64,000 nucleotides of DNA, from contig JAHDFY010000002.1 of NCBI GenBank assembly GCA_020627925.1, positions 124,001 to 188,000 of the forward strand, given 5' to 3'. A program made the position numbers and the translations under genes. Within the stretch, counting starts at the first letter, position 1. Each line of letters begins with the position of its first letter. A model generated the notes under the pieces. That model saw only the letters and a program-made list of their open reading frames with translations. It was not told the origin of the DNA and did not search any database. Below, in pieces: positions 1 to 64,000 of the stretch. Source of the stretch: a bacterium. Its GTDB lineage: Bacteria; Patescibacteriota; Gracilibacteria; Absconditabacterales; Absconditicoccaceae.

Positions 1-47
1 GCCACCAAGAAGAAGGTGAGACCTTTTTTCATATTGTTTATCTGGTG

Positions 48-1151
48 TTATCTAAAAAAGAATTTTTTGTAAATCATTTCTAATCCCAACAAAATACTGT
101 TTGAGCTTTTTTGTCCTTTTCATAAGGTATACTCATTGTATATAATGTGTACGGGTACTTCCTTGAAACGTATCTTATTTTTGTGTATTTGTTCGTTGAA
201 CTCATTAGCATAATGAAATCAGTCAGAAGTGATTGTTATTTTATTTAGTGTTTTCAGACTCATCACTCTATAACCTATATGGGGATCTGTTATTTGAACT
301 CTGTAGAATAATCTTGTGACTATTCTGGATACATAGAGAATCACTCTTCTTACAGGAGGCATATTCTCTACTTTACTTCCCTGTAAAAATCTTGATCCAA
401 GATACATTTCTGGTTTATTTTGTGTGTGTGCGTCTTGCTCAATATTGTCCATAAAAGTGTTCATATCGTTGATATCCATTTGCCCATCTGCATCGTATCA
501 TACTACTCGCTCTATGTTGAGTAAATGACCATGCTCTTTGAGAAAAGCGTATCATGTTTGATTAGCTGCACCTGGTCCTCTATTGATAGTGTTGGATAAA
601 GTGATCATTAGTGAATCCTTATATTGTTTCTTCTTTTCGGTGATAATATCAAGTGAATTATCTTTGGATCCATCGTTAACAAAAATTATTTTTTTGAATC
701 AATTATTGATAACGGTATCTATTGTTGATGCCAAAACACTTGCTTCATTGTAGACTCTTATAAGAAACACGTAATTATCTTTGGATGTTTTGTTGGAATA
801 GGTAGTAATTTCGTCGTTGTGTGTTTGTATGGTTTTTTGTACCGCTAGCTGTGAGATGAGTTTTGTTAGTTGAAATTTATCTTTTGTAGTATGATTGATT
901 ATTTCAATATAGAAATAGAAAAGCAAAATAATAGCTATATATACCAATAAGTCAGCTCCCCTAGCAAGTCAAAAATAACTACCAAATTTATCCAAATAGT
1001 CAGGGCGGATAGAAAACAATATGAGAGAAAGACTTCCTCCAATAAATACCAAGAAGTGCAAAAGCGTTGCTTTTTTTCTTTTGTATCGATCGATACCGAA
1101 AAGTAGAAATACTACTGAAGCAATAATGATTAAAAACTGAAGCAATGACAT
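48..1151 (-). CDS. Membrane glycosyltransferase, DUF2304 domain fused to GT2 domain
   Basis: 367 aa. Residues 1-90 hold three hydrophobic segments resembling DUF2304, a small membrane domain usually encoded next to GT2 genes. From about residue 148 comes a family-2 glycosyltransferase fold: IIFVNDGSKD with Asp160, the DAD metal-binding triad at 220-222 (GYDADGQ), and EVPV near 331. Three in-frame TGA codons (ends at 969, 699, 219) fall as glycine, one directly before the DAD motif. It probably transfers an activated sugar to a lipid carrier at the inner face of the membrane (family knowledge). It lies 46 bases downstream of the GalE-like gene on the same strand. The fusion is unusual; substrate unknown. 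Confidence 0.85.
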
Positions 1152-1197
1152 GCCATTTCTATAAAGTTAAAAATTTGCTCTGTTATATTATTTTGTT

Positions 1198-2241
1198 TTA
1201 GTGATGTTTGGTAACAAAATTCCAATGATCTTGCAACGCTTCAAACGGTGTTTTTTGGCTTTGTCGTCAAAGTATGTTTTGTGCTTTTTTGCTGTTACCA
1301 ATGAGTACGGCAACTTCTCATTCTTTACGTTCCTCTACTTTGATTGGTATTCTTTGTTCTGTTATTTGTTCCATTGTGTTGGTTATTTCAAGAACACTGC
1401 TTCCCATTCATGAAGCAATATTGAATATTTCGTTTACACCATGAAGGAATTCTATATCATCACTTTCTTTTTGTGTTTTTTCAAAAGTTTCTAGGTAGAC
1501 ATATGAATGTATAAATGCACTCGCCACGTCATCAACGTGAATAAAATCTTTGATCGCGCTACCGTCCTCTGTTGCAAAATCTTTTCCATATAGTGCAAAT
1601 TTATCACGTTGTCCTAATGCTACTTTTGATAAATTACTTGCCAGATTTGCGTGTTTTTTGGGACTGTCTCCGATAAGACCGCTTTTGTCTGCCCCTATAG
1701 TCGTGAATATTCTTAAGGTAACAGAATTCATATATTTGTGCTTTGCAATATCTGATAGTATTTGCTCTACGATGAGTTTGGTCGTCGCTAATGGTGTGAG
1801 TGGTTTTACTTTATCTGTTTCGACAAATGGCGGAATAGTGCTTGCAAAATCATAGACGTTCGCTGTTGATGCAAAAACAATTTTGGTAATGTTGTATTTG
1901 TTGAGCATGTACAACAATCTTATTGTCCCATTGATGTTCACATCATAGTATTCATATGGTTTTTCACAACTCTCTTTGTTTGATTTGTATCAAGCTAAGT
2001 GCAGTACTCACTCTATATCGTTGTGCTCTGAAAATAGTTGTTCCAGTTTTCTAATATCTCTCATATCCGCATCAAAAAAGATTGGTTTTTTTCCAACAAT
2101 TTGCTCTATTTCGTGTAACGTTGTGAGAGAACTGTTGCTGAGATTATCGAGAATCACTACTTCATAACCTTCTTTCATACACTGGATAGTAACATGTGAC
2201 CCAATATATCAAAGTCCTCATGTGATGAGTATTTTTTTCAT
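1198..2241 (-). CDS. galE: GalE-like NAD-dependent nucleotide-sugar epimerase, catalytic Tyr replaced
   Basis: 347 aa, normal length for UDP-glucose 4-epimerase. The start gives the Rossmann motif GGLGYIG at residues 8-14, with Gly8 encoded by TGA. Extended SDR features follow: FASTANVYD, the E-K-P-x-E-Y-Y region, and a C-terminal FIHVDDVA. The catalytic YxxxK should be N-P-Y-G-x-T-K; here it reads TPLATTK, so the Tyr is Leu151 (codon TTA) while Lys155 is kept. That argues for an altered or lost activity, or a structural role. A TATACT hexamer at 2255-2260 sits 13 bases before the ATG. It precedes the glycosyltransferase gene and probably supplies or senses sugar nucleotides. The symbol reflects family only. 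Confidence 0.82.
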
Positions 2242-2254
2242 GTGGAGCAACTAT

Positions 2255-2260
2255 AGTATA
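2255..2260 (-). promoter_or_regulatory. -10 promoter element of the GalE-like gene
   Basis: TATACT on the minus strand ends 13 bases before the ATG at 2241, so the transcript would begin within a few bases of the start codon. No clear -35 box was recognised. The same spacing recurs before lepA and the ATP-grasp gene. Confidence 0.4.
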
Positions 2261-2265
2261 AAATT

Positions 2266-3444
2266 TTATTTTGTGGTATTTTTTGTAATTTTTACTGTAA
2301 GAGTATGGTCGTAAATATCAATAGTAAGCTCGTCTCAATTGCCCAATTCTTTTAATTTTTGTGGGGTAATATATGTTCCATCTTTTTGTATAATTCCGTA
2401 CCCTTGGTGTTTCAGTTTAGATGGATCTTTTTGTTGTATAGCGGTATATCGCTTTTCTATATTATTTTTTGTTTGAGTATAATGATGAGAAATGAGGCTG
2501 TTGATGTTGAGTAAGAGAGTGTCTATTGTGGTTTTTTGTTCATGTATTTTTGTCTGTACACGTTGGTGTATTTGGGCAAGATAATGGTTTGTTTGTAGGT
2601 GGTATTTTTCGGTTGCTTCTTGGCATATGTAGGCCGCATCTGTTGGGGTTTTGGCTGTGTGATAGGCTATTTGATCAAGCACAGAAGTATCAGATGTATG
2701 TCATACTGCCACAATGGTTGGTACAGAAAGGTGGCAAATTGCTCTTGCTATCTTCTCGTCATTTTGTCGCAACATTCAACTACTCTCCCCACCTCATCTG
2801 GTAATAACGACATAGCTATAATTAACGTGAGAGCAGTCTTCTTTTATTTTTTGCAATGTTTGCAGAACTGACTCTTTGGCTGTGTTTCCATGGACTGCCG
2901 TATGGTAAGGAACTATGTTGTATTGATAAGGGCTCTGTTCCAATACGCTCAAAAAATCTTTTGCTCCTTGTGATTTTGCTCCACAGACCAATGCTATAGT
3001 CAAGGGAGGCACGGGGGCAGGTAAATGTTTGTTGTTGTGATGTATTCATTCCTGTTGCAACTTGGCTAGAATGTGTTTTTTTTGTTCGGTAATATTTCCT
3101 AACGAATATTGTGAAGAAATTTCGTTGATAATGATACTTGTTCCATAATTTTTGTGGAAATGTAATTTTCCTTTGATAAGCAAAGTAATATTATCGCTTT
3201 TAAGTAAGTTGATACCTGTTTTTCTTTGAAAATTACTTACAATAGTTGCATCAAAAATAATTCCTGTTATTTTGGCTTTGATGTTATGTTGGTCATCAAA
3301 TTCTATCATTTCACTGTAATAATTATTTCCTACTTTTCTTATTTTGTGCATTTCTGTTTCAAGCCAAAAAGAAAACCCTCCAAAGAGAGCTTTCTGACCT
3401 TTGTTGACTATGGTGAGAATATCTGATAGAGTAAATTTTAGCAT
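2266..3444 (-). CDS. xseA: Exodeoxyribonuclease VII large subunit
   Basis: 392 aa. XseA degrades single-stranded DNA with the small subunit XseB. An N-terminal OB-fold domain (about 1-105) is followed by the catalytic region. Diagnostic motifs are VVITRGGGESS around 212-222 (Gly217 encoded by TGA), VGHTSDTSVLD near 247-257 and AKTPTDAA after it, then a coiled coil. The C-terminus has the usual GD-x-L-x-I beta strand ending. The start follows the stop of the upstream exported-protein gene by three bases, so the two are probably cotranscribed. No xseB was found in the window. Confidence 0.93.
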
Positions 3445-3447
3445 AGC

Positions 3448-4233
3448 CTATGCTTCTTCAACATCAAATGTAAATGTCTTATAAGGAGTATAATATTCTG
3501 TTTCATTTTCTTTGTATACCATGGTGCAATGTATGGTTTTTTGTCCTGTATTTTCAAGAAGTGTTTTGTCTTGAGTGATAAGTTGTGTATTAATTGTTTC
3601 AATCCTGTTGGAATCAAGAACATTGGTCGGGATTGTTAGTGGAAAGATGCTATCTTCCTTGCCAACTGTTGCAAAACAGTAAATATCTTCAATGTTGTTG
3701 ATAGGAGTATCAGAAAAATTTCTTATGGTAACAGCAATAGGTATATTGGTATCATATTGTCTTATTGTCTTTCAAGGATCTTGGTGAGAAATGTTGGTTA
3801 TGACTATTCCTTCTTGGTTGCCATCAAAATACGTTTTGCTAAAAAGCGTATCTACTTTTCCGACAAGTTTTCAAGGTTGATCAAGCTCTTCTTTGTACAG
3901 ATCAATAAGGTGGATCATGTATTGGATAAAGAACGTTTTTTGGGGTGTTCTTTGCTTGGAAAGAAAAAGTTTTTTGTCCACTTGTTGTAACGTGGTTTTC
4001 ATTTCTGTTACTTTTTTGATCATTTCTGCTTTACCCAAAGAGAGCTCTTCTTCGCTTGCTCGAATATCATAGAGGGCTTTGTTGATAATCTTGATTTGTT
4101 TCCATTGCTGTGGGCAGGTATCGATATATTTATTTTCTATAAATAAGCAGTTTTTTTCTAGTGAATCAAAGGTTGCGAATACAGGAGTGATGCAAACACA
4201 CAAGATAAACGTAAGGAAAATATATCTGAACAT
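3448..4233 (-). CDS. Exported protein of unknown function
   Basis: 261 aa. A clear signal peptide (MFRYIFLTFILCVCITPVFA) is followed by a charged helical stretch (about 40-110) and then beta-rich sequence ending in paired acidic residues. TGAs at the codons ending at 3871 and further down read as Gly. I do not recognise a family. It sits three bases upstream of xseA, so expression is probably coupled, although no functional link is evident. Downstream of the SLH gene on the same strand, from which it is separated by an intrinsic terminator. Confidence 0.72.
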
Positions 4234-4272
4234 TGGTCGTTGGCCAAATCTAAAGTACTTGTTTGATAATAC

Positions 4273-4305
4273 AAAAAAAACACGGTATTTCTACCGCATT
4301 TTTTT
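4273..4305 (-). terminator. Intrinsic terminator after the SLH-domain gene
   Basis: Stem CGGTA/TACCG with a 4-base loop, flanked by eight A and seven T so that a U-tract follows in either direction. It lies nine bases beyond the stop of the SLH gene on the minus strand. Confidence 0.65.
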
Positions 4306-4313
4306 GATCTTTG

Positions 4314-5717
4314 TTATCGCATTTCCACTGCTTTTTTTACATAAGGCTTGATAGTTTGTACTATCCAAGGATCATTAATTTTCTCTCATAGTGCCTCAGT
4401 AGTTTTTGTGTCCTCTTTATGAACAGTTGTTTTCTCTTCATTGTGAGGTTGCTCTGTTATTGCACCTAGCAAAAGCATTGCTGCTTTTTCATAGCTTACA
4501 AGATCGACATCTTGTGATTTATTTACAATAACCTCATTGTTTAGTTGATGTAACATCGTATTTGCTTCGTAGAGTGTAACGTTTTTTTGTGGCTGTAAGT
4601 ACGTTTCATTTCTATGAATTGTTTCAAAAAATGATGTTAATCAGTTAATTTTTGCAATACTAATCTCATTAAAGTACTGATTTTCACTAGTGATGTCAGC
4701 AAAATAATCAATGTTGCCTATTTTTTCAGGGATACTATCATTGTGCTTTTGCATGAATTTTACTGTCCAAGCTATAAACTCTTCACGAGTAATACTAGCA
4801 AGTGGGTTGCTTACACTATTGTGGAATTCGTCTATAATTCCCATTTCTATCATGTTACTGATGTATGAGTTTCACAAATTCTCTGTCATAGTGACCACTG
4901 TATCAGGAACAATTCATGTTGGAGCTTCTGGATTGTATGTGTTAGTGCGTAAATCAGTCATTGAGATCAATGTATTAATTGCTTGTGCTCTTGTAACTTT
5001 TTGATCTGATTGGTACAGGCCTAATTCATCCAATGTTTTTATTTTGGGACGAATATTTTGTAAGCTAGCAAGAATGTTAGTAAATTCTGTATAACTAACG
5101 CAATCGTTAGGTTTTTTATTGAGCGCGATGAGCTCTTCCAATAGCATTGTGCTGATTTCTTTATTGTAGGCAGCTTTGTATGTATTTTGCAACATAGACA
5201 GAAGGTCTGCGTACTTTAAATCATTGTCTGGGTAAAATTTACCATTGAAGTGACCATTAATAATTCCATTAATTGAGGCAATTTCAATATCGCTTTGATA
5301 CTTATGATGCTCAATGTCGGGAAATGTATTCGCAGTAGGATCTGTTTGGATCTCTTGCTCCATTTTTTCACGGTCTTTCATTTTGCTAAGGTTTTGCTTA
5401 TCATGCCAAGCCACATGCCTTTTGTGATCTTGAGGAATGTTTGGATTTCTCTTTGAATCAACAAAAGCTTTTAATGCTACAGATTTAATTGAATCTCGTA
5501 CCGACTTGTCTTTCTGCTGTAAAGCAGTCGAGCTGACATTGGGGCCAGTAATCTTATCCACTGCCTTAATGTGTATCATGCTGTAGCTATAAATTATCAT
5601 AACAACAAAGGCAATTAGTGAGATGTGGATAATTGATTTTTTATTGCTCGCATTTTGTGTATGCGTCCTCATGTCCACCACGGCATAAGAATAATTAAAA
5701 ATGTTGAGCAGTCTCAA
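4314..5717 (-). CDS. SLH-domain surface protein with N-terminal membrane anchor
   Basis: 467 aa. A hydrophobic segment at about 29-50 anchors or exports the protein. S-layer homology modules follow: FPDIEHHKY at 132-140 with GIINGHFNGKFYPDNDL (151-167), and YFADITSENQYF from about 338 with a similar end. A further SLH-like stretch lies between (about 190-260 and 290-330), so three modules are likely. SLH modules bind secondary cell-wall polymers (family knowledge), so this is probably a cell-envelope attachment protein. The start could also be Met16. Two TGA codons (ends 4914, 4641) fall in the SLH region; the second gives the Gly of the consensus AKINGL. Confidence 0.8.
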
Positions 5718-5902
5718 TATACACTAAAACTAAAAAATGTCAATAAAATTATTTAATTCTATTTTTTTTTAAAATGAATTGTATTAGTTGACTACTGGCT
5801 TCTTTGATGTTTTACTTTTGTTTAAAAAAAACAAAAAAAGGTTTTTTTCAAGTTCAGCTTTGTGTTTTCTCGTTTTAGCTTTGTTTTTCTAGAGGAGAAC
5901 TT

Positions 5903-5934
5903 AAAAAACTATCCACTGAGTGAATAGTTTTTTT
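5903..5934 (-). terminator. Terminator after topoisomerase A subunit gene
   Basis: Inverted repeat AAACTATCCACT / AGTGAATAGTTT with one mismatch, followed on the minus strand by a run of T, 24 bases beyond the stop codon at 5958. The remaining bases to 5717 hold no gene. Confidence 0.7.
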
Positions 5935-5957
5935 CTTTTCTTCTTATTTTTTCTCGT

Positions 5958-8489
5958 TTATTTTTGATCATTATCTGCTGATTTTTCCTCTTTTCCTTCA
6001 AATAATCCTTGTTCTTTTTCTTTCAATTCTTTAATTTTTTGCTTCTTTTCTTCTTTATATTGCATGTTTTCCGTTTTTTCTTCCCATGGTCTAAAGACGT
6101 TTGTTATTTTTGATGACACCTTGAGGTTATCCATTCCATCCTCTGGCATTCATAAGAATACATCATCTGAATGTATCGTTGTATATTCGTCTTTTTGGTT
6201 TCTTAATCTTACAGCTCCTTCTTCTATACTTATCGCTCCAATTACTTTGTCTCATTTATCTAGTGTTGCAACGACTTGTCCTCTTTTTGCTCTTTTTCGA
6301 ACTTTTAGATCTTCAAAATTCAATAGTTTTCCTTTTTTGTCTGTGTAAATCATAATGAATGGTTCATCTTTGTATACCATCATGTATGAAGGCTTATCTC
6401 CATTTTCTAGTTCTATTGCCCTCACTCCTCCCGCTGTTTTACCCATCGGTCTTACGTTGTCTTCTGGGAAAAGAAGCATGGTTGCTTGTTCAGTAACTAT
6501 TCCTAGATGATCTCCTTGTACTACTGGTTTTACCGAAACAATCTTTTCTCCTGTTTGAGGAAGTTTCATAATTGTTGTTGGGAATTTCTTGAATGAAAGA
6601 ACAACATTTTTTTCTATTTTTTTGATGTTGTTTTTGTTGGTCAAGAATATCAAGTAGTCATAGTGGAAGTGTAGCGTCTTAGCAAAAATAACATCTCCTT
6701 TGAGTCCAAAGTGTTTTTTCAAATCAAGCGGATGTGATTTAGTTGTGAAAGTACCAAAATCCTTAATTCTTTGCACTACCAATTCTCCCTTACTAGTTAC
6801 AATTACTAGTTGATCTTGGTTATGAGTATATATTATATCGAGTGTTTCGTCAGGAACATATGAAGTTCTTGTTTGGTAAAGGCATCTAATTTGGTAACTG
6901 TCAGACATCCAAACGATAACGTCTTCCTTGACTTTATCTGCTTCTCCTTCAAGTCATTTGAGAAGCTTTTTGAGGTTATAAACACTTTGATCTTCTACTA
7001 GAATACTTCTTCTTTCGTCTCCGTATTTATTTTTGATATATTCCATTTCTTCGATTACCACTTCGTTTAATTTTTGTGGATTATTAATGATTCCCTCAAG
7101 ATACTCGATAAGCTTTAGCTTTTCTTCAATTTCTTCTGATATTTTTTCGATTTCAAGTCATACAAGTGATTGCAGTCTCATCAAAAGAATATATTCTGCT
7201 TGAATTTCTGAAAATTCAAATTTTTCTATTAAGTTTTGCTTTGCATCTTGCTTGGTGCTAGAATTTTTGATTGTTTCGATTACTTCATCGATAATATCTA
7301 TCGCTTTCTTTAGACCTTCAAGAATGTGTAGTCTATCTTGAGCTTTTTTGAGTTCAAATTTTGTTCTTCTTAGAACAACTTCTTGTCTAAAGTGAACAAA
7401 TTGGAAAACAAGATCTCTAATATTGAGAAGCTCTGGCTGTGTTCCTTTTTCTACCAATGTTACATTGTTAACATTGAAGTTTGTTTGTAAGTCTGTTGAT
7501 TTATATAATTGTAGCAAAATCTTGTTTTCGTTTGCTGTACTTTTGATGTATATTGCCACTCTGATAGTATCTTTTGATGACTCATCTCTGATATCCGTAA
7601 TTCCTTCAATCTTTTTTTCGATTACTAGTTCTGCAATTTTTTCGATAAGTCTTGCTTTATTTACTTGGTAAGGTACTTCGTCGATAACGATAATTTTTTC
7701 CTTTCCTTTATCTTCAATATGTGTTTTACCACGCATAACAATACCTCCTTTTCCTTTCTTGTATACTTCTAAAATTCTTTCTGAATCAAAAATATACCCT
7801 CCAGTAGGAAGATCAGGTCCTTTGATATATTGCATGATGTCTTCGATGGTTGCTTCAGGATTATTTACACAGTGGATACTTGCGTCAATAACTTCCCTGA
7901 GATTGTGAGGAGGCATATTGGTTGCCATACCTACAGCAATACCCATGGTTCCATTACACAAATGGTTAGGAAATTTTGTAGGAAGCATTTGCGGTTCCTC
8001 CAATCTATTATCATAGTTGGGTGCCCATGTTACGGTATCTTTTTCGATATCTTGTAGCATTTCTTCCGCTATCTTGGTCATTCTTACCTCTGTATACCTT
8101 GGCGCAGCTGCACCATCACCATCAATACTACCGAAATTTCCTTGTCCATCAACAAGCGGGTAACGTAATGCCCAGTTTTGTGACATACGGACCATCGCTT
8201 CGTACACACTCAAGTCTCCATGCGGATGGTATTTACCGAGGACTTCTCACACAACGTTCATCGATTTTCTGTATTTTGCATTGTGGAATAATTTAATTTG
8301 GTGCATAGCAAAAAGTATCCTTCTCAATACGGGTTTGAAACCGTCTCTTGTGTCGGGAAGTGCACGAGAAACAATCACTGACATCGCGTAATCGATGTAG
8401 GATTGTGTGATTTCTTTTTCAATACTTAGGGGTTCAATGTTCTTACCTTGGTTTCCTGGGATAAGATTTTCATTTTGTTGTTCACTCAT
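5958..8489 (-). CDS. gyrA: DNA gyrase / topoisomerase IV subunit A
   Basis: 843 aa. The breakage-reunion subunit of a type IIA topoisomerase. Visible are [17 protein letters not shown] near the start, HPHGD with the helix [12 protein letters not shown] (the QRDR region), and [11 protein letters not shown] with the catalytic Tyr132. A long coiled coil and a beta-pinwheel C-terminal domain follow (blade motif [10 protein letters not shown]). The gyrase-specific GyrA box QRRGGKG is not found at the expected first blade, which reads YQTRTSYVP. It may therefore act as topoisomerase IV, or the box may be degenerate. The tail is highly charged (Lys/Glu repeats). Five or more TGA codons are read as Gly. 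Confidence 0.9.
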
Positions 8490-8570
8490 GTAGACGAACG
8501 CGAAAAATTAAATAACTGTTTCCTTATATGAATTTACCTCTGTCTTTTCAAGACTTGTTTGTTCTTGCCA

Positions 8571-9605
8571 CTATTGGAGCTTTTTTCTTGCTTGATATAA
8601 TTGGTAAAATTCTTTGAGAGTCATGTATGGATAACCTGCTTTTTTGTTCTTTTTACCGATTTCATATATTTTGTGTCGGTGGAACATAAATTCTTTGTAT
8701 CACTGCAAGACGTTGTATTGAGGGTCGTAAGCATGCGCAGGCTCCGATGGTGCTCCATTGACTTCCAATATTTTTATTGGACCACTCTCTAAGTCATCAA
8801 GCGATGCTAGTCTTATGTCATAACGTCAAAAGTAAAATGTATTCATTTGTTGGGCTATTGCATCAAAACGTTCTACCATTTTGTCAGTAATATGTTCTGA
8901 TATATCCAAAAATTGGGTTCATCTACTATGGGTTCCCAAAGGCATTGCTCTTAGCTCTTCTCCCTTGTTGAGTACTGCATCCCATTGGCGTTTATTGATA
9001 TCGTGTAGTTGTTTCATATAACGATTTGCCCTCGGATGCTTTTCTAGTAATTCTTTCAGTGTTTTTTTTCCATCTCCTATAACAGTAAGAAAATTTCTTT
9101 GCATGATACCACTAATAACTCATTTTTTTTGTCCAGGAATATGGTAGTACATAACACCTACTTCTATTGGCCAATCTATCATTTGTTGTATGAGTGTGTC
9201 TCCTTTGCTTTGAGAGAGATACTCAATGAGTTGCTTTTTATTTCTGATTGGCTGTATGTGGGAACCTCTACGTCCGAGATCAGGTTTTGCAATAAAAGGA
9301 TAATCGTTTTTCATTGCATCTACTTGTTTGATCGTTGTATCTATTGCTGTTCATGCACGATGTATAATAGTTTCTGGTAATAATTCTTTGTCTAATTTTT
9401 TGAAAACATTGTATTTTGAGGTGTCGAGAAAATCGCTACATTCCATAAATGGATCAATATTAGAAAAAAACAACAGGTGCCTTGCTTTGATTGCTAGATA
9501 CACAAAATAAAAAGCAATAGGTACATAAAAAACAGTTGCTGGTCGATATTCTCGTTCGGTAAGTGTTTTTTGCAATTGTTTGATTTTTTGGTTTAATGGG
9601 TTCAT
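8571..9605 (-). CDS. ATP-grasp ligase-like protein
   Basis: 344 aa. ATP-grasp signatures in order: FIAKPDLGRRGSHI (nucleotide-binding lysine loop), EVGVMYYHIPGQ, FLTVIGDGKKTLKELL (like the cyanophycin-synthetase group), and FGRYDIRLAS with ILEVNGAPSEPAHAYDP, which carries the Mg-binding Glu and Asn. ATP-grasp enzymes join a carboxylate to an amine or thiol through an acyl phosphate; the substrate cannot be told from sequence. The N-terminal 90 residues include a hydrophobic helix (FYFVYLAIKARHLLFF). A TATAGT hexamer lies 12 bases upstream of the ATG. It is followed by the topoisomerase gene on the same strand after 81 bases. Confidence 0.8.
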
Positions 9606-9616
9606 TAATAGTGAGA

Positions 9617-9622
9617 ACTATA
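9617..9622 (-). promoter_or_regulatory. -10 promoter element of the ATP-grasp gene
   Basis: TATAGT on the minus strand, 11 bases between it and the ATG at 9605. The transcript would be nearly leaderless. A divergent plus-strand TATAAT (around 9657) may serve the next gene. Confidence 0.35.
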
Positions 9623-9853
9623 GTAAATGAGGTACTTATAGCGATGAATGTTTGCGTATAATATATTTTATAAACAAAAAAAACAAGAAATTTCCATTAA
9701 TTTATTAGGTTACAAAATTGTGTGAGTGATGACTATTTTTTTGAATATCTTTTGTACAAAGCTATTTTTTTAAGTGTTTGTTGATTTATTTTGTTTAATT
9801 GATATTGTTCGTTTGCTAATGTATTAGTAATCTATAAAATAAAAACTTAAAAA

Positions 9854-10297
9854 ATGCAATTATTACCTATTTTATTGTTTCAGATTGGGCTCTACTCACT
9901 TGGATGGAGTTTGATTACTTTTGTGCTTGTTTTTTTTGCATACTGGGCGTATAGAAAAATCAAATTTTTTGATGAAAATCCTTTCGTATTACTATTACTT
10001 TTGGTATTACTTTTGGTTTGTTCTATCACGATTGTTTTTCCTTACTTTCCACCTCTTCCCAAAACAGAGCAAGCTATTGCTCAAATTATTACGATTCCTG
10101 TGTTTATTCTTTTAGAAATCGTTTCTATTGTTGGTCACATATTGTTATATAATCTTTTTGATAATCAAGAAGGAGAAATTAATGTGACAAACCCATATGA
10201 ACTAAAGCCAATTCACAAAGTTGGAATATATGCAACTTTTCTTTCGGGAATAGTCTGCTTTGTTATGATTGCTGCGATGTTAGTATCAACGATATAA
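9854..10297 (+). CDS. Membrane protein, four predicted helices
   Basis: 147 aa. Hydrophobic segments at about 6-31, 42-65, 77-101 and 124-145; the loop between the last two carries the only acidic cluster (DNQEGEINVTNPYE). No TGA codon is used. I do not recognise a family. It stands alone between a 248-base intergenic stretch and a strong terminator, so it is a monocistronic unit. Confidence 0.75.
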   Translation: MQLLPILLFQIGLYSLGWSLITFVLVFFAYWAYRKIKFFDENPFVLLLLLVLLLVCSITIVFPYFPPLPKTEQAIAQIITIPVFILLEIVSIVGHILLYNLFDNQEGEINVTNPYELKPIHKVGIYATFLSGIVCFVMIAAMLVSTI

Positions 10298-10304
10298 ATA
10301 ACAA

Positions 10305-10346
10305 TAAAAAAAAAGCCTATTATGTATTCATATAATAGGCTTTTTA
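10305..10346. terminator. Bidirectional intrinsic terminator between convergent genes
   Basis: Perfect 12-bp stem AAAGCCTATTAT / ATAATAGGCTTT with an A-run before and T-run after. It sits between the membrane-protein gene (plus) and the methyltransferase gene (minus), serving both. Confidence 0.9.
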
Positions 10347-10359
10347 TTTCGTCAAATAA

Positions 10360-10959
10360 TTAATGCATGTTAGTATTTTTGGTTTGTCATGTTTTTTCAA
10401 AAGATGAGATTTTGACTTTGACGGGCGGGAAAAACGTCCACTTTTTTTTGAATGTGACTTGCGGTCAGATGTAGTGCTCTATTTTTTGATTTTGTGTCGT
10501 ACGATATTGTGCCGTGATAAACATACCATCTTCGACGAGCTTTTCATGACACGCTTTGAGAATGATGTTACCTACTATTCACATTGTGGATAGAGGAAGC
10601 GTCGATATAAACACATCAACGGTGTCGTTGTTATAATCAGTGATGATGTCTTCTGCTGATTGCTGTCTGATGCTGATATTATTGTACTCGTGCAACTTAT
10701 TGCGAAGAATATTGCAAAAGTCGGCATTAATTTCGTAAGCAATAATATCGGCGGTGGGAAAATTTTTGCATAATGCGGTAGTAATATTCCCTGGTCAAGC
10801 TCCTAATTCGATAATTCTTAGTGGTCTATTGTCATATTGATTTGCTATGATAGCTGTTATTTCATCAACGATATGAGGCGGTAGCGCAAAAATAGCCCCA
10901 GTTTCTCTTACATTTTTGGTAAATGTTCGAAACTCATTTCGTTTTTGTCTAATAGTCAT
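10360..10959 (-). CDS. SAM-dependent methyltransferase, KsgA/PmtA-like
   Basis: 199 aa. Class I methyltransferase: motif I LRIIELGAGPGNIT (SAM binding), an acidic residue after IIAYEIN, and motif IV VFISTLPLSTM. The last resembles the SGLPL motif of phospholipid N-methyltransferases more than the NLPY of the rRNA dimethylase KsgA. The N-terminal FTKNVRETGAIFALPP also fits the phospholipid methyltransferase group. Two Gly before motif I and others are TGA codons. Substrate therefore either phosphatidylethanolamine-like lipid or rRNA adenine; the former is favoured. Confidence 0.75.
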
Positions 10960-11070
10960 CAGAAATAGTTGACAAGCGATAAAGGGATTCGTAGTACATA
11001 GACAGGGTAAAAAATATATGAAAAAAACTAGAATGCAAGTTGGAGTTTATGTTTGTATTAACTTTGGGGT

Positions 11071-12114
11071 ATGAATTACGAGCTTTTTGATCATAAAAAG
11101 AAAGGAAAAAAGATCTATTTGGTCGATATGACAAAAGAGGCTACTGGATATTTTTCTGAATTAGCAGAAAGAGGAATAGAGAAAACTCTTCGCCAAGGTA
11201 AAAGAGTTGGTATTATTCTCAACAAAAAATGATTTTCTTCGTGAGTGCTTTGCCAGTCATGTGGTTATATACCCCAATGTCGTCAATGTGATGTAAGTGT
11301 GGCCTACCACAAATTACCTCAAGGAGATTTTATTGGTTTGTGTCATATTTGTAAAACGCAATATGATGCTTTTGATGCTTGTCCTCAGTGCAAACAACCC
11401 AATGCGATGAAACCGTATTGATTAGGTATTCAAAAAGCTGGTGAAATGCTGCGAGATATGTTTGGTGTTAGTCCGTTGTTGTTGGATTCTTCCAAGGTCA
11501 ATTCGTTTGCAAAACTCAAAAAACTGGATTTGGCTGCACATCAGTTAATTGTTGGTACAGAGTTACTTACAACTCCAATAAAAGAATGTGATTTTGACTT
11601 GCTCGTTTATCTTGATGCGGACGTAGGGCTCAACATTCCTGACTTTGCTGCCGTGGAGAGAAATTTCCGCTTTTTGTATGATGGTTTGTCTCGCCACACA
11701 ACAAAAAATTTTATTGTGCAGAGTTATAATTGTGACCACTACTCTGTTCGTAGCGCATGTGCCTTAGATCTTGTAAGATTCAAAAAAAATGAAGATGAAT
11801 TTAGGTGTGATCATGCATATCCTCCTTATGGACAAATCTGTGTTCTTCGCTACAAACATGAGGTCGAAGAACGTCTTCATACGCAAGTTTCCAATTTGTA
11901 TAAGGAGCTTTTGTTTTTGCAAGAAAAATACAAAATGCCTGATCTTGAAATTTATACGACTCCTCCTCTTGTGTATAGAATTTATGGTAAATACCGTTAT
12001 CATATAATTCTCAAAGGGAAAAACTTGAGACAATTCATGGAAGCAGTGTACACAACATTGAAACTCCAAAAAAGATGATTCAAAGTAGATTGGGATGCAA
12101 TGTCTTTGGTATAA
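11071..12114 (+). CDS. PriA-like protein lacking the first helicase lobe
   Basis: 347 aa, about half of PriA. It begins where PriA's second RecA lobe begins (KIYLVDMTKEATGYFSELA). It keeps the zinc-binding insert as four CxxC pairs: Cys61/64, 70/73, 91/94 and 104/107. Motif V/VI equivalents follow (IVGTELLTTP, YLDADVGLNIPDF, AVERNFRFL) and the C-terminal YPPYGQICVLRY. The 3'-DNA-binding domain and the Walker A/B lobe are absent, and the GRAGR arginine-finger region reads DGLSRHT. It cannot be a helicase by itself. It may retain a zinc-dependent DNA- or protein-binding role in fork restart. TGAs fall on NKKGFSSG and YGLG, conserved glycines. Confidence 0.82.
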
Positions 12115-12173
12115 AAAAAGTTAAAAAATGCTCAGTTGTCAGATTGTTTTATTTTGTTTTTGTCGATAATAGT

Positions 12174-12806
12174 ATGCTTTCGGTAAAAAAAATGTCGTTT
12201 GCGTATCGCCCTCGTGTACCTATTTTTGCGTGATTTGATCTTGAGATAGCCCAAGGAGAATTGACCGTTTTGTATGGACCATCATGAAAAGGAAAAACGA
12301 CATTGTTGAAAATATTGGGAGGTTTACGTGAACCGCAGTCTGGTGCTGTTTTTTTTGAAAAACAAAACATTTATGCTTTGCCCTATGATCAATTGCTCCA
12401 CTATAGAGGAAATGTGGTGTGATTTCATTTTCAGGATTATGGTTTGTTGTATGATTGTAGTGTCCGCGACAATATTTTGCTGCCTTTTGCTCTTGCACCA
12501 CAAGCAACAACTTGCGATAGTGAGTGGTTTGATTATTTGGTTGATTATTTGCAACTGCATCCATTTTTGGAAACTAACGTTGCTGATTTGTCTGGTGGGC
12601 AACAAGAAAGAGTTTCTTTGGTAAGAGCGATGATTCACAAACCTCGTGTGTTGTTGTTGGATGAGCCAGGAGCGAACTTACACAAACCTCTTGCACAAAA
12701 ATTGTATGCTTTGATACAAGATTATGCATCTGATCATTATGTTGTAGTTGCAACACATGATGAACATTTTATTTCTATGACGAAGCATTCATGCTCTATT
12801 GACTAG
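12174..12806 (+). CDS. ABC transporter ATP-binding protein, LolD/MacB-type
   Basis: 210 aa. Walker A GPSGKGKTT at 35-43 (its middle glycine is a TGA codon), Q-loop FHFQDYGLL, signature LSGGQQERVSLVRA, Walker B VLLLDEPGANL and the H-loop VATHDEHF. The size and signature match ATPases that pair with FtsX/MacB-type permeases. The next gene, such a permease, starts inside the last 16 bases of this one in another frame, so the two are translationally coupled. It likely powers extraction of a lipoprotein or peptide from the membrane or another mechanotransmission task. Start chosen at ATG 12174 for the SVKKMSFAY strand that normally opens the domain. Confidence 0.9.
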
Positions 12807-13969
12807 TCAAAAAGCACATCGCAGCACATCCTTTTTTGACCAATATTGTGATTGGATGTCTTGCCTTGGGGATGATGTTTTGTTGTGGAATGGTAGCTAT
12901 GTATTACAATGCTTATCATTTTTATGTTGATGCGTCGTGAGCAGATGGCTTGGGACAACATAGTTTTGTCTTGACCAATACACCGAATGTTGCAGATGGG
13001 CTTGATACAAGAGTGCTTGCCACATGACTTTTGACAGAGATTTCATGACTTTCGTGAATCGATGATTTGTATGCGTTTTATACGGTGCAAGTACCTGTAA
13101 GTGTGGATATTTCCTATTTGGGTTTAGGTCTTCATACCGATATGCAATTGTATGCGGCGTCGGATAATTATTTTTTGGATATGCAGGGATCGCTGTCGTG
13201 AGTTGCTGTTTCCCAACAGTTGATTGATGTCTATAATCTCAGTTTGTGAGGTACCTCTTCCTTGTATCCTAAATTGACCAATGAAGTATTATGAATGTTG
13301 TCGTTGGATTTTTATATAGGACAATCGAGTTTTTTCTCTTATATACAGAGTGTACAGCGCAAAGAACGTATTAGTTTTACTGATGCGACAGTTCCTCTGC
13401 TCGGAGTGACGATGCCATTGAGTACTGTTGAAGAGATGCTTGCACAACTGTGACGTGGAAATATTGCGTTGTTTAAAGTGGTTGGTCGTTTTGATTCTCG
13501 TGATAATTTTGAGACTTTTTTGCAACAATATAGTCGTGACTACTCCCTTTCTTATCCTGAGAAGCGTACACAAAAAATAGAAAGTAATCTGAACGCATTG
13601 AAAGTACTCCTCCTTATTTTGTCGGGGTTTGTTTTGGTGATTGTTGTTTTTTTTATGATGTATGTGCTTGCCTCTTTGTTACATAAACACAAAAGGTTGT
13701 TCTTTATCTTTGAGTCAATGGGTGCTCATTGGCATAAATGATTGCAGTTTTTGCTTTTTGAAATAGCTTATTATTGGGGTGTTGCATCACTTACTGCGGT
13801 GGTAGTGTTTATTGGTATTCAGCACGGTATTGCTGCTCGAATAATGCATACTAATCGATGAATTACTTATCACTTTTTGCATCGGTTTCATTTTGTGGTA
13901 ATCAGCGGTATTTTTGGTTTTTTTCTATGTTTTTGTGCCTTTTTGATGTATCGTCATAAGTATCAATAA
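12791..13969 (+). CDS. FtsX/MacB-like ABC permease
   Basis: 392 aa. Topology typical of the FtsX superfamily: one helix near residues 15-39, a long extracytoplasmic region (about 40-265), then three helices at about 275-302, 325-350 and 365-388. Thirteen or so TGA codons are read as Gly, many in the external domain. It overlaps the ATPase gene by 16 bases. Partner and cargo cannot be told; no periplasmic adaptor gene follows, which leaves a MacB-type tripartite pump unlikely. A strong terminator follows. Confidence 0.82.
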
Positions 13970-13989
13970 AAAAATACATTAATAAAAAT

Positions 13990-14021
13990 AACAGGCAACG
14001 GATTTCCGTTACCTGTTTTTT
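13990..14021 (+). terminator. Terminator after the ABC transporter operon
   Basis: Stem ACAGGCAACGGA / TCCGTTACCTGT with one mismatch, followed by TTTTTT. The convergent small minus-strand gene ends seven bases further on and may share it. Confidence 0.85.
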
Positions 14022-14027
14022 GTATTT

Positions 14028-14207
14028 TTATAGTCCATCTACTAAATCATTTATAAGCTCTTGGATATCATCTGGTGATAATTCACTTGAGCTCACCGTT
14101 GATTTTTTCTTACTGCTTTGTGATGACTCAATTATAGAAACCGTTGATGTAGTATAATTAGAACCTACTATTTTTGTCCAAATTGTTTTTAATATTCTAC
14201 CTAGCAT
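14028..14207 (-). CDS. Small unknown protein, 59 aa
   Basis: Reads MLGRILKTIWTKIVG, then a Ser/Thr/Lys-rich linker, then an acidic helix SPDDIQELINDLVDGL. The amphipathic N-terminus and acidic C-terminus look like a short membrane-associated or partner-binding protein. No family is recognised and no TGA codon occurs. Support comes from codon pattern and from the terminator at its 3' end. Moderate confidence. Confidence 0.5.
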   Translation of the reverse strand: MLGRILKTIWTKIVGSNYTTSTVSIIESSQSSKKKSTVSSSELSPDDIQELINDLVDGL

Positions 14208-14370
14208 TTTTATTATTCTTTTTGTTATTTAATGATTTCGATCATATTTTTTCCTGAGTGGAATGCAAGAAGTTGTACATAGTCTATTTGGACTTTGAAT
14301 TCATGTATAAACATGTATAACTTCTTTATGATTTTTTTGTCATCTTGTTTACTTGAGTAATATAAAAGGG

Positions 14371-15648
14371 ATGTTTGAAGCGATTAAAAAAAGCGATGCG
14401 GCAGTGTTTTCTTCATTGCAAGCAGAACAACAAAGGCAAGCTGAGTGAATGGAACTTATTGCAAGTGAAAACTACCAATCGGCGGCAGTATTGGCGGCGC
14501 AAGCGAGTGTATTTGGTAATAAATATGCAGAATGATTTCCTGGTAAGAGGTACTATGGAGGGCAAGAAAATACCGATGTAATCGAATCACTTGCTATTGA
14601 GAGAGCAAAACAAATTTTTGGTGCAGATCATGCTAATGTACAAGCACTTTCTGGAGCGGCAGCTAATTTGTGTGCTTATCATGCGATGATGGAACCAGGT
14701 GACACTATTTTGGGTATGGATTTGAGTCATGGAGGTCATTTGACCCATGGTGCTCCTGTAACATTTACTGCAAAAGTGTTTAATTTTGTTCGTTATACGA
14801 CCAACAATGGCGTTATTGATTTTGATGAGTTGCGTGCGATGGCTCTCAAACATAAACCCAAGGTCATCCTTGCTGGGTTTAGCGCATACCCAAGAGATTT
14901 GGATTATGCAAAATTTGTAGAAATTGCTCAAGAAGTAGATGCTTATGCTTATGCTGATATGTCACATATTGGTGGATTGATTGCGGCAGGAGTGCTCAAA
15001 AATCCTTTGGATTATGGGTTTCATGCGATGATGACAACAACGCACAAATCACTTAGATGACCAAGAGGTGCGCTTATTTTGTCCAAAGGAAATGTGCTTA
15101 ATCCCCTCAAAAAACCAGAACCACTCAAAGAAAACCTACCAACATTAATTGATAGATCTGTTTTCCCGGGAGTGCAAGGAGGTCCACACATGCATACTAT
15201 TGCAGCGATTGCAGTTGCTCTTGGTGAAGCACAGCAGGATAGTTATAAAACATACGCTCAACAAATTATTGCCAATGCAAAAACAATGGCTGATGAATTC
15301 TTGCGTTTGGGTTACCAGCTCGTGACCTGAGGAACAGACAATCACATGGTTATTGTTGACTTTAGTAATTCAGATATTCCTGATGGGTCTGTGGCTGAAA
15401 AAGCACTTGATGCTATAGGAATTTCTACCTCTAAATCGACTATTCCCGATGATCCGAATCCTCCGTTCCGTCCATCAGGATTACGTATTGGGATTCAAGC
15501 GATGACTACTCGTGGTGTCAAAGAAGAAGATGTCAAAAAGATTGTAGGCTTCATTGATGAGGCATTGCAATATAGAGATGATGAGCAGTACTTACAACAA
15601 TTGCGTCAAAACGTGAAAGCGTTCTGTTTAGAATTTCCTTTGCCGTAA
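14371..15648 (+). CDS. glyA: Serine hydroxymethyltransferase
   Basis: 425 aa, full length. Interconverts serine and glycine using PLP and tetrahydrofolate, feeding one-carbon units. Motifs: [25 protein letters not shown], the PLP-lysine site [12 protein letters not shown] with Lys226, and LVTGGTDNHM. Each of these motifs contains a TGA exactly where the family has an invariant glycine, which is the clearest proof of UGA-Gly in the window. The start codon is preceded directly by AAAGGG, too close to act as a Shine-Dalgarno sequence. It converges with the exchanger gene 15 bases downstream. Confidence 0.98.
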
Positions 15649-15662
15649 GTACTGTAATTTCC

Positions 15663-16772
15663 TTACTGAAAATTGAAGTAATTAAATCCAACATAAGCAA
15701 CATAAGCGACAAGCAAGATTACGCCTTGTCGCTTTCCTAGTTTCCATTTGCTGGCTCGCAGTAATCCAAGGAATAGTAGCGAAATAAGTGCCAAAAGCGC
15801 AATTGCCCAAAGTATAGCAGCTTTGTCTTGTATTACAAAAACAGAGGTGTTGGTGACGAGTGCTGCGATCAATGTCATAAGACATGTTGATATTGCTATG
15901 TCGATACTATTAGAACCTACTGCGTTTCCTATTATTTGATCTCCTTTTCCTTTTTTTGCTAGTGGTATATTGGTTGCGAGCTCGGGAAGAGATGTGATGG
16001 TTGCAAGAATGGTGAGGCTGAGGAAGGCTATAGAAATACCAAACTTTGTTCACAAATCTTCTACTACTCCTACAAGAATATAAACAGAAATTCCTACAAG
16101 TAAGAGTGAAAGAATAAATCCGAGAGGTATTTTTCCTATATATCCTCGTTTATGGTCAGGTGCAGGAATAAGTTTTGCTAGTTTGGTAGGAAGATATCTT
16201 GAGATACGTGCAAATAGTCCTTGTTTTTTTTCAAAAGAGTCCGGCAAGTGGTGATCACGTATGGGCTGTTTTTTTCGTCATTTTTTTGTTCTAATGTGTG
16301 GCCGTTGAGTAATAGTTCGGTACATAAAAATAGCCCAATAAGCAACAATCCCAATGAGTTCCATTAATTGAATTTTTCCATCAAGAATGACTAATCCAAG
16401 CAATACCAATGTAGAAAAATAGAACAACACAGTTCTTATCACTTCATATTTATCGACATGGAGTGGCTTTTTACTAACAAGTGCAGGAATGGCGATAACT
16501 GGCATAAACTGAAATACACCTGAGCCAACATTGGCTGCAAGTCACACAACTGGGTTAAGCGCAAAAAATACCACAGAAACAAACATGGTAGACATTTCAG
16601 GAAAAGATGTTGCTAATCCTTGAAATAATTCTCAGGCAACAGCATCGGATACTTTAGTTTTTTCTTGGAAATGATCGATCCACTCCATGGAATTTTTGTC
16701 AGACACTCTTTCTACAAGTGTTCAGAATTGCCAAATGATAATAATTTGAATGGCGATGATAAGTGAGGACAT
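15663..16772 (-). CDS. Sodium/calcium exchanger family membrane protein (CaCA, YrbG-like)
   Basis: 369 aa, about ten hydrophobic segments. The two inverted alpha-repeats are visible: GELFQGLATSFPEMSTM in the first half and TSLPELATNIPLAKKGKG ... IIGNAVGSNSIDI in the second. They carry the acidic residues that bind calcium in this family. A cytosolic basic loop (RTKKGRKKQPIRDHH) separates the halves. It probably expels calcium against sodium or protons. The frame stays open up to a TTG at 16928, but that extension would run through a strong terminator hairpin (16843-16874), so ATG 16772, which opens directly on the first helix, is preferred. Confidence 0.88.
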
Positions 16773-16842
16773 GAAATAAGTAGGTAATAAATTGTCTATG
16801 TTTGTATTTATGAAATCCGTTTGTAAATTGCAAGAAGACAAG

Positions 16843-16874
16843 AAACAAACATCACCTGAGGGTGATGTTTGTTG
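16843..16874 (-). terminator. Terminator of the zinc-ribbon gene, upstream of the exchanger
   Basis: Perfect 12-bp stem ACAAACATCACC / GGTGATGTTTGT with a 4-base loop, followed on the minus strand by TTTCTTGTCTTCTT. It lies 62 bases after the stop of the zinc-ribbon gene and about 70 bases before the exchanger ATG, so it could also attenuate the latter. Confidence 0.6.
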
Positions 16875-16935
16875 TTGTGCAATGGCCATTGCATCCTGTT
16901 TAAGAGCAAGATATTTTTTCCTGTGCAAGACAAGA

Positions 16936-17214
16936 TTATACGATAGTATGAGATTGTTTCGTTGAAGCGGTGAGTATAGAAGGCAAAAATTGCTTTCTAC
17001 AACACCTAGAGCACATTAGGTAGTAGTATATATGGCATTCACTGCCATTCTGCTGTTTAATCTGTTGTAGGTTTCTTTTTATAATACGTCACTCATATCC
17101 ACAATGATCACAAGAAAAACCCGAACGAAGTAGTTTCCCCACATGTTTATCTTCCGACAAATCTTTGCCACTTTTCCGAACTTTATTGATTCATTGCTGC
17201 TGATATAAATTCAT
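16936..17214 (-). CDS. Small zinc-ribbon protein, 92 aa
   Basis: The protein reads MNLYQQQGINKVRKSGKDL..., with two cysteine pairs: CDHCGYEG in the middle and CSRCCRKQ near the C-terminus, about 30 residues apart. This is the spacing of a zinc ribbon. Two glycines are TGA codons, one inside the first knuckle, so standard-code gene finders would miss it. A basic N-terminus suggests nucleic-acid binding. It has its own terminator downstream. No family recognised. An insertion-sequence zinc-binding remnant is an alternative, but no transposase sequence is next to it. Confidence 0.55.
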
Positions 17215-17259
17215 ATTACATAATTGTATAGTAGTGTAAACTTGGGGCCCCGGAAAGTG

Positions 17260-17469
17260 TTATACGAAATATAAAACGATTTTAAATCAAAAAAATACTC
17301 CCAAATAATCAGACAATTCGTTATTGATGCATTCATTATTTGAACATATTATTTCTTTTTGATGGATATTAAGGGATATTGCCATAAACTCTAATGCGTA
17401 TTTTGATAAAATCAAGTAATAATCATTTGTTTTACTCTCAGAAAATATGCTTGCTTGTTTGCTATTCAT
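17260..17469 (-). CDS. Possible small protein, 69 aa
   Basis: Open frame with one TGA (Gly) reading MNSKQASIFSESKTNDYYL ... and ending GFKIVLYFV. Composition is that of a soluble helical protein with a Cys-containing middle (IICSNNECINNE). There is no recognised domain, and it lies between two better-supported units. The 3' end runs into an odd GC-rich patch (GGGGCCCC at 17243-17252 region just past the stop). Low confidence. Confidence 0.3.
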
Positions 17470-17529
17470 CGTTCAATTACTAATAATGTATCTCATAAAT
17501 ATAATTGTTAAACCCCCTAAAATTAAAAA

Positions 17530-17967
17530 ATGAAAAATAAAAAATTAATAATCCTTCTTGCCTTGTTGCTTTTGGCAATTGCTTCCTTTGCGTTATATTG
17601 CCTTTGGGATGTTAATGTTAAAAAGAACAAAAATCGTTTTTCTTCTGACGATCAATTTAAAAGAACTTTTCTTGCTGTTCTTGCTGCTAATGCTAGTCTG
17701 GGTTTACTGAGTGTTGAAAATCTCTCTATGCCAGTAGAGAAAAAAAATTATTACACAAATAGACTCAATACCATCATTGATAGTCTTCGTGACAGTAATA
17801 TTTCAGCAAAGCTCTGCGGTAGTTACTATTATGAATTGGAAAAAATAGAAGATAGAGTAAATTTTTACTATTTTAGAGCTTGGCTAAAACAAACAAGCTT
17901 CTCAAATCATGTTGTACCATACAAGAGTTATTACAAAGGGCGAATTATTTATGATGACGATAAATAG
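17530..17967 (+). CDS. Exported or membrane-anchored protein of unknown function
   Basis: 145 aa. N-terminal signal anchor at about 5-27 (LIILLALLLLAIASFALYCL) after MKNKK, then a soluble domain rich in Tyr and Asn with a YYYELEKIEDRVNFYYFR stretch. The domain holds one cysteine (AKLCGSYYY). No TGA codon is used. No family recognised. A terminator follows 50 bases downstream, so it is a single-gene unit. Confidence 0.75.
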   Translation: MKNKKLIILLALLLLAIASFALYCLWDVNVKKNKNRFSSDDQFKRTFLAVLAANASLGLLSVENLSMPVEKKNYYTNRLNTIIDSLRDSNISAKLCGSYYYELEKIEDRVNFYYFRAWLKQTSFSNHVVPYKSYYKGRIIYDDDK

Positions 17968-18014
17968 TAATTAGTTTTTTCATTTACTAATAACTAATGT
18001 CCTAATAGCTATTA

Positions 18015-18052
18015 ACAAAAAGCTTTTCTAGCATCTAGAGGGCTTTTTTTTT
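18015..18052 (+). terminator. Intrinsic terminator
   Basis: AAAAAGC / GCTTTTTTTTT outer stem with an inner TCTAG/CTAGA stem. It ends the unit of the exported protein at 17530-17967. Confidence 0.75.
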
Positions 18053-18105
18053 GCAAGAAAAGAGTTATAGTTCTTTGGAGTAAAAATTTATTTTTTGTGT
18101 GAGGT

Positions 18106-18408
18106 ATGTGGTTTGTGTATATGGTAAGATGTGCGGATGGTTCTTTGTATACATGAATTACCACTGATATAGAACGTAGAATAACCGAGCATAATTCCTC
18201 CTCATTATGAGCAAAATATACAAAAACAAGGCGTCCAGTCACACTTGTTTGGTGTCAGAAATGTGCCAATAGATCAGCAGCATCCAAACGTGAATACGAT
18301 ATTAAACGTATGACAAAAAAAGCTAAGGAAAACTTGATAGGGTCATGATTTCCTCTTGTACTTTGCAAAAATAACTATATAGAAGAGACAGATTTATGAT
18401 GCAATTAG
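18106..18408 (+). CDS. GIY-YIG domain protein, UPF0213/YhbQ-like
   Basis: 100 aa. Starts directly with the motif: FVYMVRCADGSLYTGITTD contains YMV (GIY position) and YTG (YIG position), and RRITEHN gives the catalytic Arg. GAKYTKTRRPVTLVW and SKREYDIKRMTKKAKENLI complete the UPF0213 pattern. Gly of YTG is a TGA codon. Such proteins are single-domain structure-specific nuclease folds, with a suggested role in DNA repair. A Cys/Asn-rich tail (LCKNNYIEETDLGCNGF) is unusual. Confidence 0.88.
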
Positions 18409-18562
18409 TTCTATGAATAGCATATTTGTAGTTAAAAAAGACAAAAAACCTTCTCACTCTGCTGACAGCTAGAGAGCTTTTTTGTGTGAAATTGTTCATC
18501 ATAAAGGAATCTCATCGCTGTTGGCGGTGGGATTTTTTTTATTATTTCAATTATTGTCTATT

Positions 18563-19783
18563 ATGAAACATGCTTTTTTATCGACGGTCGCTTCTCAGTT
18601 GCCACACTACCCCGCTTACGTATATGACCAATCCCATTTGGTGCAGCAAGCAACAACACTGCTGAATATGCCCCATGCTTTTGGTTTGACGGTTAGATAT
18701 GCAATGAAAGCTAATCCTCTTGGAGCGCTCTTGCAGTTGTTGCATCGCCAAGGGATTGCGATAGACGCATGTAGCGGGTATGAAGCGATGAGAGCGATCA
18801 ATGCAGGAATTCCTGCAGAATCTATTCAAATTACTGGGCAACAGTGGCCCCATAATTTATCTGATTTGATTGCACGTGGTGTGAAATTTTGTGCGTGTAG
18901 TCTTTTTCAATTACAAAAATTCGGTGAGCTTTTTCCTGGTACAGATGTTGGGATTAGACTTAATCCTGGGGTTGGCTCTGGTCAATTTTCCCAAGTAAAT
19001 GTCGGTGGTATTCACTCGTCTTTTTGAATTTGGCATGAATATATTGAAGAGGCAAAAAAGATCGTAGCTCGCTATAGTCTTCGTATTGTCACCTTACATA
19101 CGCACATTGGTTCTGGTACTGACCCTGATATTTGGCAAAATGTGGCGGCGCTTTCTCTGTCATTTGCAAAAAAATTACCTGATGTTGTCAATGTAGATTT
19201 GGGTGGTGGTTTCAAGGTTGCGAGAGTTCCTTGAGAGAAACATGCTGATGTATTGGCTATTTGATCTGCTCTTCAATCACAATTTGAGGCATTTTACCAA
19301 GAGACATGAAGAAAACTTCATATGGAAATCGAGCCGTGAACATTTTTGGTAGCGAATGCGTGATATTTGTTTAGTCATGTTGATGACATTGTCGACACAG
19401 GAAAAGAAGGTTATACGTTTGCTAAGCTTTGATGCGGAATGTCAGAGATAATTAGACCGACAATATATGGTGCACAACACCCTCTTTTTGCTCTTAATCA
19501 AAGTGATACTATCAAAGATTATGTTGTCGTTGGACATAGTTGTGAAAGTGCTGATTTATTTACTCTGGATGGACAGAGAAACATAGCAACTCGTTGATTA
19601 CCCTTATTAGCAATATGAGATGTTGTGGTTATAGGCGGCGCTGGTGCATATTGCAGCTCTATGAACACAAAACATTATAACTCATACCCAGGCGTTGCAG
19701 AATATTTGTGGGATGGAACATCTTTGCGTCTTATCAAAGCACCTGAAATCATTGAGGATGTTACAGCAAAAGAGATACTGTAG
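18563..19783 (+). CDS. lysA: PLP-dependent decarboxylase, LysA / alanine-racemase fold type III
   Basis: 406 aa. Fold-type III signatures: RYAMKANPL with the PLP Lys49, HTHIGSG, LGGGFKV (phosphate binding), EPGTFLVANAGYL and HSCESADLF with active-site Cys327. These match diaminopimelate decarboxylase and relatives. A diaminopimelate pathway is not visible in the window, so the substrate could also be another amino acid such as ornithine or a carboxylated polyamine. Seven or more TGA glycines. ATG 18563 is used because the family starts just before the AYVYD strand; an upstream in-frame start would add only a hydrophobic leader. Confidence 0.85.
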
Positions 19784-19866
19784 TGCTTTCTTCCAATTTG
19801 TCTTTGGGTGGAATTCATGTAGGTAATTACTATACATAGCTTTAGTTTATATCTTTGTATATTATC

Positions 19867-20328
19867 ATGAAAAAAATCTTATTTTTGAGTGGATTGTTTT
19901 GTGTAAATTCTTTTTTTCTTTTTTCTGTTGTTCATGCTGATTGTAATTATGCAGAAATTGAGCCAGTTTGTGGTATCAATGGACAAACTTTTACTAATTC
20001 ATGTGAAGGATGGAGTGATACCTCTAGCTGGGAGATTCTTCCTGCGTACGAAGGACAATGTGTTGATTTGCCTCCTTTGCCCCAAAGCCTTGAAACAAAA
20101 ATAGAAACTATCATGCTTCGTATACTTAGAAAGTTTAAAAATACAGACATGAGATTCTATATGTTGACTCCAAAAGGACAAGATTTTGTCATGAATGCTT
20201 TGTTTCCTAGATTGCAAAAACTTATTTCTACAGAAATGAAAAAAGATTCTCCTGATTTATTGAGAGTAGCTGTCTTTACCAAAATAGCGAGCATGATAAA
20301 ATATGACTTCGCAATTGATGGTTTATAA
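19867..20328 (+). CDS. Secreted protein with Kazal-type inhibitor-like domain
   Basis: 153 aa. Signal peptide MKKILFLSGLFCVNSFFLFS with cleavage after VVHA. The next 40 residues follow the Kazal pattern: Cys26 ... EPVCGINGQTFTNSC (Cys35, Cys46) ... AYEGQC (Cys65). Only four of the usual six cysteines are present. The C-terminal 85 residues are helical and unrecognised. Kazal domains inhibit serine proteases of other cells; in a host-associated bacterium this would act outside the cell. Stands alone with a strong terminator. Confidence 0.72.
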   Translation: MKKILFLSGLFCVNSFFLFSVVHADCNYAEIEPVCGINGQTFTNSCEGWSDTSSWEILPAYEGQCVDLPPLPQSLETKIETIMLRILRKFKNTDMRFYMLTPKGQDFVMNALFPRLQKLISTEMKKDSPDLLRVAVFTKIASMIKYDFAIDGL

Positions 20329-20333
20329 AATAA

Positions 20334-20366
20334 AGAAAAGAGTTGCTTATTAAGCAACTCTTTTCT
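20334..20366. terminator. Bidirectional terminator between convergent genes
   Basis: 14-bp inverted repeat AAAAGAGTTGCTTA / TAAGCAACTCTTTT with a one-base loop centre. It serves the Kazal-domain gene (plus) and the SLH-protease gene (minus). Confidence 0.85.
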
Positions 20367-20369
20367 TCT

Positions 20370-21458
20370 TTATCGTTCTCAAGCGAGAAAATTGTGTTGT
20401 GACTCACGCTGCTTCTCCGATTGGGTTCGTGTATATTTGGGTTGATAATAGAACAAGCGAAATGGTCTAAACTTTGTTTTTCACGATCAACTGAGAAACT
20501 CGGAGTACGGAACGTGAACACGTCTGTTGCTTACTGTTTCTGCTACCCATACTCACTGTTTATCAAAACTATAGGCAGTAGCAACATGAGCATAAGTCTT
20601 TCCTCTGTGAGTAAGCATATAGGAAATGGCAACAGGGTCTCCTTGTTGTAGTGCTGTGATGAGAGAATTGACATCCGTTTTGTATTCTTTTTGCACATGA
20701 GCGATTTGATCAAAACGATCTTGTATGGCAGTGGTGGTAAGCGATGTTTTGCTTCTGCCTAGATATTGGTCAGTATTGTTGACGTAGACACCAATTCCAT
20801 ATTTGTATTTGAGGATGTTTCTTACACTAAAAAAATAGCAGGCATTGAGGCTTTGTTGTTTGATAGGAAATTGAAACTGAGGGCCAAGGTGAGGTCTATA
20901 TCCGTGATTTCGATATTCTTGAGGTGTGCGATAATATTTTCTGAGCGATTTGTCGAGTATTTTACTGATATAGGTATAATAGGTTCCCTTGGTAAATTTG
21001 GTGTTGGCGGTGATTTCTTTTTCGCAGATTTTGTGATAGACACAATTGGATTTTCAAAAAAGAACACGAAGCTTATCCATGACGATAAAAAAGTGTTGTT
21101 GCGTGAATGGCGCGTCAGGATAAAATTTTGATTTTTTGCTAATAATTCATTCTTGTGCAAAAAAGTTAAGAGCTCTTCCTATGTCCGAGTCGAGTGTGAC
21201 GTCGGTGAAGTATTGCGTATTGTCTAGCAATGGATGTTTGTCCATCTGTACGGTGACTCCTCTATCTTTCTTGTATTGTGGGTATCGTTGGGCAAGTGTT
21301 TGTATAAACTCTTTTCTTGTCAGTTCCTTATGTAAATGTTGCGTGTTTCGTCAAAATGTATCAATTACTCATTGAGCCCCATATTCTGGTGTATAGGCAT
21401 AGATGGTGGACAAAAATACACTGGTGCATATAAAAGCAGTAAGAAAAAAATTCTTCAT
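20370..21458 (-). CDS. Secreted SLH-domain protein with C39-like cysteine peptidase domain
   Basis: 362 aa. Signal peptide ending FLSTIYAYTP. An SLH module follows (LTRKEFIQTLAQRYP, FTDVTLDSDIGRALNFFAQE, KFYPDAPFT). The C-terminal half resembles C39-like peptidases: LNACYFFSVRNILKYK with the putative nucleophile Cys207, then GDPVAISYML and YAHVATAYSFD with His291 and WVAETVSNRRVHVPYSEF. The protein would be wall-anchored by SLH with a protease facing outward. Six TGA glycines. The reading frame is hidden by longer antisense and shifted frames. The catalytic assignment is an inference from pattern only. Confidence 0.68.
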
Positions 21459-21517
21459 AGCGAATATGATCGGCTAAATAGATTAATGGCTCTTTTGTAA
21501 GATACATAGTTATTGTA

Positions 21518-21552
21518 CAAAAAAACACAATAGATATGCTCTATTGTGCTCT
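21518..21552 (-). terminator. Terminator after small membrane-protein gene
   Basis: Stem CACAATAG / CTATTGTG followed on the minus strand by TTTTTTT, 34 bases after the stop at 21586. Confidence 0.75.
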
Positions 21553-21585
21553 TGTCTTTTGATGTAATTATTATTGAGCATATGT

Positions 21586-22098
21586 TTAATCAAATGCTAA
21601 TGTCATCATTCCAAATCCGTATAGCATTGATGCTATTCCTATTGCTATAGCTATCTTGATAGCTTTGTGAGTAATGTATTTTTTTGGTATGAAGTGTATG
21701 ATTAGATAAGCAATTGCAAAACATATTGCAAAGTTAAGTATTCCGCAAGGAAACGTTTCTAGTGGTGGAATATCTCCTCCTCCTCCAGAAGTAGTCGGTG
21801 TATCAAATGTTTTGAATGGGAAGCCTACACGTCACGAAAAAAAGTAAGCTCCTGTGAATGCATATTGGAGAAAAATACTTCATCGAGTCAATAATTGAGC
21901 ATAACCGAGCGCTATGAGTGTTTTTGCCTTTGTTTCTTTGTTCTTGATCAATTTGTACGCGAGTAATCCGATGATAATCATACAAATGGTATACAGGAGA
22001 TACCAACCAGGAAAGAATATTTTGAACAATCCAAAAGCTGGGATAATGATGATTGAACGTAGTATGAGCATTAGTAATTCTATAATAGATGGTTCCAT
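21586..22098 (-). CDS. Membrane protein with glycine-rich loop
   Basis: 170 aa. Hydrophobic segments at about 8-50 (two), 63-85, 112-132 and 145-168. Between them lies a soluble loop ending PTTSGGGGDIPPLE. Two TGA glycines (ends at 21880 and in FFSGRVGF). The layout resembles pilin-associated or VirB2-like small membrane proteins, but no motif allows a call. It is followed on the same strand by its own terminator. Confidence 0.65.
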
Positions 22099-22164
22099 AA
22101 TAATAACATGATAACTAATTAAAGTACTGAGTCATGGTAATTGTTTTTTGCTAAATTGCAACTA

Positions 22165-23388
22165 CTATCATTGTGATCAAAAGTAATCAATTGCCTGCTG
22201 ATGAATGGCATCAAGAAACTTACTTCTTTCTTCATTTGTATATGGTAATCGTTTTCGTTGATTTCCTTGAGGCCTTTCGAATTCGTAGTTATTTATGATT
22301 TCTACTTTGTTTTTGTTTATTTTTATTTCGAGGATCATCTCTCCTCCTCCACATTCTTCGAGATTCCCTTCGGGAGTTTGCGTATATCATACGACGTAAC
22401 CATATGCTTGATAGGTGTTTTTGGGCGAGTGGGAATGAGAAATAACGTCAATGTCATGAAAGTACTTGTGTCTGTCCAAGCTATCACATGAATAGCCTTC
22501 ATAAAAATTATTTTGCATATATTCATTGATAAGGTTGACTGCAAAATATCCTTCATAAGGACTATCTATCATATCAAATGATCGATGACATCCATAGGTA
22601 TTTTTGAGTAAATCATCTAGTTGACTTGGTGGTGGCGAGAAGAGCTTTCCATCACTATCGGGGAGAAAAAATTTGAGGGCATCTTTATCAAACCAGAGCT
22701 GACATCAGATATAGGTAGGATTGTTTATAAGGTTTTCTTGGTAGTGCTCCCCTTCTCTTAGGTATAGCTTTCCTTGTTCGTGTATTGGCTGATAGTCGCC
22801 AAAATCTTTTTCATTGAAAATTTTTATGTTATCAAATCAAAAGTTGATCGGTTTTCCTTGTGGATTTTTGACAATTTCTGGTCACATATAGATGTGTTTA
22901 TCATCATATCCTATACAAATTTGCCCATGAGTATAATCGCTGATTGCCGCAAATGTAGCAGGATTGACATTGGTAAGCCACATTCATGGATCGGTATAAA
23001 CACCTTTATTGTCTTTGATATAACAACTATTGATTGCTTCTACTGATGATAGGTCTACTTCACCGCTACTAGCGAGGGCTGTAGAACCAAAGTATAGATA
23101 ATTTTTGTCGACAGCATATCCATGAGAGAGCACACGAAAACTTTCTTTGTCGGGATTTATAGGTGTAATTGCTATCCTTGATGATTCTCCTACTATTTCT
23201 TTTTGGTACTTGTTTGTGTGGCTTTTGCTATAGACTACGATACCTTCTTCTTCTTGTAGATAGATAAATTTTGTTCCATCATCACTTATTGATGCTCACA
23301 AAAAAGTTGAAAATAATTTGTATGACAACAGCGCAATAATTGTTATACAAACTAAAAAAAAGGCTGCTATCACGTTTTTTTTCATCAT
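22165..23388 (-). CDS. Membrane-anchored DKNY-type repeat protein
   Basis: 407 aa. N-terminal signal anchor VIAAFFLVCITIIALLSYKL. The middle carries DKNY-family-like strands (GYAVDKNYLYFGST, CYIKDNKGVYTDP, IYMGPEIVKNPQGK), the repeat known from proteins of unknown function in Bacteroidetes and others. Several cysteines occur in the C-terminal half (GCQLW, YGCHRSF, YSCDSLD, EECGGGE). Eight or so TGA glycines. Probably a surface protein. Starts at the double ATG 23388/23385. Confidence 0.65.
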
Positions 23389-23557
23389 TGTGCATAACAA
23401 ATAAAACAGGTTTTTCTATGGTAGTGATAGTTTTTCTTTGATTTATTTCTAGAGAGTTTTTTGTTGTAATAAATGATATATTTTTAATAGTTGTATTTTT
23501 ACAATTTTTTCTAATAACCAAACTGGTTTTGGTTTTTTATTATTATTTTTTTGAGAG

Positions 23558-24316
23558 ATGAACAAAAAAATATTATGGATATTCTTGCTGATTGTTTGTT
23601 TTGGCTTATTATTTTTTGTCAAAAAGTATGGTCTTGATAAATTAAAAGAGCCTTGTAGTTTGGGTGAATGTCCTCCTTATTGATCGGAACTACAAAATGT
23701 GCAATATCTTACTGAAGAAGAAGCAATACTATCATTTGTTAAAAATTATTTCTTTCTTAGAAATTGAATATATCTCCAAAAAATAAAGGAAAGTCAGCTT
23801 TTTGAGGAGCTATACCAAAGCAAAGAAGAATGAAAACAGATTTTTTCTAGCATCAAAGATGAGGTTGCCTTCGCTCTTACTAATGATTTTTGGTATACTG
23901 AATATACGACTACTGTCGATCTTGTTGATACACAAATAGTGGATTGAAACATTGTTGTAACTATTAATGAGTTTACTGAAATGTTAGATAATTATAATCA
24001 AAAAAATTCACATACAATGGAGCATATTTTTGTTCTCAAAGAAACTATTTTTTGAAATTTTGTTATAGCTAATCTTGTAGCAAAAGACTCTGTATATGAT
24101 TATTGGATGAATAAAGATTCTATAGGAGAAAAAGATATTGATTTTACTTCAAAAGAGTTTCTTCAATTTCGTGAAAAAATCCTTTGATGAGTAAGTGAGT
24201 TTCCAGAATCTTACTCTGGAGCAGCTATAGAAGATGTGATAAAAATAGAATACATACATTTTCTCAATGGTATGTCATCATTGGTAGATGGTAATGGGGA
24301 ATTACTTGTTGAGTAA
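23558..24316 (+). CDS. Membrane-anchored protein, paralogue of the 27.6 kb protein
   Basis: 252 aa. Signal anchor at about 4-21 (ILWIFLLIVCFGLLFFVKK). Residues 70-180 look like a mixed alpha/beta domain. The C-terminal 60 residues contain IDFTSKEFLQFREKIL, FPESYSG and VIKIEYIHFLNGMSSL, a pattern repeated in the shorter protein at 27607-27984. Eight TGA glycines. No known family. Preceded by a palindrome (AACCAAAC/GTTTTGGTT followed by T) 20 bases before the ATG, which could attenuate transcription. Confidence 0.65.
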
Positions 24317-24348
24317 GGAGTGTGATTTTATTTATTGACTTGTCATTA

Positions 24349-24771
24349 ATGTTTCCATTTCAGAGTGATGTCATAACAAATACGTGAACTTTTGAGCTTG
24401 GACAAGATCGAGAAGTTCCCATTCCATAATTTTTTGTTATTGGTGCAGTAGATAAATCAAAACGTACTATAAATGATTTTTCTGATAAGGAAGCTAGAGA
24501 ACTTATTTTGCTTATAAAAAAAGCTCGTGGGTGAATGAAAAATGTTTTGGGAATAAAAGACGTCTATATTTTTCAAAATGAAGATACAGATCATGGGTTT
24601 CATGTGCGAATGTTTCCTAGATTTGATCGAATGGAGCAATTTGGTAGAAAAGTAGAATCTATTCGTCCAATAATGAATTATGCAAAACAAAATATGATGA
24701 ACCAGTCTAATATCTCTCAGATGAGAAAATATGTTGAAAAAATGATTCTATTTCGAAACCAAAAAAAATAA
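24349..24771 (+). pseudogene. HIT-family protein gene interrupted by TAA at a glycine site
   Basis: A 140-codon frame with one stop at codon 27. The sequence reads MFPFQSDVITNTGTFELG ... EVPIP, then TAA, then FFVIGAVDKSKRTINDFSDK ... FQNEDTDHGFHVRMFPRF. This matches HIT-type nucleotide hydrolases, where the segment is normally VPI-G-FFVI and HGFHV is the His-triad region. The expected residue at the stop is Gly, and a Gly TGA codon becomes TAA by one G-to-A change. A downstream ATG (24535) would give only the C-terminal 78 residues. Either a fresh pseudogene or a sequencing error. Confidence 0.7.
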
Positions 24772-24807
24772 TTATATCTCCCATGAATTTTATTTTAATG
24801 AAGAAAA

Positions 24808-24846
24808 ACAAAAAATCCTCTTGCTTCATGCAGGAGGATTTTTTAT
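24808..24846 (+). terminator. Intrinsic terminator after the HIT gene
   Basis: AAATCCTC / GAGGATTT stem extended by GC/GC, followed by TTTTTT. Confidence 0.8.
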
Positions 24847-24860
24847 AATTCTTGTAGTTG

Positions 24861-24970
24861 ATAAGAGATAGTCGCCAATTACTCTTGATTATATTTGCAA
24901 GCTGAATACAATCATATTCGCAAGCAACCCAACCAAGTCTGGCGACTGTCTAACGGGTTGCTTTTTTTGT
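24861..24970 (+). ncRNA. Candidate structured RNA with two interlocked stems and a terminator
   Basis: Two long stems cross each other. ATAGTCGCCA (24868-24877) pairs with TGGCGACTGT (24940-24949). AAGCAACCC (24922-24930), lying in the loop of the first, pairs with GGGTTGCTT (24955-24963), lying outside it, and is followed by T7. The two can form a pseudoknot or be alternative structures, as in attenuators. Between them is an imperfect direct repeat ATATTTGCAAGC / ATATTCGCAAGC. No open frame fills the interval. The next gene (lepA) is on the opposite strand, so this would be an independent small RNA. Not matched to a known RNA family by eye. Confidence 0.5.
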
Positions 24971-25011
24971 TACCCAATATCGACCTAATCATAGGTCAAT
25001 ACTATATTATA

Positions 25012-27015
25012 TTAATTTTCTCCTCTCTGCACCATCTTTATGAATACGTCAGAGGGTACATTAACGCTTCCCATTGCTTTCATACGTTTTTTTCCTTCTT
25101 TTTGCTTTTTGAGAAGTTTCTTTTTACGTGAAATATCTCCTCCATAGCATTTTGCGATAACGTCCTTACGCATTGCTGGGATTGTTTCACGGGCAATCAT
25201 TTTTGATCAAATTCCTGCTTGGATTGGTACCGGAAACATGTGTCTTGGAATCAATCACTTGAGTCTTTCGGTGATGTCTTTACCTACATGATAAGCTTTG
25301 TCTCTGTGGATAATAAGACTAAAGGCTTCAATCACTTCTCCATTGATAAAGATATCAAGTTTTACCAATTCAGACATTTCGTATTTTTTGAAATCATAGT
25401 TCATCGTTGCATATCCTTTGGTTGATGATTTGAGCCTATCATAAAAATCAATGATAATTTCACCCATAGGCATTGAGTATTTCCATACCACTCTCGTCTT
25501 ATCCAAGTAGTCCATACTTTTTAATTGCCCTCTATATTCTTGCGTAAGTGTCATAATTGCTCCTGCATATTCTTCTGGTCAGACAATTTCCACCTCAGCC
25601 ATTGGTTCAAATATTTTTTCTGCATCACCCTTGGTGATCATATCTGCACCTGATCTTACCAAAAGCCATGGTTTAAGCTCTTCTTTAAATTTTTCTGCAA
25701 TTTTGTCATCAGTGTTTTGTTCTATGAATTCTTTTTGTTCGGGAGTAAGTTTTTGTGTGAAATCAGTAATAACGTGAATATAAAGACCTGACTTAACCAA
25801 CTCCACAACGTTAGAGCCGTCTTTTATTTTCTGATTTGTAAAATTTTTTGCTCTTACCAAATACATCACCGTCGGTGTCGTAAAAATGGTTTCCATATCA
25901 AATTCCCTAGAAAGCCTTTCTTTGATAATATCCATATGGAGCATTCACAAAAAACCGCATCTAAACCCGACTCCTAGGGCTGCCGAATTTTCGTGGCTGT
26001 ACTCTACGGCACTGTCATTGATAACAAGTTTCCCAAAACTTTCTTTGAGTTTGTCGTACTCAGAGGTATCCAAAGGATAAACACCTGCGTAGACATAAGG
26101 TTTGGCCTTAGCAAACCCATCAACCACAAAAGACTTGAGAGAATCGTAATTCCCGCGTCTTACCTCATTGAGTTGTAGGTTTTCATGTTCGCCTTTGGCA
26201 GTAGCAACCATTGTGTCCCCAATTTTGGCATCTCTTACCGATTTAAGACCAGTCACAATATAACCAATTTGACCGGCAGTAAGCTTTTTGTCCTTTTTAT
26301 AAGTTGGATCAACATAGCCAACCTCTGGAGGCGTGATCGTTGTCTCTGAGTGAACTAGATGTAAATTCGTTCCTGGCGTAATCTCTCATTCAATCACTTT
26401 GACATAGTTTACCACTCCTTTGTATTTGTCGTAGACTGAATCAAAAATAAGAGCTTTGGCTGCCAGTTGTTGTGTGGGTTCAATTGTTGGCGCAGGGATT
26501 CTGTCGATGATCGCATCCAAAACCATTTCTACATTTTCACCAGTCTTTGCTGAAATTCCAATGATTTCGCTTTGATCAATACCAATGGTATTCTCTATTT
26601 CCTCACCAACCCTTTGGGGATCTGCAGCAGGAAGATCTATTTTGTTGAGTACAGGAATAATCTCTAGTCATTCTTCCATCGCCATATATAAGGTACTAAG
26701 CGTTTGCGCTTGAATCCCTTGAGATGCATCAACAAGTAAAATTACTCCTTCTACCGCAGAGAGGGATCTCGATACTTCATATTGAAAATCTGCGTGGCCT
26801 GGCGTATCAATAAGATTGAATTCGTGTCCTTTCCATTGCATACGTGCTGGAGTCATTTTGATGGTAATACCTCTTTCTTGTTCCAAATCCATCGTATCCA
26901 ACATTTGTGAATTATCCGTTCTGTGTACTGTCTCAGTAATTTCTAACATACGATCAGCAAGAGTTGATTTACCGTGATCAATATGTGCTATGATACAAAA
27001 ATTTCTAATATTCAT
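25012..27015 (-). CDS. lepA: Elongation factor 4 (LepA) with internal insertion
   Basis: 667 aa; typical LepA is about 600. Ribosome-bound GTPase. G1 [10 protein letters not shown]2 region ERGITI, G3 DTPGHADF, G4 NKIDLP, G5 [10 protein letters not shown]. The GFLGMLHMDII motif (Gly357) and the C-terminal basic CTD ([22 protein letters not shown]) are intact. Between residues about 395 and 460 there is an extra, charged helical insert ([18 protein letters not shown]...) not found in standard LepA. A TATACT hexamer lies 11 bases before the ATG. Few TGA codons are used compared with neighbours, all at plausible glycines. Confidence 0.97.
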
Positions 27016-27026
27016 GAGGGTTTCAT

Positions 27027-27032
27027 AGTATA
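27027..27032 (-). promoter_or_regulatory. -10 promoter element of lepA
   Basis: TATACT on the minus strand, 11 bases between it and the ATG at 27015. No Shine-Dalgarno sequence fits in between. A perfect palindrome TTTTTTGCAA / TTGCAAAAAA lies further upstream (about 27062-27089) and could be an operator. Confidence 0.4.
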
Positions 27033-27213
27033 AATTTAGTTACATAGTAGGAATGATCCTATTTTTTGCAAGGTATGTTTTGCAAAAAAAGCAACAAATA
27101 ATCATCTGATAGATAGGAGATATTGTAATTTTATCAAAAGCTCTTGAGTTGACTTATTGGATATTTATAATTTATTCGATATAAAAAATTAGAATATAAA
27201 AATATAATCATTT

Positions 27214-27345
27214 ATGACTGGATGGCAAAAGATTGGAAAGTACTTATATGAATATGATAGTAATGGCCATACTGGTCGTTATAAATGTGTAGGTGGTCAA
27301 CTAACCGATGGTACTTGGCCAATATTTGGTCAAAAAAAACATTAA
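27214..27345 (+). CDS. Tiny protein, 43 aa
   Basis: Reads MTGWQKIGKYLYEYDS and goes on NGHTGRYKCVGGQL; it ends WPIFGQKKH. It has high Gly/Tyr content and one cysteine, and uses no TGA codon. A strong terminator begins seven bases after the stop, and the gene is preceded by an AT-rich leader. That makes an independent short transcript likely. No known family. Could be a secreted or intracellular peptide. Confidence 0.45.
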   Translation: MTGWQKIGKYLYEYDSNGHTGRYKCVGGQLTDGTWPIFGQKKH

Positions 27346-27351
27346 ATTATC

Positions 27352-27388
27352 AAAAAAGCTGCTTTGTATAATCTTAGTAGCTTTTTTC
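27352..27388 (+). terminator. Intrinsic terminator of the 43-aa gene
   Basis: AAAAAAGCTGCT / AGTAGCTTTTTT stem with one mismatch, then T-rich sequence. The 217 bases that follow hold only a short hairpin (ATAGAATC/GATTCTAT near 27486) and no gene. Confidence 0.75.
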
Positions 27389-27606
27389 TTTCCAAAAAAA
27401 ATCAGCAGGAACGATTACATATTACTTCCGCTTTACGCATAGCAAATGCTGCAATAGTAAAAATGGTGATATACATATGAGAAAAATAGAATCTGAATGA
27501 TTCTATTGTATGGTTTTAGGGTTGTTTTCTATTTGCTAACATATGGTTGATATGTTCTTTTATTCTGCTATATTATTTGAGTATTTTTATTGTTCTTATC
27601 TCACTC

Positions 27607-27984
27607 ATGAAAAGATATTTTTTCTGTCTTTCAGTGCTTATTGTAATATGATTTTGAATACTTTGTACATATAAATATGTTATTGATTCAAATAGAGATT
27701 CTACTGGTGTTATAGAACCTCAAAATTATACTTGATTATTTTCTGATTTTGAAAAAGAATTGATAGATAGTTACAATATCGATTTTGATTCGCAAGAATT
27801 TTTAGAATTTGAGAAAAGAGCATTAGCTGATATAGAAAATTTGCCAGAATGATACGGACTTCCTTATGCTGAATACAAACAGTTAATTAAAATAGAGTAT
27901 GTCCATAATCGTAATATTTCATCCATATTAAAAGAAGAGTGAATTGTGAATGCCAGTGGTGTTTTCATTAATACGGGTCACTAA
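27607..27984 (+). CDS. Membrane-anchored protein, paralogue of the 23.6 kb protein
   Basis: 125 aa. Signal anchor YFFCLSVLIVIGFGILCTY in which two glycines are TGA codons. The C-terminal part has IDFDSQEFLEFEKRAL, LPEGYGLPYAEYKQLIKIEY and VHNRNISSIL, the same pattern as the C-terminus of the 252-aa protein at 23558-24316. The large central domain of that protein is missing here. Function unknown; presumably an exposed small domain with a conserved binding surface. Confidence 0.65.
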
Positions 27985-28016
27985 CACCACGTATCTACTA
28001 CCTTTGCAAGCATTTT

Positions 28017-28225
28017 CTACTTCTTTCCGTTAGGCTCTTCAAAAGATAACGTACTGTATCCCCCGTTATCATCATAAGGATTACCAGGAACAGCAAAGAT
28101 CTGTTCAAGTTGTTTGATCTTCTGTAAACGTTCTTTGTATTTTTCTAACTTGTCACTTGAATCATCGATGGTTTTGCCTAATTCTTTTTTTGTTCCGCTA
28201 TTGCTTTTTTCTTACAAAAGCCTTG
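28017..28225 (-). pseudogene. Remnant of a coiled-coil protein gene
   Basis: On the minus strand a coding-like stretch reads GFCKKKAIAEQKK in one frame. After a run of seven A (28185-28191) it continues as ELGKTIDDSSDKLEKYKERL ... IFAVPGNPYDDNGGYSTLSF in the next, ending at TAG 28017. Neither part has an ATG. The continuity across the A-run suggests a single-base indel in a gene whose 5' part is gone. Family not recognised. Confidence 0.4.
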
Positions 28226-28280
28226 ATTTAATACTCATAATTAATACAATTCACTTAATTTTTAACAAAAATATAGAAAA

Positions 28281-28394
28281 ATGGCAGAACCAGTAAATAG
28301 TGGATCTCATGATCCACAAGAAAAGAAAAAACAAATGAGTGTTAAAAAGCTATCTTATAACGATAAAAATGGTAATAAAAAAGATGCTTATTAG
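28281..28394 (+). CDS. Tiny hydrophilic protein, 37 aa
   Basis: Reads MAEPVNSGSHDPQEKKKQ, continues MSVKKLSYNDKNGNKK and ends DAY. Very polar and lysine-rich. The upstream stretch is A-rich and a terminator follows 18 bases after the stop. No TGA codons, no family. Supported by the compact gene-terminator unit it shares with the two other tiny genes of this region. Confidence 0.4.
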   Translation: MAEPVNSGSHDPQEKKKQMSVKKLSYNDKNGNKKDAY

Positions 28395-28412
28395 CTGTTA
28401 TCGCTAAATTTT

Positions 28413-28446
28413 AAAGAGTTCTGTAATTGCAGCAACTCTTTTTTTA
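28413..28446 (+). terminator. Intrinsic terminator of the 37-aa gene
   Basis: AAAGAGTT + CTG / CAG + AACTCTTT stem followed by T5. The following bases up to 28674 contain no frame with a start that I can support; two short protein-like stretches on opposite strands are ambiguous. Confidence 0.8.
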
Positions 28447-28674
28447 CGTTTTAATTGTATGTAATATTTAGTCTTTACATTTTAAATTAGTAAGAACAGA
28501 TTTGATACTATACACCTCGTCACAAAAATTTTTGTAAGCATAGGAAGACATAATAACATTAGCAGATCTTCATCTATTGAAAACCAAACCTCTTATTTCT
28601 TAACTGATGGTTATACTCATCTTTGATTGAAACATGAGTTAAATCTGCTATAGTAGTGGTAGTTTTTTTTATCT

Positions 28675-28708
28675 AGAAAAAAGACATCATTGCTATACAA
28701 TGATGTCC
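28675..28708 (-). terminator. Terminator of the 36-aa minus-strand gene
   Basis: Perfect 10-bp stem GACATCATTG / CAATGATGTC with a short loop and TTTTTT on the minus strand, 13 bases after the stop. Confidence 0.85.
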
Positions 28709-28720
28709 TGATATACTTTT

Positions 28721-28831
28721 CTATCGGCATTCGGTAAACTCTGAGTTCTTATCTTTATTCCCTTGTTGTTGGTTGTGAACGTCGTCTAAGAACATATCAC
28801 TACCACCATTATTTTTATTTTTGTCGTCCAT
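28721..28831 (-). CDS. Tiny hydrophilic protein, 36 aa
   Basis: Reads MDDKNKNNGGSDMFLDDV, then HNQQQGNKDKNSEFTE and ends CR. Rich in Asn, Asp and Lys, with one cysteine next to the end. The frame extends upstream with other possible starts (28864, 28969), the longest adding a hydrophobic leader. The perfect terminator right behind the stop supports expression. No family. Confidence 0.4.
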   Translation of the reverse strand: MDDKNKNNGGSDMFLDDVHNQQQGNKDKNSEFTECR

Positions 28832-29070
28832 GATGATTGATTTTAAGTTAACAATAGACATAACACTATAGTGTGTATTGATTATGAGTATAAAAGCAAC
28901 ACTTTTTACAAAATTTTTATCCCTTACCGAAAGAACAATCTTTTTTTTGTAAAAAACTATACCAAACATTTAGTATAGCCAACTTAACAACCAACTTTAT
29001 TTGTACAATAGAGCTATCCTTTCAACAAAAAATGTTCAGCTCAACAGCATTATTAAGAATAATATAATAC

Positions 29071-29352
29071 TTATTTTTTTTTGAATCAAATTTCTCTGTA
29101 TAGAAGCAGTCACAACATACTATAAGAAATAGTAGAGATAAGTAATATTGTTACTAGTAAGTAGGTATGGTTTGTGATTTTATGATTGCTTGATATGTAT
29201 AACCTAAAAAAGCGTTCTATCTGCCGATATCGTTTATGAAGATTTAGTTCAAAAAATTCAATATTCAAGATAACTGTAATGTTAATTAAAAAAAGTAGTA
29301 GTCCTATTAATAATATTTGGATATTTTTAGAAATAGTTATCTGAAAATCCAT
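29071..29352 (-). CDS. Small membrane protein, two helices
   Basis: 93 aa. Hydrophobic helices at about 10-33 (IQILLIGLLLFLINITVILN) and 63-86 (HTYLLVTILLISTISYSMLG), separated by a basic loop (LHKRYRQIERFFRLY), with a KKK end. Two TGA glycines close to the C-terminus are needed to reach the TAA at 29071. No family recognised. Confidence 0.5.
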
Positions 29353-29433
29353 AAATGTAGTGTAAAGGGTAAATAATCTTCATTCCATAGATACCCAAAT
29401 TGAAATTGCTTTCAATATTTTTCACAATAGTCT

Positions 29434-29895
29434 CTAATACTCGCTTAGTCTTGATCTTCTTAATAATTGACTTATTTGTGCTAAGGTTTCTTTGGTTTTG
29501 GGGTTTTTACATTGTGGGTAGGATGTTCTCACCACTATGTGAATTGACTTTATTGTGTTCTTTTCATTTACTTTTTTTGATTGCCTGACGGGTAAGTCTT
29601 TTCCATTATCTTGAAAATGTGGTTTATCCTATTTCCATAAATCATATCATCGATCCATTCCATGTTCTTTAAAAACATCAGCAATTTCTCTTCGCTTTGT
29701 ATAATCTGTAGGGTACAGTTCTCTTGTCGTCTTTGAATGCTATATCTACGGCGAGACCATTCTGGTGCTTGCTTCTATATACTTCACTTAGTCACTTAGA
29801 CCTAAGATATTTTTGTTTTTCTATACTCCTCCATGTTTCAACAATGAACTCGATGTTTTCTCTTTTGTTGTATTAATGTTTTTATTGTTGTGTTT
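29434..29895 (-). pseudogene. Degraded M15-type peptidase (VanY/endolysin-like)
   Basis: Minus-strand frame reading ENIEFIVETWRSIEKQKY ... EVYRSKHQNGLAVDIAFKDD carries the S-x-H-x-x-G-x-A-V-D zinc-ligand motif of M15 peptidases. A one-base shift near 29705 is then needed to continue YPTDYTKRREIADVFKEHG, and a TAG (29629-29631) interrupts LWK-stop-DKPHFQDN at the second His motif. With a frameshift, a nonsense codon and no start it is inactive. M15 enzymes cut peptidoglycan peptides. The 5' part may continue toward 30050 in another frame, overlapping the exported-protein gene. Confidence 0.65.
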
Positions 29896-29958
29896 TCTAG
29901 GTTGATTTTATGGGACATATGTTTATTCTGGGCTTGTTTTATTGTCTTATGTCTTTTT

Positions 29959-30549
29959 ATGAAGTTAATTCTTTCTGTTTCTATTTTGTTCAACATTGTT
30001 GTTGTTTTATTTTTGTGAATTTTTTCTTTTACCAGTGCTTTAGATCGAATCGTCATTGACCTCTACTATGGGGTTTCTACACAAAGAATTTGTAAAGAAA
30101 ATTTTTCTCCTGACTTGCCTGCCACAGAAATGCCTGAAATGTGCGGTTTGCTTTATAAAAAGAAAAAAATCGTTGATCTTGACGAAGAAATAAAACCTTT
30201 TGTTGGTGTCCCTCCACGCTGAAAATATGAAAAAGTAATGAGAGTATATAGTGAAGACAAAAAAAGCAGTCTAGTAAGAATTGTCTCAGCTAATTCTCAA
30301 GAAAGACTTGATGAACACATAGGAAGTTGATTTGTGTTAGTTCCTCTGTTTGAACCTATAGAAGATTCTGTTGAATGAGAAGATATATTATTAGGTGCGA
30401 CAGGAACGATGCCTGAATCATTACCACTTCCATCAGAAATAGAAGCAGAGCTACTCTCTCTCGTAGGCGAAGATTTCATTGCTACTCATGATCATGACAT
30501 TATTTTGGAAGAATGAGCAACGGGTTATAGAGTTGATTTTGTAAAGTAA
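29959..30549 (+). CDS. Exported protein of unknown function
   Basis: 196 aa. Signal peptide MKLILSVSILFNIVVVLFLG ... FTSA. The mature part has a lone cysteine pair region (RICKENF ... MPEMCGLLYKKKK), then a beta-rich region (VRIVSANSQERLDEHIGSGF). It ends with an acidic region and DHDIILEEGATGYRVDFVK. Six TGA glycines. No family recognised. Its first 100 bases overlap an antisense frame that might be the start of the adjacent dead peptidase gene. Confidence 0.65.
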
Positions 30550-30588
30550 GCAACATTTCAGGTTTCTTAATATTTATGCAACAAAAAA

Positions 30589-30616
30589 TGGCCGCAACTG
30601 GATTCAGTTGCGGCCA
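30589..30616 (-). terminator. Strong hairpin, minus-strand terminator
   Basis: Perfect 12-bp stem TGGCCGCAACTG / CAGTTGCGGCCA with a GATT loop. On the minus strand it is followed by TTTTTT; on the plus strand no T-run follows. No gene is visible just upstream on the minus strand. Confidence 0.7.
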
Positions 30617-30709
30617 AATAAATATTTAATCACTCAACAAGAATATTTAAAATAGAAAACATTAACCTAAACTTCCTATTTTCAAGCAATTCTCATGGCA
30701 CTCATCATA

Positions 30710-30744
30710 CTATTGTTTTGTATTTAAACAATAGATTTTTTTTT
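30710..30744 (+). terminator. Plus-strand terminator in the non-coding stretch
   Basis: Perfect 9-bp stem CTATTGTTT / AAACAATAG followed by A and T9. It may end the transcript of the exported-protein gene or an unseen small RNA. Confidence 0.65.
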
Positions 30745-30745
30745 A

Positions 30746-30862
30746 ATAAAAAAAGTAGTGTCAGTTATACCCGACACTACTTTCGGTAGCAAACCCCTGC
30801 AATAAGTACCCAAATTATTGCAAAATACTACCTACTATTAACACCTTGTACCATAATAAGAT
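30746..30862 (-). ncRNA. Candidate small structured RNA with terminator
   Basis: On the minus strand: GGTAG (828-832 of 30 kb) closing an 8-bp perfect stem TGCAATAA / TTATTGCA (30815-30822 with 30798-30805), closed by CTACC (30785-30789). Directly after it comes the terminator AAAGTAGTGTC / GACACTACTTT (30752-30762, 30773-30783) with a T-run. No convincing open frame. Total about 110 nt. The surrounding 530 bases between 30550 and 31080 contain no protein gene that I can support. Confidence 0.4.
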
Positions 30863-30939
30863 GATAATCATAATTCTATATTAGTGGTTTTTGTTTATTA
30901 AGTCAATAGATTGTTGCTATTTATTATTTTGTCAATCAA

Positions 30940-30967
30940 AAAAATGTCAGTATTATACATACTGACA
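30940..30967 (-). terminator. Minus-strand terminator downstream of the 127-aa membrane protein
   Basis: Perfect 9-bp stem TGTCAGTAT / ATACTGACA, loop TATAC, followed on the minus strand by T7. It lies 114 bases after the stop at 31081. Confidence 0.7.
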
Positions 30968-31080
30968 CTAAATAAAAACTAGAAATAATAATTAACTTTA
31001 TAGTCCAGTTTTCACAGGCCACACACCTTATTTTTATCATAGATAAATTTTATTAAATTCAAGAGGCCTTCTTACTTTTG

Positions 31081-31464
31081 TTATTTTTTCTTGTCTTTTT
31101 TGAAAAAGTCTGTTGCGAGTAAATAAGCGAGAATTAAGAATGCTATACCTACTGCGATTTCTAGAGAAACAACAATGATATCCCACAAAATAGAAATACC
31201 AATCAATAGCGCTACTACTGCAAGAATTACGTGTGCGTTTGATTTAATGCCAAATGCAATTTTGCTTGCGTATTCTTTTGTCTTTTCAACATTTTTTTTG
31301 TTGACTGCTTTTGATACTGCTTTTCCTGCTTCGTTTGCCATATCATATGCTTTGTCTCCAATTTCGTTAACCATGTTTTCTGCGTCTTTGAGTGTCTTGT
31401 TTTTTTTGTGTGATGATTTTTTTTCTGTGTTGTTTGCCTTTGAGGCAGATTTTTTGATTGGCAT
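31081..31464 (-). CDS. Small membrane protein with Lys-rich N-terminal coil
   Basis: 127 aa. Residues 1-30 are very basic (KKSASKANNTEKKSSHKKNK). They are followed by an amphipathic helix (DAENMVNEIGDKAYDMANEA) and two membrane helices at about 77-97 and 100-118, ending KKDKKK. The layout resembles DUF883/YtxH-type stress or ribosome-hibernation anchors, but no diagnostic motif is present. No TGA used. Confidence 0.6.
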   Translation of the reverse strand: MPIKKSASKANNTEKKSSHKKNKTLKDAENMVNEIGDKAYDMANEAGKAVSKAVNKKNVEKTKEYASKIAFGIKSNAHVILAVVALLIGISILWDIIVVSLEIAVGIAFLILAYLLATDFFKKDKKK

Positions 31465-31549
31465 GATTTTTACCTATAAAGCTAAATATTGTCCACAATT
31501 ATAACCGTTATTGATTTTTTTGCAATATTCTCGTTATGTTTTCGGTTGA

Positions 31550-32713
31550 CTAAGAAGATGTTTTGGATGTGATTCGCCGATTAGATAGTGTTTCATCTCG
31601 CGCATAATGATAATTGTTTACATCAAATGGGTACTGCAGTGTTCCATCTTTTTGTATGAAATTATTTTTTATTCATTCTTGTAACAATATACAATCAATT
31701 GCTGTCTTATGCTGCTTACACTCTTTTATTTGTAGCGCTATCAATCATGAAATTTCAGGCTTTATACACAACAAATCTTGTGCACAGCTCTCTCATTTTC
31801 CCTTTTTTGTGATTTGTTGGCTTGCTTGCTGTAAGAGGTCAAGCGAGTAATTCATGATCGATTTATAGAGAAATTGCTGCTGCTCTTGTTGCTTTGCTTG
31901 GTTTTCTATAGAAATTTGATATTGAATAAATCGAAGAAGACTGCTTTTTTTGTAATTACCTGCTTGTCATGCTAAGATGGCTGGCATGAATGATGCCGAA
32001 CGAGGTGCGTCTTGCTGCAATGCAGCTACCCTAAAATATTTTTGTGCATTTGCCTCATCACGGAAGTATGTAAAATAATTGAACGCAAGATAATACGGTA
32101 ATTGATAATCTGGACATGGATTCAAGAGAGACGTGAACGCGTCCATCTTTTCCTTTTCTTTTGTATAAAATTTTTGCTGTATTAGATTATAGAATTTTTC
32201 ATCAGAAAGCTGTGTAATCGCTTGTATTTTGTTTCTATCACAATGACGCGTCACTCATTTTTCTCATAAAGCGATTATCTTGTTCTGATCTGACGTCAGA
32301 GTTGGCTTGTTGTGCGCATTGGTTTTTTGTTGAGGTCATAGAAGTTGCGCAAAAACATAAGGATAATACCAAGATGTTTCCAAGCTTGTCACAAAATCAA
32401 TGGTCTGTACAAAATAATCAGCATGTTGCGTGTGATCCTGCCCTCCCACATACAAAATGTGTTGTATTCGAGTCATTGTTGCCACAAATTTTTGAAAAGG
32501 CAAAATGCTACAAGAGGCACATTGTTTGCTATAATGAGCGATATGAACCGTATCAAAAATAGGAAAACTTAGGCGAGAACTTTGAAAAGAAGTTTGTTGT
32601 TGCGTGTATGAATGAGGATAATATTTTTTTGTAATTCAAAATAGGCTGCTATCATGTAAGAGCAGATGAGTCATGTACAGTAGTGTGATAGAAAGTCCAA
32701 GCCGATATTTCAT
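31550..32713 (-). CDS. Exported alpha-helical repeat protein of unknown function
   Basis: 387 aa. Short hydrophobic N-terminus (YRLGLSITLLYMTHLLLH), then a helical array with TPR-like turns (LPYYLAFNYFTYFRDEANAQ, YFRVAALQQDAPRSA). A cysteine pair occurs as QCASC. Five TGA glycines including ILAGQAGNYKKSS. I infer a helical-repeat scaffold outside the membrane; no named family can be assigned. It is divergent from the small membrane protein gene at 32811. Confidence 0.65.
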
Positions 32714-32810
32714 CAAGATTGTCAAGAGCTAATGTTTGCATTCGTATGATGACTTTTTATAAACAATTTTTGAAACTATAAAAGTATATTTTATTCTATT
32801 TTGCTACTAG

Positions 32811-33143
32811 ATGATGAAAAGTGTTATTTGGTCTCTTATTTTATTTATTGTTGGTTTTGGTTCATGATTTTATGTTGCTTTTCACAACATGGAAGATATT
32901 GTAGCTCAAAATTTTGATGTAATCATTGATCAAACGATTGATACTGTTTCGGGAGAATTGCAAAATTCATTGGGAGAAACTATTGGCTCTGGATCTTTGG
33001 ATCAGTCAGTTGACTCGTGGATTAATCAACAAAAACAACAAGTAAAAGATACACTTACTGCTGAAAAAGATAAACTAAAAGAATCAGTAAAATCGAGCGT
33101 TACTTCTTATGTTACCGAAAAAATTAATACTATTTTTCAATAA
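32811..33143 (+). CDS. Small membrane-anchored protein upstream of MoxR
   Basis: 110 aa. A single helix SVIWSLILFIVGFGSGFYVA (one Gly is TGA) and a soluble region that is acidic, then coiled coil (QQKQQVKDTLTAEKDKLKES). Starts at the tandem ATG 32811/32814. The MoxR-type ATPase gene begins six bases after its stop, so the two form an operon. It could be a membrane partner of the ATPase. Confidence 0.7.
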
Positions 33144-33148
33144 TATAT

Positions 33149-34312
33149 TTGTTCTCTAAACTCATTAGAAAAGTGCTGTATATGATTATTGCTTGCGTTA
33201 TTGTTCTCGGGGGTATTCTTCTTTTTTTGTATCTTTTGCTACAACAGAATCAAAAAGAAACCACCTCTACTCAAGAAGAAAATAAAAAATTTGTACATGA
33301 TGTGCAACAAAATTTGCTGAAGTCAAAAAAAACTTCAACCGAACTTGTTTCATTGATGGAAACATGACTTTCTACTATACAGTTTTCTCATAAGGAAATA
33401 CAACAGTTTGCTACTTTGATGGCGCAGCATATCGTGGGAATGCAAGAGTTGATCAACATTTTGGTCATTAGTTTATTTGCCAATGGTCATGTTCTGGTCG
33501 AGTGAGTGCCTGGTTTGGCCAAAACAAAAACGATTCACACGTTTGCTTCATTGTTGTGATTGGATTTTGCAAGAGTGCAGTTTACTCCAGATATGCTTCC
33601 TTCGGACTTGGTAGGGGTGGAAATTTTCAATAATAAAGAACAAACATTCGAGACGAAATTAGGACCTATTGTGTCTAATGTTTTGCTTGCTGACGAAATC
33701 AACAGAACTACTCCAAAAGTTCAGTCTGCTTTACTTGAATCGATGCAAGAACATCAAATTACCTTGTGAGGCCAAACATTCAAACTGCCCCAGCCATTTT
33801 TTGTTTTGGCAACACAAAACCCTATTGAACAAGAATGAACTTATGCCTTACCAGAAGCGCAGGTTGATAGATTTTTATGTAAAGCTTTGGTGAGCTACCC
33901 TAGCTTGGAACAAGAGCAACAAATGCTTTCGGTGCTTGAACAGGAAAAACAACTTACAACCAAAGATATTGTACTTACTGCAAAAAAAATTATGACAAAA
34001 AGAAAAGCGGTGGAAAATATCCAACTTTCTGATGAAATAAAACACTATATTACTCTTTTGGTAAGTGAAACGAGATCGCCTTTGTATAGCAAATATATTC
34101 GCTATGGTGCTTCTCCTAGAGGTTCGATTGCACTGATGAAAATGGCAAAAGCGGCAGCATATTTGCAAGGTAGAGACTCAGTTATTCACAAAGATGTGCA
34201 AATGATGATTCTACCTACATTGAGGCACAGAATATTACTCACTTATCAAGCAAAAGTAGAAAACAAAACAGCAGACATGATACTCAAAGAAATTGCAGAA
34301 AAAGTATCCTAA
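33149..34312 (+). CDS. MoxR-family AAA+ ATPase with N-terminal membrane anchor
   Basis: 387 aa. Residues 10-32 form a membrane helix ([20 protein letters not shown]) followed by a coiled-coil linker to about 75. Then comes a complete MoxR core: Walker A GVPGLAKT with Lys125 (first Gly is TGA), [12 protein letters not shown], Walker [10 protein letters not shown] (Asp182-Glu183) and sensor [18 protein letters not shown]. The arginine finger and lid follow. MoxR ATPases usually are soluble chaperones for vWA-domain partners. A vWA protein gene lies at 41330-42100. The frame opens at TTG 33149; GTG 33173 or ATG 33182 would shorten the helix only slightly. Confidence 0.88.
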
Positions 34313-34347
34313 TAAATGGATTTTTATTCTACATAGTATTATAGAAA

Positions 34348-34719
34348 ATGACTACATTTGATGAAATCCAACAGGCAATTAATGAGTTTGATCAGGCTCG
34401 CCAATGGACTGATTTGCATCCGGGAGATGTTGCCAAATCCATTGTTATTGAAGCTGCTGAGTTATTGGAACATTTTCAACGAGATAATTACAAAAAATGG
34501 GAAGAAAAAAATGTCCCTCAAAAAGATATGCAAGCAATTGCTCATGAGATTGGAGACTTGTTTTCGTACCTATTTAAATTTTGTCGTGAAACGTGACTCG
34601 ATCCTGTTGAATGTATTACCAACAAACTTGATAAAATTGCAAAAAAATACCCAGTCGATTATAGAGAAGAAGGATATTGGCAAATTAAAGCCAAGCACAG
34701 AAAAGAAGGGACAAATTAA
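34348..34719 (+). CDS. MazG-like nucleotide pyrophosphohydrolase
   Basis: 123 aa. The all-alpha NTP pyrophosphohydrolase pattern is present: SIVIEAAELLEHFQ and EIGDLFSYLFKFCRETGLDP, which give the E-x-x-E-12-x-E-x-x-D metal site. KLDKIAKKYPVDYREEGYW is the RS21-C6/dCTPase-like end. Probably removes abnormal nucleotides. A TATTAT hexamer lies five bases before the ATG. Converges with the DinB-like gene, the two stop codons overlapping by four bases. Confidence 0.88.
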
Positions 34720-35246
34720 TTTGTTAAATTTAAATTGAATTTTTTGTCGAAATATTTCTGATTTCCGCCAAATTTTGAACCTATTTCAATAATTTGACCA
34801 ACATGGATAAACATATGTGAAATAGATGATACCAGAGCTCCATACTTACTCATTTCAAAGCACTGAACGTTTACCTTTTTTTTTCGCTCATCTTGTGGTA
34901 ACGATTGGATAATTTTAATAATTTTTTTGATAGTTGTTTTATATTTTTCGATTAATTCCTTTTTTGATATTTCTTTCTTTGTTTTAAATTCATTATTCCT
35001 CTGTCTTATATCCTTTTCTCACTCTATTGCTGAAAAAACATACTGTTGTACGTTACCAATAACGTGGTTTATCAAAATTCATGCAGAATTACCTGTTTGT
35101 AAAATATTGCTATTTCGAATTTCCTCTTCAGGTATTAACGCTAAATAATGAAGACATTGTTGAGAAAATATTTCTATATTTTTTATAATGGCTTCCAAGA
35201 ATACGTTGCTCATTAATTTTTGTATATTTTTATAAATCTTTATCAT
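34716..35246 (-). CDS. DinB-like protein (DUF1572)
   Basis: 176 aa. Contains the DUF1572 landmarks of the DinB four-helix fold: GNSAGILINHVIGNVQQYVF, the R-x-R-x-x-EF segment RQRNNEF, and LVSSISHMFIHVGQIIEIGSKFGG with a metal-binding-like H-x-x-x-H. Two Gly are TGA codons. These proteins are small metal-binding enzymes of mostly unknown reaction, some acting with thiols. ATG 35246 is chosen; an upstream ATG pair at 35309 would add a stretch that looks like promoter DNA. Confidence 0.72.
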
Positions 35247-35308
35247 ATAGTTAATAGTAGGTGATACTGAATTGAATACTAGTTTAAAATATACTATGTT
35301 TATCATCA

Positions 35309-35962
35309 TTATCTATAAAGATTTTTTATTGTTTTTTTTAGAATAATTTCACATTTATTTTTGTATATAATATTGTCTATGAGACGTATATAAAAGTAGT
35401 GTATTGTTTCTTTTCGTGTTTTGTAGCGTATTTGAGCATAAGAGTTGTTTTGCTTAGCTTTTGTAAGTCTTTCATTCAGCTTTTTTATGGTGTCAGGAAA
35501 ATCTTTAGGTGCTTTCTGCAAGAATATGGTTGCTTGCGAATACTTACCAACACGAATGAGTTTTGCTATACAGTTATGTCGAACAGACGAAAAACGTGGC
35601 AAATGTTGTAAACATTCCAAAAATCATAGTAACGAACGATAGTGATATGCCGCATGATGACTGCATTGTTTGTTGTAGCTTTTTATTCGCGGTAATTTTT
35701 CCAAAGAGACAGTAGTGAAGGGGTCTTTATCTTTGATATATTCTTGGGCTTGAGTTGGCTTTTTTTTTCTTACGTCAATCAGTACATCTTTTTCTTCTAT
35801 GTATACTGCTATATGGCCATTAAATAGAGCGTATTTATTGCTTATGTTGTTTTCACATAATTTTTGAGAAACACGTAAAGAAAACTCAACACAATTTTTG
35901 GGTATTTTTTTTTGGCGTAGCTCTTTGATTGTATCATTTAGTATTTTTTGCAAACTGTTCAT
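35309..35962 (-). CDS. Unknown soluble protein, 217 aa
   Basis: Starts MNSLQKILNDTIKELRQK; there is an earlier ATG at 35977. The first 70 residues include NCVEFSLRVSQKLCENN and a beta region (GHIAVYIEEKDVLIDVRKKK). The C-terminal half is basic and helical (KKLNERLTKAKQ, RKETIHYFYIRLIDNI). One TGA joins the halves; without it the frame would stop at 35624. No family recognised. The N-terminal part is weakly reminiscent of papain-fold effectors, but no catalytic set is visible. Confidence 0.55.
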
Positions 35963-36078
35963 GATTATACAATGCAAACAAAAAAGTTTTTGTGATTATA
36001 TTTTCTCTTTTGTCACAAATCAATATAATTCATTTTTATTCTAATTTCTGGGTTGCATCTGCTTGCCAATCTCCTATT

Positions 36079-36741
36079 ATGAGAGTTATGACAACTATCT
36101 ACATTGATGAAGCAGGGAGAGGTCCGCTGGCGTGACCAGTGAGTGTTGGCGTGATCATGCAGTTGGACGAGAATGTTCCGTCTGATTTTTTTTTATCGTT
36201 TGATGATAGTAAAAAATTAACAGAAAAAAAAAGAGAGGAACTCTATGATGTGATTCTTGATGATTCACGTTTTGCTTACGCTTGGGCATATAGTTCTGCA
36301 AAGCAGATAGACAAACATGGTATTATCAAAGCCCAACAAAAAGCCATAATCAAGGCGATTCACCGTATGCTTTCGCAGCATTTGTGAGTATCTATTGCTA
36401 TGTCGCTCACTGCAACCAAGCAATTACTGCAACAAGCGGGAATTTCGCTTATTTCGATTGATGGAAACCATACATTTGGTATTGATAAAAAATTAGAAGT
36501 GACTGTAGAAACAACCATCAAAGGAGATAGTCTTATTCCACAGATATCTATGGCGTCCATTCTTGCAAAAGTGACAAGAGATCGTTATATGAAAAAACAA
36601 GCAAAAAAGTATCCTTGCTATGGATTTGAGCAACACAAAGGTTATGGGACAAAAAAACATCGTGAAGCAATTGTTGCCAATGGTCCCTGCCCTCTTCATA
36701 GAATGACTTTTATTTATAATATATTACACCCATGAAACTAA
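36079..36741 (+). CDS. rnhB: Ribonuclease HII
   Basis: 220 aa. Removes ribonucleotides from RNA/DNA hybrids. IYIDEAGRGPLAGPV near residue 8 carries the catalytic Asp10-Glu11 (the Gly of LAG is TGA). SFDDSKKLTEKKREELYD is the second conserved block, SIDGNHTFG replaces the usual D-G, and ILAKVTRDRYM and GYGTKKH complete the pattern. The end runs through a TGA to TAA at 36741 and overlaps dtd by ten bases. Confidence 0.97.
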
Positions 36742-37181
36742 TTGTTCAGCAAGTAAAAGAAGCGTCTGTTTTGCTTGTCGATTCTCATGAACGTAGGTCG
36801 ATACAACAAGGTATTATTGTCTATGTGTGTTTTGAGTGAGAAGATGTAGATGTATATGGTTCCAAAATTGAAAAATCGATTAAGCTTTTGGGTAAAATGA
36901 AAATGCTCTCTTTGTGAAGTAGCAAAATAGATCAAACTTTGGCTGACGTGAATGCAGAACTGCTTATTATTTCTAATTTTAGTATTGCGGGTCGCATGAA
37001 AAAATGAACTAAGGTTGATTTTTCTAGATCTGCTTCGTATGATGAAGCTCTACATATGTACAATGATTTTGTTTTGGCGATAAAAAATGCTGGTTATTCG
37101 TACAAAACAGGAGAATTTGGTGCAAAAATGCAAATTGATTCGAGCGTTTATTGACCGCTCAACTACATTATTGAAATGTAA
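36732..37181 (+). CDS. dtd: D-aminoacyl-tRNA deacylase
   Basis: 149 aa, standard length. Frees tRNA from D-amino acids. Recognised by LLIISNFSIAGRMKKGTKVDF (the SQF-x-L region, here SNF), YDEALHMYNDFV and TGEFGAKMQIDSSVYGPLNY (the N-x-GP trans-proline loop normally NDGP is VYGP with TGA-Gly). Translationally coupled with rnhB. The SQ-to-SN change is notable but conservative. Confidence 0.9.
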
Positions 37182-37201
37182 TTTTTATTGGATACGACAC
37201 T

Positions 37202-37756
37202 ATGAAACTTGCTTGATATGACCATTGTAGTTTTTGTGGTTCAACCTCTATTGCTTGGGCTACCGGAGAAGCAAAATACACATGTAACACTTGTCATAAG
37301 ACAACTTTTTTAAACATTGCAGCGGCAGCTGGATGTTTTTTGTATGACGAACATTGATCAGTTCTTTTGGCAAAAAGAGGAAGAGATCCATGGAAAGGAA
37401 AATATGATGAGCCAGGAGGTTTTATGGACTTAGCTGATCGTAATGCGGAGGAAACTGTCGTAAGAGAGCTTCAAGAAGAATTATGAATTACTATTCAAGA
37501 AGATAGATTACACTACCTTGCAAATCATACGATGACTTACCATTACAAAGGTCGTGATGTTCCTGATTGTGCACTTGTCTTTTATGCAAAAATTTCAGAA
37601 GAAGAAAAAAAACAAATTACGGCTGCTGATGACGTTGCGGCTGTTCGTTGGGTGAATGAAGAAGACTTTGATGATTCGATGATGGCTACTCCATCACACG
37701 CAGTACTTGTGAGAAAAGTCTTTGCCATTGCAAAAGAAAACAAAAACAGAGCTTAA
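37202..37756 (+). CDS. NUDIX hydrolase with zinc ribbon
   Basis: 184 aa. N-terminal zinc ribbon with Cys9, Cys12, Cys28 and Cys31. It is followed by a NUDIX domain whose box runs GGFMDLADRNAEETVVRELQ then EELGI (Gly is TGA). The Cys4-NUDIX layout is that of NudC-like and related ADP-ribose/NADH pyrophosphatases. Substrate cannot be fixed. Third gene of the rnhB-dtd run; its TAA overlaps the stop of the convergent hydrolase gene. Confidence 0.92.
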
Positions 37757-37776
37757 TTGCTCTGTTTTTGTTTTTC
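37741..37776. terminator. Bidirectional terminator overlapping two stop codons
   Basis: AAAAACAGAGC / GCTCTGTTTTT stem with the convergent stop codons (TAA and its reverse) placed in the loop at 37753-37756. T-runs flank both sides. Confidence 0.85.
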
Positions 37777-39108
37777 TACTGTGTTTATTCGCGCAAAAAA
37801 TGCTTGGTTATATAGTTCAGGTTCGTCCATGTACGGTGTGTGATTTGATTCAGCAAAAGTTTCAATATGAGCATAAGGAAGTAATTTTTTCATCTCATTG
37901 GCAAACTTAATATCAATGACGCTATCTTTTTCTCCATGGGTAATGAGTGTTGGTATTTTGTGCCTTGTTAATTTTTTAAGTACTTCTTGATTTTTTTTGA
38001 CTTTAGCTGTTGATTTTGCCATATGAGAAATCCATTGCAAGTTGTCATCAGAATGAATCAATGATCTGAGATAATCAACCATGTTTTTGGGAACTTGCTC
38101 CGCATTGTGAAAATAACTATCTGCGTACCTTGTAATAAAAGACGTTCATCAGTCTTCAGATGTTCTGATGCGTTTAGATAAGGTTGTTAATGTTTTTGCA
38201 ATTCTTTCGTCACTTTTGAGTCCAGCAGATCCACAAAGAATCAATGATTTAATTTTTTCAGGATGCTCCTCTGCTAGCATAAACGCAACTTGCCCACCAA
38301 TTGATGATCCATGTAAATGAACAGGAGAAGAAATGTTGATGTGATCAAAAAATGCGGTAATATATTCTATCGTGGAAGAGATGTCAGGATCATCTGTTTT
38401 GTTTAATTCTTTAGAATTGTGAAACAACTGAAGCGATATCATGTGCGTTGCATTGTCTGTATGTGCGGCGTGCTGTCTTAGAAAATCTTCTTTAGAGCCT
38501 ACCAACCCATGGATATTAATGATTTTGTTTTTTGCTATTTCATTTCCTGATTCTAGAGTCTCAAAATACCTTTGATTCTCTTTATCAAAATAAAAATTTT
38601 TCCAATAAGGCATTGTTCGATTTTCTATATTCCAATCGATAACTTCTTCCAAATTTTGCTTGATTCGTCACAAATCATCAGTGAGAGCAAACAAATACAA
38701 AAATTCTTTTCGATGATCAAAGCGAGATTGTCCATTTTGTAGAAGGAAGTTAGTTTTTTCTATAAAACTACTGTTTTTATCAAGAGAAATCTCTTTTTTG
38801 TCGTAAATTTCTTGTATTTTTTGTCGTATCTGCTCGCGATATGGTGAAGAAAAATCTTTATAAGTTGCATTGGAATAGACTTCTGTAATAAGATCGTTTG
38901 CAACTGCTTGCATGTATAAACCTATTGTATGAGTTGTTTCTATTTGTGATGGTATTGCTAGAGCTTCTATTAACTCGCTTTTATTGTTTTGCTCTGCTAT
39001 TTTTTGAAAGCCTTCTATCATTTGTGTTCATAGTTCTTGTTTTTTTTGTTCAATTGTTTTTTGTTTTTCATATTTTTCTATTATGTCTGTATACAAATCG
39101 GTTTCCAT
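37753..39108 (-). CDS. Alpha/beta hydrolase with long N-terminal extension
   Basis: 451 aa. The hydrolase core spans about 190-440: INIHGLVGSKEDF, nucleophile elbow LHGSSIGGQ, a lid region, the acid in LITHGEKDSVID and the histidine in ESNHTPYMDEPE. The first 170 residues are helical, charged and unrelated to the hydrolase fold, perhaps a binding or regulatory domain. Two TGA glycines. Substrate unknown; likely an esterase or acyl-transfer enzyme. Confidence 0.82.
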
Positions 39109-39210
39109 ACTTATCAAGTTCAAGGTAAATCGTTATATTTTATATAAAACTAAAAACCAAAAACAAGAGAAGTCAAATAGAAAACATATTGCGTGAAATT
39201 CTTGAATAGA

Positions 39211-39246
39211 AAAAAATAAATGAGCTTAGCTCATTTATTTTTTATC
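39211..39246 (-). terminator. Terminator overlapping the dnaA stop codon
   Basis: AAATAAATGAGC / GCTCATTTATTT perfect stem, 3-base loop, flanked by A and T runs. Confidence 0.85.
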
Positions 39247-40795
39247 TTTCTAATTGTTCCATAACAACATTGTAATCATGAGAGAGATTTTTGTCATGTT
39301 TGATCTTTTTTGTGAAGTTGTTGAGAGCGTAAATTACTGTTGCGTGATTTTTACCCCCAAAGTAATCTCCGATTCTTTCTAGTGTCCATGAGAAATGTTT
39401 TTTGGCGATGACCATTAGCATTTGTCTTGCTTGTGTGATGGCTTTTTTTCTTTTAGGAGACTTGAGATCCTCTACTGAAATATTGTAGTAGGTTGCAACA
39501 AACTCTACTATCTTTGTGTAACTCATAATACTTCTTGTGTTCATTTGTGTGATTTCCCTAATTACTTGCTTATCTTCATTGTCTACTTTATATCCTAAGG
39601 TTTTGAGACAATCAAACATGTCTTTTTCGCTTAGTTCCATTCCTGTAATTGTTTTTCTTGTCATGATGATATTGAGTGCTCCTTCTAGCTCTCTGACATT
39701 ATTTTTGATTGATTTTGCGATGATTGTTAGCAGATCAAATCAAATGCTTTCTCCTTTTGCTGCGAGTTTGCTTTGAAGGATAGCAATTCTTGTTTCATAG
39801 TCTGGTTTTTGAATATCTGCTACTAATCACAGAGCAAAACGACTTTTTAATCTTGCTTCGATGTTGTTGAGTTCTTTTGGTGGGCGGTCTGAGGTAAGTA
39901 TTACTTGTTTGTTTTTCATATGAAACTCATTGAATATGTTGTGGAATATTTCTTGCGTTTTGTCTTTGTCTGCAAGGAATTGTACGTCATCGATAAGCAA
40001 TACGTCGATATCATCGAACACACGCATGAGATTGTTCAGTTTGTTTTTTCTAATAGCAGAAATAATTTCGTCAATTAACTTTGTTGCTGGTAGATACAGA
40101 ACGTTTCTGTCCGGGCTATTTTGCAAAATATGATTTGCTATAGCGTGCATCAAGTGTGTTTTTCCTAGTCCAACACTTCCATAGATAAAAAGTGGGTTGT
40201 ACACTTTACCTGGTGTTTCTGCAACTGCTTTGGCAGCAGAAAGGGCAAAATTATTGTGTGCTCCAGTAACAAAATTATTGAACGTATAGTGTGGAGAAAT
40301 TTTGATTCCAAATTGTGAAGCGAGCTTGCTTGATTGAGATGTATTGTTTTTTAGCTCCTTTGCTTCTTGTTTTGGTAATTTGATTTTGAGAAGTTTTTTC
40401 ATGTCTATTTGTAGATCATTGTTTGGTCTTTGAAATGGTGTGTAGACATGATAATCCAAAGTAAATTGTGGGTTGTATGAGACACTTATTGCCTTTTTTA
40501 GACCTTTGTGAAAAAATTTTTTTACTTGCAAAAGTACAAATTCATTAGGAACACCGACATGCACCTTTTTGTCTTTTTCATCAATTGCTATGATACCACA
40601 TTTGCAAAGAAATGATAAGATCTTTTTTTGGTCTTGATCTCTTGAAAGTTCTTCAATCGATTTTGCCCAAACGTCGCGTAGGGATCCTTTTTTCTCGTCT
40701 GTGTATGTTGGTATTAGATCAAGAAGCATTACACTCAAATGGATGAAGTCGTAAAGATTTGTTGGATGGGTGGTAAGGTAAGTAGACTTTTCCAT
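39242..40795 (-). CDS. dnaA: Chromosomal replication initiator DnaA
   Basis: 517 aa. Domain I (1-110) is divergent. The AAA+ core has NPLFIYGSVGLGKTHLMHAI (Walker A), VLLIDDVQFLADK (Walker B), the initiator-specific motif around EIISAIRKNKLNNL and sensor I LTSDRPPKEL. The C-terminal DNA-binding domain has MTRKTITG ... SPKRKKAITQARQMLM and the signature FGGKNHATVIYA. Only one or two TGA codons. A 534-base non-coding stretch with repeats lies immediately upstream. Confidence 0.98.
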
Positions 40796-41329
40796 TAGAA
40801 AAATAATACTATGCAGTACTAGAAATTGTGAAAAACTAATACTGATAGATTTATTGTTTGCGGATTATTGGTGGAGAGGAGAAAAACGTTCGTGTGGTAT
40901 TTTTTGTGTAATATGTTTACACTGATTTTGTACTACTTTTGCAATTGAATATGTAGGCAGAATAGTTCTTGTAAACTTATTGAAGTCGATGTTTACTAGT
41001 AATTAATTGCTAAGTTTCTTCAAAAAATTTGATAGAAATTACCAACCATTTTTTTGTAAATTCGATGAGTTTATAGACAAATTCATTTCCATATTTTTGT
41101 AGCAATTTCCTTTTATCTTTTCGGTTTGTTCATTCCAGATAATTGTGTTTCCAAACCGCTATCTTTTTGGTTCTACTTTTCGATTTTTTTGACTTGACTC
41201 AGTTTGATAAACTAGTTCTCCATAGGTCGCTTGCTGTAATTTTATTTATTATATCTATCTCATGGACAAATTTTGAATAATATATTTTGTCTATTTTTCT
41301 TTGCTATGATTCTTGTTTTTGGACGATTT
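40796..41329. other. Long non-coding stretch upstream of dnaA, origin candidate
   Basis: 534 bases without a credible gene between dnaA and the vWA gene, both on the minus strand. It contains three copies of TGTTTAC or its complement within 85 bases (40914-40920, 40971-40976 as GTAAAC, 40990-40996) and AT-rich tracts nearer 41215-41290. The usual DnaA box TTATCCACA was not found. Position next to dnaA, AT content and clustered short repeats are what an origin would show; this remains an inference. Confidence 0.35.
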
Positions 41330-42100
41330 TTATAGTCATATAATTATGAGTAAAATACTCGCTGACAGTAATAATTTTCTCTGTCGTCACATACTTGCTC
41401 AAGAAACAAATCCTGTTGTTATTGTTGTGTTGTCATCACTACTTGCAAATATTTGATAACTTGCATCAAATGTTGTTTGTAGTTGTTGCAAATATTTGTG
41501 ATTGACGCTTGCGACATGTGCTTGGTTGTGCTGATCTCTATAAATTGTTCAACGAGCATTACGAATAACTCCCCCCTTGTCGCTACCAATCGCTACAATA
41601 TGTAGTGGAATTGCATCATTCCCGGTATATATAAGCGATTGTTCTTCACCACCGTCGGTAAGTAACACAAGATGAGTTCATGGATCAACTGCATGAGCCA
41701 GTGCAATAGCTCACAAAATATTTGTTCACTGTGCTGGGAGTAGGTTGGTATTGAGTGAGTCAATACTTTGCAACAAAGAAGTATGATCAGAAGTCGGTGG
41801 AACGTGAATAAGTGCCTGCTCTGCAAAAAGTACTACTCACATAGAAAGCGATCAGCTATTGTTTTTTATAAAATCATGCATCAGCATTTTGCTGAGAGTT
41901 AGTCTTGATATGAATTCTTGCTCGTCGGTGCTAATATCTTGGACATTCATACTGTGAGAAAGATCAACCAGAAACATAATGCTGCTGATTGGACGAGGCT
42001 CTGCGTTTGTTCGTAATAGCAAAAAAATGGTTAGTATCATTCATACCAAAAGACTTCTTTTTTTTCGTTTTTGATACGGTATAAAATTTTTGAGCAGCAT
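41330..42100 (-). CDS. vWA-domain membrane protein (BatA-like)
   Basis: 256 aa. Basic N-terminus and membrane helix (LLVGMILTIFLLL), then a von Willebrand A domain. The MIDAS motif is DLSHS (in MFLVDLSHSMNVQD), with the Thr in LPAQGTNIL and the Asp in LVLLTDGGEE. A C-terminal helix (SASILLIIIGL) closes it, giving the two-anchor layout of BatA/BatB proteins. Such proteins work with MoxR ATPases; one is encoded at 33149. Six TGA glycines. A Ser/Thr-rich segment precedes the last helix. Confidence 0.85.
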
Positions 42101-42240
42101 GCTAGGGACGTTGAGCGAGATAATTATTGTACGTAATATATAAGAAATATGACCGTATGTAAACCTTATTTCTACGATGGAGATTGCAAGTTTGGTGAGT
42201 ATTGATATAATAGTTATCTTTTATCAGATCTCTTTTGTTG

Positions 42241-43041
42241 ATGAGAAAAATATTATTGTCTTTTTTGGCGTTGGCATTGATTATTAATGTTTCATTTGCT
42301 GGTTATCATGTATTAGTTAATCGTTTGGCAAATAAATTGGAAGCAAAAGTAATGTGACAATCGATCACGAAACAAGTTGTTTTTTTGGATAAAGCAATAG
42401 ATATTTTGGATCGTCATTCACATAAACATCCTGTGATTCCTTTGCTTATTGATGAACTTGCTTTGAGAAAAAATAAACTCACTGCTCCAGCAACACAACC
42501 CAATAAAGAAGGTGAATATGACATGGAAACTACCATTCTAGTAACAGAGTTGCCTCATGTTGATATACAAAGAGTGAGGGAAACATGGCTCAAGCGAGTG
42601 AATGATGCAAGGGCAAAAAAATGATTAACCCCTTATGTATTGGATAGTAAGCTAGATGCAACTGCGCAAGAGTGGGCAAATACCTTATCGACAAAATGGC
42701 CTCACTTGCAATGGTGAAGACCTCAATGAGGGACGCACTGGAGAAACTCGGCAAGTGAATGATATTATAATTATGAGATTATTACACAGTGGTTTGCTGA
42801 TCGTGGAATAACACCAGCACCAACAGAAAATGTGTTTTATAGAGGATATTCATGTAAGAGTGGGGATTGTACTGATGCTCTTCTCGCTTCTATGAAAAAA
42901 TGATTTGATTTCTTTATTAATGAAGGGCCATGAGGTGCTCACCATGACACGCAAATGAGCCCAACTAATACAAAATTTTGAATGGGTATTGCTCATGAAA
43001 GAGGTTTCAAAATTTGGGCTGTATTTCATGTAGGAAAATAA
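42241..43041 (+). CDS. Secreted CAP/SCP-domain protein 1
   Basis: 266 aa. Signal peptide MRKILLSFLALALIINVSFA. A helical spacer leads to a CAP domain from about 110: VRETWLKRVNDARAKKGLTP, LDATAQEWANTL, IITQWFADRG, APTENVFYRGYS and HHDTQMSPTNTKFGMGIA. These give the CAP histidine-glutamate cleft residues. Eleven TGA glycines. CAP proteins act outside cells as lipid binders, hydrolases or toxins. Next gene is a longer paralogue. Confidence 0.88.
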
Positions 43042-43227
43042 ATGATATTTTTGATTGTTATAGATAATGATTATTATTTAGAGGCTTTTGTGTCTCTTTT
43101 TTTTGTTGTAATGTATAAAAAAATATTGTTTTATTAGTGGACATTTTGTTATTATATTTTTCTTGCAATGGGTTTTTGGATTGCTATAGTGCTATACGTT
43201 TGACTTTTTTATTATTATATTAGGAAA

Positions 43228-44232
43228 ATGGCAGCTTCTGTGCTGAAAAAGTGGGTTTTTGTTACATTGCATATCGGTGTTTTTGCACTTTTTGTTGCTT
43301 GTTTATCGACATCTACCTACGCATTCAATGAAGAAACAAATCAACAAATCCTTACAGAATACGAAAACAAACATGAAGAATTAGAGCAATATAAAGATCT
43401 TTTTGATCTGTTGAAAGAGCAAAAGAGAAAAGATGAAGTGGTACTAGATGCCGCATTGTATGTACTTGTAGATAAGAAAATTACTGCATTACAAGAAGAA
43501 GTGACTGTCTCAAAAGATAGATTATTAAAAATTCCATTTCATTATATATTGGAAAATCGTTTGCCTGAGGTCGATTATGATCTTGAAAACGTCAACATGG
43601 ATGAAGTAAAGCAAGCTTGGTTGTCTTGGGTCAACAAAGAAAGGACAACAAAGTGACTTAAGCCTTTTGTCTATAGTAAAGTTTTGGATAATAGTGCTCA
43701 AATTTGGGCAGAAGAACTGGCTCATAGGTATGGATCTCATAGAAGACCCGGAAGCTTAGATACTCATGAAAGAACTCATCAAAAGAAAAATGGCTATGAT
43801 CATGCTTATTTGGGAAAATGGTTTGCTGATCACGGTATCAAGACCATAGTGAGAGGAAGCTCAAACTATACAGAAAACACATGATATGGTTGGTATTTTT
43901 GTGATAAAGATGACTGTACAGACACTATGACAAACGCAATCAAATCAACGTTTAACTACTATATGAAAGAAAAAAGATGGATGCCATCAAATTCGATGAG
44001 AACTGCTCACTATAGGAGTTTGGTTAGCGGTAATTATCAGTATATAGGAATGTGATTGGTGTGTGTTGATAGCAAATCATCAAATAACTACGCTGATCGC
44101 CACTGATGCACTACTTCTTCACAAAAAGCAGGTAGATATTGGTTAGTTATTCATTATGCAACCGATTTTGTTCAGCCTGTTTCTTTTAAGGAAGTGGCGG
44201 ATGAGTGGTATGCGGAATTTATGCCACTATAA
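43228..44232 (+). CDS. Secreted CAP/SCP-domain protein 2
   Basis: 334 aa. Signal peptide with FVTLHIGVFALFVACLSTST. A coiled-coil spacer (NQQILTEYENKHEELEQYKD) follows, then a CAP domain from about 120: VKQAWLSWVNKERTTKGLKP, LDNSAQIWAEELAHRYG, YLGKWFADHG, YTENTGYGWYF, and AHYRSLVSGNYQYIGMG. It also ends RYWLVIHYATDF. The spacer and cysteine count differ from the neighbour, so the pair has diverged after duplication. ATG 43168 is in frame and would add a second helix; MAAS at 43228 is preferred. Confidence 0.86.
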
Positions 44233-44318
44233 ATCAGAGATAAATTGGAATGGAAGACTTGACTTACATTTGTCGTTTGACTAGAATGGGGTCAAGTTTT
44301 TTTGTTTTGATCACTATT

Positions 44319-44777
44319 ATGAGTAAAAATAAATATTCGGCGATCGAGTACGCTATGAAATATCTACAACATAATCCCAAGAGTGAAAGAGATGTGTCGT
44401 TGATGCTGCTAAAAAAGGGGTATCCTGAAAGAGAAATCGCGATAGCAAAAAAGAGATTACAAGAAATGGGGTTGCTTGATGATGCTTTGTTTGTTGAATT
44501 GTATATTAATTCTGAAGTGATCAAAAAGTGAAAGGCAATTTTTAAGGTAAAATGAATGTTGTACCAAAAATGAATCAGTAAACATCTCATTGATGATTAT
44601 TGTAATGCTCATCGAGATGCAATTCGCGAAGGAATGTTTGTTAGAATCAAAGAAGAAATCAAAAAATACAAACGCCAAGGCATTGATGGTATTGAAATTA
44701 TTCAAAAACTTCAACGTAAAGGTTATAACTTGGGATATATCAAAGAGGTTATTAAAAGAAGAGATACCGAAGAATAA
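44319..44777 (+). CDS. recX: Regulatory protein RecX
   Basis: 152 aa. Three-helix RecX repeats: YAMKYLQHNPKSERDVSLML, RLQEMGLLDDALFVELYIN, and KRQGIDGIEIIQKLQRKGYN. RecX limits RecA filaments. Four TGA glycines. ATG 44319 is chosen because the family starts just before this first helix; the frame is open 23 codons further up. Confidence 0.88.
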
Positions 44778-44896
44778 TTTTGAGTCATAATAACATTAAA
44801 AGCCATGCTAAAACAAGCGAATATCAAGCAAGATGATTTTCTTGATGCGTAGCTTATTAATTGAAAAATATTGTATTTATATATGTAGTATTAACC

Positions 44897-45646
44897 ATGG
44901 GACGTTGGCATAGTATTGTTGCAAGAAAGACTGCTGGAGATCAAAACAAAGGTAAAGTATATGCAAAAGTAGGAAAAATTATTACGATTGCAGCCAAAAA
45001 ATGAGCTGATCCAGATCTTAATCCTAGTTTGGCACTTGCATTACAGAAGGCAAAGCAAAATAATTTACCTAGAGATGTGATCGATAGAGCAATAAAAAAA
45101 TGAGCAGGATGAGGCGAAGGTGACGACCTGCAAGAGATTTTTTATGAATGATATGGTCCAGGTGGTGTTGCTATTTATATCAAAGCGATTACTTCCAATA
45201 CCAATAGGTCTGCAACTAACGTCAAAATTATCGTCAACAAGCATGGAGGAAATATGGGTACTCCCGGTTCTGTTTCTTGGCAATTTCAACACAAAGGAGT
45301 TATTGTTGTCGATGGCTTGTCTCGTAAAGAAACTATCAAATGAAAAGAGGTAGAGCATGTTGATCCTTATGATGCAGAGCAATTGGAAATGGATGCAATG
45401 GAATATGATATTATTGATATAGAAAAAGAATGAGATACGATGGTTATTACGACATCGTTGGAGTCATACCGCCCTACGCTGGATGGGTTGCAACAAGCTT
45501 GATATCATGTTGCGACAAGTGATTTGCATTACATTCCGGACAATACTGTTGCAGTCGATGATGAAGACAAACTTATGCTGGACAAATTATTAGCTGCTCT
45601 TGATGATGATGAAGATGTTGACCTTGTCGCTCACAACGCGAATTAA
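44897..45646 (+). CDS. yebC: YebC/TACO1-family protein
   Basis: 249 aa. MGRWHSIVARKTAGDQNKG is the family start (normally M-x-GHSKW). It is followed by NPSLALALQKAKQNNLPRDV, IKKGAGGG, YEGYGPGGVAIYI and NRSATNVKIIVNKHGGNMGT. YebC proteins help ribosomes at difficult stretches or regulate transcription. Seven TGA codons, three inside GAGGG and YEGYG. Starts 15 bases after a TAGTAT hexamer. Confidence 0.96.
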
Positions 45647-45669
45647 GTCTTTATAGTTTTTTTTTTGTA

Positions 45670-46341
45670 ATGAACAAAAGTAATTTTTTAAATATTATTG
45701 CTATAGTATTAATAGCGGCTTATCTAACCGTTAAGATAGCTAATCTGTCATGATCTCGATTTGATTATAAACTAGTTGGATATACTGACGAGCCAAAACA
45801 AATGTTGGAACGTCATGGAAATGAATTCACCTATACTAATGAATCTGTAGGTTTTGGGTTTACAAGACAAACCAGAACATATCAAGATAGATGAGGATTG
45901 TTTGTTTTTGCTAGCCTTTGAGGAGGTGTAAAAATTTATGGACCGCACGAAAGTGTACCGGTTGACATCAAAACTGATGAAATTGAGATTGTAACGTCTA
46001 GACTTACATGAAGTCTTGTTGAATATGTTGAAAATCACCATGTTTTGCCTGAAAAATGTTTCGCTGAATCTTATAGTCAAAGTGAGGTGTTACAAAAATA
46101 TTTAGGAGAAAGGGAAAATTATGAGTTTGTAAGAATCGGTACTAATTTTGATAAACGAGAAGATAATAATGTGTTATCTCCTTGTGGTCACTATGCTCCT
46201 ATACCTGGTAGTAAAAATAGTTTTTTTATGAAACATAAGGACTACTCTCTTGTGCTCTATGTAGAAACTAGCACTGCAGCTCAATTTCACGATAGACATC
46301 ATTGGATTAATTCAATTTATATCACATGATCAAAGAACTAA
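45670..46341 (+). CDS. Exported protein of unknown function
   Basis: 223 aa. Signal anchor SNFLNIIAIVLIAAYLTVKI. The mature part is beta-rich (FVFASLGGGVKIYGPHESVP) with histidines near the end (FHDRHHWINSIYI) and two cysteines (EKCFAES, LSPCGHY). Five TGA glycines. Overlaps the next small frame by 16 bases. No family recognised. Confidence 0.65.
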
Positions 46342-46535
46342 TGTTCAAATTTATCATAGATTTCTTTAGGTTTCCATTTGCCCCGAGTGATCCTGATAAT
46401 AAATTTCGTTTTGTGATGCAGTTTATTCTCAAGGACTACCCCGTGTATATGTGGATACAGCCAAAACGATGGAAATTTGTGATGTTTCCATTTATGATTA
46501 TCTATGTGATTTTTGCACCGATGAAAAAGGACTAG
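46326..46535 (+). CDS. Small membrane-associated protein, 69 aa
   Basis: Reads MIKELMFKFIIDFFRFPFAP and ends FVMFPFMIIYVIFAPMKKD; aromatic and hydrophobic throughout. It begins inside the end of the preceding gene, a typical coupled arrangement. No TGA. No family. Confidence 0.45.
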   Translation: MIKELMFKFIIDFFRFPFAPSDPDNKFRFVMQFILKDYPVYMWIQPKRWKFVMFPFMIIYVIFAPMKKD

Positions 46536-46546
46536 GCATAGCAAAA

Positions 46547-47518
46547 TTACGAATGATCTTCTTTGTAATTAATAAGGGCCAAGGCGTGTATGTCTTGGCT
46601 TTTTCGTTTTTTGCCAAATGTATTGAGCATGTTGGAATAATGAAAAGGAAGGATATAACCATTGATATATTCATTGTACCATTTACTAAATGAATCTTGA
46701 AAAAATTCATTGGCAGTGAGATCACTAATGAGAATAAGATCTTTTTCTTTTCCTATGTGTTGATGTAATCGTTTGGAAAGCATTTTGGTAAAAAAATCAA
46801 CGGAGTGATTGATAGTTTGTTCAGCAAAAGAGCTCGTTATTTCTGATCTTTTTTTGTAAAGCAATTCGCTTATGTTGTTTTCTTTGTAGATATTTTTGAG
46901 CATAGAACTTCATCGATTGACAGTTCCTATATGGTCATAAAACCCATTTTTGATAGAGATAATAGTTGAAGTATCTGATTGAATATCAAGCATATGATAT
47001 GATTGTTTTTCTAATTGTTTTTTCAAAAATTGTTGCGTATAAAATGAACGAGGAAAAATATGTATATTGTTATTTTTGAAAATGTTTTCCCAGCGTTTAG
47101 AAAAAAGTTCGATAGTTGGTGTATCAATAAAAACCAAAGAAAGCCTAAAAAAAAGCATTCCTTTTTTTCCCAAAATATATTTGTTGGCTACTCCATCGAC
47201 CAAAATAGTATCAATGGTATAAAAAAGCATACGAGTACCATGAGCATGAAGCTGACAATCAAGCATTTTATCCTCAATAATTGCATTGAGGTCATGAATG
47301 GTAAAGGTACTTTCAGCGTGATGAAAAATATCAAATTTAAAAAATGCGAACCTTTTTTCATTAAGCAAAAAATAATGCTGAACGCTTTGGTCGTTTGAGT
47401 GATCGATGAGAAGTTTGTTCAAATCATCAAAGTATGAAGTATAGTTCCACGTTTTTTTCTTCTTATATAATGTGAAGTGGCTGTCTGGATAATAGCCTTT
47501 TTCACAGTAAATGATCAT
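46547..47518 (-). CDS. Divergent actin-like (FtsA/PilM-type) protein, tentative
   Basis: 323 aa. The C-terminal half has HMLDIQSDTSTIISIKNGFY followed by GTVNRGSSML, which matches the phosphate-2 strand-turn-strand of actin-like ATPases (lDIG-x-x-T-x-i) and the following glycine loop. The N-terminal part reads MIIYCEKGYYPDSHFTLYKK, a weak version of phosphate-1. The assignment to FtsA or PilM is an inference. The frame opens with GTG 47527 three codons earlier; ATG 47518 is used. Confidence 0.42.
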
Positions 47519-47552
47519 TGAATACACTTATTTATGAATAATGAAAAGGAAT

Positions 47553-47593
47553 AATAACAGTGTCTTCTTTATAGTAATGTCACTGTTTTTTTT
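47553..47593 (+). terminator. Hairpin between the actin-like gene and ruvC
   Basis: AACAGTG / CACTGTT stem with an 18-base loop and T8 on the plus strand. No plus gene ends nearby, so it may rather close ruvC on the minus strand. Weak support. Confidence 0.4.
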
Positions 47594-47624
47594 CAACTGG
47601 TGTTATATATTTTAATTGACTTTC

Positions 47625-48107
47625 TTAGGAAAGTTTGGTTCTGCTTGCTAAATATGCAAGTCATAAGGCATCCGCAGCATCGTCGTATTCAGGAAGTGAT
47701 TGTAATCAAAAAATTTTCATAATCATTGTTTGTACTAATATTTTTTGTGCTTTACCGTTTCCGGTGATGCGTTTTTTTAGCTCGATAGGGGTGTATTCTG
47801 TGAATGATATGTTGTGTTGCTTGAGCAGTAAGATTAGTGCTCCTCTAATGCCATAGACAAACTCAGCGTTTTTTTGATTGAATTTTGTAAAAAAGAGTTG
47901 CTCTATTCCAGCGTGTTTGATAGATGAGCCATGCTTTTCGAGAAAGTCAGAAAAAAACGTGAAAATTTTGAGCATTCTGTCAAACTGGTCTGTCCTTGTT
48001 ATATTTTTTTTATCTTGTATAATGATTCACGCATCAACAACGCCAAGTTTTTCATCTATTAGAGCATATCATAGTTTGCGAACTCATGGGTCAATTCCTA
48101 AGTACAT
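47625..48107 (-). CDS. ruvC: Holliday junction endonuclease RuvC
   Basis: 160 aa. MYLGIDPGVRKLGYALID holds the first catalytic Asp with two glycines from TGA. GIEQLFFTKFNQKNAEFV is the second acidic site, IELKKRITGNGKAQK the third block, and YDDAADALGLAY the final Asp pair. Starts at ATG 48107 with a TATAGT-like hexamer close upstream (around 48136). ruvA is at 63416-63970. Confidence 0.95.
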
Positions 48108-48265
48108 CGTAGGTGGAAAAATAAACTATTGCTACTATAGTCAAGCTATGTCATTATGCTTGTTTATGTCAAATTGTTTTGCTCTCTTATTGGAGCTGCT
48201 TTGCGAGGTTTTTTGTTTGTCTGTATACTTGTTTACAGTATTTATTTTTGTTTAGTGAGTGTGTT

Positions 48266-48727
48266 ATGGCGTTTACTTTATCCAGATGATTGTTGGGATC
48301 GACGCAAACGAGTAGTGAATTTCGTCGTTTTTTACTGCTTGAAATGTTTATCGTAGCATGAGTTATCCTGGCGGGAACCGTTGGATTTCATTATCTTGAA
48401 GGATGGTCTTGGTTTGATTCTCTTTATTTTTTGGTTATTACTATGGTAACCATTGGCTATGGTGACTTTGTTCCCGTGACGACCGGGGGTAAAGTGCTGA
48501 CGATGATGTTTGCTGTGATGGGAGTTCCGTTGTTTGTCTATACTTCTTCTATGATTATTGACTTTAGATTGAGACGTTACATGGACAACTATGCAAAACT
48601 TGTAGGAAAAAATATTTCTGTGCCACAAAAATCATGGCTTAATTCGTTTTTTTCTCGAGGAAATAACAATGAACCTGCTACGCAAGATGACAAAACAGAA
48701 GAACAAAAAGAAGAAACAACGTTGTAG
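48266..48727 (+). CDS. Two-helix potassium channel
   Basis: 153 aa. FRRFLLLEMFIVAGVILAG is helix 1, the pore helix and filter read VITMVTIGYGDFVPVT, and VLTMMFAVMGVPLFVYTSSM is helix 2. The short basic and Glu-rich C-terminus lacks an RCK or cyclic-nucleotide domain. Potassium leak or voltage-independent channel. The frame cannot be extended upstream past the TAG at 48254. Confidence 0.9.
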
Positions 48728-48763
48728 TCATTCACATAGTCCTTATTTTATTTTTTTGCTGCT

Positions 48764-50503
48764 ATGAATCAACAATCACATACAAGAGGTTCGCACGTTA
48801 GAAATACTTTTCATGGTCATCATTGACATAGAAAAGGACATCATTTTTTTGCAAATAAAAAGCAAAAAGAAGAAACTACCCCGCCTCAACAAAAACCCTC
48901 AGAAACTATTTACAACCGTATTGCCTTTATAGAACTTTCGGGGAAAAAGAAAGCGGATGTTGCAGATAAAATTTTGACGGATTTGTTTGCGGGTAGAATT
49001 TATGTGTTTGAATTGCTTTTGTCCGTAGTGATTGCGGCATTGTGATTGTTGATCAACTCTACCGCTGTAGTAATTGGTGCTATGTTGATTGCACCTATTC
49101 TTCGCCCTATTCAAGGAATGGCGTTTTCTATTAGTACTGGAAGTAATAGCTTGTATATGAAATCGTGACGCTTGCTTATTGGAAGTATTCTTGCAAGTAT
49201 TGTGATGTCTGCATTCATTGCTTTTTTGGTGCCTTTTGATGCTCCAACGGCAGAAATATTAGCAAGAACCTCCCCTACTATTATTGATCTGATGATAGCG
49301 CTTGCCGGAGGAACAATTGCGCTACTCTCTTTGTGATTCACAAGGCTATCAGAAAGTGTTGCGTGAGTTGCAATGGCTGCCTCGCTTATTCCTCCTTTGT
49401 GTGTGTGTGGAATTGGTTTGGCTTGGTTTGAATGGGATATTGCTCGAGGAAGCTTTTTGCTTTTTTCGGCTAACTTGATTGCTATTATTATTGTTGGAGT
49501 TATTATTTTTTATGCCTTTGGTTTTTATCCAACCAATAAGCAGGGACAAAAAACAAGTGCTATGCAGTTGGTGTTGGTGCTGCTGACGACATTAGTTGTG
49601 ATTGCTCCATTATTGACTGGTTTGCAATCGATTGTAAGAGATATCGAAATAAAATGAGGAATTCAGACGGCAATGAAAGTCACACTTCCATGAGTTGATG
49701 CGAACTCACGTTTGGAGTCTTTTGACTATACTCTTGAAAACAAAATAGTCAGTGTTACCGCAACGTTAAAAACATCTGATACTACAAGAATAACACCTGC
49801 CGACAAGGCAGTATTGATCCAAGCTATTGCAAACAAAATCAACAGACCAGTTTCTTTGACTTTGGAACTGATTCCAACGACATCAATCTACGTACCCAAG
49901 AAAAAAGAACTCACGATAAAAGAAAAAATTACGAATGATATTGCTGGATATTTGAGTGATTTTGATGGTGTCTTTTTATTGGATGTGATTATTGGATGAT
50001 CAGAAAAACAGCCACTTGTTTCTTTGCAATTTTATTCACAGAAACCATTAAAATACGAGCAAGTGCAAAACGATATGTTGCAAAGAATTTCGCCTTATTT
50101 TGCTCATACTCCTCTTTTGGTGTTGGATTTGCAAGTAAAACCTCCCGTTGATACTACTCCCACAGAAACAGGAGATACCACTCTGCAAGATACATTGGCA
50201 GGAGAATTGTTGACTATTTTTCCTATGATTGAGCTTAATCAGTTGGAAGCGACGCAATGAACAAAGGTTATTCAAACAGTGCAAGAAACTGGTGCTGTTC
50301 CTTTGACTTGAAATACTTCACCGGCACTGATTTCTCAAGCATTTGAAGTGATGAATATCTTTTTGGATATTTCTTCTGCGTTACCAAAACAAACTATTGT
50401 GCAACAATTAGATGATTGGAAAATTGATCTTGAAAAAAGATACAACGTTTTGGTTGAATTTGATATTCAACTGAGAGCCTTTGAAAAATTTTCTTTGGAG
50501 TAG
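48764..50503 (+). CDS. DUF389 membrane protein
   Basis: 579 aa. The DUF389 core spans about 90-290 with six helices: VIAALGLLINSTAVVIGAML then IAPILRPI, LALAGGTIALLSLGF, and VAMAASLIPPLCVCGIGLAW. Polar N-terminus rich in His (TRGSHVRNTFHGHHGHRKGH). A soluble C-terminal region (about 300-579) is of unknown fold. Eight TGA glycines. Function of DUF389 is not established; a transport role is suspected. Confidence 0.85.
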
Positions 50504-50548
50504 AAATAATGAGGAAGCAAACACTTTCAATGAGAACAGGAATATGTA

Positions 50549-50583
50549 TTCTAAACGTGAGAGCGTTTAGATTTTCTTTTTTG
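50549..50583 (+). terminator. Terminator between DUF389 and exonuclease genes
   Basis: TCTAAACG / CGTTTAGA stem with a 6-base loop followed by TTTTCTTTTTT. Confidence 0.8.
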
Positions 50584-50585
50584 TG

Positions 50586-51482
50586 ATGAAGAAATTATAT
50601 ATTATTGATGGTTCAGCTTATTTGTATAGAGCATATTATGGACTACCTCCGATGTATGGACCAGAATGAGAATTAGAAAATGTTAATGCGATTTTTGGTT
50701 TTTTTAAAATGATTTTAAAATTGTTTCAGGAGCAACCTGATTATTTTGTCATTGCCTGGGATGCTCCACAAAAAACCATTAGACATGAAATGTTTACTGA
50801 GTACAAATCCAATAGAGCTTCTTCTCCGGAAGATTTTAAACCCCAAGTAAAAGTTGCAAAACAGTTGGCAGCGCAAATAGGAATTCCTGCGTTGGAAATT
50901 CCTGGTTATGAAGCAGATGATTTGATTGCGACAGTTGCAACAATTGCAGAAAAAGATGATACAATACATTCGTTTATCTACTCTTCTGACAAAGATCTAA
51001 AACAAATGTTGACTAATACCTGTACGTTTAAAGATCCTATGAAAGGAACAGAAACGACTCCGGGAGATTTCAGAGTTGAATATGGTTTTGACCCCCAACA
51101 AATAGTAGATTATTTGTCGCTTTTGTGAGACGCGAGTGATAACATTCCGGGAGTAAGGTGAATCGGAAAAAAATGAGCGCAAAAACTTATCAAAGAATAT
51201 GGCGATTTAGATGGTATTTATGAAAATATCGAATCTATCAAAGGTGCAACTAAGCAAAAACTTTTGGATGGAAAAGATTCTGCATATTACAGCAAAAAAT
51301 TGATTGTACTACATGATGTCCCAGGAGTTATTGATGCTGGTTTGGACGATTATACGTACACGCTTAATTTTGATGAAATGAATAAACAATTTATCAAGCA
51401 TTATGATTTCAAATCTATGCAAAAAAATCTTGATGCGCTTCATAAACAACTTAACACTCCACAAATGATTTCGCTTTTTTAG
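50586..51482 (+). CDS. Stand-alone 5'-3' exonuclease (Pol I N-terminal domain)
   Basis: 298 aa. FEN-like nuclease removing RNA primers and flaps. MKKLYIIDGSAYLYRAYYGL, AWDAPQKTIRHEMFTEYKSN, GYEADDLIATVA, YSSDKDLKQML and LLGDASDNIPGVRGIGKKGA (helix-hairpin-helix). Several of its glycines are TGA. No polymerase domain follows, so the domain is separate as in several reduced genomes. Confidence 0.95.
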
Positions 51483-51494
51483 ACAAATAGTTCT

Positions 51495-52067
51495 ATGATT
51501 TTTTGGCACTGGTTGATTCTATGAATACTATTAGGAGGGTGGATTTTTCTTCTTTTCCTGTACTTTTTTCATCTTTTTATGTCGTTGAGACAAAAAAAAG
51601 CACCTTATATAGGAAGCTATCCAAGGCATCTTCGTTTGATGAAGCAAAAATTATTTCTGGCCCCTGGCGAGTCACTGATAGATCTTGGATGTGGCGATGG
51701 AAAGGCGTTGAGATTCTTTTCACGTTATTTTCCAATTACCCATTTGGTTTGATGTGATACTAATCGTTTTGCGTTGTGGCGAGGTAGATTTCTTAATCGT
51801 TTTTTTCCTTTTGCAGATCGCTTGTCATTGCGCTATGGAGATATCAAAGCACAAGATATATCGTGATATGATTATATTTATATGTTCTTGTTTCCCCATT
51901 ATATGGAAGATCTTGAAGAACGAATTTTTGCCTCTATGAAAGAAGGGGCTGTGGTTGTCGTCAATACGTTTCCGTTTCCTTGACGTGAACCCGATCAGAT
52001 CATCAAGGATCAACAATGAAGAGAAGTAATATTTTTGTATACTAAGAAAAATAAACAATTATGTTAG
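51495..52067 (+). CDS. Membrane-anchored SAM-dependent methyltransferase
   Basis: 190 aa. N-terminal helix WLILWILLGGWIFLLFLYFF. Then motif I in LIDLGCGDGKALRFFSR, acidic end LVGCDTN, and motif IV region YDYIYMFLFPHYMEDL. Class I methyltransferase; the anchor suggests a lipid or envelope substrate. Similar short TM-methyltransferases occur in many CPR genomes (general knowledge). The stop overlaps the next start by seven bases. Confidence 0.82.
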
Positions 52068-52654
52068 TACCTAAAATATTCGAGCAATTTCCTCAAGTTA
52101 TAGCTTGAATTGCAACATGAGAATACTTGGACAAAAAGTTGTGAAAATTTGATTTTCGAGATAATTCAATGAAAAGAAATGCAAAGAAGATTTTAGTAAA
52201 TGATTTGGATTATAGTTTTTCTAGTATTTTTCTGTCTCAAACTCATTCAATAATTTATGCTGATTCTACGAAACCATTGGTTTCTTGATTGCACTCTTGA
52301 TGGAGAGGTACGCAAAAAAGAATCGTTCCCCTTTTCTTACAGAATATACAAAAAAAATGAATTTTGTGATCTTCTTTGTATGTTTATCTTGCTCCAAGTA
52401 TTTGTTCAAAATGTTATGAATTTTGAAAAGAAGTTATAGATCTTTTTGATAAAAAATATATTACATTTCAGTGAGGCAAGTATTTTCTTGATGTGCAAAA
52501 AGTTGTGTATGATCAATTTATTTTGTTTGGTGTTCCTGCAGAAAACATCGAAGTTTCACAATACTGTACTTATCATGACAAAGGATTCTATTCATATAGA
52601 AAAGAAGGTCCTGTTTGAAAACGTATGGTCTCGGCGATTGGATTAAAAAAATAA
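52061..52654 (+). CDS. pgeF: PgeF/YfiH-family protein (multicopper polyphenol oxidase/purine enzyme)
   Basis: 197 aa. Diagnostic zinc site: PLVSGLHSGWRGTQKRIV with His and the H-x-GWRG motif, SICSKCYEFG with Cys, and SQYCTYHDKGFYSYRKEG with Cys-x-x-x and YR. Members cleave purine nucleosides or correct peptidoglycan precursor errors. Ten TGA glycines. Translationally coupled to the methyltransferase upstream. Confidence 0.9.
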
Positions 52655-52675
52655 TTTACACACACATAATATTTT

Positions 52676-53083
52676 ATGAAACACACTATTACCTCACCTG
52701 CATGAATGATTGTTTTGGGAAAAACTTTGGCAAAGCAAGGTCATACTCATATATTACTCTCTGGTTATTTAGGAGCAGGAAAGACTCATTTTACCAAGTG
52801 ATTTGTTCAATGATTGGGCTTGGATGATCGTTTGGTTACTAGTCCAACATATTCGTATAGCAACAGCTACAATGAGCAAGTTCTTCATTGTGATTTTTAT
52901 AGATTGGAAAACAAAGAGGAATTGCGATCAAAATGATTACTTGATGCAATAGAAAATCATGACAATGTGCTGATTGAATGGCCCAAATGGGAGGCAACAT
53001 ATGCAGATGAAGATTGGCTTTCTGTAACGATCGAAATTGTTGATGAAACAACAAGAGAGGTTACGGTGCTACCATTTAGTTAA
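52676..53083 (+). CDS. tsaE: tRNA t6A biosynthesis ATPase TsaE
   Basis: 135 aa. Walker A SGYLGAGKTHFTKGF, switch LVTSPTYSYSNSY, and HCDFYRLEN with LIEWPKW. TsaE cycles the TsaB-TsaD complex that makes t6A in tRNA. Three TGA glycines. Follows pgeF by 21 bases. Confidence 0.95.
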
Positions 53084-53092
53084 ATTTTTGTA

Positions 53093-54121
53093 ATGTTTGA
53101 CAAAAAAAATATAAAACTTAGTTTTTTTTCGGTGAATAGAGTGTTTTTGCTCTTTTTTGTCATAGTCATCACAATAGGATTATTGGATGGTGCTGTGACG
53201 CTTCACTATAATGGAAGAACACAAAAGAACGCCTTGCCTGTTTATTCTTGAGAAGTAGTGTGAGTAACATGAGTGTTGTTGACGTCACCAAACAAGAATA
53301 ATCGACAAGAATGGAAATCGTACGTGATGCAGTCAGAATCTTTTTTTTGGGGATGGTTGTATCTCTTGACCAAAAAGGAAGCAAAAAATTTGCTAAAAGA
53401 ACTTGCTGCCAAGGGAATTGATATACGTTTGTTGATGGAAAATAAGCAGTACAAGGATTATTCTAATTCGTGGCAACACCTGCAAAGTGAGTTTGCAAAT
53501 ACGTCTGTTCAACTTAAAAGTGATGAACACTTAGGACTCAACTTTAATCACACCAAAACCTTTGTGAACGATTATTATGCGTTTATTCAAACAGCGAATC
53601 TCACACATAGTTCGTTTGAAAAAAATATTGAACATTTTTTTGTGACAGAAAATTATGCAATTAGAAAAAATATTGTTGATTTATTTGATGCAGATTGGAA
53701 TAATGTTTCTTTTTGACAGGAACATATTCATCCTAATTTGCTTGTTTGTCCTATCAATTGTAGGAAAAAAATTTCTGATTATTTGTGGGAAGCAGAGTTT
53801 TCTATTGTTGTGATGCATCAGTATTTGACTGATGATGAGCTCTCCGCGATTGTTGAGCAAAAAATAGAAGACTGACTTGATGTACGTTTGATCCTGTCAA
53901 ACAACGATCATAATTATGTGCTTGTTCGTGATTGGTGAAAGGATGTTGTCACTATCAAAAAAAGGCCCTATGTCCATACAAAAATGATTTTGATTGATGA
54001 TAAGTACCTTATTATTGGAAGTATGAATCTGTCGACAAATGCTTTAGATAACAACAGAGAAATTGGAATAATTGTAACAGACAAGGAAATTATTGCTGCG
54101 TTTATGCAACAAATAAAATAA
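53093..54121 (+). CDS. Phospholipase D-like membrane protein
   Basis: 342 aa. N-terminal helix VFLLFFVIVITIGLLDGAV. Two HKD motifs: NHTKTFVND and VHTKMILIDDKYLIIGSMN. The double motif marks PLD-superfamily phosphodiesterases or transferases. Cardiolipin synthases are longer and have two helices, so a nuclease-like or phospholipase role is as likely. Six TGA glycines. Convergent with the HAD gene, stops one base apart. Confidence 0.9.
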
Positions 54122-54122
54122 T

Positions 54123-54707
54123 TTATAAGGAAATTTCATCTCGGCGCTGTACTTTGCTAATGCCTGTGTGAATTGTCGGATCGTAATGCCTATTCCAAGG
54201 ATAATCTAGAAGAAATGAAGTGATTCATGCTCAAGCAGTATCGATGCAATAATCTAGATTATCTTCAATCATAATTGTTGCGCCTATTTGTTTGCATAAT
54301 TGAGATTTGGGCACCGCTTGGTGAGTTAGATGTTCTGCAAATATAACATCATCAAACAGGCCTGGAAAATTATCGTGCACTCGTTGTTGGGTTGAATGAC
54401 GCCATTTACTTGGTCTTCATGTCACAACTTTGAGTGTATGCCCGTCTTTTTTTCGTTGGGTGAGTTTTTGCTTTGCTCCGGGTACTTGCTTGATAGTTTT
54501 GTGTTGCTCTCATTCCAAAACTGGTGCAAAGTAATTGAGCATTTCTTGTGGTGTTGTTGTGTTATATTGAGGGATTTTGTAAAGGTAATAATCCGTCATT
54601 ACTTCTTTGGTAAGAGGTTTTCCATAATAATCAAAATTATGAAATGCTAGCACTGCATCTAATGTTTGACACAACACTTCATCACAATCTACAGCAATGA
54701 CCGTCAT
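54123..54707 (-). CDS. HAD-superfamily phosphatase, 5'(3')-deoxyribonucleotidase-like
   Basis: 194 aa. Motif I VIAVDCDEVLCQT (nucleophile Asp), motif II VVTGRPSKWR (Thr and Gly of TGA), motif IV MIEDNLDYCIDTAGAG. The C-terminal LLDYPWNRH segment is like the 5'-nucleotidase NT5C/YqfW group. Probably dephosphorylates nucleotides. Four TGA glycines. Confidence 0.85.
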
Positions 54708-54729
54708 AGTTTACAAAAAAAAACTAAAT

Positions 54730-55518
54730 TTATGGAATTTCTGTTAATCAAGAAAGTACTTCATATCCATTTTCGGTGATAAGGATCATATACTCTCGTT
54801 GTGCTCCCAAATCATTATTTTTGGTATAAAGATCCCAATCATTGCTTGGATCTGGGCTTTCTTTGTATTCTGTGGAAGTAATTGCTGTGATGGGCTCAAG
54901 AGCAACGACCATCCCTGGCTTCCATCTAGTTTTTTTTGTGTCAGGGTGAGGATAATTGTAAATATATGGTGCCTCGTGTACCATGGTTCCTACTCCATGC
55001 CCAGTGAGTGGCATGATGACGCTGTAACCGTTTTGATTCATATAGTCATAGATATAACAACTGTAGTCATAAATGGTTTTATGAGGGGCGATTCTTGCCA
55101 GTCCTCCATCGAGTGACGCTTTGGTTGCTTCGACGAGTCATGCTGCTTTTGTATTGGTATGGTCACCTCCTATGACAATACTAAATGCACTGTCACTGAT
55201 TGCTCCATTGTATACAAGACCACAGTCAACTTTTAGTAGCTCTCCTTGTTGTAGAATTTTGTCGGTAGGAATTCCATGTACTACACAGTCATCTACCGAT
55301 GTGCATAAGATATTAGGATATCCGTGATATCATTTGAATGCTCCTTTTAGTTTGTGTTTTTCACAGAACTGTTGCGCAATGTGCTCTAATTGCAAAAGAG
55401 ATGTTCCTGGCTGACATGAACGATATAAGGTTTGAAGTAATTCTGTAAGGTACTTTCATGATTCACGAATATTACGTATTTGTTCTGGTGTTTTGATTAT
55501 TGTTTTACGGTTTGGCAT
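54730..55518 (-). CDS. map: Methionine aminopeptidase, type I
   Basis: 262 aa. Metal ligands in KVDCGLVYNGAISDSAFS (Asp pair), PLTGHGVGTMVHEAPYIYN (His), VALEPITAITS (Glu) and QREYMILITENG (Glu). Start motif MPNRKTIIKTPEQIRNIRES. Removes N-terminal methionine. Four TGA glycines including AFKGYHGYPN. Confidence 0.97.
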
Positions 55519-55574
55519 TGTTGTATGGAAAGAGGGCTAAAGAATGTTCAACCTGTTAATTGTTGTTCCTCTTT

Positions 55575-56063
55575 TTATGATATTCATGTACTTCCAAGTC
55601 ATCCCTCCCCTCTTTGAGTGGGGTATAACTCCGCGAAGTTATCATAAATTTCTTTATTTACTATTATTTCTAAGGTAGGTATTTCATGTTGACCGAATTT
55701 TCATGATCATATATAATAAGGAGAAAATTCCATTTGTGTGAGTCTTGAGTATTTTTCAAATGAACTATTTTCTTTGGTAAAATTATAGAATTGCATGATA
55801 TATTCTCCTCTGTAATCTGCATCAAATATTCCAATATGATTGGCTACCATTAATCACATTTTTCCTGGTAAGCCGCTTCTTGCATATGTTTTTGCTTGTC
55901 GTCATAATGGAAGATAGGTTTTGATTCAAACACCAACTTTGTTGCATTCTCACGCCCCAATGGAAAAATCAGACGCGATTTTGAGGTCCCAACAGACAGA
56001 GCCTTCAGTTTTTTTATTGGGAACAAGTTTTTGGTCATAGGTACATATGATGATGTTGTTCAT
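55575..56063 (-). CDS. dut: dUTP diphosphatase
   Basis: 162 aa. All five motifs: CWDLKIASDFSIGAGE, YARSGLPGK, IGIFDADYRGEYIMQFYN, RLTQMEF and the C-terminal RGEGGLGSTG (two glycines are TGA). Removes dUTP and supplies dUMP. The gene lies in a frame hidden by a shorter overlapping frame (55850-56038) that contains no TGA. It starts three bases after the galU stop, so galU-dut is an operon. An odd insertion gives KYSRLTQMEFSPYYIGSG. Confidence 0.95.
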
Positions 56064-56065
56064 GA

Positions 56066-56869
56066 TTACTGGGAAACTAAATCTGGATTATGTCCTAGCT
56101 CATTGTTTGCTTTGAGTCGGGCCTGCGGATTTCCTGTATCCCACAGAGGATGTTTGGTCACATATCCAATAATATCTTTGTTTTCCATAAATTCTTGGAG
56201 TGCTGGCCATGGATAGATTTCTCCTGAAGAAGGATCTGGCTCTACATTGTGCAGATTTTCCAAGAATTTTTTGTTGGTAATGTATGGAGTGAATACCGCT
56301 ACATTAGAGGGAGCTTCTTCTAATGATGGCTTTTCTACTATTTCCATGAGATGACCATCTTCAAGCCTTCCTATACCATATTTGTGTACATCTTGTTCTT
56401 GTACTTCCTTCATGCACATTACTCATTTTCCTGTTTTCTTGTGAAGATCAACCATTTCTTTGTAAATGCTGTGATGGAAAATCATGTCGCCGTATACTAC
56501 CATAACATAATCATCTCCGATCCAAGGAGCTGCTTGCATAATTGCGTGTCCAGTTCCTTTTTGCTCCGACTGTTTTACAAAAGTAAAGTTTCCTAAAGAT
56601 CTTGGTTCATTGATTGCTTTGAGGGCTTCGTCTTTTCCTTTTTTTGCCAAAAGGTGTTCTAATTCAAAATTTTTGTCAAAATAGTCCTCTAGTGCTTTTT
56701 TGCTTTGAGAAGTTACAATAAGCATATCTTTGATTCATGCTTTTGAAAGTCATTCAACAATATAATGAATAACGGGCTTTGTTCATACTGGGAGAAGCTC
56801 TTTGGGGATAGTTTTGGTTATTGGTAACATTCTTGTTCCATGTCCAGCTGCAAGAATTATTGCTTTCAT
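56066..56869 (-). CDS. galU: UTP-glucose-1-phosphate uridylyltransferase
   Basis: 267 aa. [20 protein letters not shown] with [20 protein letters not shown] is the nucleotide-binding start; [20 protein letters not shown] and VVYGDMI contain the metal Asp, and [14 protein letters not shown] the sugar-binding block. Makes UDP-glucose for glycans. Five TGA glycines. Start preceded by a short AT-rich leader. Confidence 0.93.
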
Positions 56870-57048
56870 GATACACTACAATTATGATAAAAATTATCAA
56901 ATATGATCTTTTTTTATAACAAACATTTGCATTATATAGAATTATTAAATTTAAATCAATTCGAAAAAAATGCAAAAACAAATTGTATAGAATGCTTTTA
57001 TTATTATAGTTTTTGTGTGTTAGTTTTATTATTTATGTGTAAAAGACA

Positions 57049-58086
57049 ATGAAAAATACTCTATTTTTATGTCTATGAGTAGTAGTTCTTGTTGTTTCAT
57101 GATGTAAGCAATCGCCCTATACTATAGACAAAGAACCGGTTAGTGCAGATCAAAATTATGTATGAACTTATCATGATAACAACTATATTCGATTAGGTGT
57201 AATGAATTTAGCTTGGAATGAATTGGAAGAATCAATTATTAAAGAAGAAATTGCTTTAGCTACTGATGATGAAGAAGCTCAAAAATTAATTGCTTCTTTA
57301 AGTTCAGACACTTTGACAAAACAAGATTTGGATAAAAAAAGCTATTATGTTAAGAGTGGCTTTGGTAAAAATATTGTAAAAAAAATAAATAAAGAAGTAA
57401 GGAAAAAGTTTCCAAAAAAATCATTGGATGACCTTGCTGTTGTATTAGAAGAAAAAGATTTTATTTCTTATGCTTTTTTCTTCAAAAATATTGTGTATAA
57501 AAACGAATTTACGCAGGAAGATGTTATGTTTAATGACACCAGTGTAGAATGATTTGCTGCAATGAGTGATGATGAAAGAGAAACAGTTGGTATAGTAAAC
57601 TATGTAAACAATGATAATTTTATTCTCAATATATCATTAAAAGACCCTTCAGATGAATTATTTTTTGTTAAAGGTTTTGAAACAGGAACTCCTAATGAAA
57701 TCTTAGCAGAATTGGCTAAATATTATAGTACGGGAGAATATGTGACAATGAGAGATAATGATATTTTTACTGCTCCTAAGCTATCTTTTGATTACATTAG
57801 ATCTTACAATGAACTAATTGGGATCCCTTTTCTTAATGAGGAGTTTTCAAATTATATAATTGGAAGTATGTTTGAAAATATATTGTTTGAATTGGATCAT
57901 AAAGGTGTAACAGTAGAAGCAGAGGCACTGATTAGTGGGAAATCAATGTCTGAACTTCCTTTGGAAGAGACACCGAGAGATTTTTCTTTGGATAAACCTT
58001 TCTGGATTATTATGAAAAGAGCAGACAGTAGTAAGCCATATCTTATTATACAAATCAATAATGATAGTTTTATGGTAAAAAAATAA
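57049..58086 (+). CDS. Serpin-like lipoprotein
   Basis: 345 aa. Signal peptide with lipobox VVVLVVSGC, where the -1 glycine is a TGA codon; Cys19 would be lipidated. The C-terminal third has the serpin hallmarks: FFFKNIVYKNEF, the hinge-like HKGVTVEAEALISG, and a final strand KPFWIIMKRADSSKPYLIIQ. Serpins trap proteases by conformational change. The predicted reactive loop lies at about 295-320 (SGKSMSELPLEETPRDF). The match is by pattern only; length fits. Together with the Kazal-type protein at 19.9 kb this suggests exposure to proteases. Confidence 0.6.
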
Positions 58087-58103
58087 ACCTCTTTGTGTAA
58101 AAC

Positions 58104-58143
58104 AAAAAAAGTGCAACATAAGTTATTATGTTGCACTTTTTTA
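58104..58143. terminator. Bidirectional terminator
   Basis: 14-bp stem AAAAGTGCAACATAA / TTATGTTGCACTTTT with T-runs on both sides. It ends the serpin-like gene and the minus-strand gene at 58155. Confidence 0.9.
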
Positions 58144-58154
58144 TAAAAAAGACT

Positions 58155-59039
58155 TTATTTTATTTGTATTTTTTTCATATAGGATAATAAGTCAATACAT
58201 GTTTCTCCGGTAAAACAACCACGTTCACCTACGCCACCCGCAATGTAAATATATGTTTCATTTTTTTGTAGTACATACCAAAACCCATCTACAGGAGCTT
58301 CAAAGTATTTCCATTTTCATGCAGGTGTTGTTTTGTCATTGAGAGAAATATAACTTATTTGGCGATTTGATTCTACTCATCGTAGTGAATCGAGAAATTG
58401 GATAGGATCTCTTTGGGTTTCAATTATTTCAATTCTCCCTACAACATTATTTTGGTTGATGTTTCGCACGTTAGCATCTTTGAGTAACCTTCTGGTTATA
58501 AAATTATACTCTTGAAGGTTGGTGTTATTGCTAACTAAGTATCCGTCTTGAGGTAGAATAACAAGGGAACTTTGATTAACAAGATTGTCGTTTGTTTGTA
58601 TTATGTCAATAGCGTTTCATAAAAAATAGCAAACAAGTGCATATAATGTTTTTTTGTTTTGTTGGGTGTGAGGTATTTGATTGCCTTTATCAAGTAGGTG
58701 TTGATACATTTTTTTTAGCGTAGCTAGTTTTTCTTTGTCTGATGAATTTTTTTTTCGAATAACATTTTTGATACGAGGCATTATATCGTATACTTTTTTT
58801 GCTATTTTTTCTGTAGAAGGAGTGCATCATCGTTCTTCTATTTGCGATAAATCGATAATCGCGTTATAGCGAGAGTAAGAATAAAAATTGCCACATGACT
58901 GATATACTGTTTCTGTATATAACTCATCTTGTTGGTAAATTGCATCAGTGTTTATTGCATTTACTTGACTTGCCAATAGCCCTACTATTGTCATAGCACT
59001 TAGTGCTATGATATATGTGTTGTGAAGTATTTTCATCAT
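58155..59039 (-). CDS. Exported protein of unknown function
   Basis: 294 aa. Signal peptide MMKILHNTYIIALSAMTIVG ... ASQVNA. Mature part contains CGNFYSYSRYNAIIDLSQ, a helical region, then beta strands with GGVGERGCFTGETC near the end. Five TGA glycines. Several possible starts upstream (ATG 59048, TTG 59120); the chosen one leaves a normal signal peptide. No family recognised. Confidence 0.65.
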
Positions 59040-59150
59040 TATTGTCATAGTTTGTTTTAAAAAATATTTTTTTCTATTATTTCTATTATCTATACGATGG
59101 CGCTGTGGCAATTGTGACAAAAATATTTTTTTGTTGTTGGCGTTTCTTTT

Positions 59151-59888
59151 TTATTCTAGGAGTGCATTGCCTAATTTTTGATCATCGCTGTCACTATCAA
59201 TAATACAAAAAGAAAGACCTTCTTTTGTTTGCATTGTGTAGCTGTTCAAATGATATGATGCTATCGATGTCCTTCTCAACATACTTAACGTTCCTCCTAA
59301 TCAAAATTGCTTTCATAACCAATGACCTATTGATCTAATATAGGTTCATTTCCCAACATTGAGATGTAGCGTGATGTTGGGAAATTGATATGCAATAATT
59401 TTTGCTTCATGGACTACCATTTCACAGTCCATTATGATAGGATTCCCTTCTCTTGCGTACTCGTAGAGTTTTTTTCCGTCTACTTTTTTTGCACTAAATG
59501 GAGTTAATGGGAGCAGTGCAGAGGGAATAATGCTTGCAAGTTTTTGTTGTATCATTTGAGAGGTCGGTGCTTTTACTTCTTTTTGGTTGATAAGAAGGGA
59601 TTTTTGGTCATCGCTAAGCTCATATTCAGTAAATTCTTTCCAAAAATCCATATCTCGTGTATCGGAATCTTTACTAAAATCGATGGTTGTTTCATAACAT
59701 TTGTCCTGTCATGTAAGGGAATGAAGACGTTTTGTTCATGATCATACGCCAATGAGAAGTAATCACGTTGCCATGGGGTCTAACGTTCAAGCGTGTCAGA
59801 TTTTTGTTTTTTTGGGAAAATATTTTTTGAGTTGACGTATCACATCATAACTTGTTACTCCTTTGGGTTTGTCTACGGCTAATAGCAT
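59151..59888 (-). CDS. truB: tRNA pseudouridine synthase B
   Basis: 245 aa. Makes pseudouridine-55 in tRNA. MLLAVDKPKGVTSYDVI, KIGHAGTLDPMATGLLLIGV (catalytic Asp, several TGA glycines), KCYETTIDFSKDSDTRD, and GKGTYIRSIGHWLGKQ followed by LRRTSIASY. No C-terminal PUA domain. The start codon lies shortly after a promoter-like AT-rich stretch shared with the divergent ung gene. Confidence 0.94.
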
Positions 59889-60018
59889 TCGATTGCATCA
59901 ATGTAAATGATTATACGCGTTTGATTTTATGGAACTTGCCTTGGTATATCAATATTTTTTGTTATAGTGAAAGTGATACATATCGCAGTTAGTGATTTTT
60001 ACTATATATCCAGCAACG

Positions 60019-60684
60019 ATGGTACAAATGCATGAATCGCGGTTAGATCATTTGCGTGATGAATTTACTCAACCATATATGCTTGATCTCAAAAAACAAT
60101 TACATGCGCAAAAACAACAAGGAACCAAAATTTATCCTCAATGATCAGATATTTTTGCTGCATTTAATCTGACGCCATTTGATCAAGTTAAGGTCGTTAT
60201 TTTGTGACAAGATCCCTACCATGGACCTGCTCAAGCGCATGGTTTGAGCTTTAGTGTTCGCCCATGAGTTTCTTTGCCTCCTTCTCTCAAAAATATTTAT
60301 AAAGAACTTTGGCAATCAGGAGAAATAGACGAAATTCCCGTGTCGGGAGATTTGTCTCGTTGGGCGGAGCAATGAGTGTTTCTTTTGAATGCTATTTTGA
60401 CTGTCAAGGCTCACCAAGCAGCTTCTCATCGTGATTTGTGATGGCAAGCATTTACTGATAAAGTAATCGAAATATTGTCTCAAAAAAGAACATGATTGAT
60501 TTTTCTTTTACGATGATCCTTTGCTAAATCAAAAATTCCATTGATTGATACGTCAAAACATCATGTACTGACCACATCACACCCTTCACCGCTATCTTCT
60601 TATAGAGGGTTTATGGGATCATGATGTTTTTCACAAGCAAATCAACTACTGTCACAACAATGAAAAGAAAAAATAGCTTGGTAA
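60019..60684 (+). CDS. ung: Uracil-DNA glycosylase
   Basis: 221 aa, full length. [20 protein letters not shown] (catalytic Asp and His neighbourhood), [42 protein letters not shown] and [20 protein letters not shown]. Twelve glycines are TGA, one of the densest uses in the window. Removes uracil from DNA. Starts 130 bases divergent from truB. Confidence 0.98.
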
Positions 60685-60700
60685 CAAGCTATTTTTTTTT
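60671..60700. terminator. Terminator with the ung stop codon in its loop
   Basis: AAATAGCTTG / CAAGCTATTT stem with the stop codon TAA in the 4-base loop, followed by T9. The convergent gene ends at 60699. Confidence 0.9.
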
Positions 60701-61814
60701 ATTCTTCTATAACAATAAGATTCGTATTGTGATCTTTGATTATTTGTAGCAATGCAGGAATAATATTGATGGCTTTGTTATAACTATAATTTCTTTGTTG
60801 TTGCGCTTCTTCATCTCCAAGTTTTGCTCTATAGACAGATGAGGCATCACTTGTTTTGATTTCTTCCTTGATGTTATCGTTATTTCATTGGTTGTATTGT
60901 ATGATCTGGCTGGTTCCCGCTCCCGTTTGCGAGCGCATTATTGTCTTGATAGAATAGTTGCTACTGTCCCCTTTTATAATTAGTTCGATTGCTGGCTGTA
61001 TTTTGATGGTTTGTGTCGTATCTTGATTGTGTTCTGCTTGATTGATATAGTCATGAAAACTATACTCACCATCATAATAATGGTATGTTCACTGTAGACG
61101 ATGTCTAGCAATAAATCTTCCTAGTCTTGCTCCCATCATGAGCTCTTTTGTCGATCTTTCTTGCTCTGGGTCGTTTTGATTGAGTGCTAGATTTTTTATT
61201 GCATCTATTTGATTGAGTTCATTAATGCTTTCATCATTCAGAAAAAGAACATCATTGTTTTTTGGTAATGCCTTGCGGTAGTTAGTGTATTGTTGTTGCC
61301 AGACTGCCATTTCTTGTGATATGATAGGTAAGATGTTGTTTACTTTTTCTCGTTGAGAAAATTCATTTATTCATTTCATTTTGATTCATTTACTATTGAT
61401 GAAAAAAGTAATGGTATTTTCTTCTTTTTCTCATGAAATCTTATTTTCTTCACAGATAATAATTGTCACAATAGGTTGCGTTGCCTTGTCTGACTTGCTC
61501 ACCGTATAATAAATTTTGTTTGTTTCATCTTCAAAAACGGTATTTTGGATTTCCTGTTTGATTGCATGTAGAACTTGTTCTATGCTTTGCAATGTTTCCT
61601 TGTTATATAAATTATCTAATGTTTTGTGTAGCTTGCTTTGCACTTCTTGCATAGATTGAATGACTTCTTCTTGCGGTAGTTTTTTTGTGTTTTGCGCATG
61701 AACGCTGTTATTTTTTAGTATAGGGCTTATTGTCAGTAATGCTGCAACGAGTAGCGTGTTTGTTGTACTCTTTTGAGGTACAATTTTTTTGTGTTCAAAT
61801 GAAATATTTTCCAT
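60699..61814 (-). CDS. Exported protein of unknown function
   Basis: 371 aa. N-terminal hydrophobic stretch TNTLLVAALLTISPILKN after a polar start (MENISFEHKKIVPQKS). The rest is predicted helical and acidic, with GARLGRFIARHRLQGTYHYY and a beta-rich end (IKTIMRSQTGAGTSQIIQYN). Four TGA glycines (ends 61431, 61089 and later). No family recognised. Confidence 0.6.
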
Positions 61815-61867
61815 TGTTTTAAACGTATAATGAGTAACTAAAGAGTAAGAAAAAATGTTGTATTATC

Positions 61868-63332
61868 TTATGGAAGGTTGTGAATATACTCGAAGACATG
61901 CTTGCTTATCCAATAATTAATGTACATGTACTCGATTGATCTTTGATAACATCTCATATGTAATGGGTGAAGAAATTCAGGATGTTTTTCATCAAAAGTA
62001 AATGATTGTTCTTTTTGTGTTGTAATTCGCTGTTGCATAAAATGATAGTCCTTTATAGAGTTAATTACAAAATGGCCGTACTTCCCCTGATACAAAGCAT
62101 TGAGTTGCTTTTGGTCTGTTCATGCAGCATTAACTGCGTGTTGTATTGCTATTTTTTGTGCAAAAACTTCTTGAGGGTTTTGATGACTAAATTCTGGTGT
62201 CTCTTTTATTTTGGAAATATTGTCCCACAAAAATGTTCGTGCAATAAGATAGAGTATTTTTTTGGGCTCAATCCCTTCATATATGATAGTATTCTCTTTT
62301 ATCCTCTTGCGATGTCTTTCCATTTCTTCATAGATGATTTGTTTGATTGCATCGGGATAAAAAGCAAATGCTTCAAGTGTATAAAGGTTGGTTTTTTTGA
62401 TATCTGATTGCTTGTATTTGGGAGATAAAGCATCTTGCTTTTTCGTAATGAGCGTTTTTTCTCCTTCTTTTTGTAATGCGACGAGTCCATCAAGTCTCTT
62501 TCTAATGCTCCCTGCTTCAAAGTGAACACCTACTACATAGCTAATAAACTCTATTTGCTCATCAGATAGTCATGCTTCTTTCATTGCGCTATTGATAGAA
62601 CGGGCTGCTTGCTCAAAATTTTGCCATAGTGACTCATTGGTGTAGGTATTTTCAAATCTTTTTTTCATAGAAAATTGATACTTTTCTCGATGTATTGCTG
62701 CTGCTCCACTAATTTCATGTCCGTATTGAGCAGTTTCACACTCTCTCAGCTTTGTTTGTAATGCATTTTCCTTCTTTGTTTCTATCTAGGTCTTTACATT
62801 CTTGTACCAAAAAAATTGGATATAGCTTTGCTACATCATGTAAATACATTCCATATGTTTTGAGAAGGTTTATTTCATCAGGAGAAAAATATGTGTCCAA
62901 GGAAATATGTAATTGTTGATTGATGGTGCTTTCATACTTTCTCATATTTTCAAAAATTTTCTTTGTATGATCTTCCACTGACATTTGGTGATAACGTGGC
63001 GCATTGAGAAATAGATCTGGATTATTTTTGTACTTATTAAAAAGCTCTTGAAGCTCTTTTTGATGTTTGGGAAGAAGTTCATCAATAGTTTTTGCGTCTC
63101 TTTTATTATCTTCTTCGTAAATAAGTGGATATGATTCCAGGTTGATGATCAGATGGGTGAAAATTTTTTGAGCATATCCAAAAATCTCAGAAGCTTTTTG
63201 ATAATCATCCATTCCGTTTGTGTCTTTTTTGAGGCATTTTAATAGCTCTTGTGTATATGCTTCTACACTTTTTTGTGATGCCTCAATACCTTTTGGAGAC
63301 TCGGAATTACCTGGGTTTTTTCTGTTTTCCAT
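61868..63332 (-). pseudogene. HD-domain protein gene split by a frameshift
   Basis: The first frame runs 63332 to 62709 (207 aa) and includes EDHTKKIFENMRKYESTINQ and TYGMYLHDVAKLYPI, the first metal ligands of an HD phosphohydrolase. The rest of the domain, QYGHEISGAAAIHREKYQ, continues in the next frame, open from 62785 to TAA 61868. The switch lies between 62765 and 62790 around a short A-rich stretch (GAAGGAAAATGC). The second frame has no suitable start at that point. Joined, it is about 488 residues with a helical C-terminal part. Either pseudogene, programmed frameshift or sequencing error. Confidence 0.65.
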
Positions 63333-63415
63333 GCTCGTACGTGAAGCGGTAAATAGATTCTATTTATATCTATAATACCGTTTAAGTAAATAGATTTTAC
63401 TCAAAATTGGTACGA

Positions 63416-63970
63416 CTATTTTAGTTTGTTTATGGTCCAAATCAATACTTTTTGTAGGGTTTCTTTTTTTATCTCTCCTTCGTATTCTTGTAATGCTTTG
63501 CTTATCTTGTCTTTTTCGTATCCCATTGTTGTTAAACTTTTGACTATGTTGGTATAGGTTTTATTGTCCCTATTAAGTTTTGTTATGTCTTTGTCTGTCA
63601 AAGAATCCTTTAGTTCGACAAGGATTTTTTTTGCCGTTTTTTTTCCGATTCATTGAATGCTTTCTAATACTGATGTATCAAATTCTTCGACAGCATTGTG
63701 TAGTGTTGTCGTAGGGATGGCGCTAATCAAAAATCATGTTTTGGGTCCAATCCCACTTATTTTGATTAGTTTTTCAAATACTTGTTTTTGTTCATTGCTT
63801 GCAAAACAGAAATATCTGCATGTTTTGTTGCTTTCGTCCAGGTAAGGGAAAAGAAAAAATAAGCCTTCATGGTCAATTCCATTGTAGAGAACTTCTAGCC
63901 CAAACATGCTATTGCTCAGATATGTCTTATTTCATTCTTGGTGAATAGTTCCACGCATAAGATGTAACAT
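63416..63970 (-). CDS. ruvA: Holliday junction branch-migration protein RuvA
   Basis: 184 aa. N-terminal OB fold MLHLMRGTIHQEGNKTYLSN, then two helix-hairpin-helix motifs, LIKISGIGPKTGFLIS and SIQGIGKKTAKKILVELKDS, and the C-terminal RuvB-binding helix bundle (TTMGYEKDKISKALQEYEG). Three TGA glycines, one in each HhH. Acts with RuvB and RuvC (47625). Confidence 0.92.
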
Positions 63971-64000
63971 TCTAGGAAAAATAGGGTGTAAAACTGCGAA

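Follow-up and report, generated by a model that had tools for sequence, protein, structure and literature searches.

A HIT-fold gene interrupted by TAA at a glycine column in an Absconditabacterales genome with recoded TGA and CGA/CGG codons

The window analysed here, a stretch of 64,000 nucleotides, corresponds to contig positions 124001–188000 of a 1.27 Mb genome (10 contigs, 96% complete, GC 34%). On its forward strand an interrupted HIT-fold gene was located at 24340..24771, delimited by the reading of TGA as glycine and CGA/CGG as tryptophan, by its homologues and by the fold of the family (see below). Translation probably starts at TTG 24340, judging from the N-terminus MSLMFPF... as compared with M..KILFP... 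in relatives, with ATG 24349 as the alternative, and the gene ends with a TAA at 24769–24771. The frame and its translation confirm that it holds only one other TAA or TAG, the premature TAA at 24427..24429 (codon 27 counted from ATG 24349). The first-pass annotation had placed this stop in the context VPI-G-FFVI; it does replace the expected glycine, but a second proline had been omitted, and the local translation reads V-P-I-P-stop-F-F-V-I. Downstream of the premature TAA, 113 codons are open (GC 34%), and all 15 post-stop columns that are conserved in at least 97% of the homologues are retained in the window copy. Both the open frame and the conservation after the TAA exceed chance. Upstream, a gene without Pfam match (23558–24316) lies on the same strand, 23 bases from the HIT gene. 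Two inverted repeats (24805–24845 and 24920–24965), each followed by a T run and terminator-like by eye, separate the HIT gene from lepA, which runs convergently (25012–27015, minus strand).

The frame contains two in-frame TGA codons, read as glycine (24385..24387 and 24532..24534), and four CGA codons, which are tryptophan under the full code. Three of the latter occupy conserved tryptophan positions in the alignment, namely those of QDWEVP (24409..24411), of FH(L/V)W adjoining the retained His of the HIT motif (24607..24609) and of WM(E) (24628..24630). For a genome-wide view of the code, the genome was aligned with two relatives from the same family. TGA faces glycine in 1852 of 2923 aligned positions, and tryptophan is faced by CGA in 234 of 545 and by CGG in 16 of 36, the tryptophan counts being partly circular as the relatives were translated by the same rule. 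An independent check is provided by the three CGA codons of the HIT gene, which sit on tryptophans encoded by TGG in non-recoded homologues. The UCA tRNA bears a Gly-type acceptor end (G1:C72, C2:G71, G3:C70, U73), following the criteria of PMC8629427, the work in which Shulgina and Eddy described TGA = Gly and CGA/CGG = Trp in Absconditabacteria. RF2 was not found in the genome, where its profile only recovers the RF1 locus, below cut-off. The code of this genome is TGA = Gly plus CGA/CGG = Trp, which we take to be NCBI table 37; table 25, with TGA = Gly only, was rejected in its favour because CGA falls on conserved tryptophans. The earlier reading of TGA as glycine thus agrees with the glycine alignments, the UCA tRNA and the missing RF2, but was incomplete with respect to CGA/CGG. 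A tRNA-Trp (CCA) was not found in the 96% complete assembly. A split tRNA-Trp prediction was discarded, as it lies inside a coding frame and is without an Rfam intron match. A UCG tRNA, labelled Arg, may read CGA/CGG as tryptophan.

The window protein itself gave no Pfam or NCBIfam match, and three of five tested homologues matched PF01230 with weak scores (best E 4.8e-4). For L043, an intact homologue, the AlphaFold2 model (pLDDT 92.6, pTM 0.86) returned HIT proteins as top Foldseek matches (best E 9.8e-6, prob 1.00), among them the Ap4A phosphorylase Rv2613c (3ano, 3wo5), whose fold is shared with the model. Based on this model, the family is assigned to the HIT fold, in line with the initial identification of a HIT gene. 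In 6af2, the GH(L)(V)VP strand aligns with the GFF(I/V) strand of the subfamily, and its H-(V)-H-(V)-(V)PR motif with (F)H(L)W(I)FPR. The full histidine triad HxHxH is absent in the subfamily, where only the middle His is conserved within the motif (H/N)-x-FH-(L/V/F)-W-x-FPR. As far as activity can be extrapolated from the fold, the enzyme would probably belong to the Ap4A-processing type of nucleotide-phosphate hydrolases or phosphorylases.

The homologue search covered 49 family and 353 class genomes. The gene is present in five of the 353 class genomes besides that of the window; no close relative of the window gene was found in either set, the nearest homologue being 51% identical, and no homologue was found in viral contigs. 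One candidate, L003, was rejected as a homologue. Members of the gene family turn up here and there in Patescibacteria, DPANN archaea and Ignavibacteriota, and their tree is unresolved, a pattern like that of a mobile accessory gene. Among 43 homologues, the column of the premature stop holds Gly in 34, Ala in seven, Ser in one and a gap in one, i.e. glycine in 34 of the 42 with a residue, as had been anticipated; none of the other homologues has a stop at this codon. TGA is used in this column by L032 and L043, Gracilibacteria relatives with in-frame TGA-glycines, and also by L007, a class relative with in-frame TGA-glycines whose own copy is broken. Conversely, L034, the only homologue from the same family, has Ala (GCA), and L030, which is without in-frame TGA and of uncertain code, has Gly (GGC).

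The proposed history of TGA to TAA therefore stands as the simplest one, with the last sense codon deduced rather than seen and with the alanine of L034 speaking against it. Since a single transition turns TGA into TAA, and the step from GGA to TGA is silent in this code, a glycine TGA appears the likeliest last sense codon. We consider it improbable that a real nonsense mutation started from another codon, such as Ser TCA or one derived from Ala. The GCA of L034, the serine of one distant homologue and the long branch of the window gene, whose placement in the tree is unresolved, would allow for it, and in view of that branch the gene may stem from a donor that used another codon in this column. 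Still, Ala GCA to TAA requires two changes, the family consensus is glycine, and three relatives that have in-frame TGA-glycines use TGA here.

The premature TAA should be a real stop in translation. RF1, scoring above the profile cut-off, is the only release factor found in the genome; TAA is the usual terminator (75% of 523 surveyed gene ends, with 390 TAA and 133 TAG); and a standard tRNA scan of the genome detected no UUA or suppressor tRNA. Internal stops were surveyed in 526 regions with 177,138 aligned codons of the genome, compared with relatives; the genome was read in stretches, and coverage was partial for G005 and towards the end of G012. The survey returned 29 TAA/TAG, all of which, upon inspection of the rows, lie before true gene starts, in gaps or at poorly aligned ends. 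Among the aligned codons there is no convincing case of a well-aligned conserved stretch broken by TAA or TAG, which argues against both general TAA readthrough and frequent assembly errors. Among the class-wide matches listed for the standard HIT family, none that has an in-frame TGA also has TAA or TAG, and the few non-TGA matches with one TAA or TAG probably show the gene end.

These data bear on the notion that the TAA is leaky and occasional readthrough supplies a low-level, regulated functional protein from a living gene of this RF1-only genome. The high post-stop conservation would agree with such a scenario, and PMC7918605 reports bacterial in-frame stops with a dN/dS below 1. However, the conservation is accounted for equally well by a recent origin of the stop, the codon is not a stop in any other homologue, no suppressor tRNA is seen, TAA is the main stop, and conserved genes are free of internal stops. 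We regard readthrough as very improbable. As all 15 near-invariant columns after the stop are kept, the sequence suggests that the stop is either recent or an error, or that selection downstream of it has yet to relax.

An error of sequencing, consensus or strain mixture in this metagenome assembly, hiding an intact gene, is the most serious competitor, albeit the less probable reading. It would explain why the rest of the frame is open and conserved, and two other homologues, L047 and L048, carry error-like single-base indels in short runs. On the other hand, no comparable internal stop exists in the surveyed codons, so that such errors are rare here, and a random error would have to fall, within a dispensable gene, on one of the few sites where it yields a stop, whereas nonsense in such a gene is to be expected anyway.

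That the gene is dispensable is suggested by its patchy presence and by repeated breakage elsewhere, which make its loss look tolerable; the genome also has two further standard HIT genes without internal TAA or TAG. L025 is interrupted by TAG at an invariant Gln, L037 by TAG at a conserved Trp and L045 by TAG at a Glu/Asp column, and L007 combines a TAA at the same Gln as in L025 with a large deletion. In L047 and L048, the indels, one an insertion and the other a deletion of a single base, fall at PIP-GFF. When the break in the window is counted as well, five of the seven lie within residues 22–31 (P = 0.002 if uniform, in a post hoc test). A mutational bias may suffice for this clustering, as two of the breaks affect a Gln codon one transition from a stop and two affect short runs, and some of the breaks in other homologues may themselves be errors. 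A programmed frameshift at PIP-GFF, as suggested by L047 and L048, was rejected because most homologues are unbroken and the two indels differ. Comparison of the TAG-bearing L037 with its near relative L022 gave a pN/pS of 0.36, from only 21 differences, and most other close pairs gave 0.11–0.29. The simplest reading of these sequences is that the gene is dispensable and has been lost time and again, along whatever route each local code provides.

In summary, the locus is best explained, with reasonable though not full confidence, as a recently inactivated accessory HIT-fold gene in which a glycine codon became TAA. The glycine that starts the central HIT strand, most likely encoded by TGA, would have been mutated via one transition; RF1 would then terminate translation after about 29 residues, ahead of the active-site region, and the enzyme would not be made.

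The first-pass annotation had gone further and viewed recoded glycines as a hot spot for nonsense, with this TAA as a snapshot of the cost of the code. Neither view was borne out. Routes to stop were counted over 182,137 homology-supported codons and compared with a standard-code equivalent, in which TGA-Gly was rendered as GGA and CGA/CGG-Trp as TGG. TGA accounts for 24.5% of glycine codons; it contributes 25% of all transition routes to stop, as opposed to 64% for CAA/CAG (Gln). Under code 37 there are 12,206 transition and 52,124 transversion routes, compared with 11,779 and 71,514 in the equivalent. As the total does not exceed that of the equivalent, recoding shifts nonsense routes and adds none, which agrees with the case made in PMC3161013 that premature termination is reduced when there are fewer stop codons. 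Breaks also occur in non-recoded homologues. Across the whole genome, TGA is nonetheless rarer at conserved glycines (23.1% vs 27.3%, p = 1.6e-7), and its share of glycines is 16–20% in genes of at least 50% identity and 27–28% at 20–50%. This depletion would fit some cost of TGA, be it nonsense risk, slower decoding or an effect of expression level, which are inseparable here.

If real, the mutation exemplifies a route to pseudogenisation found only where TGA is a sense codon, with a synonymous GGA to TGA change followed by a TGA to TAA transition; in the standard code this nonsense route does not exist, TGA already being a stop. Since nonsense mutations to TGA also disappear with recoding, a single case does not show a greater nonsense load of the recoded code. 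The window gene is most likely an ordinary broken gene rather than proof of a costly altered code.

In comparison with known systems, the code of the genome shows no difference from NCBI code 37 of the Absconditabacterales (PMC8629427), with the same TGA = Gly and CGA/CGG = Trp assignments and RF2 absent. Relative to the HIT superfamily (PF01230), the subfamily deviates by its weak Pfam score and its triad, in which the first position is mostly Gly, Asn or His and the third Trp, and the window copy by its interruption. As in bacterial nonsense pseudogenes, the gene is accessory and its frame intact but for a single premature stop; the difference is that the codon lost here was probably a recoded TGA glycine.
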